Below, piece after piece: positions 1 to 46,367 of a DNA stretch of 46,367 nucleotides. The stretch is from contig JAQGKC010000032.1 of the NCBI GenBank assembly GCA_028290305.1, forward strand, positions 1 through 46,367, given 5' to 3'. How positions within the stretch are numbered: position 1 is the first letter of the stretch; each line of letters begins with the position of its first letter. Position numbers and translations under genes: made by a program. The notes under the pieces are model-generated. The model saw only the letters and a list, made by a program, of their open reading frames with translations, was not told the origin of the DNA and did no database searches. The stretch comes from Bradyrhizobium sp. GTDB taxonomy: Bacteria; Pseudomonadota; Alphaproteobacteria; Rhizobiales; Xanthobacteraceae.

Positions 1-52
1 GTGGTCGCCGCAATATGCCCATCGAACGCGGGTGAGGCTTGTCTCTGCTGTT

Positions 53-69
53 TGGCACATGCCTTGCTT
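53..69 (+). promoter_or_regulatory. sigma-54 (RpoN) -24/-12 promoter
   Basis: TGGCAC, five bases, then TTGCTT, with the GG and GC dinucleotides exactly 12 bp apart, matches the RpoN consensus. It lies about 50 bp upstream of the ATG at 118. It suggests NtrC-type nitrogen control of the amidohydrolase and perhaps of the urease genes. The enhancer site would lie left of the window or in the first 50 bases and was not identified. Confidence 0.7.
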
Positions 70-117
70 GGATGACTGCTCGAAACAGAGCCTTTGCAGC
101 ATCCAGGGAAGAGCGAG

Positions 118-924
118 ATGGCGACGAAATTGATGCCCGTTGAGGAAGCAGCAGATGGCGCAGCGATGTCGCGGCTAGGCGATGGCGCCTACGCCTGGAA
201 GGTGAGCCCCACCCATGTGGATCTCTCGATGCCTCCTGCGACGCCTGTGCTGGCCACGATTACTGCGGAGCCGCAAACCATCACGGTGGACCTCAAGCGC
301 TCGGCAATGATCGTCGTCGATATGCAGAATGATTTCTGCGCTCCGGGAGGGTGGGTCGATTGGCTTGGTGCCGATCTCAGTCCAGAACGCGCGCCGATCA
401 AGCCGCTGCAGCGCCTGCTTCCGGCGCTTCGCGCGACCGGGGTTCCGATCATCTGGTTGAACTGGGGCAACCGCGCTGATCGCAAGAACCTGCCGCCGAC
501 CACGCTGTATGTTTTCAATCGTGACGGCAACGGCATCGGCATCGGGGGCGAGCTGCCTGGCAATGGCGCGCATTTGCTCGAGAAGGACAGCTGGTCGGCC
601 GCCGTCGTCGATGAGCTGGAGCAGCTTCCGGAAGATATCAAGGTCGACAAGTATCGCATCAGCGGCTTTTGGGATACGCCGCTTGACAGCATTCTCAAGA
701 ACCTCGACGTCAAGACGCTGTTCTTCAGCGGTGTCAACACGGATCAATGCGTGCTGCACTCGCTGACCGACGCGCATTTCCTCGGCTACAATTGCGTGCT
801 CGTGGAAGATTGCTGTGGAACCACCTCGCCCGACTTTTGCCGTGAGGCAACGATTTGGAACGTTAAGTTCTGTTTTGGGTTCGTTACCAATACGACCCAG
901 ATTGTGGAAGGACTTCCGTGCTGA
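118..924 (+). CDS. RutB-like isochorismatase-family amidohydrolase
   Basis: Cysteine hydrolase of the isochorismatase fold, 268 residues from the ATG at 118; a TTG at 94 is possible but lacks a better ribosome site. The catalytic triad is visible: Asp in VVDMQNDF, Lys in the VDKYRISGF segment, and Cys in GVNTDQCVLHS. The stretch with SGFWDTPLDSILKN is typical of the RutB (ureidoacrylate/peroxyureidoacrylate amidohydrolase) group, and biuret hydrolases and N-carbamoylsarcosine amidases are also close. These enzymes split C-N bonds of carbamoyl or ureido compounds. Placement behind a sigma-54 promoter and ahead of urease suggests release of urea, ammonia or an amine from a ureido compound. The exact substrate cannot be read from the sequence. 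Confidence 0.85.
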   Translation: MATKLMPVEEAADGAAMSRLGDGAYAWKVSPTHVDLSMPPATPVLATITAEPQTITVDLKRSAMIVVDMQNDFCAPGGWVDWLGADLSPERAPIKPLQRLLPALRATGVPIIWLNWGNRADRKNLPPTTLYVFNRDGNGIGIGGELPGNGAHLLEKDSWSAAVVDELEQLPEDIKVDKYRISGFWDTPLDSILKNLDVKTLFFSGVNTDQCVLHSLTDAHFLGYNCVLVEDCCGTTSPDFCREATIWNVKFCFGFVTNTTQIVEGLPC

Positions 925-1382
925 GCTGCGGGGGCTGAAGCGTGCACGGCTCGTCGGTCAACTCGTGCGGCAGGATGCTACATTCTTGCTCTCGCGGACC
1001 TGATGAAGCGACGACCATGCGTCTTGCAATCCGGCGACTCAAGATTTGAGTACGTGGGTGATCCTGCGGATCATCGATCCGCGGCTTACATCGGGCGAGG
1101 GTTGTCGATGAGCGGCATGGTGGTCGCGATTATCCGCGAGGATAGTCGCTTGCAGTGCCGGGCGAAAGGTGTTTAATTTTAAGGCGACTGCAGTTGGACG
1201 ACATCGTTGCAAGCGCAGTTTCCGTCGGACCGCCAATGACGTTGGTCTGGCATTGGCTGGGCAGCCCGAGAGATCCGCAAGGATAGGTCGGGCTTTTTTG
1301 TTTTGGTGATCGAAAATCGGCGCGGATGAGGTTGGCCACCTGCGGGATTGGTGCCGCGTCTCGAACTTGAAAGGGCCTCGCA
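925..1382 (+). other. Intergenic region with possible small RNA or small ORF
   Basis: These 458 bases separate the amidohydrolase from ureE. They hold a probable intrinsic terminator at 1263-1300. A 57-codon open frame runs from ATG 1003 to TAA 1176 (begins MKRRPCVLQS) but has no convincing ribosome site and no recognised family. A terminator about 340 bp after the upstream gene and just before ureE could end a small transcript or act as an attenuator. Neither is proven. Confidence 0.3.
1263..1300 (+). terminator. Intrinsic terminator upstream of ureE
   Basis: AGCCCGA and TCGGGCT form a 7-bp GC-rich stem around an 18-base loop, followed directly by a run of T. It lies far from the upstream stop codon and 80 bp before ureE. 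Confidence 0.6.
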
Positions 1383-1898
1383 GTGTTGCGCATCGATCAT
1401 GTCTTGGGTAACCGATTCGATTTGGCGTTTGCCGAAACGATTCACAATCTTGAGCATCGCGGGGCCGTCGATCTCGTCAACATTCCGGTGGCGGATCTTG
1501 CGCGCCGGCGCCTGCTGATCAGCACGCGTGGCGGTGAGGAACTTGCGATTGCCCTGCCGCGCGAGCAAAGACTGTTCGATGGCGCGGTCCTCTTCATCGA
1601 CAACAATCGCGCGATCGTGGTGCGCGCTGCGACCGAGCGCTGGTTGCGCCTCGAACCGCGTTCGATCAGCGATGCCATCGAACTCGGTTATCACGCCGGG
1701 AATCTTCATTGGCGTGTTCGCTTCGAAGGCGAAATCCTGTTCGTCGCGCTGGAGGGCCGCCCGGAGGACTACACGAGCCGGCTAGGAGATCTGATATCAA
1801 CTCGTGGGATCGGTGTCAGTGTGCTTGACGGGGAAGAGGGCGAAGGCGGTCATCAACATCGCGCCAAACAGGACATTCATCACGATCACAGTCATTAG
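1383..1898 (+). CDS. ureE: Urease accessory protein UreE (nickel chaperone)
   Basis: 171 residues from a GTG start; a TTG follows immediately. UreE is a dimeric nickel chaperone that hands Ni to UreG during urease maturation. The N-terminal beta domain (about 1-75) is followed by the ferredoxin-like metal domain containing ELGYHAGNLHWRVRF. The C-terminus is short and His-rich (HQHRAKQDIHHDHSH), the usual extra nickel-binding tail. The gene is followed two bases later by ureF, so the two are probably translationally coupled. It is the first gene of the urease run here, whereas many urease operons start with ureD. Confidence 0.93.
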   Translation: MLRIDHVLGNRFDLAFAETIHNLEHRGAVDLVNIPVADLARRRLLISTRGGEELAIALPREQRLFDGAVLFIDNNRAIVVRAATERWLRLEPRSISDAIELGYHAGNLHWRVRFEGEILFVALEGRPEDYTSRLGDLISTRGIGVSVLDGEEGEGGHQHRAKQDIHHDHSH

Positions 1899-1900
1899 CT

Positions 1901-2572
1901 ATGCTTTCGGTTCTGCAAGCGATCTGGCAGTCGGATGGTACGTTTCCGAGCGGTTCGTTCGCATTTTCCTATGGTATCGAGGGTGTCGTGGCCTTGCGCG
2001 GCAAGATCGACGTTCCGGCGCTTGCTGAGATGACGGCTGCGATACTGCGTCAGCGCTGGGAGCCATGCGATCGGATCGCTCTGGTTCGGGCATTTCGGAC
2101 CAATGGCGACGTCGCCGCAATCGCGGCCGTCGATCGTGAAGTGGAAGCCTCCATGTTCGGGATCACCCTGCGGGAGGGCTCGCGGCGCAACGGCGCATCA
2201 TTCCTGGCCTCGCATGCGCGGTTCGGCGGCGACATCGCCTTGCAGCTTCGTCAGGCGATCCGGTCCGGCGATTGCCTGGGACATATTTCGGTGATGCAGG
2301 GGGCAGTCTGGCAAGCGATGGCACTCGATGAAGAATTGGCCCAGCTCACGTCAGGCTACACAGTGGCTTCCGGGGCGATCGCCGCCGCAGTGCGCCTGGG
2401 CGCAATTGGAGCCCTTGAAGGGCAGAAGGTGCTGGCCGGATGTCTCTCGTTGATTGAAGAACTCGCCGCCCGGCCCGTTCCCGTGGATGCCGATCTTTCG
2501 AGCTTCTTGCCATTCCTGGAAATTGCCGCCGCCCGCCACGCGCGCGCGGATCTTCGCCTGTTTGCCAACTGA
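1901..2572 (+). CDS. ureF: Urease accessory protein UreF
   Basis: 223 residues, all-helical UreF family. UreF binds UreD and the apo-urease and controls GTP hydrolysis by UreG during nickel insertion. The N-terminus has the family hallmark of a tryptophan/serine-rich first helix with a [12 protein letters not shown] motif, and the tail is the usual arginine/alanine-rich segment. The start ATG is two bases after the ureE stop. Length is close to the family norm of about 225, with no sign of damage. Confidence 0.93.
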
Positions 2573-2585
2573 GAGGTTGCGGACC

Positions 2586-3281
2586 ATGCTGCTGACACCG
2601 ACCGAACTTGAGCGCCTAACGATTTTCACCGCGGCAGAATTGTCGCGCAGGCGGCGTGCCAAGGGCCTCAAGTTGAATTATCCCGAGGCGGTTGCCATCA
2701 TTACCGACGAAATTCTGGAGGGCGCGCGGGAAGGGCGCAGCGTCGCCGACCTGATCGGCTACGGATCGACCATCCTGACCAGTGACGATGTGCTGCCCGG
2801 CATCGCCGCCATGATGCATATCATCCAGGTGGAAGGTGTCTTCCCTGACGGCACCAAACTGGTGACGGTCTACGAGCCGATCCGGCCCGCACCCGGTGCG
2901 GCGCAAGATACCGAGCATCCCGGGGCGGTAACGGCGCTCGAGGGCAGCATCGACATTAACGCGGGCCGCCGGACCGCCCAACTAACGGCGGTCAACACCG
3001 GCGACCGGCCGATCCAGATCGGCTCGCATTTCCATTTCTTCGAGGTGAACAAAGCGCTCGACTTTGATCGGGCGGCGGCTTTCGGCATGCGTCTTGATAT
3101 TCCGGCGGGCACCGCAGTGCGGTTCGAGCCGGGCGCATCGAAGGAGATTTCCCTCGTGGCGTTCGGCGGTCGCAGTGACTTGACCGGGCTCAACAATCTG
3201 ACAGCGGGGTTAAGCTCCGATGCGACCGTGCGTGACGCCGCTCTGGCGCGCGCCAAGGCCCGTGGCTTCAAGGGAGCCTGA
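2586..3281 (+). CDS. ureA: Urease gamma/beta fused structural subunit (UreAB)
   Basis: 231 residues. Residues 1-100 are urease gamma ([20 protein letters not shown], then the [16 protein letters not shown] and [14 protein letters not shown] segments). Residues about 110-231 are urease beta ([46 protein letters not shown]). The two subunits are separate genes in most bacteria; this single chain is the fused arrangement also known in Helicobacter and some alphaproteobacteria. The ATG at 2586 was chosen because it gives the conserved gamma N-terminus; the open frame extends upstream inside ureF but is not homologous there. It assembles with UreC to form the urease apoenzyme. Confidence 0.94.
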
Positions 3282-3285
3282 CGAA

Positions 3286-4995
3286 ATGGCAAAAATCGAC
3301 CGCCGTGACTACGCAGCCCTTTACGGTCCGACGACCGGCGACTCGGTTCGCCTTGGCGACACTGCCCTGACGGCTGTCGTCGAGAAGGACCACGCCGTTT
3401 ACGGCGATGAATGCCTGCATGGCGGCGGCAAGACGCTTCGCGATGGCATCGGGATGGCGGGCATCACGAGCGCCGAAGGTGCCCTTGATTTTCTGCTTTG
3501 CAACGTCCTCGTGATCGACCCGGTGATCGGAATTATCAAAGGCGATCTAGGCATTCGCCATGGGCGCATCGTCGGTATCGGCAAGGCAGGCAACCCCGCG
3601 ATCATGGACGGCGTCGATCCTCACTTGATCGTATCGAGCGGAACGACGGTTCGCGATTGCGAGGGACTGATCGCCACACCCGGTGCGATCGACGTTCACG
3701 TTCATTTTGACAGCGCCGGTCTTGTCGGGCATGCGCTCGCCAGCGGCATCACGACAATGATCGGTGGCTCGCTCGGTCCGATCACCGTGGGTATTGACTC
3801 AGGGGGGCCGTTCAATACGGGGAAAATGCTGCAGGCTTCGGAAGCCTGGCCGATGAATTTCGGTTTTCTCGGTCGCGGCAACTCACATCGCGTGCCGCCT
3901 CTGTTGGAGCAGCTCGAGACCGGTGTGATGGGCCTGAAGCTGCACGAAGACTGGGGATCGATGCCGGCGGCGATCGACACCTGCCTTGGTGTCGCCGACG
4001 AGTATGATTTCCAGGTACAGATTCACACCGACACGTTGAACGAATCCGGCTTCGTCGAGAACACGCTGGAGGCTATCGGCGGCCGTACCATTCATATGTA
4101 TCACACTGAAGGCGCGGGCGGCGGCCATGCACCGGATATCATCCGCGTTGCCGGCGAAATGAACTGCCTGCCGTCATCGACCAATCCAACCAACCCCTTC
4201 ACCGTGAACACGTTCGACGAACACCTCGACATGACAATGGTGTGCCATCATCTCAATCCGGCGATTCCGGAGGATGTGGCGTTTGCGGAGAGTCGCATTC
4301 GCGCTCAAACCATCGCGGCTGAGGACGTGCTGCACGACATCGGTGCGATCTCGATGCTCGGTTCCGATAGCCAGGGTATGGGCCGTATCCACGAGGTAAT
4401 CTGCCGGACCTGGCAGCTTGCATCGAAAATGAAGGAACAGCGCGGTGTTTTACCGGAAGATCGTCTCGGCTTCGGCGACAACGCCCGCATCCGCCGTTAC
4501 ATCGCCAAATACACCATCAATGCCGCGCGAACTTTCGGGATCGCCGAACACGTCGGCTCGCTCGAAAGTGGAAAGCTTGCGGATATTGTCGTCTGGCGGC
4601 CAGCCTTTTTTGGCATAAAGCCCGAGTTGGTCATTAAGGGTGGCTTCATCGCCTGGGGTGCGATGGGTGACAGCGCTGCGTCGCTGATGACCTGCGAGCC
4701 GATCCTGATGCGACCGCAATGGGGGGCGTTCGGTCGTGCTCCGGCGGCTTTGTCCTCATGTTTTGTGCATCCGCTGGCGATCGAACGCGATCTTTCCGGT
4801 ACACTCGGATTATCCAAAACGCTTCTACCGGTCCACGGTACCCGCAGGCTTTCAAAGGGGGACATGCTCTGGAATGACGCCTGCCCGAAGGTGACCATCG
4901 ATCCCGAAACCTTCGACGTGTTTGTCGATGGAGTGCTCGCCACCTGTGAGCCCGCGCGCGAAGTGCCGCTGGCCAGACGCTACATGCTGAGGTGA
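3286..4995 (+). CDS. ureC: Urease alpha (catalytic) subunit
   Basis: 569 residues. It hydrolyses urea to ammonia and carbamate at a dinickel site. All metal and catalytic residues are present: His138 and His140 (DVHVHFD), carbamylated Lys218 (GLKLHEDWG), His247, His273 ([11 protein letters not shown]), Asp361 (GSDSQGMG), the flap Cys320 and catalytic His321 (MVCHHL). Start at ATG 3286, four bases after the ureAB stop, gives the conserved [19 protein letters not shown]. Some conserved positions differ from common UreC sequences (for example [12 protein letters not shown] where SSDSQAMGRVGE is usual), so it belongs to a less common clade. It is predicted to be active. Confidence 0.96.
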
Positions 4996-4999
4996 CAAG

Positions 5000-5653
5000 A
5001 TGCTGCACGATACAACGAGCGTGAAGGCTATATCCGCGACGGTATCGCCGGCGGCCCGCGTCGGAATCGGCGGCCCCGTCGGTTCGGGCAAGACGGCGTT
5101 GATCGAGGCGCTGATCCCCGAGCTGCAGCGCCGCGGTGTCGATCTCGCGGTGGTGACGAACGATCTCGTCACCAAGGAAGACGCGGAGCGGTTGCGCCGC
5201 TCGGGCCTGATCGATCCGGCTCGTGTGTCAGCAGTGGAGGCCGGTGCCTGTCCGCATACCGTGATCCGGGAGGATCCCACGCTCAACATCGCTGCGGGCG
5301 ACGATCTTGAAGTCAAATTCCCCGGCGTCGAGTTGATCCTGTTCGAATCGGGTGGCGACAATCTTGCCTCGACCTTTTCGCTCGATCTGGTCGACTGGTG
5401 GATATTCGTGATCGACGTGGCCGGTGGTGACGACATCCCGCGGAAGAAAGGACCGGGCCTTCTGCGGTGCGACCTGCTCGTCGTCAACAAGATTGATCTC
5501 GCACCCTACGTTGGCGTCAATCTTGAACAGATGCTCGCGGACGCCGTTCGGGTTCGCGAGGGGCGGGCGGTAATTTCCACCAACGCGCGTTCCGGCGCTG
5601 GAATTGGGGCGGTTGCCGATGCAATCCTTGCCGCTGTCCTCTTCAGGGTTTGA
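5000..5653 (+). CDS. ureG: Urease accessory GTPase UreG
   Basis: 217 residues, SIMIBI-class GTPase that drives nickel delivery into urease. The P-loop [15 protein letters not shown] is near residue 24, the Ni-binding Cys-Pro-His motif is in [13 protein letters not shown] near residue 80, and the guanine-specificity NKID is near residue 165. The ATG is four bases after the ureC stop. The 3' end overlaps the likely ureD start by 35 bases. It lacks the His-rich N-terminal extension of some UreG proteins; here the histidines are on UreE. Confidence 0.95.
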
Positions 5654-6473
5654 TCCGGGGCGCGAGACAGAAGCCTTGCTGACCGCCGAATTCGCCGGCG
5701 GCAGAACCATCCTGCGGCGCCAGCATGTCGGCTATCCGCTGCATGTAACGCGCGCGTTTTATCTCGATCGGGCGCGACCCGATCTGGCCACGCTTTACCT
5801 GCAATCGGCCTCGGGCGGGCTCTATGCAGGGGACCGGCTGAAGCTCAGCCTCGATGTCGGCACGGGTGCGACGCTCAATTTGACCACACAGGCATCGACG
5901 GTGGTGCATGATGGACGCGGGATCGGCTCGGTCCAGCATCAGTCGATAGCGGTGAAGGACGGCGCATTCTGTGCCGTCGTGTCCGATCCGTATGTCCTTT
6001 TTCCTTCGGCCGATATGCGCATCAGGACCACGGCAGAAGTTGCTGCCGGCGGCGTCCTTGTTTTGGTGGATGGCTTTGCCGTTCATGATCCGCAAGAACG
6101 AGGTCGAATTTTTGCGCGATTTTCCACGGCCACGCGCATCGTGCGTCCGGATGGCGCGCTGTTGCTCTCGGACCGGGGCAGCATTGTCGGCGACGAGCTG
6201 TCCGCGCGATGTGGCACGCTCGGCGGAATGGCTGCCGCCGCGACGGTGCTCGTGATCGCGCCGCCGGATCGCCTGGCTGGCATCGCGGAGATCGAAGCCG
6301 CGGCTGATGGCTGCGGATGTCTTGCCGGCGCGAGTGCCGCGCCAAATGGGGCGGGACTGGCGATGAGGTTAATGGCGCCAGATGGCGGCGCGCTTGCACG
6401 CGGCATCGAGGCGGCCTTTCACGTCGCCGGCCGGGCAGCTCTCGGCGTCGATCTTGCGCGCCGTCGAAAGTAG
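5619..6473 (+). CDS. ureD: Urease accessory protein UreD (UreH family)
   Basis: About 284 residues. UreD forms the UreDFG scaffold and the tunnel through which nickel enters apo-urease. Family signatures are the [22 protein letters not shown] region, [10 protein letters not shown] and [12 protein letters not shown]. The ATG at 5619 lies inside the ureG 3' end, so the two are translationally coupled. Its place as last gene of the run is uncommon: most operons put ureD first, though some Brucella-type clusters place it after ureG. The next gene is convergent, 31 bp away. Confidence 0.9.
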
Positions 6474-6504
6474 GATCAGCGCCAGCGGAAATAGAGTGAC
6501 TGCA

Positions 6505-7803
6505 TTAACAATCGAGCGTCGTGTCCCGCTCCCAATCTGTCAAATGCCGGGAATAGTCATTCCATTCCTGATGCTTCAGCTTCAGGTAGGCCGGCACATA
6601 CTCGCCGAGGCCGTCGTTCAGGAGCTTCGAGGCTTGCAAGGCGCGAAGCGCGTCAAGCAGATTGAGCGGCAGGCGCTTGACGTCGCCAGCGAGATGACCG
6701 TGGGTATACATGTTGATATCGTGTCGCTTGCCCGGATCGCGCTTGCCGTGAATACCGTCAAGACCGGCGGCCAGAATGGTTGCCTGCATGGCGTAGGGAT
6801 TGACCGCGCCGTCGGCGAGGCGAAGTTCGAAGCGCCCGGCTTCCGGAATACGGATCATGTGGGTCCGGTTGTTGCCGGAGTACGTCACGGAGCTCGGAGA
6901 CCATGTGGCACCCGACAGCGTGCGCGGAGCGTTGATCCGTTTGTAGGAATTAACGGTCGGATTGAGGATCGCGGCCAGCGCATCGGCGGAATGAATGATG
7001 CCACCGATAAAGTTGTAGCCGAGTGCAGAGACGCCGAGTTCGCCATGCTCATCCTCGAAGACGTTCTGGTCGCCCTTCCAGAGCGACACGTGGATGTGAC
7101 AACCGTTGCCGGTGAGGTGAGGGAATGGCTTCGGCATGAAGGTGGCCCTCATCTCGTGCTTTTCCGCGATCGACTTCACCATGTATTTGAAGAAGGCGTG
7201 GCGGTCGGCGGTGACCAGGGCATCGTCATATTCCCAGTTCATCTCGAACTGTCCATTCGCATCCTCATGGTCGTTTTGGTACGGTTTCCAGCCGAGCTTG
7301 AGCATGCCGTCGCAGATTTCGCTGATGACGTCGTAGCGCCGCATCAGCGCGGACTGGTCGTAGCAGGGCTTGGCCTGCCGGTCTGCGGAATCCATGACGT
7401 TTGCGCCGTCCGGCGAGATCAGGAAAAATTCGCACTCCACGCCGCTCTTGAGCTGCAGTCCGCTCTCGGCGGCCTTGGCTTTCATCTTCTTGAGAAGATT
7501 TCTCGGCGCCTGTTCGACCGGCTTGCCATTCATCCAGGGATCGGCGGCGAGCCAGCCCACTTCCGGCTTCCACGGAAGCTGGATCAGGCTGTCCGGATCG
7601 GGAATGGCGAAGACGTCGGGATCCGCCGGCGTCATGTCGAGCCAGGTCGCGAAGCCCGCGAAGCCGGCGCCGTTCTTCGCCATCTGACCGATCGCCTCGG
7701 CCGGAACCAGCTTGGCGCGCTGGGTGCCGATCAGGTCGGTATATGAAATCAAAAAATATTTGATGTTCTTGTCTTTGGCCGCCTTCACGAGATCGATTGT
7801 CAT
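6505..7803 (-). CDS. glnT: Type III glutamine synthetase / gamma-glutamylmethylamide synthetase
   Basis: 432 residues, glutamine synthetase superfamily, GlnT/type III branch. The ATP-grasp beta barrel and catalytic glutamates are visible in VECEFFLI and EDANGQFEMNW, the His loop in GNGCHIHVSLW, and the adenine/phosphate region in NSYKRINAPRT with EAGRFELRLADGAVNPY. GmaS enzymes, which join methylamine to glutamate with ATP, belong to the same branch. Adjacency to three N-methylglutamate synthase subunits makes GmaS the likely role: methylamine + Glu + ATP to gamma-glutamylmethylamide. Sequence alone cannot exclude ordinary ammonia-dependent activity. It is the last gene of the minus-strand operon, with an AGGA ribosome site before the ATG at 7803. 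Confidence 0.85.
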   Translation of the reverse strand: MTIDLVKAAKDKNIKYFLISYTDLIGTQRAKLVPAEAIGQMAKNGAGFAGFATWLDMTPADPDVFAIPDPDSLIQLPWKPEVGWLAADPWMNGKPVEQAPRNLLKKMKAKAAESGLQLKSGVECEFFLISPDGANVMDSADRQAKPCYDQSALMRRYDVISEICDGMLKLGWKPYQNDHEDANGQFEMNWEYDDALVTADRHAFFKYMVKSIAEKHEMRATFMPKPFPHLTGNGCHIHVSLWKGDQNVFEDEHGELGVSALGYNFIGGIIHSADALAAILNPTVNSYKRINAPRTLSGATWSPSSVTYSGNNRTHMIRIPEAGRFELRLADGAVNPYAMQATILAAGLDGIHGKRDPGKRHDINMYTHGHLAGDVKRLPLNLLDALRALQASKLLNDGLGEYVPAYLKLKHQEWNDYSRHLTDWERDTTLDC

Positions 7804-7837
7804 GGAGTCCTCTTGGTGACCATAGGAAAGGGGAGGG

Positions 7838-9166
7838 TCAGTATCGATTTTGACCGGGGATCCAGTCGGTGCCGGCCAGCGGCACCCGAGCCATCGCGGC
7901 GGCTTCGATCGTGAGCGCGACGAGATCTTCCGGCTCGAGGTTATGGATGTGGCTTTTCCCGCAGGCCCGCGCGATGGTCTGGGTTTCCAGCGTCAGCACA
8001 GAGAGGAAATTGGCCAATCGCCGGCCGGCGAGAATCGGGTCGAGCCGTTTTGCCAGTTCGGGATCTTGAGTTGTGATCCCGGCCGGGTCGCGGCCCTCGT
8101 GCCAGTCGTCGTAGGCGCCGGCAGTGGTCCCGAGCGCCTGGTATTCCGCCTCCAGATGCGGATTGTTGTCGCCAAGCGCGATCAAAGCCGCAGTGCCGAT
8201 GGCGACGGCGTCGGCACCGAGCGCGAGCGCCTTAGCCACGTCGGCGCCATTGCGGATGCCACCGGAAACAATGAGTTGAACCTTGCGGTGCATGCCGAGG
8301 TCCTGCAGTGCTTGCACCGCGGGCCGGATAGCAGCCAGCGTCGGGATGCCGACGTTCTCGATGAAGACTTCCTGCGTCGCGGCTGTGCCACCCTGCATCC
8401 CGTCGATGACGACAACGTCGGCGCCGGACTTCACCGCAAGGGCGGTGTCGTAATACGGGCGGCTGGCGCCGACTTTTACGTAGATTGGTTTTTCCCAATC
8501 CGTGATCTCCCGAAGCTCCTCGATCTTGATTTCGAGATCGTCCGGGCCGGTCCAGTCCGGATGCCGCGAGGCAGAACGCTGGTCAATGCCTTCGGGCAAG
8601 GTACGCATCTTGGCTATCCGTTCGGAGATCTTTTGTCCGAGCAGCATGCCGCCGCCGCCGGGCTTCGCGCCTTGCCCGATCACCACTTCGATGGCATCGG
8701 CCCGGCGCAGATCGTCGGGGTTCATGCCGTAGCGTGACGGCAGATATTGATAGACCAGCAGGGACGAGTGACTGCGCTCTTCAACCGTCATGCCGCCGTC
8801 GCCGGTGGTGGTGGTGGTCCCGACCGCCGAGGCGCCCCGTCCAAGCGCTTCCTTGGCCTGGGCGGAAAGCGCTCCAAAGCTCATGCCGGCAATGGTGACC
8901 GGGGTCTTCAGGTGGATAGGCTTCTTGGCGAAACGCGATCCGAGCACGACGTCGGTGCCGCATTTCTCGCGATAGCCTTCGAGCGGATAACGCGAGATCG
9001 ACGCGCCCAGGAAAAGCAGATCATCGAGATGCGGCAGCTTGCGTTTTGCGCCCGCGCCCCGGATGTCGTAGATGCCAGTCGCCGCCGCGCGCTGGATTTC
9101 GGAAATCGTATAGCGATCGAACGTTGCCGAGACACGCGGTTCGGTTCTGATGGGAGGCACACTCAT
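7838..9166 (-). CDS. mgsC: N-methylglutamate synthase FMN subunit (MgsC/GlxD-like)
   Basis: About 442 residues, homologous to the FMN-binding synthase domain of glutamate synthase large subunit. The TIM-barrel is recognisable from TPVTIAGMSFGALSAQAKEA, GQGAKPGGGGMLLGQKI (channel and flavin segment), VIDGMQGGTAA and the phosphate-binding LIVSGGIRNGADVAKAL. With the amidotransferase and GXGXG subunits next door it forms N-methylglutamate synthase, which transfers the methylamino group of gamma-glutamylmethylamide. The same set is called GlxBCD in rhizobia. The ATG at 9166 follows a GGAG ribosome site; a TTG at 9181 overlapping the upstream stop is an alternative. Confidence 0.85.
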   Translation of the reverse strand: MSVPPIRTEPRVSATFDRYTISEIQRAAATGIYDIRGAGAKRKLPHLDDLLFLGASISRYPLEGYREKCGTDVVLGSRFAKKPIHLKTPVTIAGMSFGALSAQAKEALGRGASAVGTTTTTGDGGMTVEERSHSSLLVYQYLPSRYGMNPDDLRRADAIEVVIGQGAKPGGGGMLLGQKISERIAKMRTLPEGIDQRSASRHPDWTGPDDLEIKIEELREITDWEKPIYVKVGASRPYYDTALAVKSGADVVVIDGMQGGTAATQEVFIENVGIPTLAAIRPAVQALQDLGMHRKVQLIVSGGIRNGADVAKALALGADAVAIGTAALIALGDNNPHLEAEYQALGTTAGAYDDWHEGRDPAGITTQDPELAKRLDPILAGRRLANFLSVLTLETQTIARACGKSHIHNLEPEDLVALTIEAAAMARVPLAGTDWIPGQNRY

Positions 9167-9177
9167 GGATTCTCCCG

Positions 9178-9867
9178 TCAATAGGACGCGATGTTGTCGA
9201 TATGGAAGTGATAGAGTTGGCGCGCAGATCCATACATCCGGAAGTCATCGACTTTGGCTTCGCCGTTGAGTCCGGCACGATGCAAAACGTCAGCCAGCCG
9301 TTCGCGATCGTCCAGCGTCATCGGCTTCTCGATGCAGTCGGTGCCAAGGCTCTTGACGTTGCCCCTGACAAAGATCGTTGCTTCATAGATGGAATCGCCG
9401 AGCGCGTCGCCGGCATTGCCGAGCACGACCAGGCTGCCGGCCTGCGCCATGAAGGCGCTCATGGCGCCGATCGAGCCCTTCACCAGGATATCAATGCCCT
9501 TCATCGAAATGCCGCAACGCGCGGCCGCATCGCCGTCGATGATCAGAAGCCCGCCGCAGCCGGTGGCGCCTGCTGACTGGCTTGCGTCGCCCATGACGTG
9601 AACCGTGCCAGACATCATGTTTTCGGCGACACCCGTACCCGCGTTGCCATGGATCCGGATTGAGGCCTGCTTGTTCATGCCGCCGCAGTAATAGCCGACA
9701 TGGCCGTTGATCTCGACGTCGACAGGCGCGTCGATACCGGCCCCGATCGCGTGCTTGCCTTGCGGATTGTCGATTTGCCAGAGCGTCTCGTTGGTATCCG
9801 GTGGGAGCCGGTGCAGTGCCTCGTTGATTGCGCGCACCGGGATGACGTTCAGGTCATGTGTCGGCAT
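9178..9867 (-). CDS. mgsB: GXGXG-domain subunit of N-methylglutamate synthase (MgsB/GlxC-like)
   Basis: About 229 residues, a right-handed beta-helix of the glutamate synthase C-terminal (GXGXG) family. Repeated glycine-containing coils are obvious: VEINGHVGYYCGGMNKQ, IRIHGNAGTGVAENMMSG, VHVMGDASQSAGATGCGG, LVVLGNAGDALGDS. It has no catalytic residues of its own and packs between the amidotransferase and FMN subunits. The ATG at 9867 shares its last-base overlap (TAATG) with the stop of the amidotransferase gene. A Met five codons upstream is less likely. Confidence 0.85.
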   Translation of the reverse strand: MPTHDLNVIPVRAINEALHRLPPDTNETLWQIDNPQGKHAIGAGIDAPVDVEINGHVGYYCGGMNKQASIRIHGNAGTGVAENMMSGTVHVMGDASQSAGATGCGGLLIIDGDAAARCGISMKGIDILVKGSIGAMSAFMAQAGSLVVLGNAGDALGDSIYEATIFVRGNVKSLGTDCIEKPMTLDDRERLADVLHRAGLNGEAKVDDFRMYGSARQLYHFHIDNIASY

Positions 9868-10763
9868 TAGTGGTGTTCCCAAGCATAAACCGTTGCGGGC
9901 TCCGGCTCAAAGACGCGCGCCTTTTCGATATTTGGGAGCACCGAGAGCGCGCGATACTCGGACCCGAATGCGACGTAGTCATCCGACTCAGCCATGATGG
10001 CAGGCTTGCAAGCGATCGGATCTCTCAGGACGGCAAATCCATTGCGCGTGCCGACCACGAAGGTAAAAAACCCGTCGAGGTCATTGAGGCTCGACGATAG
10101 GGAATCGCGCAGGCTCGCGCCTTGGCTCATGCGCCATGTTAGATAACCAGCGGCAACCTCGGAATCGTTCTGGGTGGAGAAGGCGAGGCCCTCGTGTTGC
10201 AGCGTGCGTCGGACGGCGTTGTGATTGGACAGCGAGCCGTTGTGGACGAGGCACTGATCCTTTCCCGTTGAAAAAGGATGGGCGCCGTCGGTGGTGACAG
10301 CTGATTCCGTCGCCATACGGGTGTGACCGATGGCATGGGTGCCGTGCATGTCGGCAAGGCCGAATTCGCGCGCGACATGCTCGGGCAAGCCGATTTCCTT
10401 GTAGATCTCCATGTTGGAGCCGGCGCTGACGAGTTGAACATCGGCCTTGCGGCGCTTCAACCAGTCAAGCGCCGATGCTTCCTGCAACCGGGGCACGGTC
10501 AGTACGATATGGCTGGAGCGAACGCGGACGGCGATCGGCGCATCCAGCGCGGCTGCGATTTCGCTTTTCAAGCTCTTGGGATCAATGCCGTCGGCGACGC
10601 GCAGCGTCAGCTTGACCTTGTCGGCGTAGCCCGCGCCATAAATGGCAACGCCAGCACTGTCCGGACCGCGCGCGGACATCGTTACCAGCATACGCGACAG
10701 CATATCGCCCAGCGCGGGTTCAAGATCCTTGTTCTTTAAAAATAGTCCGACGATGCCACACAT
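9867..10763 (-). CDS. mgsA: Class II glutamine amidotransferase subunit (MgsA/GlxB-like)
   Basis: 298 residues with N-terminal MCGIVGLF, in which Cys2 becomes the Ntn nucleophile after Met removal. GHTRMATES and the VHNGSLSNHNAVRR segment are the class II amidotransferase substrate loops. It hydrolyses the amide of gamma-glutamylmethylamide (or Gln) and channels the amine to the FMN subunit. It is the first gene of a four-gene minus-strand operon whose stop and start codons overlap or nearly touch. A TTATTTTC/GAAAATAA palindrome lies 64 bp upstream of its start. The operon faces away from the urease locus and is convergent with it. Confidence 0.86.
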   Translation of the reverse strand: MCGIVGLFLKNKDLEPALGDMLSRMLVTMSARGPDSAGVAIYGAGYADKVKLTLRVADGIDPKSLKSEIAAALDAPIAVRVRSSHIVLTVPRLQEASALDWLKRRKADVQLVSAGSNMEIYKEIGLPEHVAREFGLADMHGTHAIGHTRMATESAVTTDGAHPFSTGKDQCLVHNGSLSNHNAVRRTLQHEGLAFSTQNDSEVAAGYLTWRMSQGASLRDSLSSSLNDLDGFFTFVVGTRNGFAVLRDPIACKPAIMAESDDYVAFGSEYRALSVLPNIEKARVFEPEPATVYAWEHH

Positions 10764-10826
10764 GAGTTGGTCCTTTCACGGCCAACTCTAGACAGGGAAA
10801 AAGGCCGTCGTCAACCCTAAGGAATG

Positions 10827-10849
10827 TTATTTTCCTGACAAGAAAATAA
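10827..10849. promoter_or_regulatory. Palindromic operator candidate upstream of mgsABC
   Basis: TTATTTTC, seven bases, GAAAATAA: perfect 8-bp arms in the 122-bp gap between the mgsA-like start and the regulator stop. A related half-palindrome (TTTTC-N7-GAAA) lies upstream of the transporter gene at 11939. It is a plausible binding site for the adjacent XRE-cupin regulator. Confidence 0.55.
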
Positions 10850-10885
10850 GCGCCGAGGCAATCCCATGCACGAAAATCCGTCAGC

Positions 10886-11536
10886 CTATGTTCTGGGAAA
10901 CACGATAATCGACAAATAGGTCATGGGTCGTTTGACCAGAGTTTCTGGACCATGTAGCGCGCCGGAATCGAACAGCATGGAATCGCCAGGACGCAAACGA
11001 TAAGTCTTGTCGCCATGGCGATAAATCACCTCACCCGTCAGCATGTAGATGAACTCCGAACCGGCATGCTGGAATCCGGTAAAGGCCTCGGCTTCCTCCC
11101 TCAGCGTAATGAGATAGGGTTCGACGACGACGTCGCCGCCGATCGCATGCCCGAGAAGCTGGTAGACGTGCCCGACCTTGGTGCCGCGACGTTCGATCAC
11201 GACGCCCTGCTTGGCGCGCACGAATGAACAGTCGCGACGCTCCTCCGATGCGGCAAACAGCAGGCTGAGCGGGACGGTCAGCGCGCTGGCAATGGATTGA
11301 AGGGTTGAAAGCGACGGCGATATCTGGCCGTTCTCGATCTTCGACAGCATACCGGCGGATATGTTGGATGCGTTGGAAAGGTCCGATACCGATAGGTCCT
11401 TTTCTCGCCTGATGGCCCGGATTTTTGCGCCCAAGGCGCGCTCCAGACTGCGCACGCCTTCATGTGGGGCATTCGAGCCGGTTCGAAACTCAACTGGCTC
11501 GTGGCCTGCTTCCGCAGGTGCTGATTTTCTTTTCAT
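10886..11536 (-). CDS. XRE-family transcriptional regulator with cupin domain
   Basis: 216 residues. The N-terminal helix-turn-helix of the Cro/C1 type spans about 32-90 (IRREKDLSVSDLSNASN, then GMLSKIENGQISPSLSTLQ). The C-terminal cupin_2 barrel spans about 130-214 (FIYMLTGEVIYRHGDKTYRL, RPGDSMLFDSGALHG). Such proteins (PuuR-like) sense small amines, amino acids or their derivatives through the cupin pocket. It sits between the mgs operon and the divergent amide-transport/dimethylformamidase operon, so it is the natural local regulator of both. The ligand is not known; gamma-glutamylmethylamide, N-methylglutamate or methylamine are guesses. Confidence 0.85.
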   Translation of the reverse strand: MKRKSAPAEAGHEPVEFRTGSNAPHEGVRSLERALGAKIRAIRREKDLSVSDLSNASNISAGMLSKIENGQISPSLSTLQSIASALTVPLSLLFAASEERRDCSFVRAKQGVVIERRGTKVGHVYQLLGHAIGGDVVVEPYLITLREEAEAFTGFQHAGSEFIYMLTGEVIYRHGDKTYRLRPGDSMLFDSGALHGPETLVKRPMTYLSIIVFPRT

Positions 11537-11973
11537 CGTGGATCCCCCGGTGATGTATTTCTCTCCCTAACACAAACTGTACCGCCGCTGACGATGACTT
11601 TTTGAGCGCAATCGGCGCCGGTGGAAATTAATAAATGGTCGTGGACCGACGAACCCAAAACTTTACGCTGCATCGTCACGGGCCGTTTCCATCATCTCGT
11701 TTCGATTTTTCGCGGCGTCGTTCCAAAACATTAAACCGTTTTCCCTGTCGAGAGAATTGTCGCGCATGCCCGCTTACGGGACACCGGCGGCTGGGTGTGT
11801 TTGCACACATAGCAGGCGAGATGGTCTGTCCTGCGCCACCTTCCGTGAAAAATTTAGGGCGCTGCCAATTGCGTTATCCATAGTGCACAAAATTTACCCT
11901 TGAGAAACCCTCGGTTCTCCGTATCGTCTAGAAATAAGTTTTCGTAGTAAGAAATCCACCACAGGAGCTGAAA
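11537..11973 (+). promoter_or_regulatory. Divergent control region for regulator and transport operon
   Basis: This gap of 437 bases is AT-richer than its surroundings and has no credible gene. It must carry the promoters of the XRE-cupin gene (leftward) and of the transporter/dimethylformamidase operon (rightward). A TTTTC-N7-GAAA dyad lies at 11939-11955, with an imperfect hairpin at 11902-11919. I found no sigma-54 consensus in it. Confidence 0.5.
11939..11955. promoter_or_regulatory. Second TTTTC-N7-GAAA dyad, upstream of transporter operon
   Basis: TTTTC, GTAGTAA, GAAAT resembles the longer perfect palindrome at 10827-10849 in spacing and half-site. It overlaps the region about 20-35 bp before the substrate-binding protein ATG, where a repressor would block transcription or early elongation. 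Confidence 0.4.
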
Positions 11974-13290
11974 ATGCGGGCGAGTCGTCGATCGTTTCTT
12001 AAGACAACGGCGCTGGGTATCGGCGCGGCGGCCGCCACGCCGTATATATTTGTGCGCAACATCGATCAGGCGTGGGGCGCTCAGTCGTGGGTAAAGAAGG
12101 GCGAGCCGATCAAGGTCGGCTTGCTGTTCTCGCTTTCGGGAGGACTTGCTGTTCCGGAAGAAGATTCGACGCTGGTGATGCAGTACGCAATCGATGAGAT
12201 CAACAAGGCTGGCGGGGTCGCTGGGATGCCGATCGAACCGGTGATCGTCGATGCCAAGTCCGACTTCAACGTCTATTCGGAAAAAACCAAAGAACTGATC
12301 CTTCGCAACAAGGTGGTCTCTATCTTCGGCTGCTACACGTCGGCGAGCCGCAAGGCGATTCTGCCCACCGTGATGGCCCAGGATCATTTGCTTTACTACC
12401 CGACCTGCTACGAGGGTGCGGAGTGCACGCAGAATACGATCTGCACCGGTCCCCTGGCCAATCAGCATTCCAAGGATCTCATTCCATATATGGTGCAGCA
12501 GTTCGGCAAGAAGGTATTTTTTGTCGGTTCGAACTACGTCTGGCCGAAGGAGTCGAACAAGAACGCCAAGGTCTGGCTTCAGCAGGCCGGCGGCGAACTG
12601 CTCGGCGAAGAGTACATTCCGCTTGGTGGCTCCGAATTTGGCCCGGTGTTGAACAAAATCCGTGATGCCAAGCCGAATTTCATCTTCTCAACCGTGGTTG
12701 GCGCTTCCGACATCGCTTTCCATAAGCAGTTCAAGCAGGAGGGCTTCAAGGTAGACTCCATGCCGATCGCCGCCCTGACAACCGGTGAAATTGAAACTCG
12801 CGCCATGGGCAATGAATTCGGCGCCGGCCACTTCCTTTCGGCACCGTATTTTCAGGGGCTGGATAATCCAACGAACCACAAGTTCGTGGAAGGATTTCTC
12901 AAAAGCAAATACGGCAAGAATGGCACCACCCACTACAACATGGAGGAGACTTATCTCTCCGCCTATGTGTTCAAGTACGGGGTTGAAAAGGCCATCAAGG
13001 TTGTCGGCCTTGAGGGCCTGACGCCGCGCGCGATCCGCGACCACTCCGGCGGTCTGCGCGTTGAAGACGACGTCTCACCCGAGGGGCTGATCTGGATCGA
13101 CGATCAGAATTTCAACACCTGGCTCAAGCCGAAGATCGGGCAATGCCAGGCCGATGGCAGCTTCAAGATCGTCAAGGCTTCGGACGCACACGTCGCGCCG
13201 GATCCCTATTCGATCTATCCCGACCTTGGAAAATGCACCGCCGATGGCCTCAAGGCGCCCGACGGCAAGGTGCGCAAGAGCGTGATCTGA
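11974..13290 (+). CDS. Urea/short-chain amide ABC transporter substrate-binding protein (UrtA/FmdD-like)
   Basis: 438 residues with a Tat-type signal at the N-terminus (SRRSFLKTTALG), then a periplasmic binding fold of the UrtA family. Conserved segments include FGCYTSASRKAILPTV, YYPTCYEGAECTQN and FFVGSNYVWPKESN. UrtA binds urea; the related FmdD of methylotrophs binds short amides. Its place immediately upstream of dimethylformamidase suggests the ligand here is formamide, N-methylformamide or dimethylformamide. The AGGAG ribosome site precedes ATG 11974. It is the first gene of a five-gene importer followed by the enzyme genes. Confidence 0.88.
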   Translation: MRASRRSFLKTTALGIGAAAATPYIFVRNIDQAWGAQSWVKKGEPIKVGLLFSLSGGLAVPEEDSTLVMQYAIDEINKAGGVAGMPIEPVIVDAKSDFNVYSEKTKELILRNKVVSIFGCYTSASRKAILPTVMAQDHLLYYPTCYEGAECTQNTICTGPLANQHSKDLIPYMVQQFGKKVFFVGSNYVWPKESNKNAKVWLQQAGGELLGEEYIPLGGSEFGPVLNKIRDAKPNFIFSTVVGASDIAFHKQFKQEGFKVDSMPIAALTTGEIETRAMGNEFGAGHFLSAPYFQGLDNPTNHKFVEGFLKSKYGKNGTTHYNMEETYLSAYVFKYGVEKAIKVVGLEGLTPRAIRDHSGGLRVEDDVSPEGLIWIDDQNFNTWLKPKIGQCQADGSFKIVKASDAHVAPDPYSIYPDLGKCTADGLKAPDGKVRKSVI

Positions 13291-13331
13291 GGCGGTCGCT
13301 GTCGTCTCTGTCGATACCGATGTCTGCGATG

Positions 13332-13358
13332 GCGGCCCCGCTGGATGCAAGGGGCCGC
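13332..13358 (+). terminator. Hairpin between binding-protein and permease genes
   Basis: GCGGCCCC and GGGGCCGC form an 8-bp stem with an 11-base loop, with no T run. It lies in the 150-bp gap after the binding-protein stop. Such hairpins usually protect or partly terminate transcripts so that the binding protein is made in excess over the membrane parts. Confidence 0.5.
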
Positions 13359-13440
13359 TGTCAGCAGGCGTCGAGCAAAACGAAGCGTGAAGAGCGGGAT
13401 CGCGATCGATCGCCGATGCTGCCGTTGAGGTAGAGCGAAA

Positions 13441-14343
13441 ATGGCTTTGGGATCATTCTTTGGCTCGTTTGACTTGAGCGCGTTTTTCAACGCGCTGATC
13501 CTCGGCATCAGCATCGCCAGCATCTGGCTGATCGCCGCACTCGGGCTCACCATCATCTATGGAACGGCGGGGGTCATCAACATGGCCCACGGCGAATTTA
13601 TCATGCTGGGCGCCTACAGCTCGTACATGCTGCAGAACTATGTGGGCCTGCCGTTCCTGCTTTGCGTTCCGGCGGCTTTCATCATCGTCGGCGCTGTGGG
13701 CCTTGTGCTGGAGCGCGGCCTCATTCGCTATCTCTACAAGCGTCCGCTAGATACGCTTCTGGCGACTTTCGGCGTATCGCTGGTGCTCATGCAGGGGGTC
13801 CGTCTGATCTTCGGAAGCGATCCGAAATATCTGGCCGTACCATCGATCTTTACGAGCAATTTCCAGCTTGGCTTTGTCAATATCTCCGCTTTCAGAGTGA
13901 TCGTCCTGGCCATTACGATCGCGCTGGTCGTGGCGCTGTGGGCACTGTTCTATCGTACCCGTTTCGGTGTCCAGGTCCGCGCCGTGATGCAGGACAAGGA
14001 AATGGCAGCGTCCTTCGGCATCAATTCCGACCGGGTCTACATGCTGACATTTGCGATCGGGGCGGGCCTTGCGGGTCTTGCGGGCTCGCTGTTCGGCGTC
14101 CTCAACATCGTGCTTCCGACCATGGGTGCCGGTTACGTGGTCCAGGCATTCCTGGTCGTCGTGGTCGGCGGGGGCACCCTTGCCGGGAGCGTCGTCGCAG
14201 GAGGTGCCACCGGGGAACTGCAATCGATTTTCGCCTACTTTACCAACGACACGTTCGCTCGCTTCGTTCTCTATGTCCTGATCGTCGTGTTCCTCCGCAT
14301 TCGTCCGCAAGGGTTGTTCGCTCCATCAGCGACACGACGCTAG
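13441..14343 (+). CDS. Branched-chain/urea-type ABC transporter permease (UrtB-like)
   Basis: 300 residues with about eight hydrophobic helices, LivH/UrtB family. Signatures are LGLTIIYGTAGVINMAHGEF near residue 35 and the coupling segment FRTRFGVQVRA-type (here YRTRFGVQVRAVMQDKEMAASFGIN). It forms half of the membrane channel of the amide importer. The start ATG 13441 gives a complete first membrane segment. The next permease begins 36 bp after its stop. Confidence 0.88.
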   Translation: MALGSFFGSFDLSAFFNALILGISIASIWLIAALGLTIIYGTAGVINMAHGEFIMLGAYSSYMLQNYVGLPFLLCVPAAFIIVGAVGLVLERGLIRYLYKRPLDTLLATFGVSLVLMQGVRLIFGSDPKYLAVPSIFTSNFQLGFVNISAFRVIVLAITIALVVALWALFYRTRFGVQVRAVMQDKEMAASFGINSDRVYMLTFAIGAGLAGLAGSLFGVLNIVLPTMGAGYVVQAFLVVVVGGGTLAGSVVAGGATGELQSIFAYFTNDTFARFVLYVLIVVFLRIRPQGLFAPSATRR

Positions 14344-14379
14344 CGCTTCCGGATATCGAGACTGAGGAGCAAACTAAAG

Positions 14380-15483
14380 ATGAACATCTACCACAATGTC
14401 AAAGCGCAATGGCTGGCCTACGGGGCATTCTTTGTGCTGCTCGCAGTGGTTCCGATATTCGTCAGTGATTCGTTTCTCCTCAATCAGTTCGCGTCCTATG
14501 GCGTGTTCGGCATGCTCGCCCTGTCGATCAGTCTGTGCTGGGGCTTTGGCGGCATTCTCAATCTGGGTCTGGGAATTCCGTTTGGTCTTGGCGCCTACGG
14601 CATGGCGATGACGATGCAGATGCAGACGCAGGACGCGTCGAATCCGATCCCGCCGTTCATGCTGAACAACAGCCTCGATCACCTCCCGCTGTTCTGGGAG
14701 CCGTTCCGCAACACCGCACTGGGCATCATTCTGGCGCTCGTCGTGCCGACGCTGTTTTGCGCGATTTTCGGCGGGCTGATGTTCCGCGCCCGGGTTTCAG
14801 GTCCGTTCTTTGCGATCATGACGCTGGCGATGTTGAGCGCATGGTACACGTTGATCCTCGATATTCAGCCTTACACAAACGGCGCCAACGGCATCACGCC
14901 TCCGTCGCCTCTCAAGCTGGGCGAATATGTCGTCGATCCCTACAGCCCGGTGGCTTACTGGTCGGTGTTGGCGTTGCTGACAATTGCGACTGTCGGCGCC
15001 AAGCTGATGACCTTGAGCCGCTTCGGCCTGGTGGTGCAGGCGGTGCGCGGCGATGCCGAACGGGTGCGTTTTCTCGGCTATAACGTCGCCGATTACGAAA
15101 CGACGGTGTACACAATCTCGGGATTCATAGCCGCCATTGCAGGATGCTGTTGGGTCGTTCTTACGCAATACGTCTCCCCGGCGCAGTTCGACACCACATT
15201 CAGTCTGTCGATGGTGATCTGGGCGGGCATCGGCGGTCGCCTGTCGTTGATCGGAGCGATCATCGGAGCCTTCCTCATCCAGGGTGCGCAAAGCTATCTC
15301 GGCGACACCTTCCTCAACACATGGCTGTTGGTCCTCGGAGCGTTCTTTATTCTGGTCGTCCGCTTCCTGCCGAAAGGACTGGCGGGTCTGCTCGAGAGCA
15401 TTCTCGGCCGCTTTACGTGGCGTTCGAAGAGCAAGGGCAACGGCGTCTCGGCGCATCGCCTCTATCCGCAGCCCGGCGAATAA
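14380..15483 (+). CDS. Branched-chain/urea-type ABC transporter permease (UrtC-like)
   Basis: 367 residues, LivM/UrtC family, with about ten hydrophobic segments. The typical LNLGLGIPFGLGAYGMAM region replaces the usual NLGHGAFFALGAY. The cytoplasmic coupling loop SRFGLVVQAVRGDAERVRFLGYN is near residue 215. It pairs with the preceding UrtB-like permease. A strong AAGGAGG site for the next gene begins one base before its stop codon ends, so the operon is continuous. Confidence 0.88.
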   Translation: MNIYHNVKAQWLAYGAFFVLLAVVPIFVSDSFLLNQFASYGVFGMLALSISLCWGFGGILNLGLGIPFGLGAYGMAMTMQMQTQDASNPIPPFMLNNSLDHLPLFWEPFRNTALGIILALVVPTLFCAIFGGLMFRARVSGPFFAIMTLAMLSAWYTLILDIQPYTNGANGITPPSPLKLGEYVVDPYSPVAYWSVLALLTIATVGAKLMTLSRFGLVVQAVRGDAERVRFLGYNVADYETTVYTISGFIAAIAGCCWVVLTQYVSPAQFDTTFSLSMVIWAGIGGRLSLIGAIIGAFLIQGAQSYLGDTFLNTWLLVLGAFFILVVRFLPKGLAGLLESILGRFTWRSKSKGNGVSAHRLYPQPGE

Positions 15484-15496
15484 GGAGGATCGAGCG

Positions 15497-16237
15497 ATGG
15501 GCTTTCTGGAGATCAAGAACCTCTGCAAGAGTTTCGACGCCACCGCCGTCATCAACGATTTCAGCATCGAGATCGTCGAGCAAACGTTGTGCTGCCTGGT
15601 CGGGCCGAACGGAGCGGGCAAGACCACCACGATGGATCTGATCACGGGCCGTCAGAAGCCGACCTCGGGGCAAATCCTCTTTTGCGACGATGACATCACC
15701 GGCCTCGACGAGCACACGATCGCGCGTCGCGGGATTGGTCGCAAGTTTCAGGTCCCCGCGGTATTTCGAGATCTCTCGGTCCGCCAGAATCTCGAGGTGG
15801 CGTACAGCCGCAGCACAAATCCGCTGAAGAATATCTTCCGCTTCGGTGAGCCTGGATTTTCCCAAAGGCTGGAGCAGGTGGTGGCGCAGACCGGTCTCGC
15901 CGAACGACTCGACGTCGAGGCGGGAATTCTGTCACATGGAGAAACCCAATGGCTCGAGATCGGAATGGTCCTGATGCAGGATCCACGCCTGCTGTTACTC
16001 GACGAGCCTGTCGCCGGAATGACCGAAGCGGAGATCGAGAAGACCGTATCGATCTTCAAGGATCTCAAGAAGACCAAAACACTGGTGGTGGTCGAGCACG
16101 ACATGGCGTTCGTGCGCGAGATAGCTGATGTCGTTACGGTGATGCATATGGGGAGCCTGCTTGCGCAGGGCCCCATCAGCGAAATCGAGGCCAATGCACG
16201 CGTCCGCGAGGTCTATCTCGGCGATGCGGAGGCCTGA
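15497..16237 (+). CDS. ABC transporter ATP-binding protein (UrtD/LivG-like)
   Basis: 246 residues from ATG 15497, behind AAGGAGG. Walker A GPNGAGKTTT, Walker B LLLLDEPVAGM and switch His in VVVEHDMAFVRE are intact. The signature motif is LSHGETQWLEIG rather than the usual LSGGQ; this SHGE form is typical of UrtD proteins. The open frame extends further upstream in ureC-like style but is not homologous there. It energises uptake with the UrtE-like partner that overlaps its stop by one base (TGATG). Confidence 0.88.
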   Translation: MGFLEIKNLCKSFDATAVINDFSIEIVEQTLCCLVGPNGAGKTTTMDLITGRQKPTSGQILFCDDDITGLDEHTIARRGIGRKFQVPAVFRDLSVRQNLEVAYSRSTNPLKNIFRFGEPGFSQRLEQVVAQTGLAERLDVEAGILSHGETQWLEIGMVLMQDPRLLLLDEPVAGMTEAEIEKTVSIFKDLKKTKTLVVVEHDMAFVREIADVVTVMHMGSLLAQGPISEIEANARVREVYLGDAEA

Positions 16238-16938
16238 TGATGTTGCTCTCGATGAACAACGTCACATCCTACTACGGCAAGACGCCTATCCTGAAGGACT
16301 TCTCCTTTGGGCTCGAGGAAGGCAAATGCCTCTGCGTTCTCGGCCGTAACGGAGTGGGCAAGACTACCCTGATGCGAACGATCATGGGATTGACCGACCG
16401 TTCCGTTGGCGAAATTGTTGTCAACGGCCGCAACATCAGCGGAGATGAAACCTATCAACGGGCCAAGCTCGGGATCGGCTATGTACCTCAGGGGCGCGGC
16501 ATTCTGTCGGAATTCACCGTCCGCGAGAACATTCTGCTCGGCACGTTCGCACGATCTGACGGCGTTCCGGACGTTCCCGAAATCTGTCTGCGGCTATTCC
16601 CTTATCTGAAGGCCAATCTGGATCGACGCGCCGGTCTGCTGTCGGGAGGGCAGAAGCAACAGCTCGCTATCGCGCGCGCGCTCGCCGTCGATCCCAAAGT
16701 GCTGCTGCTCGATGAGCCGACCGAAGGCATTCAGCCGAATATCGTCCATGAGATCGGCGAGACGCTGCTGATGCTGAACAAGGAATTCGGCATTACGCTT
16801 CTGTTGACGGAACAGCACATCAAGGTGGCGCGACGGCTCGGCGACGATTTTCTGATGGTCGATAACGGACGAGTTGTCGCCAGCGGCGCGATAGCCGGCC
16901 TCGATGCCGCATTGATCCAGAAGCATCTCACAATCTAG
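16237..16938 (+). CDS. ABC transporter ATP-binding protein (UrtE/LivF-like)
   Basis: 233 residues. Walker A GRNGVGKTTL, signature LSGGQKQQLAIARAL, Walker B VLLLDEPTEGIQPN, switch His in LLTEQHIKVAR. LivF/UrtE family proteins of 230-240 residues partner with UrtD. The first ATG overlaps the upstream stop; a second ATG three bases later is equally possible. The gene ends 19 bp before the dimethylformamidase small subunit, which ties transport to that enzyme. Confidence 0.88.
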   Translation: MMLLSMNNVTSYYGKTPILKDFSFGLEEGKCLCVLGRNGVGKTTLMRTIMGLTDRSVGEIVVNGRNISGDETYQRAKLGIGYVPQGRGILSEFTVRENILLGTFARSDGVPDVPEICLRLFPYLKANLDRRAGLLSGGQKQQLAIARALAVDPKVLLLDEPTEGIQPNIVHEIGETLLMLNKEFGITLLLTEQHIKVARRLGDDFLMVDNGRVVASGAIAGLDAALIQKHLTI

Positions 16939-16957
16939 TTCAACCAGGAGGACTCCG

Positions 16958-17398
16958 ATGATTCCAATTCCTCGAAAATCGACTGCCGACGCTCAGCGCA
17001 TGATGAAGGTGCACAAGGAGTGCATCGACTCGATGAAGGGCGTCGCGGGAAACTCGGTCTTGAAGTGCGCAACGCCGGGCGACACCACCACGGTAACGGG
17101 CGGCATCCACGAGGATTTCCAGCTCAACCGCGTGTTGCTTCGGATGCGTGCCCAACCGGCCAAGGGGAAGCTCGTCGTGGTCTGCACCAAGATCGAAAAG
17201 GAATGGCGGATCGCGCGCCTCTCCGGCATTCGCGGCGTACCGCCGGAGTTCGTCACCGACAAGGTTTACGACAATGAGCAGGACCCGCAGCACGATATCT
17301 TCGTCATGCGGCTCGACGAGTTTGCCGAGACCGACGGATTTCCGGAGCACTTCAGGGAAGGCTGGAAACGTAGAGACGATTTCTGGACTGTCACCTGA
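16958..17398 (+). CDS. dmfA1: N,N-dimethylformamidase small (alpha/light) subunit
   Basis: 146 residues, small helical protein preceded by an AGGAGG site. Identification rests on its place directly before the unmistakable large subunit, the matching size (about 130 residues in Paracoccus DmfA1) and a similar composition with an arginine/glutamate-rich C-terminal half. The small subunit has no catalytic residues; it packs on the large chain. The protein contains a KCATPGDTTTVTGGIHEDF segment that I do not recognise from characterised small subunits, so it may be a diverged form. Confidence 0.75.
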   Translation: MIPIPRKSTADAQRMMKVHKECIDSMKGVAGNSVLKCATPGDTTTVTGGIHEDFQLNRVLLRMRAQPAKGKLVVVCTKIEKEWRIARLSGIRGVPPEFVTDKVYDNEQDPQHDIFVMRLDEFAETDGFPEHFREGWKRRDDFWTVT

Positions 17399-17446
17399 AC
17401 CTTCGCCTGCTGTGCACTAACGGTCGCTATTTTTGAGGATAAAGCC

Positions 17447-19846
17447 ATGAGTTGGATGAAAATTACCGGATACGCCGACAAATTCAGCGTCCATCCGGGC
17501 GACACGATCAAGTTCTTCGTGAATTGCGACGGGCCGGCGGAGTACCAGGCGGAAATCGTCAAGATGATCCATGGTGACACCAACCCGCGCGGACCCGGAT
17601 TCATCGAGGAGCCGATCAAGACGGACTGCGACGCCACCTATAAGGGGATGAAGCAGGATATCTACAGCGGATCCTACGGGTTCGTCGCCGATAAGCCGCA
17701 ATTTTGCGTCGAGAGCGTCACCCTGCAGTGCTGGATCTGGCCGACCACGCCCAAGACGCATCCGAAGTACTGGAAGCACGGGGCACAGGGTCTGGTGACG
17801 AAATGGATCGACGGCAAGGGCTACGGTCTTTTCATGAACGCAGAGGGTTGCATCGAGTTTCGTGTCAACGATCAGGTGATCACGACTGGCGCGGCGGTGC
17901 GAGATCACGCCTGGCATTTTGTCGCAGCGACGTTCGACGCGGCAACTGGCGAGGCCACGCTGTATCATGAGCCCCAAGTGGTCTACGCGCTCGATCCCGA
18001 GATTGCTCCGGTCACAAAAAAACTCGATGCCAAGCTCGCGTACATCCCGGGCACGCCGACCGTAATCGCCGGCTATTGCGGTAGTATTACCGATTCTCCG
18101 CAGGCTAAGGCCTCTGTTCCGCCCGGTGTCTTGATCAAGGGACACTACAACGGGAAAATTGACAGTCCGCGCATTTCCAGCAAGGCGATGACGCGGCTCG
18201 AGATCGAGACCATGAAACAGGGCGCTCAGCCCGGTCTTTCGGAACGCAGAAATTCAGGGCCCACCGGAAAGCTGTCGGAGTCGATCGTCGCCGCTTGGGA
18301 ATTTTCCGACGGGATCAATTCTATCGTCGGCAAGGACAAGGGCCCTTATCTGTTCGATGCGACCATCGTCAATTGTCCGACCCGGGCCATGACCGGATAT
18401 AATTGGCAGGGTCAGGTTTTCGACTGGAAAGTCGCCCCGGAGCAATATGGCGCGATTCATTTCCACGACGACGACATCGACAATGCGCGATGGGCGGTGA
18501 GCTTCGAATGGAAGGTGCCGGAAGCCACCAGCAGCAAGTTTTATGCGGCCAAGCTGACCACCAAAGACGGCGATGAGGATTACATCCCGTTCTGGGTGGT
18601 GCCGCGTGTCGGCGAGGAGAAATCGAAGATCGCCTTTATGGTTCCGACCATCAGCTACATGGCCTATGCCAACGAACATCTCGCCAACAATGCCGGCGGC
18701 GCCGAGCTGCTGGTCTATCGCGTGCCGATCATGCAGCAGCAGAATATGTTCCTTTCGGAACACCGTGAATATGGCGGTTCGATCTACGACACCCACACCG
18801 ACGGCAGCGGCCTGTGCCTGTCTTCCCGGCTGCGGCCGATCCTGAGCATCCGTCCCAAATACGATCATTTTCTTGCACAAGCGCCGTGGCAATACCCGGC
18901 CGATTTGCACATGATCTATTGGCTGGAGAAAATGGGCTACGAGTACGACGTGATTACCGACGAGGACGTCACCTATGATGGCCTCGCGCGCCTCGAAAAT
19001 TATAACGTCGTCATTTCCGGTTCTCACCCAGAGCACAACAGTGGACCGCAACTCGACGCGTTGCATAACTACATGCAGCGCGGCGGCCGCTTCATGTATA
19101 TGGGCGCCGATGGATGGTATTGGGTCCACTCCTATCATCCGGCGTATGACGGAATTGGACGCGGCGTCGTCACCGAGATGCGGAGATGCGAATCGGGAAT
19201 ACGTACCTGGCGCGCCGACCCTGGAGAGTATTATCACCAGGGTACCGGTGAACTCGGCGGCATGTGGCGTTTCCGCGGCCGCTATCTGCATACGATCGCA
19301 GGCACCGGCATGTCGTCGGAAGGCTTCGATATCTCGACCTACTACTCGCGAACGCCGGAAAGCAACGATGCCCGTGTCTCTTGGGCATTCGAGGGCATCA
19401 CCTACGACGAAAAGCTTGGTAATTTCGGTCTCGTTGGCGGCGGCGCGGCCGGCACCGAGCTCGATATCGTCGATACGATGCTCGGCAGCCCGCCGCATAC
19501 GCTCGTGGTTGCGACCTCGGCGGGACGACATACCGAAGGCTATCTGTTGGTCATGGAGGACTACGGCTTCAACCAGCAGGGGCTCGACGGCACGCAACAT
19601 CCGCGCGTGCGGTCCGACATCGCGTATCACGAAACGCCGAACGGCGGAGCTTCATTTGCATTCTCATCCATCGCGTTCTGCGGCGCGTTGCCGTGGAACA
19701 ATAGCGACAACAATATCTCCAAGCTGGTCGGCAACGTTCTCAACCGCTTCATGCAGGATGGGCCTTTGCCGACGCCGAGCCCCGCGGCGATCATGCATCG
19801 CGGAAGGGCTGACTACAATCAGCCGATGAACAAGGCCCGGAAATAA
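17447..19846 (+). CDS. dmfA2: N,N-dimethylformamidase large (catalytic) subunit
   Basis: 799 residues, slightly longer than the 762 of Paracoccus DmfA2. DMFase hydrolyses N,N-dimethylformamide to dimethylamine and formate; some members also take N-methylformamide. The N-terminal beta domain (HPGDTIKFFVNCDGPAEYQ, KMIHGDTNPRGPGF) is followed by a LamG/concanavalin-like region to about residue 250, then the catalytic core. The known enzyme uses a mononuclear iron held by two Tyr and one Glu with a nearby His. Candidates by alignment from memory are Tyr404 (TISYMAYANE), Tyr442 or 446 (YGGSIYDTHTDG), His527 and Glu529 (SGSHPEHN). NYNV, GWYWV and GTGMSSEGFD further support the family. Predicted active; the preferred amide is uncertain. 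Confidence 0.92.
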   Translation: MSWMKITGYADKFSVHPGDTIKFFVNCDGPAEYQAEIVKMIHGDTNPRGPGFIEEPIKTDCDATYKGMKQDIYSGSYGFVADKPQFCVESVTLQCWIWPTTPKTHPKYWKHGAQGLVTKWIDGKGYGLFMNAEGCIEFRVNDQVITTGAAVRDHAWHFVAATFDAATGEATLYHEPQVVYALDPEIAPVTKKLDAKLAYIPGTPTVIAGYCGSITDSPQAKASVPPGVLIKGHYNGKIDSPRISSKAMTRLEIETMKQGAQPGLSERRNSGPTGKLSESIVAAWEFSDGINSIVGKDKGPYLFDATIVNCPTRAMTGYNWQGQVFDWKVAPEQYGAIHFHDDDIDNARWAVSFEWKVPEATSSKFYAAKLTTKDGDEDYIPFWVVPRVGEEKSKIAFMVPTISYMAYANEHLANNAGGAELLVYRVPIMQQQNMFLSEHREYGGSIYDTHTDGSGLCLSSRLRPILSIRPKYDHFLAQAPWQYPADLHMIYWLEKMGYEYDVITDEDVTYDGLARLENYNVVISGSHPEHNSGPQLDALHNYMQRGGRFMYMGADGWYWVHSYHPAYDGIGRGVVTEMRRCESGIRTWRADPGEYYHQGTGELGGMWRFRGRYLHTIAGTGMSSEGFDISTYYSRTPESNDARVSWAFEGITYDEKLGNFGLVGGGAAGTELDIVDTMLGSPPHTLVVATSAGRHTEGYLLVMEDYGFNQQGLDGTQHPRVRSDIAYHETPNGGASFAFSSIAFCGALPWNNSDNNISKLVGNVLNRFMQDGPLPTPSPAAIMHRGRADYNQPMNKARK

Positions 19847-19850
19847 CATC

Positions 19851-19880
19851 GAGGCGCCCGCATCGCTTGCGGGCGCCTCT
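19851..19880 (+). terminator. Terminator hairpin after dmfA2
   Basis: GAGGCGCCCGCA and TGCGGGCGCCTC make a perfect 12-bp stem with a 5-base loop, starting five bases after the dmfA2 stop. The T run is short, so read-through to the next three genes is likely. Confidence 0.7.
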
Positions 19881-19902
19881 TCACAACGCAACTGAGGCGA
19901 CC

Positions 19903-20955
19903 ATGCTTGCTCATCCCGATCAGGGTTTCGTGGACGGTGGCATCGATTTTATGCAGGGTGCGATCTACGGGGCATGCGGCGCGCGCTTTGGCGTAGCCAG
20001 CGCATTGCCCCGTCAGACCTATACGTCTCCGGTGTTCCAGGAATTGGAGAACGAGAAGGTCTGGACAAGAGACTGGGTTTGTGTCGGGACTACCCCGGAA
20101 ATAGCGGGCACTGGCGATTTGTTGCCTTACACGGTGGGTCAACACGCCATCCATGTCCAAAGACTGGCTTCCGGCAGTTTGATTGGCCGGTTCAACAAGG
20201 CGCAGCACGGCGGCTGCCGCTCAATTCCTGCTCAATGCAGGACCGGCAAGAAGACCAAATGCTCTTTCACGTCATGCGGACACAGTCGGGATCGCGACGT
20301 CATCGCTGGCGATCTATTGAACGAGATGACGCCGCAGGCGGGGCAGTATCTCGGAGTTTATCCGGAGCGCCTGATGCAAGTGAGTATTCAGACCAGTGGC
20401 CCCTTCATCTTCGCCAATGTCGATCCGACGCTTGGCAGGGATCTCAGCCCACCGGTCGTTGTATCGGAAGTGGACGGCGAGGCCGTGCGGGTTGGCGGAG
20501 AGTGGCAGGAACATCGCGCCAATTGGAAGCTGGCCGGGGCCGCATTGGTCGATACGGCCCGGTCGCATCCGGACGGTGGCGGCGCCAGCAACTACATCTC
20601 GGCCGAATGGCATTTCCCAAATCTCGTCGTGATCAAGGCGCGCAGTGCCACGCTCGCAATTGTGCTTCAGCCCACAGCATTCGACCAGACGCTGTGGCGG
20701 CTGTCGTTCTTCAGGGGACAACGAATTAAGGACGTTTCATATGACAGCGCGAATAGAAATCTGATCAATTTGGTGGAGCTGGCCGCCGCGAAGGCATTGT
20801 CGCATCAAGCCGATGTTGAAATGGCGTCGGCCTGCGATGTGACGGAGCAATCGCGATCGGCCTGGAAGTTCAACCAGGAGCTTCTGCGGCGCATCAACGA
20901 ACATCACGCCGCCTATTGGAATGCGCCGTTGACGGACGCGCGGTTAGGACGCTGA
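19903..20955 (+). CDS. Rieske-oxygenase-like protein with degenerate cluster ligands
   Basis: 350 residues. The N-terminal part resembles the alpha subunit of Rieske non-haem iron oxygenases of the betaine/choline demethylase group (LPRQTYTSPVFQELENEKVW, TRDWVCVGTTPEIAG). The [2Fe-2S] motif C-x-H-x17-C-x2-H is present in spacing but reads Ala100-x-His102-x17-Cys120-x2-Thr123, so one Cys and one His are lost. The mononuclear iron site (usually E/D-x2-H-x4-H after NWK) reads NWKLAGAALVDTARSH and also looks altered. It therefore probably cannot work as a normal oxygenase. Its retention in an intact frame downstream of dmfA2 argues for a non-redox role, or for recent decay. Confidence 0.7.
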   Translation: MLAHPDQGFVDGGIDFMQGAIYGACGARFGVASALPRQTYTSPVFQELENEKVWTRDWVCVGTTPEIAGTGDLLPYTVGQHAIHVQRLASGSLIGRFNKAQHGGCRSIPAQCRTGKKTKCSFTSCGHSRDRDVIAGDLLNEMTPQAGQYLGVYPERLMQVSIQTSGPFIFANVDPTLGRDLSPPVVVSEVDGEAVRVGGEWQEHRANWKLAGAALVDTARSHPDGGGASNYISAEWHFPNLVVIKARSATLAIVLQPTAFDQTLWRLSFFRGQRIKDVSYDSANRNLINLVELAAAKALSHQADVEMASACDVTEQSRSAWKFNQELLRRINEHHAAYWNAPLTDARLGR

Positions 20956-20957
20956 CA

Positions 20958-21263
20958 ATGGTTTTCAGCGTGCAGCAGGTCAAATATGAATTCCTCGCCT
21001 ATATCAAGGAGTTCGATCCGGTATTTTCGAACTGGTACGTCGGCGTCGCTGATCGACCAAAGCAGACTCTCTTCGATCTCCATGGCGTTCGTGATGCGGA
21101 AGACCCGTGGCTCTACAAGCAACTGCTGACTAACCGGGCCGCGCGGACGGTACAGGAATATTTCATCGAGCACTTGAAGACGGCGGGTGCACAAGCGACC
21201 GAGCAGTCCGAAGATGTGGATTGCGTCTATTTATACAAGATCGCCGCCCATACGCGGCAATAG
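20958..21263 (+). CDS. Conserved-looking small protein of unknown function in the amide operon
   Basis: 101 residues, ATG two bases after the preceding stop, so almost certainly co-translated. Not a family I recognise. It is soluble, acidic to neutral and rich in aromatic residues (VKYEFLAYIKEFDPVFSNWYVG, split across the first 30 residues), with a predicted helix-rich fold and a tail of DVDCVYLYKIAAHTRQ. There is no signal peptide or membrane segment. Position suggests a partner of the Rieske-like protein. Confidence 0.65.
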   Translation: MVFSVQQVKYEFLAYIKEFDPVFSNWYVGVADRPKQTLFDLHGVRDAEDPWLYKQLLTNRAARTVQEYFIEHLKTAGAQATEQSEDVDCVYLYKIAAHTRQ

Positions 21264-21273
21264 GAGAACGACG

Positions 21274-21936
21274 ATGTTGGCGGTTCAGGACGGCGAAAAG
21301 GCTTATCTTGAGAAAGATTTCTTGAAGGCAAAGCAGATCTGGGAGCCTATTGCCGAGAGCGGTGACGCGGAAGCGGAGGCTTGGTTAGGCGCGCTCTATG
21401 CGAATGGCATGGGCGTCGAACAAGATACCGCGCGTGCTTTCGAGTTTTACCGACGGTCTGCCGAACACGGCAATCCGCTTGCCGCAAACAATGTCGGAGC
21501 CATGTATGCGAAGGGAGACGGGATCGAGCGCGATCCGTCGCAAGGGGCTGCCTGGTTCCTTCATGCCGCCGAAAGCGGTGACGCATTGGGCCAGTTCAAT
21601 TACGCGGTGGCGCTGACCAAGGGCATCGGTGTCGAGGTTGATCTGGCACAGGCCGTGGATTGGTACAGGCGCGCCGCGGAATCCGGCCACTATCCGTCGC
21701 AGGCTCGGCTCGGCTATTGCTACGCCAAGGGTCTTGGCATCGCGAACGATCCGATCGAAGCTTTCGTCTGGTTGAGCCTGGCGAGCCGTCACGGCGTCGG
21801 TATCGCGATGACCGAACTGGAAGGCCTCGTGAAATCAATGTCCGGCGATCAGAAGGCGACGGCTCAACAGCGGCTGGCGCGATGGATGGCAACATCTGAA
21901 CGAGGCGAGGACGTTCTGGCACCGGCGATCGGCTAA
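21274..21936 (+). CDS. Sel1-repeat (TPR-like) protein
   Basis: 220 residues. Five to six Sel1-like repeats of about 36 residues are plain: AEAWLGALYANGMGVEQDTA, AANNVGAMYAKGDGIERDPS, GQFNYAVALTKGIGVEVDLA and SQARLGYCYAKGLGIANDPI. Such alpha-solenoids scaffold protein complexes. The ATG at 21274 has GGAG nine bases upstream; the open frame further upstream overlaps the previous gene out of homology. No signal peptide is seen, so it is cytoplasmic. It closes the plus-strand operon; folD converges 9 bp away. Function in amide catabolism is unknown. Confidence 0.85.
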   Translation: MLAVQDGEKAYLEKDFLKAKQIWEPIAESGDAEAEAWLGALYANGMGVEQDTARAFEFYRRSAEHGNPLAANNVGAMYAKGDGIERDPSQGAAWFLHAAESGDALGQFNYAVALTKGIGVEVDLAQAVDWYRRAAESGHYPSQARLGYCYAKGLGIANDPIEAFVWLSLASRHGVGIAMTELEGLVKSMSGDQKATAQQRLARWMATSERGEDVLAPAIG

Positions 21937-21945
21937 GCCGGTTCT

Positions 21946-22860
21946 TCAAGGCGGACTGGATCCCGCGCCGCGGAAGCCACACGCATTTAAGGACGCATCT
22001 CTCCGGGCCGCAGACTCCAGCGTGTTCGACAGAAGACATGCAATCGTCATGGGGCCGGCGCCGCCCGGCACCGGCGTAATCGCGCCGGCAACCGCAACGG
22101 CTTCTTCATAATCGACATCCCCGACGAGTCCACCCGGTCCGTGCGAGGATGGTGGAAGCCGGTTGATGCCGACATCCAGTACAATGGCACCCGGCTTGAT
22201 CCAGCCGCCTCTGACGAATTTCGGAATCCCGGCCGCCGCCACCAGAATGTCCGCCTGCCGGCAGACTGCGGGCAGGTCGGCAGTCCTCGAATGCGCGACG
22301 GTCACGGTGCAGTGCCGCGCCAGCAGAAGTTGGGCCATCGGTTTTCCGACGATGTTGGAGCGGCCGATCACGACCGCGAACATGCCCGTCAGGTCGGCCC
22401 GAACCGAATCAAGCAGCTTCATGCAGCCCGTCGGCGTGCAGGGGACGAAACCCGGCAAGCCCAGCGAGAGACGACCGACGCTCACCGGGTGAAACCCATC
22501 GACATCCTTTTCGGGGTCGATGGCTGCGACGATTCGCTGCGTGTCGACGGCCTTGGGCAGCGGCAACTGGACCAGGATGCCATCCACTGCCATGTCTGCA
22601 TTGAGGTGCGAGATGAGGTTCAACAGATCTCGTTCGCTGGTGTCCGAGGCAAGCCGGTGTTCGAACGAGCGCATGCCAATCTCGACGCACATCCTTGCCT
22701 TGGAGCGGACGTACACCGAACTTGCCGGATCATCCCCGACCAGCACGACGGCAAGACCTGGAGACCGTAGACCCTTGGCCGTGCGGGCGGCCACGTCCTT
22801 TTGCAGCCGGGCGCGGAGTGCGGCGGCGATCGCCTTTCCATCGATCACGCTTGCGGCCAT
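21946..22860 (-). CDS. folD: Bifunctional methylene-THF dehydrogenase / methenyl-THF cyclohydrolase FolD
   Basis: 304 residues. FolD converts 5,10-methylene-THF to 10-formyl-THF in two steps using NADP. Catalytic Lys lies in the YVRSK motif, with [10 protein letters not shown] and the dinucleotide-binding [17 protein letters not shown] all present. It is the last gene of the N-methylglutamate dehydrogenase operon and is ideally placed to oxidise the C1 unit which that enzyme leaves on THF. It may be a second, pathway-specific copy beside a housekeeping folD; that cannot be judged from this window. Confidence 0.93.
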
Positions 22861-22879
22861 GTCTCAATCCCTAAATGTC

Positions 22880-23737
22880 TCAATCCCTGAACACGACGGT
22901 CTTTTGTCCGTTCACGATGACGCGTCCGGCGAGATGCCAGGAGATGGCCCGGGCCAGCACCCGCTGCTCGATATCCTTGCCCTTGCGGGTCAGATTTTCG
23001 GGCGAATCCTGATGGCTGATCCTTTCGACGTCCTGCTCGATGATGGGACCCTCATCCAGATCTGCCGTAACGTAGTGCGCGGTAGCGCCGATCAGCTTCA
23101 CGCCGCGCGCATGGGCCTGATGGTAGGGCTTCGCGCCCTTAAAACCTGGCAGGAAGGAATGATGGATATTGATGCACCACCCGGAGAGCTTGGCGGCGAA
23201 GCCGTCTGACAGAATCTGCATATATCGGGCGAGCACAACCAGATCAGCGTCAGCCGCGCGGATCAGTTCCCAGACCTGCGCCTCCTGCTCCATCTTGGTC
23301 GCCTTGGTGACAGGGCGGTAGTGAAACGGGATGCCGTTGAAATCGAGGTGCGCATAGGTCTCGCGCGGATGATTTGAGATGATGGCGACGACATCCATCA
23401 TGATTTCCCCGGATCGCCACCGATAGAGAACGTCCGAAAGGCAGTGATCCAGCTTGGAGGCGAGGAGGACGACGCGTTGCCGGCGCTCCGTGCTCCGGAT
23501 GGTGAGCTTCATGCCGAACCTGTCGGCCGTTTCCTTGAAATTCTCAGTCAAGGCTTCTGCAGTACCGTCCGCGGACATGGTGAAGCGAACACGCATGAAG
23601 AAGAGCGCGGTATCGGGATCATTATACTGATGGGCTTCCGTGATGTTGCAGCCGGTCTCGAGCAGCTTCGCTGACACTCCGGCTACGATTCCCGGCCGGT
23701 CGGCGCAGGATAGAGAGAGTATGGCGTCGTTCGGCAT
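22880..23737 (-). CDS. purU: Formyltetrahydrofolate deformylase PurU
   Basis: 285 residues. N-terminal ACT domain ([20 protein letters not shown]) and C-terminal formyltransferase-fold catalytic domain with [20 protein letters not shown] and the downstream [20 protein letters not shown]. It hydrolyses 10-formyl-THF to formate and free THF. Together with FolD it drains C1 units released by methylamine oxidation, regenerating THF. It lies 19 bp upstream of folD on the same strand. Confidence 0.94.
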
Positions 23738-23782
23738 CCCAACAAATTCCTTTCGAGATTTTCGGGGGCGTGAACGCGCTCC

Positions 23783-24373
23783 TCAGAGCGGACGTCGATG
23801 TACGGCGAAGCCGTGGATGGCCGCCGAAGCCTCCAGCCAGTGGCAGAAGCTGCCGGCGAAGCTGCGCGTTACGGCGATGTCGAAGGTGGGTGCGTCGTCG
23901 ACCTTCCAGAGGTTCACGCCAATATGAGCGATGTTCGTTACCGCCGCGCGCCCGACCGGAAATGCGTCGGACGAAAGATCGATCTGGACGCCCTTTTCCA
24001 GGGCCGCGAGCAGCGCGGATCCGGAAAGCCTGAGGACCCCGAACGCGTGCGACTGGTCAACCACCGAAGCCAATCCGTCGAGTTCGCGCTGAAGCTCCTC
24101 CATGAAATTCGCCGTCGGCGTCTCGCAGACGGCAAGCCATTTGCCGTTTCCCGTACCGATCAAGGATGTACGGTCGAACCTGTACCGCTTCGGGGCGTCG
24201 GCGAGTTCGATGCCCAAACGCCGTTTGACTTGCTGCAGGAACTCGCCTGACTTGCCGCGGCGGACCATGACCGTCGCCATGCCGAGCCCTACGCGTTCGA
24301 TGGCGGTGACGCCATCGCCGGAGTCGACGGGACGGAGAGTGTCGAAGACACGAGATATCGTCAGTTCAGGCAC
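23783..24373 (-). CDS. mgdD: N-methylglutamate dehydrogenase / sarcosine oxidase gamma-type subunit
   Basis: 196 residues, SoxG family. The GLGMATVMVRRGKSGEFLQQ region, LPVTE-type segments and the DVTVHIGVNLWKV-like C-terminus (here NIAHIGVNLWKVDDAPTFDIAVTRSFAGSF, described in parts) match gamma subunits of heterotetrameric sarcosine oxidases. The ATG overlaps the 3' end of the alpha-subunit gene by 8 bases. It is a structural subunit that completes the tetramer and has no catalytic residues. Confidence 0.85.
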   Translation of the reverse strand: MPELTISRVFDTLRPVDSGDGVTAIERVGLGMATVMVRRGKSGEFLQQVKRRLGIELADAPKRYRFDRTSLIGTGNGKWLAVCETPTANFMEELQRELDGLASVVDQSHAFGVLRLSGSALLAALEKGVQIDLSSDAFPVGRAAVTNIAHIGVNLWKVDDAPTFDIAVTRSFAGSFCHWLEASAAIHGFAVHRRPL

Positions 24374-27332
24374 GGAGACGTTTCCCTTCCGGATCCACGA
24401 AGACCGGCGATACGACTTCGACTTCGACTTCCTCGAACCGTATGGGATCGTAGGCGAGCACGCGCTCGCCCAGCCGTCCCGGCCCGCGGGCCAGAAGGCC
24501 GAGGCCGATCCAGTGTCCAGCGGAGGGGCTGAACGCGGTCGAGGTCATGTAACCTTGGTCGTTCTGCGGCGACGTTGCCGCGCCCATCGCGAAGAGATGG
24601 GCGCCGTTCCGAAGCCTGCGGCGGCGATCAACCGGCTTGAATCCGACAAGGGTCGGGCGGCCGGGATCGATGAGGGCAGGGCGCTGCGCCATCGTCCTGC
24701 CGATGTAGTCCTTTTCGACCGACATCATGCGGCCCAATCCGAGGTCCCGGGCGACGGTCTGGCCGTTGAGTTCGGCGCCGGCGGCGTGTCCCTTTTCGAT
24801 GCGCATGACTGACAGCGCTTCGGTGCCGTAAGCACAGACGCCGAGCTCGGAGCCCAACTCCATCAGATTGGTGATCAGGGATTCGCCGAAGCCAGACGGT
24901 ACCGCGATCTCGAATGCGAGTTCTCCGGAAAATGAAATCCGGAACAGACGGGCCGGAACTTCTCCTATCCGAAAATCCGCGCAAGCAAGATAGGGGAAGG
25001 CCTTGTTTGAAAGGTCGGCGGTGTCGCCGAACAGCTTGTGCAGGAGTTCGCGCGAACGCGGGCCCGCCAGGGAATATTGCGCCCATTGCTCGGTGACGGA
25101 GACCATCTGCACGTCAAGATCGGGCCAAAGGACCTGATGGCAGAATTCCAGATGCTGCATCACTTTTCCGGCGTTGGCGGTGGTAGTGGACATCACGAAA
25201 TGATCGGCTGAAAGCCGCGCCGTGGTGCCGTCGTCCATCACGAAGCCGTCTTCGCGCAGCATGACGCCGTAGCGGATCTTTCCGACGCCGAGTGTCGAGA
25301 ACTTGTTGATGTAGACCCGATCCAGAAAGCGACCGACGTCCGGTCCCATCAACGCGATCTTGCCGAGTGTCGACACGTCGCAGATGCCTACCGAAGTGCG
25401 GACTGTATTGACTTCACGGGTGACGCTCTGCAGCCAGTCTGACTCGCCCGGCCGATTGAACCATTGCGCGCGAAACCACTGGCCGGCTTCGACGAAGGTT
25501 GCTCCTGAAGATGCCGCCCATGGGTGTGCCGATGTGAGGCGGGTGGGCTTGAAATGCTTGCCGATGTGCAGACCGGCGAACGCGCCGATCGCCACCGGGA
25601 CCTGGGGCGGCCGGGCGCGTGTCGTTCCCACGCTGGAAATCTTCTGGCCGGTCAATTCGGCCATGATCCCGAGGCCGGTCACATTCGATGTCCTGCCCTG
25701 ATCCGTCGCCATTCCGAGCGTCGTGTACCTTTTCAGATGCTCGACGGACCGGAATCCTTCGCGTTCGGCTATCGCGATGTCCACAACGGTGACATCGTTC
25801 TGGAAATCGACGAATGCCTTTGCACGGCCCTCCGAGACCTGCCAGAGCGGACTCACGTCGCTGCTCTCCACGCTGGTACGGATCGGCGTGGGCTGATCCG
25901 AAATCCGACCGGAACGAAGCGCGGTGTCGTGACCCGTCCGCCGTCCGTCGCGGATCGCTTCCGCCAGCGTCCAGTTGCCCGCGGCGGCGCCGGCGACCGC
26001 CATACCCTTCGGAAGATCACCCGGCAAGAAGGCCACTTTTTTTTCAGACCAGACCGGCTTCGATCCGAGATGGTTAGTGAGGCCGATATTCGGATTCCAT
26101 CCGCCGGAAATGGCAAGGGCATCGGCGCGCAGCTTTGTGCGCCGGCCATTTGCGTCGGCGACGACGATCGACTTCAGGGACGTCCCGCCATCAGCGCGGA
26201 TCACGCGGCTGCCGAGATGGACCGAAACATTTCGAACCAGCGACAGCACCTGAGCAGAAACCTCGGATCGCGCGTCGATAACGCTTTCGACCGAAACTCC
26301 GGCATGATGGAGGTCGGCGGCGGTGCGCCATCCGTCATCGCCGGTCGTGAAGATCGCGACGCGCTTGCCCGGCATCGCGGCGAACCGGTTGAGATAAGTA
26401 CGCATGGCGGAGGCAAGCATGACGCCTGGAACATCGTTGCCGGCGAATGCAAGCGGTCGCTCGATCGCACCAGCGGCGAGGATGCTTTCGCCGGTAACGA
26501 TGGTCCACATGCGTTGCCGCGGAGTGAAGGCGGGAGGAACCGGGAGATGATCCGCGACCCGCTCGATGGCGCCGAATTCGCCGTCGTACATGCCGAATAC
26601 CGCCGTGCGTCGCATGATGCGGACATTCGGCATGGCGCTGAGCTCAGCCTCGACCGTTGCAGCCCACATCGAGCTTGGCATGCCGTCGATCTCGTGGGTT
26701 TCGGCCAGCAGTCTGCCGCCGAGCATAAAGTCTTCTTCCGCCAGAATGACTTTCGAGCCCGCGCGCCCCGCCGTCTGCGCCGCAGAAAGCCCCGCCGGAC
26801 CGGCGCCGATTACCAGCAGATCACAGAACGCGTAGGCCTTCTCGTACCGGTCCGGGTCCGCGTCGCCGCTGAGGCGTCCGAGCCCCGCCGATTTGCGGAT
26901 GAGGGGTTCGTAGACTTTCTCCCAGAAAGCCGCAGGCCACATGAAGGTCTTGTAGTAGAAGCCGGCGCCGATGATTGGACTGGCCAATTGATTGATGGCA
27001 TGCACGTCAAAACCAAGCGTCGGCCAGCGGTTTTGGCTCTGCGCTTCCATCCCGTCATACAGTTCGGCCGTCGTTGCCCGGGTGTTGGGCTCTCGTCTGG
27101 CGCCGGAGCGGAGTTCGACGAGCGCGTTGGGCTCCTCCGAGCCAGCGCTCAGGATGCCACGGGGGCGATGATATTTGAACGAGCGTCCCACCAGCGTGAC
27201 GTCGTTGGCAACCAGGGCGGACGCCAGCGTGTCGCCGGCGAATCCCTGCATGGATCGCCCGTCGAACGAGAATTGCAGCGGCTTGGACCTTTTGATGTGT
27301 CCACCTTCTGGAAGACGTCTGGCGTTGTTCAT
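24366..27332 (-). CDS. mgdC: N-methylglutamate dehydrogenase / sarcosine oxidase alpha-type subunit
   Basis: 988 residues. The N-terminus has the SoxA segment QFSFDGRSMQGFAGDTLASA and GRSFKYHRPRG. A Rossmann dinucleotide site, LLVIGAGPAGLSAAQTAGRA, is near residue 175. The C-terminal third is a GcvT-like aminomethyltransferase domain that binds THF and receives the C1 unit as methylene-THF. In the N-methylglutamate pathway this oxidises N-methylglutamate to glutamate. The ATG at 27332 overlaps the delta-subunit stop as ATGA; the frame continues upstream but only as overlap. A real sarcosine oxidase is the alternative; the mgs/gmaS genes in the same window favour N-methylglutamate. Confidence 0.9.
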   Translation of the reverse strand: MNNARRLPEGGHIKRSKPLQFSFDGRSMQGFAGDTLASALVANDVTLVGRSFKYHRPRGILSAGSEEPNALVELRSGARREPNTRATTAELYDGMEAQSQNRWPTLGFDVHAINQLASPIIGAGFYYKTFMWPAAFWEKVYEPLIRKSAGLGRLSGDADPDRYEKAYAFCDLLVIGAGPAGLSAAQTAGRAGSKVILAEEDFMLGGRLLAETHEIDGMPSSMWAATVEAELSAMPNVRIMRRTAVFGMYDGEFGAIERVADHLPVPPAFTPRQRMWTIVTGESILAAGAIERPLAFAGNDVPGVMLASAMRTYLNRFAAMPGKRVAIFTTGDDGWRTAADLHHAGVSVESVIDARSEVSAQVLSLVRNVSVHLGSRVIRADGGTSLKSIVVADANGRRTKLRADALAISGGWNPNIGLTNHLGSKPVWSEKKVAFLPGDLPKGMAVAGAAAGNWTLAEAIRDGRRTGHDTALRSGRISDQPTPIRTSVESSDVSPLWQVSEGRAKAFVDFQNDVTVVDIAIAEREGFRSVEHLKRYTTLGMATDQGRTSNVTGLGIMAELTGQKISSVGTTRARPPQVPVAIGAFAGLHIGKHFKPTRLTSAHPWAASSGATFVEAGQWFRAQWFNRPGESDWLQSVTREVNTVRTSVGICDVSTLGKIALMGPDVGRFLDRVYINKFSTLGVGKIRYGVMLREDGFVMDDGTTARLSADHFVMSTTTANAGKVMQHLEFCHQVLWPDLDVQMVSVTEQWAQYSLAGPRSRELLHKLFGDTADLSNKAFPYLACADFRIGEVPARLFRISFSGELAFEIAVPSGFGESLITNLMELGSELGVCAYGTEALSVMRIEKGHAAGAELNGQTVARDLGLGRMMSVEKDYIGRTMAQRPALIDPGRPTLVGFKPVDRRRRLRNGAHLFAMGAATSPQNDQGYMTSTAFSPSAGHWIGLGLLARGPGRLGERVLAYDPIRFEEVEVEVVSPVFVDPEGKRLRA

Positions 27333-27598
27333 CGGGCCATCTCCGAAAACGCGAGCTGGACCGAGAGGATGTCGTGGTTGCGCGTGTCGCGTTCGACGAC
27401 GAGCCACGAACGGCAGCCGGCTCCGTGATACCAGTGCTCGCGATGTTGACCCGCCGGATTGTCGCGGAGGTAGACGTAGTCGAACATCGCACCGTCGATG
27501 TCGTGCTCACCATCGACAGGCCGCTTCAAGGTGGCATCGCCGAGGTAGCTGAACTCTCCCGAGTCACGCGATCCGCAATAGGGGCATTTGATCCGCAT
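27329..27598 (-). CDS. mgdB: N-methylglutamate dehydrogenase / sarcosine oxidase delta-type subunit
   Basis: 89 residues, SoxD family. It carries a zinc-ribbon-like CPYCGSRDSGEF start and a later His and Cys (HWYHGAGCRSW), the expected zinc ligands. REHWYHGAGC and the middle YVYLRDNPAGQHRE are diagnostic of delta subunits. The stop overlaps the alpha start (ATGA), and the beta stop is six bases upstream. It is a small structural subunit. Confidence 0.92.
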   Translation of the reverse strand: MRIKCPYCGSRDSGEFSYLGDATLKRPVDGEHDIDGAMFDYVYLRDNPAGQHREHWYHGAGCRSWLVVERDTRNHDILSVQLAFSEMAR

Positions 27599-27604
27599 GG
27601 CGCC

Positions 27605-28855
27605 TCAGTGAAGGTTGGGTTGGGCGCCCTGGCCCTTTTCGTCGAGGATACGGCCCGACCGAAATCGACCGAGACCGAATTCGGTTGCCGCCGGGTGCGG
27701 CGTGTCGGTTGCGAGGAGGTGGGCGAAGGTAAAGCCGGATCCGGGCGTGGCCTTGAACCCGCCGTAGCACCAGCCGGCGTTCAGATAGAGTCCATCGATT
27801 GGCATGCGGTCGATGATGGGCGATCCATCCATCGACATGTCCATGATGCCGCCCCAGCTTCGCAGGATGCGTGCGCGTCCGATGCCGGGCATCAGTGCCA
27901 TGCCGCCCTCGCAGACATCCTCCACGACCGGAAGGTTGCCGCGCTGCGCGTATGAATTGTATCCGTCGATGTCTCCGCCGAACACGAGGCCACCCTTGTC
28001 CGACTGGCTGATGTAGAAATGGCCGGCGCCGAACGTTACGACGCCGGGTATAATCGGCTTTAGTCCTTCGGAAACGAAGGCCTGAAGGGCGTGGCTCTCG
28101 ACTGGCAGTCGCAGGCCGGCCATCGCCGCCACGCGCGACGTGTTGCCCGCCACCGCGATCGCGATCTTCTTTGCCCGGATTGGCCCGCGGGACGTCTCCA
28201 CCCCGGTAACGCGGCCATCCGAGATGGAAATGCCGGTCACCTCGCAATTCTGAATGATGTCGACGCCACGGTCGCTTGCGGCACGCGCGTAACCCCACGC
28301 GACGGCGTCGTGACGCACGGTACCGCCCCGGCGCTGCAATAGTCCGCCCCGGATGGGAAAGCGTGCGTCATCGAAGTTCAGGAACGGATACAGCTTTCGG
28401 ACGCCGTCCAGGTCGAGCAACTCTGCATCCGCCCCGTGGATGCGCATTGCATTGCCGCGCCGTGCGTAGCCGTCGCGTTGCGCGTCGGAATGATAGAGGT
28501 TGAGGACGCCGCGCTGGCTGACCATCGCGTTGTAGTTGATGTCCTGCTCCAGTCGCTCCCACAGCTTCATCGACAGTTCGTAGAGCGGGATGTTGCCCGC
28601 CAACAGATAGTTGGAACGGATGATGGTGGTGTTGCGGCCGACATTGCCTCCGCCGATCCAGCCCTTCTCGAGGACAGCGACGTTGGTAATTCCATGCTGC
28701 TTTGCGAGGTATAAGGCAGTTGCGAGACCGTGCCCGCCGCCTCCGATGATGACGATGTCATACCCGGCCTTCGGCGCCGCATCGCGCCATTGAGGCCCCC
28801 AGTTGCGGTGGCCGGAGAAGGCATTGGCGACAAGCGATATCAGTGAATAGCGCAT
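27605..28855 (-). CDS. mgdA: N-methylglutamate dehydrogenase / sarcosine oxidase beta-type subunit
   Basis: 416 residues from ATG 28855, which gives the family N-terminus MRYSLISLVANAFSGHRNW; 80 further codons upstream are open but lie in the promoter region. DIVIIGGGGHGLATALYLAKQ is the FAD-binding Rossmann loop (about residues 33-53). NVGRNTTIIRSNYL and the FGGDIDGYNSYAQRGNLP region match SoxB, where the substrate amine is oxidised at covalent flavin. It is the first gene of a six-gene operon (beta, delta, alpha, gamma, purU, folD) with gaps of no more than 45 bp. A divergent GlxA-family regulator begins about 100 bp upstream. Confidence 0.91.
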   Translation of the reverse strand: MRYSLISLVANAFSGHRNWGPQWRDAAPKAGYDIVIIGGGGHGLATALYLAKQHGITNVAVLEKGWIGGGNVGRNTTIIRSNYLLAGNIPLYELSMKLWERLEQDINYNAMVSQRGVLNLYHSDAQRDGYARRGNAMRIHGADAELLDLDGVRKLYPFLNFDDARFPIRGGLLQRRGGTVRHDAVAWGYARAASDRGVDIIQNCEVTGISISDGRVTGVETSRGPIRAKKIAIAVAGNTSRVAAMAGLRLPVESHALQAFVSEGLKPIIPGVVTFGAGHFYISQSDKGGLVFGGDIDGYNSYAQRGNLPVVEDVCEGGMALMPGIGRARILRSWGGIMDMSMDGSPIIDRMPIDGLYLNAGWCYGGFKATPGSGFTFAHLLATDTPHPAATEFGLGRFRSGRILDEKGQGAQPNLH

Positions 28856-28951
28856 CGGAGATAATTCCGGTTGTCGGAATCCCAGTGTGGCCTGGTTTGA
28901 AAAAGCGCTATATGCTGAATACGACTCCGAATAGTTCGTTCGCGACATTAT

Positions 28952-29938
28952 TTGATCGGATTTGCCGTGGCTGCAGCCAGACGCTTTGGTTTTCTCCTCA
29001 TCGATGGATTCGCGCTGATGTCGTTCGCATCGGCCGTCGAGCCGCTGCGGGCCGCAAATGTCCTGTCCGGAAAGCGCCTGTACGAATGGTCTCACATCTC
29101 GTCTGGGGGCAACGAAATCGTGGCCTCCAACGGATTGGCGGTCGCTGCCGATTACACCATCGCGGATAAAATACGCTTCGACACGGTGCTGGTGTGCGCG
29201 GGCGGCGACCCGAGTTCGTTTGACGATCCGAAGACGCTGGCGTGGCTACGGCGCCTCGGGCGTTCCGGCTGCGAGATCGGGGGAGTGTCAGGCGGTCCTT
29301 TCATCCTGGCTCGGGCTGGCCTTCTGCACGGCGTGCAATGTACCATCCACTGGGAGCATATTCCCGCATTTGCAGCGTCTTTTCCTAACCTCGATCTGAC
29401 GCAGACGCTGTTCGAAATCGACGGCGGCCGCCTCACCTGCGGAGGCGGCGTCGCGGCACTCGACATGATGCACGCGATCATCAGACGCGATCACGGCCAG
29501 TCGCTGGCGGGAAGGGTGAGCGACTGGTATCTGCAGACGGCGGTCAGGATGGGCGACAGCACGCAACGTATCTCCATTCGCGAGCGGATCGGAACCAACA
29601 ACAGAAGCCTCATTGCCGCGATCGCGGCCATGGAGCGGCAGATAGGCACCCCGGCTTCGCGTCAGGATCTTGCGAAGGCCGCCGGAGTATCGGTTCGACA
29701 TCTCGAGAGGCTGTTCGCGGAACACCTCGATGTCGCGATTCACCAGCACTATGTCTCGATTCGGCTCGCTCATGCCCGTATGCTACTGAGGCAGACGAGC
29801 TTGCCATTATCGCAGGTAGGCGCTGAATGCGGCTTCCCCGACGCCAGCCATTTTGCGCGGGTCTACCGCAAAAGGTTCGGCTCGGCCCCATCCGCGGATC
29901 GTGCGACGGTAAAGCGACGCATTCGCTCGCCGTCATGA
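28952..29938 (+). CDS. GlxA-family transcriptional regulator (DJ-1/PfpI + AraC HTH)
   Basis: About 328 residues. Residues 10-180 form a DJ-1/PfpI-like sensing domain (FGFLLIDGFALMSFASAVEPLRAA, GGVSGGPFILARAGLL, GGGVAALDMM). Residues about 225-320 are a double helix-turn-helix AraC domain ending VGAECGFPDASHFARVYRKRFG. GbdR/CdhR-type members activate glycine-betaine, carnitine or sarcosine catabolism. Here it reads divergently from the N-methylglutamate dehydrogenase operon and probably activates it. The start is uncertain: TTG 28952 or GTG 28967, as no ATG is available nearby. The intervening ~100 bp must hold both promoters. Confidence 0.88.
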   Translation: MIGFAVAAARRFGFLLIDGFALMSFASAVEPLRAANVLSGKRLYEWSHISSGGNEIVASNGLAVAADYTIADKIRFDTVLVCAGGDPSSFDDPKTLAWLRRLGRSGCEIGGVSGGPFILARAGLLHGVQCTIHWEHIPAFAASFPNLDLTQTLFEIDGGRLTCGGGVAALDMMHAIIRRDHGQSLAGRVSDWYLQTAVRMGDSTQRISIRERIGTNNRSLIAAIAAMERQIGTPASRQDLAKAAGVSVRHLERLFAEHLDVAIHQHYVSIRLAHARMLLRQTSLPLSQVGAECGFPDASHFARVYRKRFGSAPSADRATVKRRIRSPS

Positions 29939-30032
29939 GAGTGCAACCGCCGAAACGGCCGTAGCGGGCCGCGCCCATTATGCCTCAAATGGCCACCATC
30001 AGCGAGTGTCGGTATCGGTGGTTGCGTGTCCC

Positions 30033-30154
30033 GTGCGCCGTGCAAGGCGGCGCTTTCCAGTGGGTGCAAGTCCCACCCGGCACCCGCTCCAGCCGGAAGC
30101 AACCGGAGCAGGCATGGAGGTGACGAAATGTCTGAAGCCTCTGGATATTGAAAC
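30033..30154 (+). mobile_element. Probable group II intron 5'-end remnant
   Basis: The stretch starts GTGCG and contains a stem GTGGG-TGCAAGT-CCCAC, then the GCAACCGG, GAGCAGGCATGGAGGTGACG and AAATGTCTGAAG segments that I associate with domain I of bacterial group II introns. No maturase gene follows: the sequence stops abruptly at about 30155, where reversed 2OG-oxygenase coding sequence begins. It would be a dead fragment left after a deletion. The assignment rests on remembered motifs and needs a covariance-model search. Confidence 0.45.
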
Positions 30155-30499
30155 CTCGATTCCCATGCGACCGTTCCATTCGTTTGCGATGCCGGCAAGA
30201 CGCGGATAGAGCGCCGTGCGGAGACCACCCAGGATATCCGGAAGCGGGTACTTGAAATATTTGTACTCCCCCTTTCCGAATCCGTGGCGCGCCATATGGA
30301 TGTGGCTGCGGAACTGACCTTCCTCGGGGTAGAGCGCCGAGATCTGCCGACACTCGTGCGGCGACAGGAGTTGTCGAATGACAGTGCAGCCGAAGCCACT
30401 CAATTCGTCGGAGAGATTCTTCCAGTCGTATGCGGAGACGCGCGCCTCCGCGGACTTCACCGCGGAGGTCGGGGTTGCGATTGCCAAGCTGGTCTTCAT
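30155..30499 (-). pseudogene. 2OG-Fe(II) oxygenase, truncated at the 3' side
   Basis: From ATG 30499 about 115 codons are coherent (GFGCTVIRQLLSPHECRQIS, ALYPEEGQFRSHIHMARHGF, GKGEYKYFKYPLPDILGG, ALYPRLAGIANEWNGRMG). They match the N-terminal half of the oxygenase commonly found in ada/ogt operons. The catalytic HxD...H core should follow but is missing: after GIEV the frame enters the intron-like sequence and runs to 29999. The start overlaps the ogt stop as ATGA, so it was once the second gene of an ogt operon. It cannot be a functional oxygenase. Confidence 0.75.
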
Positions 30500-31068
30500 G
30501 CCGTTGCTTCCTTGTCGATCAGGGACCGCTTTAGTTCGACGCTCCAGCGATAGCCGGAGATCGTGCCGTTGCTGCGGATGACGCGATGGCACGGTATGCC
30601 GAGAGCGATCGCGTTGGCCGCGCAGGCGCTGGCGACGGCGCGCGCGCCGTTAGGATCACCGATGCGACGAGCGAGCGCTGCGTAGGTGATCGTCGCCCCG
30701 TATGGAATCGTCAGCAGCGCGTCCCATACGCGGCGCTGAAAAGGTGTTCCGTGTCGCATATCGAGCGGCAGCTCGAACCCGTCCGTCGGGCGATCGAGAT
30801 ACTGAGCGACCTTCTCAAGCTCGTCGTTCAGTTTCGAGGCGGTCCACGTCAGGACCCGGTCGGGAAAGCGCGCTTCAAGATCGCTCCGGAGCGCATCCTC
30901 ATCCGCCCCGATCAGGACCGCGCATACGCCGACGACGGTGCGCGCGATAACGATTTTACCCGCGTTGCTGTCTCCGATAGAGAAGACGATATCGTGCGAA
31001 GCGACGGCATCAACCTTCTTCACCGGCGTGATCGGTCGCGAAAGAGCTTCCGTTTTGATCATGTACAT
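30496..31068 (-). CDS. ogt: Methylated-DNA-[protein]-cysteine S-methyltransferase (Ogt/MGMT)
   Basis: 190 residues. It has the N-terminal ribonuclease-like domain followed by the DNA-binding domain with RRVWDALLTIPYGATITYAA, ASACAANAIALGIPCHRV (acceptor Cys in PCHRV) and SGYRWSVELKR. It removes methyl groups from O6-methylguanine and O4-methylthymine by suicide transfer. ATG 31068 or 31062 is favoured; a 75-codon upstream extension is open but carries one of the shared boxes. It is more similar to the C-terminal half of Ada than to short Ogt proteins. The PLD-type spacing of the PCHR helix is intact. Confidence 0.88.
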   Translation of the reverse strand: MYMIKTEALSRPITPVKKVDAVASHDIVFSIGDSNAGKIVIARTVVGVCAVLIGADEDALRSDLEARFPDRVLTWTASKLNDELEKVAQYLDRPTDGFELPLDMRHGTPFQRRVWDALLTIPYGATITYAALARRIGDPNGARAVASACAANAIALGIPCHRVIRSNGTISGYRWSVELKRSLIDKEATA

Positions 31069-31125
31069 TTTCTTCACTCCATAATTCGTTGCTGTTTCGA
31101 ACGTAGGGGCGATGTACGTGCCCTT

Positions 31126-31147
31126 CACTCCGGTCCTTGCTTTCAAA
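31126..31147 (-). promoter_or_regulatory. Shared box, copy 1 (upstream of ogt)
   Basis: Read on the minus strand: TTTGAAAGCAAGGACCGGAG, followed by TG. It lies 58 bp before the ogt ATG. It is nearly identical to the copy before ada at 35708, differing only outside the core. Confidence 0.65.
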
Positions 31148-31216
31148 AGCATTCTGGCGCGGATAGTAGTTTCGTGCGCCGAGGCTGACGCAGCAGCCAT
31201 TTTGCGCGCGATCATG

Positions 31217-31468
31217 TCACATGACGCGCGTGATCGTCGTCTCCGCGAGGAGAAACACCTCGCCCGACACGAAGCGCAATTCGACTTCATCGTCTTCGAG
31301 CATGCGCCATTCGGCGAATCCGTCGCTAACGAGTTGGCCGAAGTACGTCATGACCAACGCCTTTGCGGGGTCGTGACGGAATCGCTCTGGAATTCCGTCC
31401 AAAATCGCCGCGGTCCCACACGATTTCACGCGTCGCGTCTTGGCGTTTAGCCCGCCGGTCGCAAACAT
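31217..31468 (-). CDS. Small protein of unknown function
   Basis: 83 residues, ATG at 31468. Not a family I recognise. It starts MFATGGLNAKTRRVKSCGTA and continues with a helical segment RFRHDPAKALVMTYFGQLVSD and an acidic tail with LEDDEVELRFVSGEVFLLAE. No signal peptide or membrane helix. Regular codon use and a copy of the shared box 108 bp upstream argue that it is expressed. It lies between alkB and ogt and reads in the same direction, so it may belong to the alkylation response. Confidence 0.6.
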   Translation of the reverse strand: MFATGGLNAKTRRVKSCGTAAILDGIPERFRHDPAKALVMTYFGQLVSDGFAEWRMLEDDEVELRFVSGEVFLLAETTITRVM

Positions 31469-31575
31469 CGACTAGAAACCTTCATTGTGTCGGCCTGGAT
31501 TGTTCTGCGGCCCCAAAGGCGCGCAGCGCGGAAATGCACAATCAGGTGAGAAAAGCACGGCGCTGATTTTGCGGC

Positions 31576-31599
31576 ACTCCGGATATTGTCTTCAAATCC
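31576..31599 (-). promoter_or_regulatory. Shared box, copy 2 (upstream of the 83-residue gene)
   Basis: Minus strand reads ATTTGAAGACAATATCCGGAG, then TG. CTCCGGAT and ATCCGGAG around it form a perfect 8-bp inverted repeat. It lies just beyond the alkB stop codon. Confidence 0.5.
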
Positions 31600-31613
31600 G
31601 GAGCGCACATCGT

Positions 31614-32264
31614 TCACAGCGCCTCGCGAAAGGTGAGGTTCAGCCGCATCCGCCCAACGATTTCGTGGTCGCCTTCCTTCAATTCAGGAACGCCGTGGCA
31701 GCAGAGCCGGGACGGGCCGCCCCACACAGCGACATCGCCATGACGCAGAGCGAACTTCCGGACAGGGTCATTGCGCTTTTGGCCCCCGAACTGGAAGGTC
31801 GCGGGACGACCTAATGAAACCGACACGATCGGATTCGCGAAATTGCGCTCGTTCTTGTCCTGATGCAGAGAGAGCCGCGCGCCCGGTTCGTAGCGGTTGA
31901 TCAGGCAGGCGTCAGGTACGAAGTCCGAATATCCCGCCTCCTTCGCTGAGGCGACCGCGAGATCGAGGAAGCTGGCCGGCATCGGAGGCCACGGCTGTCC
32001 GCTCTCTGGATCCAAGGCATCGTACCGATAGCCGCTCCGGTCGGTCACCCAGCCCGCAGCGCCGCAGTTGGTCATGGCGACGGACATGACGAAGCCGCCG
32101 GGCGTGACCATGTGCCGGAATGGCGACATGGCCGTGATCGCCTGGATAGCAGTCAGGATATCCGCTTCGAACGGGAGGGCTGCACCGCGCAGCAGCAGCG
32201 CGCCCTCAGCCATGACCTCTCGGGGAAGGGTCAACGGAACGATCGGGTCGAAAAGGTCGCTCAT
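31614..32264 (-). CDS. alkB: Alpha-ketoglutarate-dependent dioxygenase AlkB
   Basis: 216 residues. AlkB uses Fe(II), oxygen and 2-oxoglutarate to remove methyl groups from 1-methyladenine and 3-methylcytosine in DNA. Metal ligands are in LHQDKNE (His, Asp) and CHGVPEL (His); RMRLNLTFR supplies the 2OG-binding arginines near the C-terminus. CLINRYEPGARLSLHQD is a strong family signature. The ATG at 32264 gives the normal AlkB length. It follows the DUF72 gene by about 20 bp and is the last member of the ada-led run. Confidence 0.94.
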   Translation of the reverse strand: MSDLFDPIVPLTLPREVMAEGALLLRGAALPFEADILTAIQAITAMSPFRHMVTPGGFVMSVAMTNCGAAGWVTDRSGYRYDALDPESGQPWPPMPASFLDLAVASAKEAGYSDFVPDACLINRYEPGARLSLHQDKNERNFANPIVSVSLGRPATFQFGGQKRNDPVRKFALRHGDVAVWGGPSRLCCHGVPELKEGDHEIVGRMRLNLTFREAL

Positions 32265-32287
32265 CTGTTACTCGTCCTGCATTACCG

Positions 32288-33094
32288 TCAAACGACGCGT
32301 TTCGACAACGACATTGCCGCGTCCGGATTGGCCACCTTGTGGCCGCTGATCACGTAGAGGTAGACGTCGCGCGGCGCGCCTTCGTGTCCCCCCGGCTCGA
32401 CGCGCGCCAGACCATCGGGCGATCCGCCCGAAGCCCAGGTCCGGGCCCTCGCCGCCCACAGGTCCAAGGCCGCCTCTGGGTAGCCCAGCGGCTCACCCTC
32501 CTGCGTGCCCATGATGCGGGCGTAGACGAACGGCGCGGTAACGTCGGCGATCAAAGGGTACTGGGAGTCGGCAACCAATATGACGGCGACGCCGTATTTG
32601 CAGATGAGTGCTACGAACTCCGGCGACAGGAAGCTTTCGTGGCGAACTTCGACCGCGTGGCGAAGCGAGAAGCCGCCAGCTTCCTTCGGTAGCAATTTGA
32701 GAAACGCCTCGAAATCTTCGGGATCGAACTTCTTCGTCGGCATGAACTGCCAATTGATGGCGCCTAGCTTGTGCTTCAATTCCAGTACGCCGCCCGAGAA
32801 GAAGCGCTCGATCGTCTCGCCGGCGTCGGCCAGAACTTTGCGGTTGGTCGCGTACCGGGGCGCCTTCAGGGAAAAGACGAAATCGCCAGGCGTTTCCTCG
32901 AACCATTTGACGAAACTCTCCGGCTTCTGCGCGCCGTAGTACGTTCCATTGATCTCGATCGACGAGAGCCGGCGGCTCGCATATTCGAGCTCCCGCTTTT
33001 GGGGATGCTTCTCGGGATAGAACACGCCGCGCCAAGGCTCATAGGTCCACCCGCCGACGCCCGCCCGAATGATGTCGCTGCTTGTATTCGCCAT
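32288..33094 (-). CDS. DUF72 family protein (YecE-like)
   Basis: 268 residues from ATG 33094, a TIM-barrel of the DUF72 family. Hallmarks are the start GVGGWTYEPWRGVFYP, RRLSSIEINGTYYGAQKPESF, VFSLKAPRYATNRK and an exposed AVEVRHESFLSPEF. The molecular function of this family is not established; members are often near DNA-repair or iron-sulfur genes. Sitting between alkA and alkB in the same direction suggests co-expression with alkylation repair. The frame is open upstream of 33094 without homology. Confidence 0.88.
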   Translation of the reverse strand: MANTSSDIIRAGVGGWTYEPWRGVFYPEKHPQKRELEYASRRLSSIEINGTYYGAQKPESFVKWFEETPGDFVFSLKAPRYATNRKVLADAGETIERFFSGGVLELKHKLGAINWQFMPTKKFDPEDFEAFLKLLPKEAGGFSLRHAVEVRHESFLSPEFVALICKYGVAVILVADSQYPLIADVTAPFVYARIMGTQEGEPLGYPEAALDLWAARARTWASGGSPDGLARVEPGGHEGAPRDVYLYVISGHKVANPDAAMSLSKRVV

Positions 33095-33159
33095 GTGCCT
33101 CTGAGATCCTGATCTTAAATTGCCGTCGGAAAGAGATCGCCCGTCTTCCGATGTCGGGG

Positions 33160-33801
33160 CTATTTGAGGACGTTGCCGCGATCCCGTGGCATCCGCCAAA
33201 GATACCAGGAGGCGACGGTCCGGTGGGGCGCCCACGCTTTGCTGATCTCGCGTAGGGCCTTCGGCTTCGGCTGTTCCTCAAGCGACTTCAAGGCACGATA
33301 GCCCTCGCGCACGCCGAAATCGTCGACTGGCAGAATATCCATGCGCTCCAGCGAATACATGAGCAGCATCTCGACGGTCCAACGTCCAATGCCCTTGATG
33401 GTGACGATCCGATCGATGAGCTCTTCGTCGCCCATCTCGACGGCGATTTCCCTAGGCGGAACGAGACTCGACAGCGCGCCTTCGGCGATCGCCTTGATGG
33501 TCGCGATCTTGCTGGCGGAAAAGCCGCAGGCGCGCAGCGTATCGAAGTCGGCGGCGATGATGTCTTCGGGTGCCGGGAACGGCACGTCGGGGTGCAGCGC
33601 CTTGAGCCGGGCGATGATGGCGTCGCCCGCCTTCGCGGTGAGTTGTTGATATCCGATCGCCCTGACCAGCGCTTCGTAGGGTTCGCGGGCGGCCTTCGGA
33701 TCGTGAAGACATGGACCGACAAGCTTGATCAGTGCGGCCCAGTCGCGGTCGAGTTTGCGAAGAAAGGTGACGGATTTGTCGTAGCGCGCGAAAGTCGTCA
33801 T
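33160..33801 (-). CDS. alkA: DNA-3-methyladenine glycosylase II (AlkA family)
   Basis: 213 residues, helix-hairpin-helix GPD superfamily. LIDRIVTIKGIGRWTVEMLL is the HhH, followed by the catalytic Asp in ILPVDDFGVREGYRA. It excises alkylated bases such as 3-methyladenine. It lacks the N-terminal beta domain of E. coli AlkA, as is usual for the short alphaproteobacterial type. Its ATG overlaps the stop of the phosphatidyltransferase gene by 4 bases, so the two are translationally coupled. Confidence 0.92.
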   Translation of the reverse strand: MTTFARYDKSVTFLRKLDRDWAALIKLVGPCLHDPKAAREPYEALVRAIGYQQLTAKAGDAIIARLKALHPDVPFPAPEDIIAADFDTLRACGFSASKIATIKAIAEGALSSLVPPREIAVEMGDEELIDRIVTIKGIGRWTVEMLLMYSLERMDILPVDDFGVREGYRALKSLEEQPKPKALREISKAWAPHRTVASWYLWRMPRDRGNVLK

Positions 33802-34487
33802 GGTTCCCCGTGGAAGACGGTAGATGCAACGGCGAAGCGCAGCCGGTTACCTATCGTGAGTAGAAGCAGGATTGCGAAGAAGGGCAGAACGAAGCGGGCG
33901 TTCTCCGGCAAACGGCCGAGGCATGCGAGCCAGACGCCAATTGCCCCGACGGCTAAGGAACGGTCCACTTTGCCGAACGGACCTTCGATACGGCGGGAGC
34001 TACCATGGACGGGCCCCACGATTCCGGCGATCTCCGTCAGCATCGTCAGGGAGAGGACAAGCGCGATCCAGACCGGCGGGAACGTCGGCAGGAAGGCCAG
34101 AGGCACGAACATCGCGATGTCCGAAATGATGTCGCCTGCCTCGTTTAAGATGCCCCCGAGCCTGCTCTTTTGACCGAAATCGATCGCGAGCGTGCCGTCG
34201 ATGGTCGCAAGTGCCATGCGGACCAACATCCAAACTGGAAGCAAGCCCCAGACAGGCCCCCCGTCGGCATGGACCGAAAGCAAGGAGCCGACGATGATGG
34301 ATCCGACCAGCGATATGATCGTCATCTGGTTCGCGGTGATCCCTGCCCCGGCAAGCCCTGCCGCTAGAGGCCATAGGGCCCGCTTGAGAAGCGGCTTCAG
34401 GAGATTTAGGGACGTCGCCGCCAGGAACGCCGCACGCGGACGGGAATGGCGCTCCGAAGCGAATGTCATGAGTGAGGGCAACGCCAT
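33798..34487 (-). CDS. CDP-alcohol phosphatidyltransferase family protein, YnbA-like
   Basis: 229 residues with six hydrophobic helices. MALATIDGTLAIDF, then RLGGILNEAGDIISD, is the CDP-alcohol motif in its YnbA form (RMALNALDGMLARE and RLGAILNETGDVISD in E. coli YnbA). Compared with classical enzymes, several motif aspartates are substituted, as in YnbA itself, so catalysis is uncertain. FGKVDRSLAVGAIGVWLA is also YnbA-like. YnbA normally pairs with a CDP-diacylglycerol-synthase-like gene; none is present. Its location inside an ada-alkA-alkB run and overlap with alkA are unexpected for a membrane lipid enzyme. Confidence 0.85.
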   Translation of the reverse strand: MALPSLMTFASERHSRPRAAFLAATSLNLLKPLLKRALWPLAAGLAGAGITANQMTIISLVGSIIVGSLLSVHADGGPVWGLLPVWMLVRMALATIDGTLAIDFGQKSRLGGILNEAGDIISDIAMFVPLAFLPTFPPVWIALVLSLTMLTEIAGIVGPVHGSSRRIEGPFGKVDRSLAVGAIGVWLACLGRLPENARFVLPFFAILLLLTIGNRLRFAVASTVFHGEP

Positions 34488-34547
34488 GGATTCCGACGAA
34501 CGGGTTGCAGGAACGGGAAGAGAGAGGCGGGCGATCGATCGCTGGCG

Positions 34548-35609
34548 TCAAGCGGCGATCGTCGTGTTGGCGGCCTCCCGATCCAGCAGCATGCGCTTGC
34601 GTTCGACGCCCCAGGCGTAACCGGAAAGCGAGCCGTCGTTCCTCACGACGCGATGGCAGGGAATCGCGACCGCCAGAAGGTTGGCGGCACACGCGCCGGC
34701 GACGGCCCGCACCGACTTCGGGGATCCGATCCGCTGCGCGATATCCGCGTAGGATACGGTCTGTCCGACGGGTATCTGCTGAAGGGCCTGCCAGACACGC
34801 TGCTGGAACGCGGTCCCGCGGACGTCGAGAGGAAGGTCGAGACCGAGTCCGGGTGTTTCGATGAAGCCGACGACGCGCGCCACAAGGGCTTCGTAGTCCC
34901 GGTCGGCGCCGATTAACTGCGCCTTCGGGAAGCGATCCTGAAGATCTCGCACCAGCTTGTCGGGATCATCGCCCAGCAGGATGGATGCCACGCCCTTCTT
35001 GCTCGATGCCACCAGAATGGCGCCAAGCGACGTCTGTCCAACCGCGAACAGGATCTTTTCGTTGGAGCCGCCGGCGCGATATTGCGTCGGCGTCATGCCG
35101 AGCATGTCGGTCGACTTGGCGTAGAACCGTCCGCTCGAATTGAAGCCCGCGTCGTACATGGCCTCGGTAACGCTGTTTCCGGACTCCAGCCCCTGACGGA
35201 CTTTCGCGGCCCGATGCGCAGCGGCGTAGTCCTTGGGCGTCAGGCCGGTGGCAGCCTTGAACATGCGGTGGAAATAGCTGGCGCTTCGTCCTACCGCGTC
35301 GGCCAGGTCGTTCAGCGACGGTTCTTCTTCGCGGTCCTCGATCAGGCGACACGCCTTCGCGACGAGAGCGGCGTTCTCGCATTCGAGCGACCGTCCGTCC
35401 GGATTGCAGCGCTTGCACGACCTGAAGCCGGTCGCCTTCGCGCTCTCGAGCGTGTCGTGAAGCTGGACGTTCTTGGGATTAGCGGTTCGCGAGGGACAGG
35501 ACGGCCGGCAATACACGCCGGTGGTCGCGACCGAATACCAGAGATGGCCATCGGCGGTCTTGTCGCGGATCAGAATTCGGGCCCAGCGCGGATCTTCGGC
35601 CACGCTCAT
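34548..35609 (-). CDS. ada: Ada: bifunctional regulator and O6-methylguanine-DNA methyltransferase
   Basis: About 353 residues from ATG 35609 (alternatives at 35648 and 35663; no start has a clear ribosome site). The N-Ada zinc domain has its four cysteines in GVYCRPSCPSR and FRSCKRCNPDG; one is methylated by phosphotriesters and turns the protein into an activator. An AraC-type HTH spans about residues 85-180 (LADAVGRSASYFHRMFKAAT). The C-terminal methyltransferase has IPCHRVVRNDGSLSGYAWG. It probably autoregulates and drives the downstream phosphatidyltransferase-alkA-DUF72-alkB genes. A shared box lies 99 bp before 35609 (60 bp before 35648). Confidence 0.93.
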   Translation of the reverse strand: MSVAEDPRWARILIRDKTADGHLWYSVATTGVYCRPSCPSRTANPKNVQLHDTLESAKATGFRSCKRCNPDGRSLECENAALVAKACRLIEDREEEPSLNDLADAVGRSASYFHRMFKAATGLTPKDYAAAHRAAKVRQGLESGNSVTEAMYDAGFNSSGRFYAKSTDMLGMTPTQYRAGGSNEKILFAVGQTSLGAILVASSKKGVASILLGDDPDKLVRDLQDRFPKAQLIGADRDYEALVARVVGFIETPGLGLDLPLDVRGTAFQQRVWQALQQIPVGQTVSYADIAQRIGSPKSVRAVAGACAANLLAVAIPCHRVVRNDGSLSGYAWGVERKRMLLDREAANTTIAA

Positions 35610-35707
35610 GGGAGACTTTTTCTGGTGGAGTGTTTGGATATGGGCCATGTCGTTTCGATTCATTATCGGAGATGTGGATTAAGGATGCCGCGAGGGGGCG
35701 GCCGTTG

Positions 35708-35730
35708 CACTCCGGTCCTTGCTTTCAAAT
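35708..35730 (-). promoter_or_regulatory. Shared box, copy 3 (upstream of ada)
   Basis: Minus strand reads ATTTGAAAGCAAGGACCGGA, then GTG. The 22-base core is identical to the copy before ogt. It contains GCAA, the known E. coli Ada B-box tetranucleotide, which may be coincidence. Confidence 0.65.
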
Positions 35731-35831
35731 CCGGGGCGACGGAGCCCGTCGCGAAGACTGCAGGACCATAAGCGGCGGGGCCGGCACCGGGCCACCCGAT
35801 TTCCGTCCAGCCGGGGGGCGATGGTTTAGGC

Positions 35832-35863
35832 GTGAGGCCCGCAAGTCGCTTTGCGGGCCTCAC
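35832..35863 (-). terminator. Strong hairpin downstream of the SnoaL-like gene
   Basis: GTGAGGCCCGCAA and TTGCGGGCCTCAC form a perfect 13-bp stem with a 6-base loop, 55 bp beyond the SnoaL-like stop. No T run follows on either strand, so it may act as a Rho-assisted terminator or an RNA-stabilising hairpin. Confidence 0.6.
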
Positions 35864-35917
35864 CCAGGATCAAGAGTTTGCCGTCGCTTAGGATATGTCG
35901 GCGGCGGCGCTTCTCAA

Positions 35918-36367
35918 TCAGACGGCCTTGAACAGGCCGAGCTGCGTGAGAGCCGTGACGCCATCATCGAGGCCGATTTCCTCGACGATCTTTCCATCCA
36001 CGACCTTGAGAACGGTCGTGCCGGTGAAGCGCATCTTGCGGCCGGTCTTCGCGGGCAGCGAACCGATCAGGAAATCGCTGAACGCCGGTCCGGTGTGCGT
36101 GCCGTCGCCTTCCCACTGACCGACGACGTAGTCGCCTTCGGCGATGAGGTCGGCGGTGGCTCCGAACTGCAGATCTGGAAATGCAGCGCGGAAGTCGGTC
36201 ATGAATGCCTTGATGTCGGCATGGCCACGACGCGGTTCGTGAAGCGAATACTTCAGAAGCATGTCCGGCGACGCGATGTCGTCGACGACGCTAAGGTCGA
36301 CCTTCTCGCCCCAGAAATCGGTGAACCACCGAACGACTACTGCCTTGTTGTCTTCTTCTTTGCTCAT
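35918..36367 (-). CDS. SnoaL-like / NTF2-fold ester cyclase family protein
   Basis: 149 residues, cone-shaped alpha+beta barrel. SKEEDNKAVVVRWFTDFWGE is the first helix. The segment with DIKAFMTDFRAAFPDLQFGA is diagnostic of the SnoaL polyketide-cyclase-like group, and VVGQWEGDGTHTGPAFSDFL plus a VLKVVDGKIVEEIGLDD strand follow. Such stand-alone proteins are common in soil bacteria and usually have no defined substrate. It is monocistronic with its own upstream box and downstream hairpin. Confidence 0.88.
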   Translation of the reverse strand: MSKEEDNKAVVVRWFTDFWGEKVDLSVVDDIASPDMLLKYSLHEPRRGHADIKAFMTDFRAAFPDLQFGATADLIAEGDYVVGQWEGDGTHTGPAFSDFLIGSLPAKTGRKMRFTGTTVLKVVDGKIVEEIGLDDGVTALTQLGLFKAV

Positions 36368-36454
36368 TGTTCTCGTCCTGAGTTGATCTCGTTGGGATCA
36401 TCAACGTCCGTCGATGATCTGCGCAGAGACTTACGCTCGCAGGATCGAGCCAAA

Positions 36455-36481
36455 ACTCCGGTTCTTGCCTCGCAATCAAAA
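36455..36481 (-). promoter_or_regulatory. Shared box, copy 4 (upstream of SnoaL-like gene)
   Basis: Minus strand reads TTTTGATTGCGAGGCAAGAA, then CCGGAGT; it carries six extra bases between the TTTGA and GCAAG parts. It lies 88 bp before the SnoaL-like ATG. Confidence 0.5.
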
Positions 36482-36657
36482 CCGCATCGATCGGGAAACG
36501 CATCGCTATTTTTTCTCGGCGATTGATCAGAGCACGATTCGGAATGTGTGCGAACGCCGCATGCATGAAGACCCATGATGTCGGGTGCTTCGAACGAATC
36601 AATTCGTCGAAGCATTCACGAAACTTCGTGGGACTTCTCCTTATGAAGCACGTGCGA

Positions 36658-36678
36658 ATTTGAAGACAAGAAACGGAT
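36658..36678 (+). promoter_or_regulatory. Shared box, copy 5 (upstream of the 119-residue gene)
   Basis: ATTTGAAGACAAGAAACGGA, then T, on the plus strand, 68 bp before ATG 36746. Confidence 0.55.
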
Positions 36679-36745
36679 AGCCTGCTGTTCGTCCATGACC
36701 TTTATCTAGATTTCTAAAGTCGAAGAGATAGAAGGAGTGGAAATC

Positions 36746-37105
36746 ATGAACCAGATCAGTCTTATCCCAAGTGATGTAGCGGAACTCGCCCGCCGTCGCG
36801 GACTGGCCGCCGCGCGGCGAACCCGCGAAACCGAGCGGACGTTGTTGCTCCGTAAGCTGTTCCGGATGGAACGGCAAGCCGGCCATTTGCGCGAGTGGAT
36901 CGCGCAATGGGAAGCAGACGTAGAGGTCTCCCCTGAAATGCGACGCATGGTGGATTGGGTAAAGGCAGAATTGGCAGGATTGGAAGAATTTCTGAATCCA
37001 TCAAGGCTGTCGCAACTACTTCAAACGCGCAATCTATTCCCGAAAGACGACGATCTCTTCGATCCCCTCGGCGAACCACCACCGAAGCGCCCACTGGGTC
37101 GATGA
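36746..37105 (+). CDS. Hypothetical soluble helical protein
   Basis: 119 residues. ATG 36746 follows AAGGAG; a GTG three codons upstream is possible. Not a family I recognise. It is strongly charged and helical (LARRRGLAAARRTRETERTL, then LLLRKLFRMERQAGHLREWI), with an acidic, proline-rich tail LFDPLGEPPPKRPLGR. There is no membrane segment. The high Arg/Glu content suggests a coiled coil or nucleic-acid contact, which is a guess. It has its own shared box, suggesting regulation with ada and ogt. Confidence 0.65.
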   Translation: MNQISLIPSDVAELARRRGLAAARRTRETERTLLLRKLFRMERQAGHLREWIAQWEADVEVSPEMRRMVDWVKAELAGLEEFLNPSRLSQLLQTRNLFPKDDDLFDPLGEPPPKRPLGR

Positions 37106-37371
37106 CGCGGAAGCTACCGCGACGATCGATATCACGGCGGGTAGGACCGATGCCGAGCGCTTCCTTTCACCCAAATCGGCGACCGTCGAGGCTGAGCGAA
37201 CTGTTCCCCTCTTCCGTTTGACGCAGCTTGTTAGGAGCGCGGACCCAATGACCCTGGGTGTCGAAACGTACGTCGGCGGCCGCCGCAACGGCCCCGGACG
37301 GAGAGCGTAGTGCTGCGTCCTGTCATCTTGTCACTGAGCCGAACGCAGGCGCGCCGGCAGGCGAGGAGGTG

Positions 37372-38025
37372 ATGCGGGAAATCCTGGGCGACCGGGAAGC
37401 CGGTCTGGCGGTGACCACGCGGCTCGAAGCACTAAGCGACGGAACGTTCGCGATTATCATCACGTTGCTGGTGCTGGAAATCCATAGGCCCGGCGCAGCA
37501 GTCGGTCACCTGGGAACAGAGCTTCTTCAAGCCTGGCCCTCGTATCTCGCCTATGCGGTGGCCTTCGTCTACGTTGGTGTGATCTGGCTCAATCACCACT
37601 ACATGATCGAGCGGTTACGCAAGTTGGATCTGACTTTCAATTGGCTTAACCTATCCATCTTGGGTACAGCGGCTTTGATACCATTTCCGACCGGCGTGTT
37701 GGCGAACGCCTTTCGCGACGGCAACCTGATGGACCAGAAGGCGGCGGTAGTGCTGTACGCACTGATTGCAGCTCTGATGTCGGCTGCCTGGCTGCCGACA
37801 TTTATTCACCTGAATCGTAATCCGAGATTGTTAAAGACCGGCGTCCCGCCGGGCATGTTCGCAGTCCAAATCGTCCGCCCGGCGATCGGCGTGCTCCTCT
37901 ATGCCGTTGCCGGCTTGCTCGGATGGTTTCTCCATCCAGCGTTCGCGGTGGTGATTTTCGTATTCATCGCCTGTTATTACGCGGCCACCAGTCGTGGTGT
38001 ACGCACCGGCCAATGCGCGATTTAA
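37372..38025 (+). CDS. TMEM175-family (DUF1211) potassium channel-like membrane protein
   Basis: 217 residues from ATG 37372, behind GAGGAGG. It has six hydrophobic segments. The signature [20 protein letters not shown] (about residues 16-35) is the F/L-SD-FAI-TL pore motif of TMEM175 channels. [20 protein letters not shown] and [12 protein letters not shown] follow as in bacterial members, which conduct K+ as tetramers of six-helix chains or relatives. The open frame upstream to 37258 is not homologous. No box is seen upstream and it looks like an independent gene. Confidence 0.87.
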
Positions 38026-38357
38026 GCAGGCTCACGTGTCGGAATGCCCGCCACCAAGGCGCAGGTCCTGATCAAGGAGCTTGTCATCCATCATGAGGGA
38101 TCCGGTCGCTGACTTCGAAGCTTTGCAGCGTCTCGCCCTCAGGCACTAGTTCGAGGAGTCAGCCTATGTCGCCCGTTCCTCCAAAACACATTCGCACCCT
38201 CCAATGCGCCCGCCGCCGCGCCAACGATCAATCGTAGGATCTGCGATTGGTCTCACTGGGAGTAAGACAGAATACCTTTCCCAGATCAGCACGGTGGTCG
38301 GAGCAGTCCGGGGGCTCCGGGCCGGTCTGTCCGAATAGCAACCGGCGCTTACTGCTT
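38026..38357 (+). other. Non-coding gap with gene debris
   Basis: 332 bases without a credible gene. A short frame near 38047 reading MPATKAQVLIKELVIHHEGS resembles coding debris but stops at once. There is no clear promoter or terminator. Confidence 0.3.
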
Positions 38358-38990
38358 TCACGGACTCGGAAGCGCTGGGATCTCAATGGATGTCCCGTCT
38401 GGATCGATCAGGAAAAGCGGCGGGGAGCCAGGCAAGGGAGCGGGCGGGCCGTCGAGCACGAAGCACGCCATCTGCAAATCCCGTGAGGGTCGGCTTGCTC
38501 CGTCGGAAGAAACCAGCGTCACGCCAGCTAGGTCTCGCGTCATCACCGAAATTGCGCCGCCATGGCTTTCGCCAAATTCTGATCTAGGCGCCTCAGCAAA
38601 TCCTGCATTCTCGCGGTACCAGCGCACGGACCTTTCGATATCTGATACGAACACAATGACACTCGGCGTCGTCGGGGCGGCGATCGTGCACGGGCCAAGC
38701 TCCGCTTCGGCGCGTCGAGAGAAGGCGCATTCGATCAACAGGAACAAAGCCAAAAATAGTGCCGACGTTGACGGGTACCCATTTTGGGCAATGGTATCGT
38801 GCGGACCAGGCTGTGATTTAGGAATCGGACGAGCAACAACGTCGGTCGGCCTATAGTAGGCCGACCGCGACCGCGCTGAATCGGACACTTTCTCGGCCCC
38901 AAGATACGTCACGGGCCTCACCCTAATTACTTTCGAGACTTCTGCGATTGAAGTTCGGGTGCGGCAGCAGCGGGGTTCTTCGGCACACAC
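38358..38990 (-). CDS. VOC/glyoxalase-like protein, shortened, possibly exported
   Basis: The coherent part is about 130 residues at the C-terminal end of the frame. A hydrophobic segment SALFLALFLLIECAFSRRAEA resembles a signal peptide, followed by VIVFVSDIERSVRWYRENAG, GAISVMTRDLAGVTLV and PLFLIDPDGTSIEIP, which are VOC (glyoxalase/bleomycin-resistance) strands. The helix and turn normally present between CFVLD and the last strand are missing, so the fold is incomplete. The true start is unclear; no Met lies between the distal one at 38990 and the hydrophobic part. It may be a decaying gene. Confidence 0.5.
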   Translation of the reverse strand: MCAEEPRCCRTRTSIAEVSKVIRVRPVTYLGAEKVSDSARSRSAYYRPTDVVARPIPKSQPGPHDTIAQNGYPSTSALFLALFLLIECAFSRRAEAELGPCTIAAPTTPSVIVFVSDIERSVRWYRENAGFAEAPRSEFGESHGGAISVMTRDLAGVTLVSSDGASRPSRDLQMACFVLDGPPAPLPGSPPLFLIDPDGTSIEIPALPSP

Positions 38991-39187
38991 GTTAACAACG
39001 CCACGTTGCCGCGCGAGGCCGCAATTTCCGAAGCGGGGCTTGGTCCGGCCTGGAGCATGCCGTCGTTACGAACCAAGACCTCCGGAGAAGGAGAGGCGGC
39101 CAAGCGCACGAACAGGTCGCGAAGTCTCGGATGCAAACCGTCGCCGCGCGCAGCAGCAAATTCGTTAAATCGATCTAAAGAGGTCAT
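38927..39187 (-). CDS. Hypothetical small protein
   Basis: 86 residues from ATG 39187. Not a family I recognise. Begins MTSLDRFNEFAAARGDGLHP, followed by LRDLFVRLAASPSPEVLVRN and an Ala/Ser-rich tail. There is no signal peptide. Its only support is a clean frame and the shared box 56 bp upstream. The 3' end overlaps the long upstream frame of the VOC-like gene. Confidence 0.5.
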   Translation of the reverse strand: MTSLDRFNEFAAARGDGLHPRLRDLFVRLAASPSPEVLVRNDGMLQAGPSPASEIAASRGNVALLTCVPKNPAAAAPELQSQKSRK

Positions 39188-39242
39188 AGCTCTGTACTCC
39201 CGTGCCGTGTCTCGTAACGTGAAACGCCAGGGGAGCTCAGCC

Positions 39243-39263
39243 ACTCCGTTTCTTGCTCTTGAA
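39243..39263 (-). promoter_or_regulatory. Shared box, copy 6 (upstream of the 86-residue gene)
   Basis: Minus strand reads TTCAAGAGCAAGAAACGGAG, then T. It forms a mirror pair with copy 7 at 39303 around an ATATTAATAT core. Confidence 0.55.
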
Positions 39264-39302
39264 CTGATCTATGTGTTTCGGCGCGCCATATTAATATTGG
39301 AG

Positions 39303-39323
39303 TTCAAAGACAAGAAACGGAGC
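39303..39323 (+). promoter_or_regulatory. Shared box, copy 7 (upstream of the 125-residue gene)
   Basis: TTCAAAGACAAGAAACGGAG, then C, on the plus strand, 52 bp before the GTG start at 39375. Together with copy 6 it gives a divergent promoter region with boxes on the gene-proximal sides. Confidence 0.55.
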
Positions 39324-39374
39324 GCGGATCCTGCCAGGATGCTCGAATCTGCCGTCACGCAAAAGTAGGATCCC

Positions 39375-39752
39375 GTGACAAACGACATCGACGTCCGCAG
39401 ATTGATCAATTTCGAGACCGCGACCGACGGTACGGCCGTCAGGTTGGTGATCGAGGACACCGCGGGATGTACAATCGGAATCATCTTCACGATCGAGATA
39501 TTGTCGGCCTTGCTGATGACTCTGCCAACTATGGCGTCCAACGCGGTCAAGCGCGCGCACAACGACCCAGCAATGCGTATCACTTATCCGGTAACGGAGT
39601 TTCAGATCGAACTTAGCCCCGGCAATTTCCGCATTTTGACGATCGGGACCCCTGACGGATTCACCGTTTCTTTCAGTCTGACTGAGGAGCTTTCGCAAGA
39701 ACTCGGCGAGGCGCACCTCAATGGCGTCGGTCTGCGAGCCAAAACGCACTGA
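39375..39752 (+). CDS. Hypothetical protein
   Basis: 125 residues from GTG 39375, behind AGGA. Not a family I recognise. Alternating beta-like strands are visible (GTAVRLVIEDTAGCTIGIIF, EFQIELSPGNFRILTIGT, GFTVSFSLTEELSQELGE). There is no membrane segment; the hydrophobic stretch is short. A small all-beta or alpha/beta domain is likely. Its own box and good codon use support expression. Confidence 0.6.
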   Translation: MTNDIDVRRLINFETATDGTAVRLVIEDTAGCTIGIIFTIEILSALLMTLPTMASNAVKRAHNDPAMRITYPVTEFQIELSPGNFRILTIGTPDGFTVSFSLTEELSQELGEAHLNGVGLRAKTH

Positions 39753-39773
39753 CCGAACGCGCCTTCGAAAGAC

Positions 39774-40247
39774 TCAACGGATCGTTCGCACGTTGCTCAA
39801 CTGGATAATTCGATCAGTGGTTGGGGTTGCCACGGTCCCCCGCCCCGTCGGATCCGGCCGCGTCTCGGCAAATTGGCGTTCCATAGCCTCGCGTCCCGTG
39901 GGATCCTGCGAGGTCGCATTCAACTCCCCGATATCGAGGCTGTTGATCCTGTCCGGCTGAACAGACGACTCTTTGAGATCGTCAAGCCGCCGCACAACGA
40001 TCTGTGACGAGCCCGCAGTCTGGGCCAAGATTGCGAGCCTGCGCAAGCCGGAGCGCGCCATTTTCCAATGCTGGATGAGGGGCGCCCAACTACCATTATC
40101 CTTTAGTAGTCCGTTCAGGACGCCGTGAGAGATCGGATCCTCTGGAATCAAGGCTCCGATGCTCGCGATCACGTCGACGACATGCGGACCGGATGAAAGC
40201 TCGACCACAAGGCCGGTCTTGTCATCGTCGAAACGTACTAGCTTCAT
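39774..40247 (-). CDS. Protein with FAA-hydrolase N-terminal-like domain only
   Basis: 157 residues. The start MKLVRFDDDKTGLVVELSSG and the HVVDVIASIGAL segment resemble the small N-terminal domain that precedes the catalytic barrel of fumarylacetoacetate-hydrolase-family proteins (about residues 1-70). The catalytic domain is absent: the rest (WAPLIQHWKMARSGLRRLAI, then a Pro/Thr-rich tail) does not match. It may be a stand-alone domain or a truncated gene. A variant shared box lies 61 bp upstream. Confidence 0.5.
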   Translation of the reverse strand: MKLVRFDDDKTGLVVELSSGPHVVDVIASIGALIPEDPISHGVLNGLLKDNGSWAPLIQHWKMARSGLRRLAILAQTAGSSQIVVRRLDDLKESSVQPDRINSLDIGELNATSQDPTGREAMERQFAETRPDPTGRGTVATPTTDRIIQLSNVRTIR

Positions 40248-40620
40248 TATGTCTCTCCGCGATCAAATGATGTCCTGCACGAAGGTAGCCAGGATCACGC
40301 TGCTCGAACCTCGATTCTCGCCTTCGAATCAAATTCATTCTGTTCATTTGGAAGCAGGAATTGGAGTGCCGTCACGCTCTGCCGTCGCGCAAGCTGCGCG
40401 TATCCTCAAGCTGGATTTCCCGATGAACTACAATGACGATTCTGCGGCTGGCGTATCCGATCGCGAGCCTATGGCCGGGGGCGAAACAGAATGGATTGCC
40501 GGTTCGTCAAGGATGCGCCAAGCCTATGCCACCACGCGACTAGGCCGCGAGGCTGCGATTTTTCCGCCGATGCGGTGCATTCCAAGGACGTGGAATCGCG
40601 GCGCGCTGACTATGCATTCC
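40248..40620 (+). other. Gap with a box copy and an interrupted frame next to the IS
   Basis: 373 bases. Apart from box copy 8 at 40308, a plus-strand frame from ATG 40423 (MNYNDDSAAGVSDREPMAGG) runs into the IS remnant. It has no ribosome site and no recognised family, and could be a gene fragment left by the IS event. Confidence 0.25.
40308..40333 (-). promoter_or_regulatory. Shared box, copy 8 (divergent, upstream of the 157-residue gene)
   Basis: Minus strand reads ATTTGATTCGAAGGCGAGAA, then TCGAGGT. It is the most divergent copy: GCAAGAACCGG is replaced by GCGAGAATCGA. GATTC and GAATC flank it as a small inverted repeat. Confidence 0.4.
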
Positions 40621-41354
40621 GTCCAGCCAATCAGGTCGCCCTCCCAATGGCCTGGCACCGCACGATCTTCAACCGACGGCGGTCGCTCGCGGATGGACAC
40701 GGCATTCTTGATCTGACCGAGCCCGTTTCGCTTCATGCTGGCGTGCCTGGATCGGCGGACCGTGCGCCTCGCCCTCAGGTGCTCAAGAAGCTCCTTTTTC
40801 AGCACGCCGCGCGCCTGAATGAACAGGCTGCGATAGATCGTCTTGTGTGACACCTGCTTTTGAGGTTCCCCCGGATATGTACGCTTGAGCCAGCCGGCAA
40901 TTTGCCCCGGTGACCATTGCCGCTGCAGCAAGGTTGATACTGTCCGCCTCAAGAACGGACGGCAAGCCAGCTTGCAAAGCTTGGGGCGCTGCGCCCGATC
41001 CCAAGCGGCCTGATCGGACCCCGCAGCCCGATAGCGACCCGCCCCGCCATTGCGCTCGACTTCACGGCTGATGGTTGACGGAGCCCGTCCCAAGTGGCGT
41101 GCGATCGACCGCAACGAGCAGCGCATGCTGAGCCACCGAGATATCTCCTCCCGTTCAGAAAGGCTGAGCGCCTGTTTGCCACGGTGCCGATCCGGTGGAC
41201 GGATGCCGCCGGTCGGCGAGATCACTGAGAAGACTGACGAGGACTCCCGGTCAAATCGGCGTCCGATCGAACTCATCGGCTCGCCGGCCTGCCAGCGATC
41301 CCAGATCTCGGATCGCTGGGCTGCCGAGTAATAAATGCGACGTCGCTGCTTCAT
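40621..41354 (-). pseudogene. IS30-family transposase, 3'-truncated
   Basis: From ATG 41354 about 245 codons match IS30-family transposases: two helix-turn-helix regions (LSLSEREEISRWLSMRCSLR, SIARHLGRAPSTISREVERN), WSPGQIAGWLKRTYPG, and the first DDE aspartate in VPGHWEGDLIG. The sequence then departs from the family (next expected is a GSKNSYIATLVER-like strand), so the second Asp and the Glu are lost. The frame continues to 40524 without homology. It cannot transpose. Confidence 0.85.
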
Positions 41355-41409
41355 ATCACACTCCATCTTTGCTAAAGATTAGAGTGTTGCGCTGACCAAT
41401 TGAGCCCGC
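40621..41409 (-). mobile_element. IS30-type insertion sequence remnant
   Basis: The transposase remnant plus its 5' flank, ending at a GGTCAGCGCAACACTCTAAT sequence at about 41384-41403 (minus strand) that looks like the terminal inverted repeat. No matching repeat is visible on the left, consistent with a deleted end. It separates the repair/stress genes from the ligase cluster. Confidence 0.65.
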
Positions 41410-41621
41410 CGCGCCAAGCGGACATTCGCGACGAGAACTGGAGCTGGTATTTTGTCAGCCGAACGAGTGATGCCTCTGACGCCGCCGGCCGTACCGGACC
41501 ATGCCGCCGCCCCAGGCGCTGAACCGGCGTCCAGGTTACGGTTGCGCTTGAAATTTTCCGGCGGCTGTCCTGAGAAGCGCTTCTCGATTAGTTCTTCGGC
41601 TGGAAGGACCGTCTTGCGCAT
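41379..41621 (-). CDS. Possible gene fragment abutting the IS end
   Basis: 80 codons from ATG 41621. The N-terminal part (MRKTVLPAEELIEKRFSGQP) looks like coding sequence, but the last residues are read from the IS terminal repeat, so the original 3' end is missing. Not a family I recognise. It may be a gene interrupted by the IS. Confidence 0.3.
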   Translation of the reverse strand: MRKTVLPAEELIEKRFSGQPPENFKRNRNLDAGSAPGAAAWSGTAGGVRGITRSADKIPAPVLVANVRLARRAQLVSATL

Positions 41622-41700
41622 TTAGATTATCGGCAAGAGGGCTGAATTCGGCAGGTTATTGACGGCATTTGCGACTGAAGCTTGTCCCCCGACTCCCGCT

Positions 41701-42519
41701 TCATTTCCGTACGTTGCGCGACCTACCCCGATCATTTGGTAGCCCCGCGGAAACGTTCTGCCTCAAAGCCTCAAAGCCGCTGGGTGTAAAATCCTGCGCC
41801 AGTTCCTCACGCCGTATCGCGCCGCCGGATTTTTCGGCGACTGCGATGAGACCTTTGACGCCGAGCGCAAGTTCGACATGTGTAATTGTTATGTGCGATC
41901 GGCGAAACCCAGCATTCTCGAGAAAAGTGGCAAGATCGCGCTCGTCGAAGGTCCGGTGGGTAGTTGGGCCGGCAAACGGCCATTGTTCCATGGTCTCCCG
42001 CGACGTCACGTAGATGACAAGACGGCCGCCCGATTGTAGCACACGGTAGACTTCTGAGATATCGCGGCCGTCATGGTCGAAGAAATAAAGAACGTTAACC
42101 AGCAGGAGCTTATGAAACACTTCGTCGATCCAGGGCAGCGGGCTGAAGGCTCCCCGCACCAGCACCATTCGACCTCGGGATATCGCGACCTCGTTCATAC
42201 GTTTGGCTTGTTGGAGCATTCGCGCCGATTGGTCTACGCCGTACACACGTGCGCCGCGGGCGCGCGCCGCGATCGTTCGAAGGCCCCAACCAGGACCGAA
42301 GCCGAGTTCAAGGATCGTTTCACCTGGGCCAGGGTCGAGCGCATTGATGGCCAGCCGGTTGGGCTCGTCATTGATCCAGGCCATCAGCCATCCAACGATC
42401 AATCCAACGCCGCCGCTCGGGTTTCGCAATTGACGACCTAGGGCGTGCCAAATCCGGTCGGTTACAAGCAAACGGGGTCTTGCATTTCTGATCGCGGATT
42501 CGCGGGGAGGAGGTCTCAC
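41701..42519 (-). CDS. Class I SAM-dependent methyltransferase
   Basis: 272 residues from GTG 42519, which overlaps the upstream stop as GTGA. Motif I is TILELGFGPGWGLRTIAARA near residue 65, followed by RVYGVDQSARMLQQAKR (acidic loop), a post-I GAFSPLPWIDEVFHKLL and the LQSGGRLVIYVTS strand. It is a soluble Rossmann methyltransferase of the UbiE/type-11 group. The acceptor is unknown. A longer frame upstream lies in the TPR gene and is not homologous. It is the last gene of the ligase cluster. Confidence 0.85.
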   Translation of the reverse strand: MRPPPRESAIRNARPRLLVTDRIWHALGRQLRNPSGGVGLIVGWLMAWINDEPNRLAINALDPGPGETILELGFGPGWGLRTIAARARGARVYGVDQSARMLQQAKRMNEVAISRGRMVLVRGAFSPLPWIDEVFHKLLLVNVLYFFDHDGRDISEVYRVLQSGGRLVIYVTSRETMEQWPFAGPTTHRTFDERDLATFLENAGFRRSHITITHVELALGVKGLIAVAEKSGGAIRREELAQDFTPSGFEALRQNVSAGLPNDRGRSRNVRK

Positions 42520-43181
42520 CTTTTCTCCTCGATCTTGGCCAGATCTTCCTCGATCACGAGACGGCGATTCTTGTCCCAGAGCGGACGATCCGGATGTTGT
42601 GGTATCTTGAGGGCATGCTGAAAGACTTCGACGGCCTTCGGAAATTCGTTTTGCGTGTAAAGGAAGTCTCCGTAAAAATACCACGCGTCCAGCCCATTTG
42701 GGGCAAGTTTGACTGCCTGTTCGAGCAACTGCCTGGCTTTCGCCTTATCGCCAAATCCGATCGGAAATCCGGGAACGCGGTAGTATAGCACGCCAAGGCT
42801 CGTCGTCGCGCCGGCATCCAATTTCGCAGGATCCAGGTTGTAGGCCTGCTCGAGAATGTCGCGGGCGCGCTTGGCAAAGCCGAGCGCATAAAACGTGCTC
42901 GCCATCGAGGCGCGCTCGCTCGTGATGATGCCATCCCAAATCAGGGCTTCGGGCAGACCGGGAAAGTGTGCGGCGACTGCATCGGCTTCGTCGCCAAGCG
43001 CATTCATTTGTTTGGTTTGCTCGTCGCCTTCGGGAACGCCAAACTTGATCGCCTCCCACTTGGTTTGCAGGCGACGGACTTCCGGCGACAGGGTATCTGC
43101 AGCCCGGCTGGAAGTTGCGCAGGGGCCGGTGACCAGCAACGCGATCAACGACAGTAGCGATATCCGGGATTTCAAGATCAT
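42516..43181 (-). CDS. Exported TPR-repeat protein
   Basis: 221 residues. N-terminal signal peptide (MILKSRISLLSLIALLVTGP, then CATSSRAADT; a lipobox-like Cys is present but the context LVTGPCA is not ideal). Helical TPR-like pairs follow: FAKRARDILEQAYNLDPAKL, KARQLLEQAVKLAPNGLDAW, FPKAVEVFQHALKIPQHPDR. It resembles TRAP-associated TatT-like periplasmic proteins. It probably scaffolds envelope proteins. It lies under the 3' extension of the dehydrogenase frame. Confidence 0.82.
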   Translation of the reverse strand: MILKSRISLLSLIALLVTGPCATSSRAADTLSPEVRRLQTKWEAIKFGVPEGDEQTKQMNALGDEADAVAAHFPGLPEALIWDGIITSERASMASTFYALGFAKRARDILEQAYNLDPAKLDAGATTSLGVLYYRVPGFPIGFGDKAKARQLLEQAVKLAPNGLDAWYFYGDFLYTQNEFPKAVEVFQHALKIPQHPDRPLWDKNRRLVIEEDLAKIEEKR

Positions 43182-44001
43182 AGATCGCCTTCTCGTTAGC
43201 GGCGTGTGTCTTTTCTGCCAGCGGAATTAAATGAGAGGACGCCTGCCGTGAGAGCGCCCAGTCGATGATTTGCGGGAAGATCCGTTGAATTGCGACGTAG
43301 ATACGTTCCGGTGCCGGTGCGTAGATGGAATCATGACCGCTTGCGACCGACCGCCATATTTGCCGGGCGACCTTTGCAGGAGCGTCGACGCTCATCTTCG
43401 CATTTGCAATTAGATGGTCGAATGCGACGGCTGCATCGGTCCGGGTTGCCCGCGGGGCAGCATAGGTGACGCCAATGCCGATTTGCTTCCATTCCAGGCG
43501 CAGCGCATTCGAAAATCCGCGCAGCGCGAATTTCGAGGCGGAATAGCTGGAAAACCGCGGATAGGCGATGTCGCCAAAGACAGAGCCGATGTTGACCACT
43601 CTCGATGGCGTTGCCGCGGCCAACAGAGGCATGAGATCGCGAGCCAGCGCGATCGGCGCGATGACGTTGGTGAGAAATGTCCTGCTGATCGCGTCATCGT
43701 CGAATTTCTCAATGGCGCCGCCCTCGACGACGCCTGCGTTGTTGACCAGTATGTCGAGCGCTTTCCATTCGCCGCTGATGACCTCGACGATCCGGCAGCG
43801 GTCTTGGGGATTTGTTATATCCGCCGGAACAACGAGATGCTGGCGTCCCCGGTCGAGCAGCGCGGCAGTTCCCTCTAGTGCCGTCTCTCGCCGCCCACAT
43901 AGCGCAACGACCATCCCGCGCTGCGCCGCCTCGATAGCCAAAGCACGCCCGATCCCGGAGCCTGCTCCTGTTATCAGCACGCATTTTTGCTCACGCGGCA
44001 T
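42745..44001 (-). CDS. Short-chain dehydrogenase with over-long frame
   Basis: The SDR part is about residues 1-275. NAD(P)-binding TGAGSGIGRAL, NNAGVVEGG, the catalytic Ser in IGSVFGD and Tyr/Lys in YSASKFALRG are intact. It reduces a ketone or oxidises an alcohol. Beyond about residue 275 the frame runs 437 bp through the TPR gene out of phase and has the composition of an antiphase shadow (SRRRRANQTNECAWRRSRCS). Either the stop was lost by a recent small indel or the extension is not made. The ATG at 44001 overlaps the diiron-enzyme stop by 11 bases. Confidence 0.82.
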   Translation of the reverse strand: MPREQKCVLITGAGSGIGRALAIEAAQRGMVVALCGRRETALEGTAALLDRGRQHLVVPADITNPQDRCRIVEVISGEWKALDILVNNAGVVEGGAIEKFDDDAISRTFLTNVIAPIALARDLMPLLAAATPSRVVNIGSVFGDIAYPRFSSYSASKFALRGFSNALRLEWKQIGIGVTYAAPRATRTDAAVAFDHLIANAKMSVDAPAKVARQIWRSVASGHDSIYAPAPERIYVAIQRIFPQIIDWALSRQASSHLIPLAEKTHAANEKAIYDLEIPDIATVVDRVAGHRPLRNFQPGCRYPVAGSPSPANQVGGDQVWRSRRRRANQTNECAWRRSRCSRRTLSRSARSPDLGWHHHERARLDGEHVLCARLCQARPRHSRAGLQPGSCEIGCRRDDEPWRAILPRSRISDRIWR

Positions 44002-44659
44002 GGCTTAACCCCGCGCGAGCGCCAAGGTCGTGAAAGAGCGCGCCGTACAACCGGTAGAAGATGGTCGCGTTGTCGATGATGATGCGCTGGACGTCCCGAT
44101 CGTAGAAGCCATCAACCAGCTTCTGGAAGAAAGCGACGTGTTCGGTGTCCAGCGATCCATGGGTTCGAAGATAGGTAAATCCGGCATCGCTTTCCATGCC
44201 GAGAGACTGCTTCATGACATCTGCGAGCTGGTCCGCCAGCAACACGGAGATGCCCTCGAGAACATGCACGCTTCCGAGGAATGCGTACGGGCTGACATGC
44301 TCGATAGCGTAGTACGCGTAGCCCACCATAATTCTGCAGGCGGGTCCCGCTTGACCATTGCGAACCGCATCCGGGTCGCCGCCCAGAACGCGGATGTCGT
44401 CGAGAATCCATTTCTCATGACCCCGCTCTTCGTCCATGTATTCGACTAGGGCGTCTTGATAGCGCTCGTCCGTGGTACGTGACGCGGCTAAAGCCAGCAG
44501 GGGAAAGGTATGTTTGACGTGGTGATAGGCTTCAGTCAGGAAATCGAGGTAGAGACTGCGCGACGCCCCATTCCGAAGCGCGTTTCGGACCAGAGGAATC
44601 GAGAGGAAGGCGTCGCGGCTGTGGGCGGTCTCGGCGACCAGTTGCTCATGGAAGCTCAT
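43991..44659 (-). CDS. Haem-oxygenase-like diiron oxidase family protein
   Basis: 222 residues, seven-helix TenA/PqqC/haem-oxygenase fold, often annotated iron-containing redox enzyme. Metal-ligand pattern is visible: E-x6-H in TEAYHHVKH, E and H in MDEERGHEKW, and D-x2-H in GSLDTEHVAFF. Related enzymes (UndA, BesC, SznF domain) cleave or oxidise fatty acids and amines. It lies between an AMP ligase and an SDR, suggesting it acts on an acyl or aminoacyl substrate activated by the ligase. Substrate unknown. Confidence 0.82.
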   Translation of the reverse strand: MSFHEQLVAETAHSRDAFLSIPLVRNALRNGASRSLYLDFLTEAYHHVKHTFPLLALAASRTTDERYQDALVEYMDEERGHEKWILDDIRVLGGDPDAVRNGQAGPACRIMVGYAYYAIEHVSPYAFLGSVHVLEGISVLLADQLADVMKQSLGMESDAGFTYLRTHGSLDTEHVAFFQKLVDGFYDRDVQRIIIDNATIFYRLYGALFHDLGARAGLSHAA

Positions 44660-44703
44660 ATTCGGCCTTTCAGGTTGAAACGAAAATGTGAGAAGGGCCT
44701 CCG

Positions 44704-46152
44704 CTAGGCGGCCGCCCTTTCCAGGACGAATTTGCCAATTGCTTTGCGAACGGGTCGTCCGTTACTGAGCAACTGACTTTCCAAGGCCTGCTCAAGGGAA
44801 ACGATCACGTAGGCGCGCGGTACTCCATATTCTGGTGCGTCAGAGCAACGATCGGACAACAGCTCCAGGATATCCGCGCGAGTTGCCTTGGCGAACCAAG
44901 CTGCACCTTGAGGGGAGGGGATGAGCAGGACCGTCAAGTGCGGCTCGCCGTGACCGGCCACCGTGCAGAGCGCGATGCGTGGATCGGCAAGCAGCATTGT
45001 CTCGATCCATTCAGGGCTGACGTTTCTGCCGAATGACGTGACGAGGAGACTGTCCTTGCGTCCATGTACGGTAACGAAACCGTCCTGATCGATCTCGCCG
45101 AGGTCACCGGTGTGCCATGGCCTTTTGGCAGGTCCCTGGCCCAAGTAACCGTCCGTTATCGAAGGTCCGTCGACGACGATTTCCCCGTCGTCAATCGACA
45201 CAGAAAGTCCGCTCAGCGGCTGGCCAACCGTACCCGGGCGACGTTCCTTCGGACGGTTGACTGCAACGACCGAGCAGCATTCCGAAAGCCCGTAGCCTTC
45301 GTGGACGGGAATTCCCAGGCTCCAGGCGGCATTCGCAACCTGCCTCGGGACAGGCGCGCCTCCCACCGCAACGAATCGAAGAGAATTCGGCGAGAATTGC
45401 CGGCCACCATTGAGCTCCGCGACCCAATGCTTCAGCAATTGCGGTACCAGCACGCTCATCGTGGGACGATGAATTTCAAACGCCTTCGCAATGCCAGTCG
45501 CATCGCCGCGACCGACTTGCTCAGCGAGGCCGGTATCGAAATGCACATATGCCCCGAGCCGTATTGGAATGAAAATCGAACAGATCGTCTCCAACAGGAG
45601 CGGTAGCGGAAGGACGGAGAGATAGGTGTCCTTTGCGCTTGCCGCGGTCGCGGCTCCCATTGCGGCGGCCGACCATACCATCTGCCCACTTTGATGGCGG
45701 ACGCCTTTGGGTCGACCCGTGCTTCCCGAGGTATAGATGATTTGGCCGAAGCCATCGACCAGATCCGGCAAGCCTGCCTGCACCCGATGAATATCGATGA
45801 CAATCGTCGGCCGCCCCGATTGAACGGCGAGCGCTGCGGTTTCTTCAGAGGCAAGAATAAGTTCGACCGATGCATCGCGAACGACGTGGCCGAGCTGCGC
45901 CGGGCTGAAAAACGTCGGCAAGGGCACCACGACTTTGCCGGCAAACGCGCAGGCAAGCTGGGCAACGACCCAGCCAAGCCCGTTTGGCGCGTAGATACCG
46001 ATCGTTCGGGGTTGACCTTTGAGGTCAGCGGCAAGAGCCGTCACGCCGGCAAAGAGTTCGCGGCGGGACAATTGACCGTGCCGGTCACTTACCGCGGCCA
46101 ATTCGCCCGCCTCCGACGCATGGCGCTTCATTGAATCAAACAGCTGCCGCAT
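44704..46152 (-). CDS. AMP-dependent acyl/aryl ligase
   Basis: 482 residues, ANL superfamily. IIYTSGSTGRPKGVRHQSGQ is the phosphate loop, VHEGYGLSECCSV the YGxTE equivalent, WHTGDLGEIDQDGFV the ribose-binding Asp, and NGRPVRKAI near the C-terminus supplies the catalytic Lys. It activates a carboxylic acid as an acyl-AMP and then passes it to CoA or a carrier. ATG 46152 is chosen for its AGGAG site; ATG 46179 is open too. The C-terminal subdomain is short compared with fatty-acyl-CoA ligases. It is the second gene of the cluster and overlaps the hemolysin-like gene by about 17 bases. Confidence 0.87.
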   Translation of the reverse strand: MRQLFDSMKRHASEAGELAAVSDRHGQLSRRELFAGVTALAADLKGQPRTIGIYAPNGLGWVVAQLACAFAGKVVVPLPTFFSPAQLGHVVRDASVELILASEETAALAVQSGRPTIVIDIHRVQAGLPDLVDGFGQIIYTSGSTGRPKGVRHQSGQMVWSAAAMGAATAASAKDTYLSVLPLPLLLETICSIFIPIRLGAYVHFDTGLAEQVGRGDATGIAKAFEIHRPTMSVLVPQLLKHWVAELNGGRQFSPNSLRFVAVGGAPVPRQVANAAWSLGIPVHEGYGLSECCSVVAVNRPKERRPGTVGQPLSGLSVSIDDGEIVVDGPSITDGYLGQGPAKRPWHTGDLGEIDQDGFVTVHGRKDSLLVTSFGRNVSPEWIETMLLADPRIALCTVAGHGEPHLTVLLIPSPQGAAWFAKATRADILELLSDRCSDAPEYGVPRAYVIVSLEQALESQLLSNGRPVRKAIGKFVLERAAA

Positions 46153-46367
46153 GCCGCTCCTCGCTTCGAGAACCATCACCGCTCATCTTCAGGCGTCGGC
46201 TGGCAACGGCGAATACTTTCGGGAGGCAAGCGTAGTAGGTGCCCCATCGCTCGGAATCCGCGATGCGCCTGCGGTCGGCTTCCGCAAGATAAGTCGCCTC
46301 GATGCCAAGCCGCCCAACCATGAGATGAAGGCGGCGCGTCAGGGTAAAGAAAGACCACTCAAATCCG
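46136..46367 (-). CDS. Thermostable-hemolysin-family protein (partial, C-terminus)
   Basis: The frame enters from the right edge and gives 76 residues: EWSFFTLTRRLHLMVGRLGI, then EADRRRIADSERWGTYYACLP and a short basic tail. This matches the C-terminus of the thermostable hemolysin family, a GNAT-like fold whose members are often found beside AMP ligases. Despite the name the family is probably an acyltransferase-like enzyme. The 5' part lies outside the window. Confidence 0.7.
   Translation of the reverse strand, partial: GFEWSFFTLTRRLHLMVGRLGIEATYLAEADRRRIADSERWGTYYACLPKVFAVASRRLKMSGDGSRSEERHAAAV

Follow-up and report, generated by a model that had tools for sequence, protein, structure and literature searches.

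Predicted three-box operators of the Ada regulator in a Bradyrhizobium locus and their relation to the described Ada and Cada2 systems

The operator of Escherichia coli Ada is described in PMC3788762 and PMC4437013 as an A box AAT followed after six bases (N6) by a B box GCAA. For the alkA and ada promoters of Pseudomonas putida, PMC3788762 defines A and B boxes alone, with a weak dependence on the A box, and reports that the exchange of motifs between P. putida and E. coli failed, for which its authors suggest spacing or small differences. In Caulobacter, the induction of a reporter was abolished by the substitution R114A in Cada2 or by scrambling of the B + X site, and the regulatory features of the E. 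coli-like Ada and of Cada2 have been presented as distinct (PMC10957082). The locus considered here belongs to Bradyrhizobium sp. (assembly GCA_028290305.1, contig JAQGKC010000032.1; the whole stretch of 46,367 nucleotides is called the window), and its boxes are best explained, with a probability of about 0.85, as predicted operators of the window's own Ada.

The boxes of the window and the genes behind them

An earlier note on this DNA had listed eight copies of a box upstream of ada, ogt and six other genes, and all eight were confirmed, seven being strong and one, at 40309, weak, while a ninth copy (40347, plus strand) had been overlooked; the places were right, with coordinates shifted by 1-2 nt. 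The consensus of that note, at up to three mismatches, found six matches in the window versus 0.01 expected from 100 shuffles, and the remaining two copies, 39244-39263 and 40309-40328 (both minus strand), were recognised by aligning the named positions. A matrix designated A1 was built from 61 ada-proximal sites of other genomes only, which had initially been located with a window-derived matrix; at 12 bits or more it gave nine matches in the window, none in the reversed window and two in total in 30 base shuffles. Among the eight reported copies, the B box reads GCAA in four, including those of ada and ogt, ACAA in three and GCGA in one, and the A box reads GAT in four, AGT in two, AAT in one and CTT in one; the CGG of the X box is in register in seven, the eighth having CGA. 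The distances from the box end to the start codon (60, 109, 47, 89, 68, 57, 53 and 62 nt) agree with those claimed, and the identical 22-mer common to the ogt and ada copies was recovered by alignment.

The predicted operator of ada (35708..35731, minus strand; box position 35710, 41.6 bits with A1) comprises A box GAT, B box GCAA and X box CGGAGTG, with the -10-like CATCCT at 35682-35687 of the same strand. The gene ada (34548..35663, minus) matches the NCBIfam equivalog NF011964 at 429.8 bits (cut-off 345), as well as PF02805, PF12833 and PF01035 of Pfam, and its product has a Zn domain with four cysteines (52, 56, 83, 86), HTH1 SYFHR, HTH2 SSGRFY with Arg179, and a C-terminal methyltransferase (PCHR), so that a full-length Ada with the four Zn cysteines and methyltransferase of the E. 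coli type is encoded alongside the sites. Colinear genes follow at 31614..34487 (minus): a CDP-alcohol transferase-like gene (33798-34487), an HhH-GPD glycosylase gene (33160-33801), a 268-aa gene (32288-33094), presumably of the DUF72 type, and an AlkB-like gene (31614-32264); judged by their spacing, they probably form one operon with ada.

The gene ogt for O6-methylguanine methyltransferase (30496..31068, minus; PF01035, TIGR00589) has its predicted operator at 31126..31149 (minus; box position 31128, 30.0 bits), with the -10-like TACGTT at the fixed distance. The candidate operator at 31575..31598 (minus; 31577, 25.8 bits) precedes an 83-aa gene (31217-31468, minus), whose family has a box in nine loci; that at 36657..36680 (plus; 36659, 25.6 bits) precedes a 119-aa gene (36746-37105) that has no family above cut-off by profile search and whose relatives have the box in L132 and L133; those at 39242..39265 (minus; 39244, 26.0 bits) and 39301..39324 (plus; 39303, 20.1 bits) precede a small gene (38927-39187) and a 125-aa gene (39375-39752), with boxes before their families in five and two loci, respectively. 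The weak candidate at 40307..40330 (minus; 40309, 12.7 bits), reading GCGA and CGAGG, precedes a 157-aa gene (39774-40247), whose family has a box in L218 and L219, and the ninth one, revealed by A1 at 40345..40368 (plus; box 40347-40366, 20.6 bits), points at a transposase-like ORF (40524-41366, minus) and at no recognisable gene. The small genes gave nothing above the Pfam or NCBIfam cut-offs.

The SnoaL-like (NTF2-fold) protein gene (35918..36367, minus; PF07366, E 2.8e-30) has its predicted operator at 36454..36477 (minus; 36456, 18.9 bits), with the -10-like TAAGTC. A box stands upstream in 24 of 25 orthologues within Ada loci, which makes this gene a predicted constant member of the regulon; among the literature matches listed for SnoaL or ester cyclase together with Ada and alkylation, neither is mentioned. 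If the prediction is true, the SnoaL-like protein would be a conserved alkylation-response gene.

A conserved element before ada and its covariation with HTH2

The conserved element is 24 bp long, reads (A/G)AT-TYGAAA-GCAA-GRNN-CGGAGTG and is followed by a -10 at constant distance. Of 80 Ada loci drawn from several phyla, 67 have it ahead of ada, a count that excludes L032, whose match was judged no true site. The 12 other loci score below 9 bits near ada; a Cada2-type motif is present in five of them (L009, L016, L017, L022, L025), the others being L002, L011, L012, L019, L026, L030 and L074. In the 67 ada sites, the A box has A as its second base in 65 and T as its third in 66, and its first base is weak (A 42, G 23); the A positions are mostly still AT-rich before Ada proteins that have lost Zn cysteines (L060, L064, L065, L067, L068, L075, L192, L195). 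A conserved TANNNT follows the end of the X box by 20 bp. Its strict form begins at +42 in 30 of the 67 sites; position +43 is A in 59 of them and position +47 is T in 51. With a threshold of 14 bits, A1 has 190 matches in 1.53 Mb of loci, of which 63 are identical to a training site, and none in the same DNA reversed. Overall, 204 boxes were collected, 201 of them distinct with their flanks, and 17 of the 204 have no recognised gene behind them. The unit of the earlier note was a 20-mer that starts inside the A box and ends before GTG, so its composite nature and the fixed -10 had been overlooked; its likeness to the Ada B box (GCAA) is supported by the conservation of the box before ada in several phyla, and the proposal of an alkylation regulon under a predicted operator is well supported by the same cross-phylum conservation, the co-occurrence with full-length Ada and the downstream genes.

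The X box varies with the second helix-turn-helix segment, HTH2. When the site was placed by the A + B half alone, an in-register CGG was found for 85 of 104 proteins with the equivalent of Arg179 versus 0 of 7 without it, counts that are not corrected for phylogeny. The set comprised 131 Ada-like ORFs, of which 110 were kept for a score of at least 300 and enough upstream DNA, a filter that removes the RVY/RIY class at L120, L121, L129 and L193. Set aside were also thirteen Arg proteins with a half-site below 10 bits, five of which have CGGAG at one mismatch or less, as well as L196 (from the genome of L062), L207, L211 and L213; the 91 retained include 88 distinct ones, 71 of which have CGG. 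The proteins without Arg are five from the Enterobacterales draw (the order of Edaphovirga), E. coli and L209 from the class-wide draw. Five misses are seemingly spurious Mesorhizobium half-sites (L011, L012, L017, L019, L025); L090, L208 and L210 have Arg and no X box, L192 has Arg and CGGG out of register, and sites of the types CAGAG, TGGAG, GGGAG or CGAAG, scored as misses or variants, stand before six more Arg proteins. By class, most RFY proteins are paired with CGGAG and most RVY/RIY proteins with CGGAT, whereas RLHD goes with CGGG(T/C)GG and the absence of Arg with no in-register CGG; the RFY exceptions to CGGAGTG are CGGGA in L198, L200, L072, L174, L177 and L178 and CGGAT in L202. 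For the B box and HTH1, FQR goes with CAAGAAN in 7 of 7 and LHH with CGGAAAT or CGGGAAT in 10 of 10, LQK being mixed. The solved Ada pieces span window residues 19-159 and 190-366 (structures listed), and the HTH2 region is in none of the solved Ada structures among the matches listed.

The variation of CGGAGTG with HTH2 type, together with the reduced promoter binding of Cada2 R114A (PMC10957082), makes it unlikely that CGGAGTG is a conserved, -35-like part of the core promoter which HTH2 of Ada does not read, as would agree with its distance of about -35 from the conserved TANNNT and with the CGGG found one base further on before four of the seven no-Arg proteins (L082, L083, L084, L104), where an X-like element may survive; L093 has CGCAG.

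Regulators of the genus and a predicted second operator of ada

Among 98 genomes of the Bradyrhizobium genus, the box (E up to 0.06, a limit chosen after the list was seen) is present in 13 of 13 genomes with full-length Ada and in 1 of 85 without; at E 0.05 the figures are 12 of 13 versus 1 of 85, and at E 0.5 some match appears in 43 of the 98. Of the first-look candidates, several thousand per genome, the search scored only 77 under strict filters, by which weak sites can escape. Full-length Ada was assigned by open-frame length and place: it was confirmed in G227, G301 and G264, G300, G229, G232 and G295 were checked and found not to have it, and for the other long frames of the fusion type the assignment is by length and place only. 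An AdaA-type regulator was rejected as the reader of the box, genomes with only short or fusion-type PF02805 hits having none at E up to 0.06, except G280; the G280 match (L142) precedes a 461-aa reading frame common to four weaker matches and may be noise, and is still counted as a miss. The scan of relatives revealed neither a random placement relative to gene starts nor a lack of conservation, either of which would have spoken against the regulon.

Cada2-like proteins are encoded in all 98 genomes, and the X box is common to the Cada2 operators, so a regulator of the Cada2 kind encoded outside the window might be thought to be the main reader of the boxes instead of the window Ada; this is improbable, the genus Cada2 operator being a different one, TCGGAAATCGGGTGG, situated before Cada2 itself (a degenerate form in 96 of the 98 genomes), and the A-B-X box being almost confined to genomes with full-length Ada. 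The Cada2-like proteins L182-L190 have no Zn domain and an HTH2 of RLHD or RLYD, and their sites have B and X at the spacing seen in the A + B + X operator and no A box. As regards the window, CGG after the B box is found in seven of eight copies, and its Ada has a Zn domain, at variance with the Cada2 type, which is a regulator without that domain and a site without the A box. Upstream of ada, a second, Cada2-type operator is predicted at 35792..35806 (minus; ACGGAAATCGGGTGG, one mismatch to TCGGAAATCGGGTGG), with TATGGT at 35765-35770 (minus) as its possible -10; 50 base-shuffled versions of the window gave no match to the TCGGAAATCGGGTGG-type motif at one mismatch or less.

A 5'-UTR RNA element, which the earlier note had offered as an alternative and which the 47-109 nt between box and start codon would allow, is very improbable, because the box precedes the conserved -10, which places it upstream of the transcription start, and Rfam at the gathering threshold has no match at any box. 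The possibility that the boxes are a dispersed mobile repeat, or alike by chance, is negligible despite the nearby transposase-like ORF and a group II intron fragment (30058-30153), in view of orientation, gene distance, conservation before ada across phyla and zero matches in reversed DNA; the earlier note had called it unlikely from orientation and distance.

Proposed mechanism and comparison with the known systems

On the reading that the window's Ada acts at these boxes, it would become methylated through alkylated DNA or a methylating agent and would then occupy each 24-bp site by three modules spaced by roughly a helical turn. The Zn domain would contact the A box ((A/G)AT) and HTH1 the B box six bases on (GCAA), and HTH2 would use Arg179 to read the X box (CGG). 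Since the X box ends 20 bp from the conserved TANNNT, bound Ada would touch or cover the -35 region and could recruit RNA polymerase. The targets would be ada with its downstream genes, ogt, the SnoaL-like protein gene and the genes of several small proteins, and chromosomal Cada2 might prime ada through the Cada2-type operator. Against this scheme stand the weak first base of the A box and the single AAT among the eight reported copies, the AT-rich A positions kept where Zn cysteines are lost, the Arg proteins that have no in-register X box, the CGGG one base away before no-Arg proteins, the exceptions to the RFY pairing, and E. coli Ada, which needs no X box.

A more general proposal, to which we give even odds with all its parts taken jointly, is a modular code of the Ada-family operators, pairing the Zn domain with A, HTH1 with B and HTH2 with X. 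Under this code, A + B + X would be the common and perhaps ancestral form, E. coli would have lost X together with the Arg of HTH2, and Cada2 would have lost A along with the Zn domain; B boxes would drift with HTH1, X would remain CGGG with RLHD, the tandem promoter would let Cada2 prime ada, and the SnoaL-type genes would switch between Ada-type and Cada2-type operators while staying in the alkylation response, because of which the SnoaL-like protein would be a conserved, unstudied alkylation effector. If true, the two systems merge into one code of three boxes, each tracking one protein module, a reason is offered for the failed promoter exchanges, and the structurally unsolved HTH2 is the missing piece.

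The locus is like that of E. coli in its equivalog regulator and in the equally spaced candidate A and B boxes before ada and repair genes, and unlike it in the added X box: E. coli (L191) has AAAATTAAAGCGCAAGATTGTTG, no in-register CGG and HTH2 SSSYY, and its Ada operates without an X box. From the first B-box base, the -10 starts after 35 nt here versus 40 nt to the -10 of E. coli (L191, hand count). The P. putida alkA and ada promoters (PMC3788762) have A and B boxes, as is predicted for the window operator; if an X box was missing from the exchanged piece, that would be another reason for the failure between P. putida and E. coli. The Caulobacter Cada2 operator (PMC10957082) is similar in having B and then X, and the HTH2 Arg of the window Ada aligns with that of RLHD; the spacer is 3 bp according to PMC10957082 and was counted here as 4 (GANN), in L182-L190 and the window alike. 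Unlike the Cada2-like proteins and sites (L182-L190), the window has both the Zn domain and a predicted A box, and X continues with AGTG in the window-type operator and mostly with GCGG in the Cada2 sites. What is new is the predicted combination of A, B and X in one operator, whereas the published A + B and B + X have been treated as separate systems.

Boxes in the window and upstream of ada elsewhere

All eight copies of the box claimed by the earlier note proved to be real, six being matches with at most three mismatches to its consensus (0.01 expected) and the other two being aligned at the positions already assigned to them. With a matrix of the ada sites of other genomes, which had originally been located using the window-derived matrix, seven of the eight copies score 18.9-41.6 bits and the eighth (40309) 12.7 bits; the reversed window gave no matches of at least 12 bits. 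The same matrix found a ninth box at 40347-40366 (+), facing a transposase-like ORF at 40524-41366 (-); because the box points at this ORF, the gene that it once served may have been lost from this place. One scan with the Ada of the window (34548-35663, -) gave 585 relatives, of which the best 80 supplied the loci studied; in 67 of these, a match of at least 9 bits to the window-derived matrix lies upstream of ada, in the same direction, and the 80 reversed loci gave 6 matches at 15 bits or more. The taxa include Alpha-, Beta- and Gammaproteobacteria, Acidobacteria, Corallococcus and Zavarzinella. In one Agrobacterium plasmid locus (L194:143-1569), an NTF2-family gene overlaps the ada start by one base.

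The logo of the 67 sites reads (A/G)AT TYGAAA GCAA GRNN CGGAGTG, that is, an A, a B and an X box, with a -10-like TANNNT 20 nt further on. This spacing is kept by a strict TANNNT starting at +42 in 30 of the 67 sites, by A at +43 in 59 and by T at +47 in 51. In the window, A at +43 is combined with T at +47 in the copies at 31128, 35710, 39244 and 39303; the copy at 36456 shows TAAGTC at the -10 place, and the other three of the eight copies reported have neither. The AAT-N6-GCAA part is the published Ada box, according to passages of PMC3788762 and PMC4437013.

Co-occurrence with Ada and the genes behind the boxes

The site model of the box, R1, matched 14 of the 98 Bradyrhizobium-genus genomes (the genus of G001) at E ≤0.06, a limit set after the list had been seen (0.05 gives 12/13 vs 1/85), and these 14 include all 13 genomes with a full-length Ada (borderline cases checked), the odd one being G280 (Fisher 2.6e-15). 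We infer that Ada binds the boxes and, on methylation, activates from them. There were 204 boxes of at least 14 bits in 107 loci; 120 precede Ada/Ogt-like proteins and 29, in 29 loci, SnoaL-like proteins, followed by the 83-aa family (9), the 38927 family (5), 2OG-Fe oxygenases (5), nucleotidyltransferase-like (4) and flavin-reductase-like proteins (4) and others with at most 2 each, with 17 boxes lacking a recognised gene behind them; these classes were named by reading the sequences, save where Pfam was run. The 268-aa gene at 32288-33094 is presumably a DUF72 gene. Downstream of ogt, the likeness of a 2OG-Fe oxygenase-like gene (29999-30592, -) to its relatives ends near a group II intron match (Rfam RF02003, 30058-30153, +); elsewhere, Ada- or Cada2-type operators precede its relatives.

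A SnoaL orthologue is present in 25 of the 80 Ada loci, in 24 of them with a box of at least 12 bits whose first base stands 99-161 nt before the gene; the exception, L008, has the SnoaL gene split over two frames. SnoaL relatives occur in 28 of the 98 Bradyrhizobium-genus genomes, among them every one of the 13 that encode a full-length Ada, and of the 30 SnoaL loci fetched from the genus, 13 lie in Ada islands with the box (≥14.8 bits), whereas the other 17, outside such islands, are without it, 16 of these having an (A/G)AA(A/T)CGGG(T/C)GG site ahead of the SnoaL gene instead. The nearest solved relative of the SnoaL-like protein is 8ysb, named a predicted ester cyclase (E 3.4e-8); the protein would have a protective role. 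In G216, G222, G253, G255, G260, G280, G281 and G287, members of a second SnoaL class (56-58% identity) are found ~1-1.2 kb from AdaA-type Zn genes, so that the link of SnoaL to Ada regulators seems not to be confined to one kind. In the titles, abstract openings and passages that the literature search covered, no SnoaL gene was recognised as part of the Ada response.

A probable second operator of the Cada2 type

Cada2, the Ada-like regulator without the Zn domain, has a relative in 98 of the 98 Bradyrhizobium-genus genomes, and TCKGRAAWCGGGTGG was found in 96 of them, with 338 sites (read from the table) vs 4 in the backwards control. In 30 fetched loci it precedes Cada2-like genes (six read), 2OG-Fe oxygenases (5), HhH-GPD-like glycosylases (4), the full-length ada in L254 and L259, and other genes. 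One such site stands in the window at 35792-35806 (-), preceding the ada box by ~60 nt, and a Cada2-type motif (≤3 mismatches) lies upstream of ada in 13 of the 34 loci L001-L034 vs 0/34 reversed. In L002, L011, L012, L019, L026, L030 and L074, ada is directly preceded by neither a box of at least 9 bits nor this motif, the check for the motif covering L001-L034 only. HTH1, the first helix-turn-helix, pairs with the B box as LHH with TCGGAAA in Bradyrhizobium, LQK mostly with CAAGAA or CAGGAA in the family of G005 (Mesorhizobium; presumably Rhizobiaceae) and FQR with CAAGAA in Caulobacteraceae, 9 of the 49 proteins being without a site by the rule used. Cada2 would act first and Ada after it. 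According to PMC10957082, the two regulators coexist in ~7% of genomes, and auto- as well as cross-regulation is reported.

Three boxes and three Ada modules

Most surveyed E. coli-like Ada proteins have the HTH2 Arg (Arg179 in the window), aligned with the RLHD of Cada2, and also the X box. When sites were placed by the A+B half alone and the X place was read afterwards, CGG was found there for 74 of 91 proteins with this Arg vs 0 of 6 without it, and, with a gammaproteobacterial set added, for 85 of 104 vs 0 of 7 (Fisher 1.9e-5, with no correction for relatedness); against this covariation, however, CGGG stands one base out of register in 4 of the 7 without Arg (L082, L083, L084, L104). In Caulobacteraceae, the E. 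coli-like Ada genes (L161-L173, L175, L176) have A+B+X, with CGGGAAG at the X place in L174 and L177 and CGGGAGG in L178 (a poor site), and the Cada2-like genes (L182-L190) have CAAGNNN-CGGG or near, with no A box and a looser match in L187 and L190. Where HTH2 reads RVY or RIY, as in one divergent class of Ada (L120, L121, L123, L129, L193, L211, L212), CGGAG is replaced by CGGAT, CAGAT or TGGAT. The operator persists upstream of Ada proteins missing two to four Zn cysteines (L060, L064, L065, L067, L068, L075, L192, L195). The solved Ada structures end at window residue 159 and restart at 190, and the HTH region aligned to MarA 1bl0 (residues 8-96 of 98, E 0.021).

No A+B+X operator was recognised in the titles, abstract openings and passages covered by the literature search. 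PMC10957082 describes B + X as the operator of Cada2 and sets it apart from the A + B of E. coli-like Ada, whereas most of the E. coli-like Ada surveyed here are accompanied by the X box as well.
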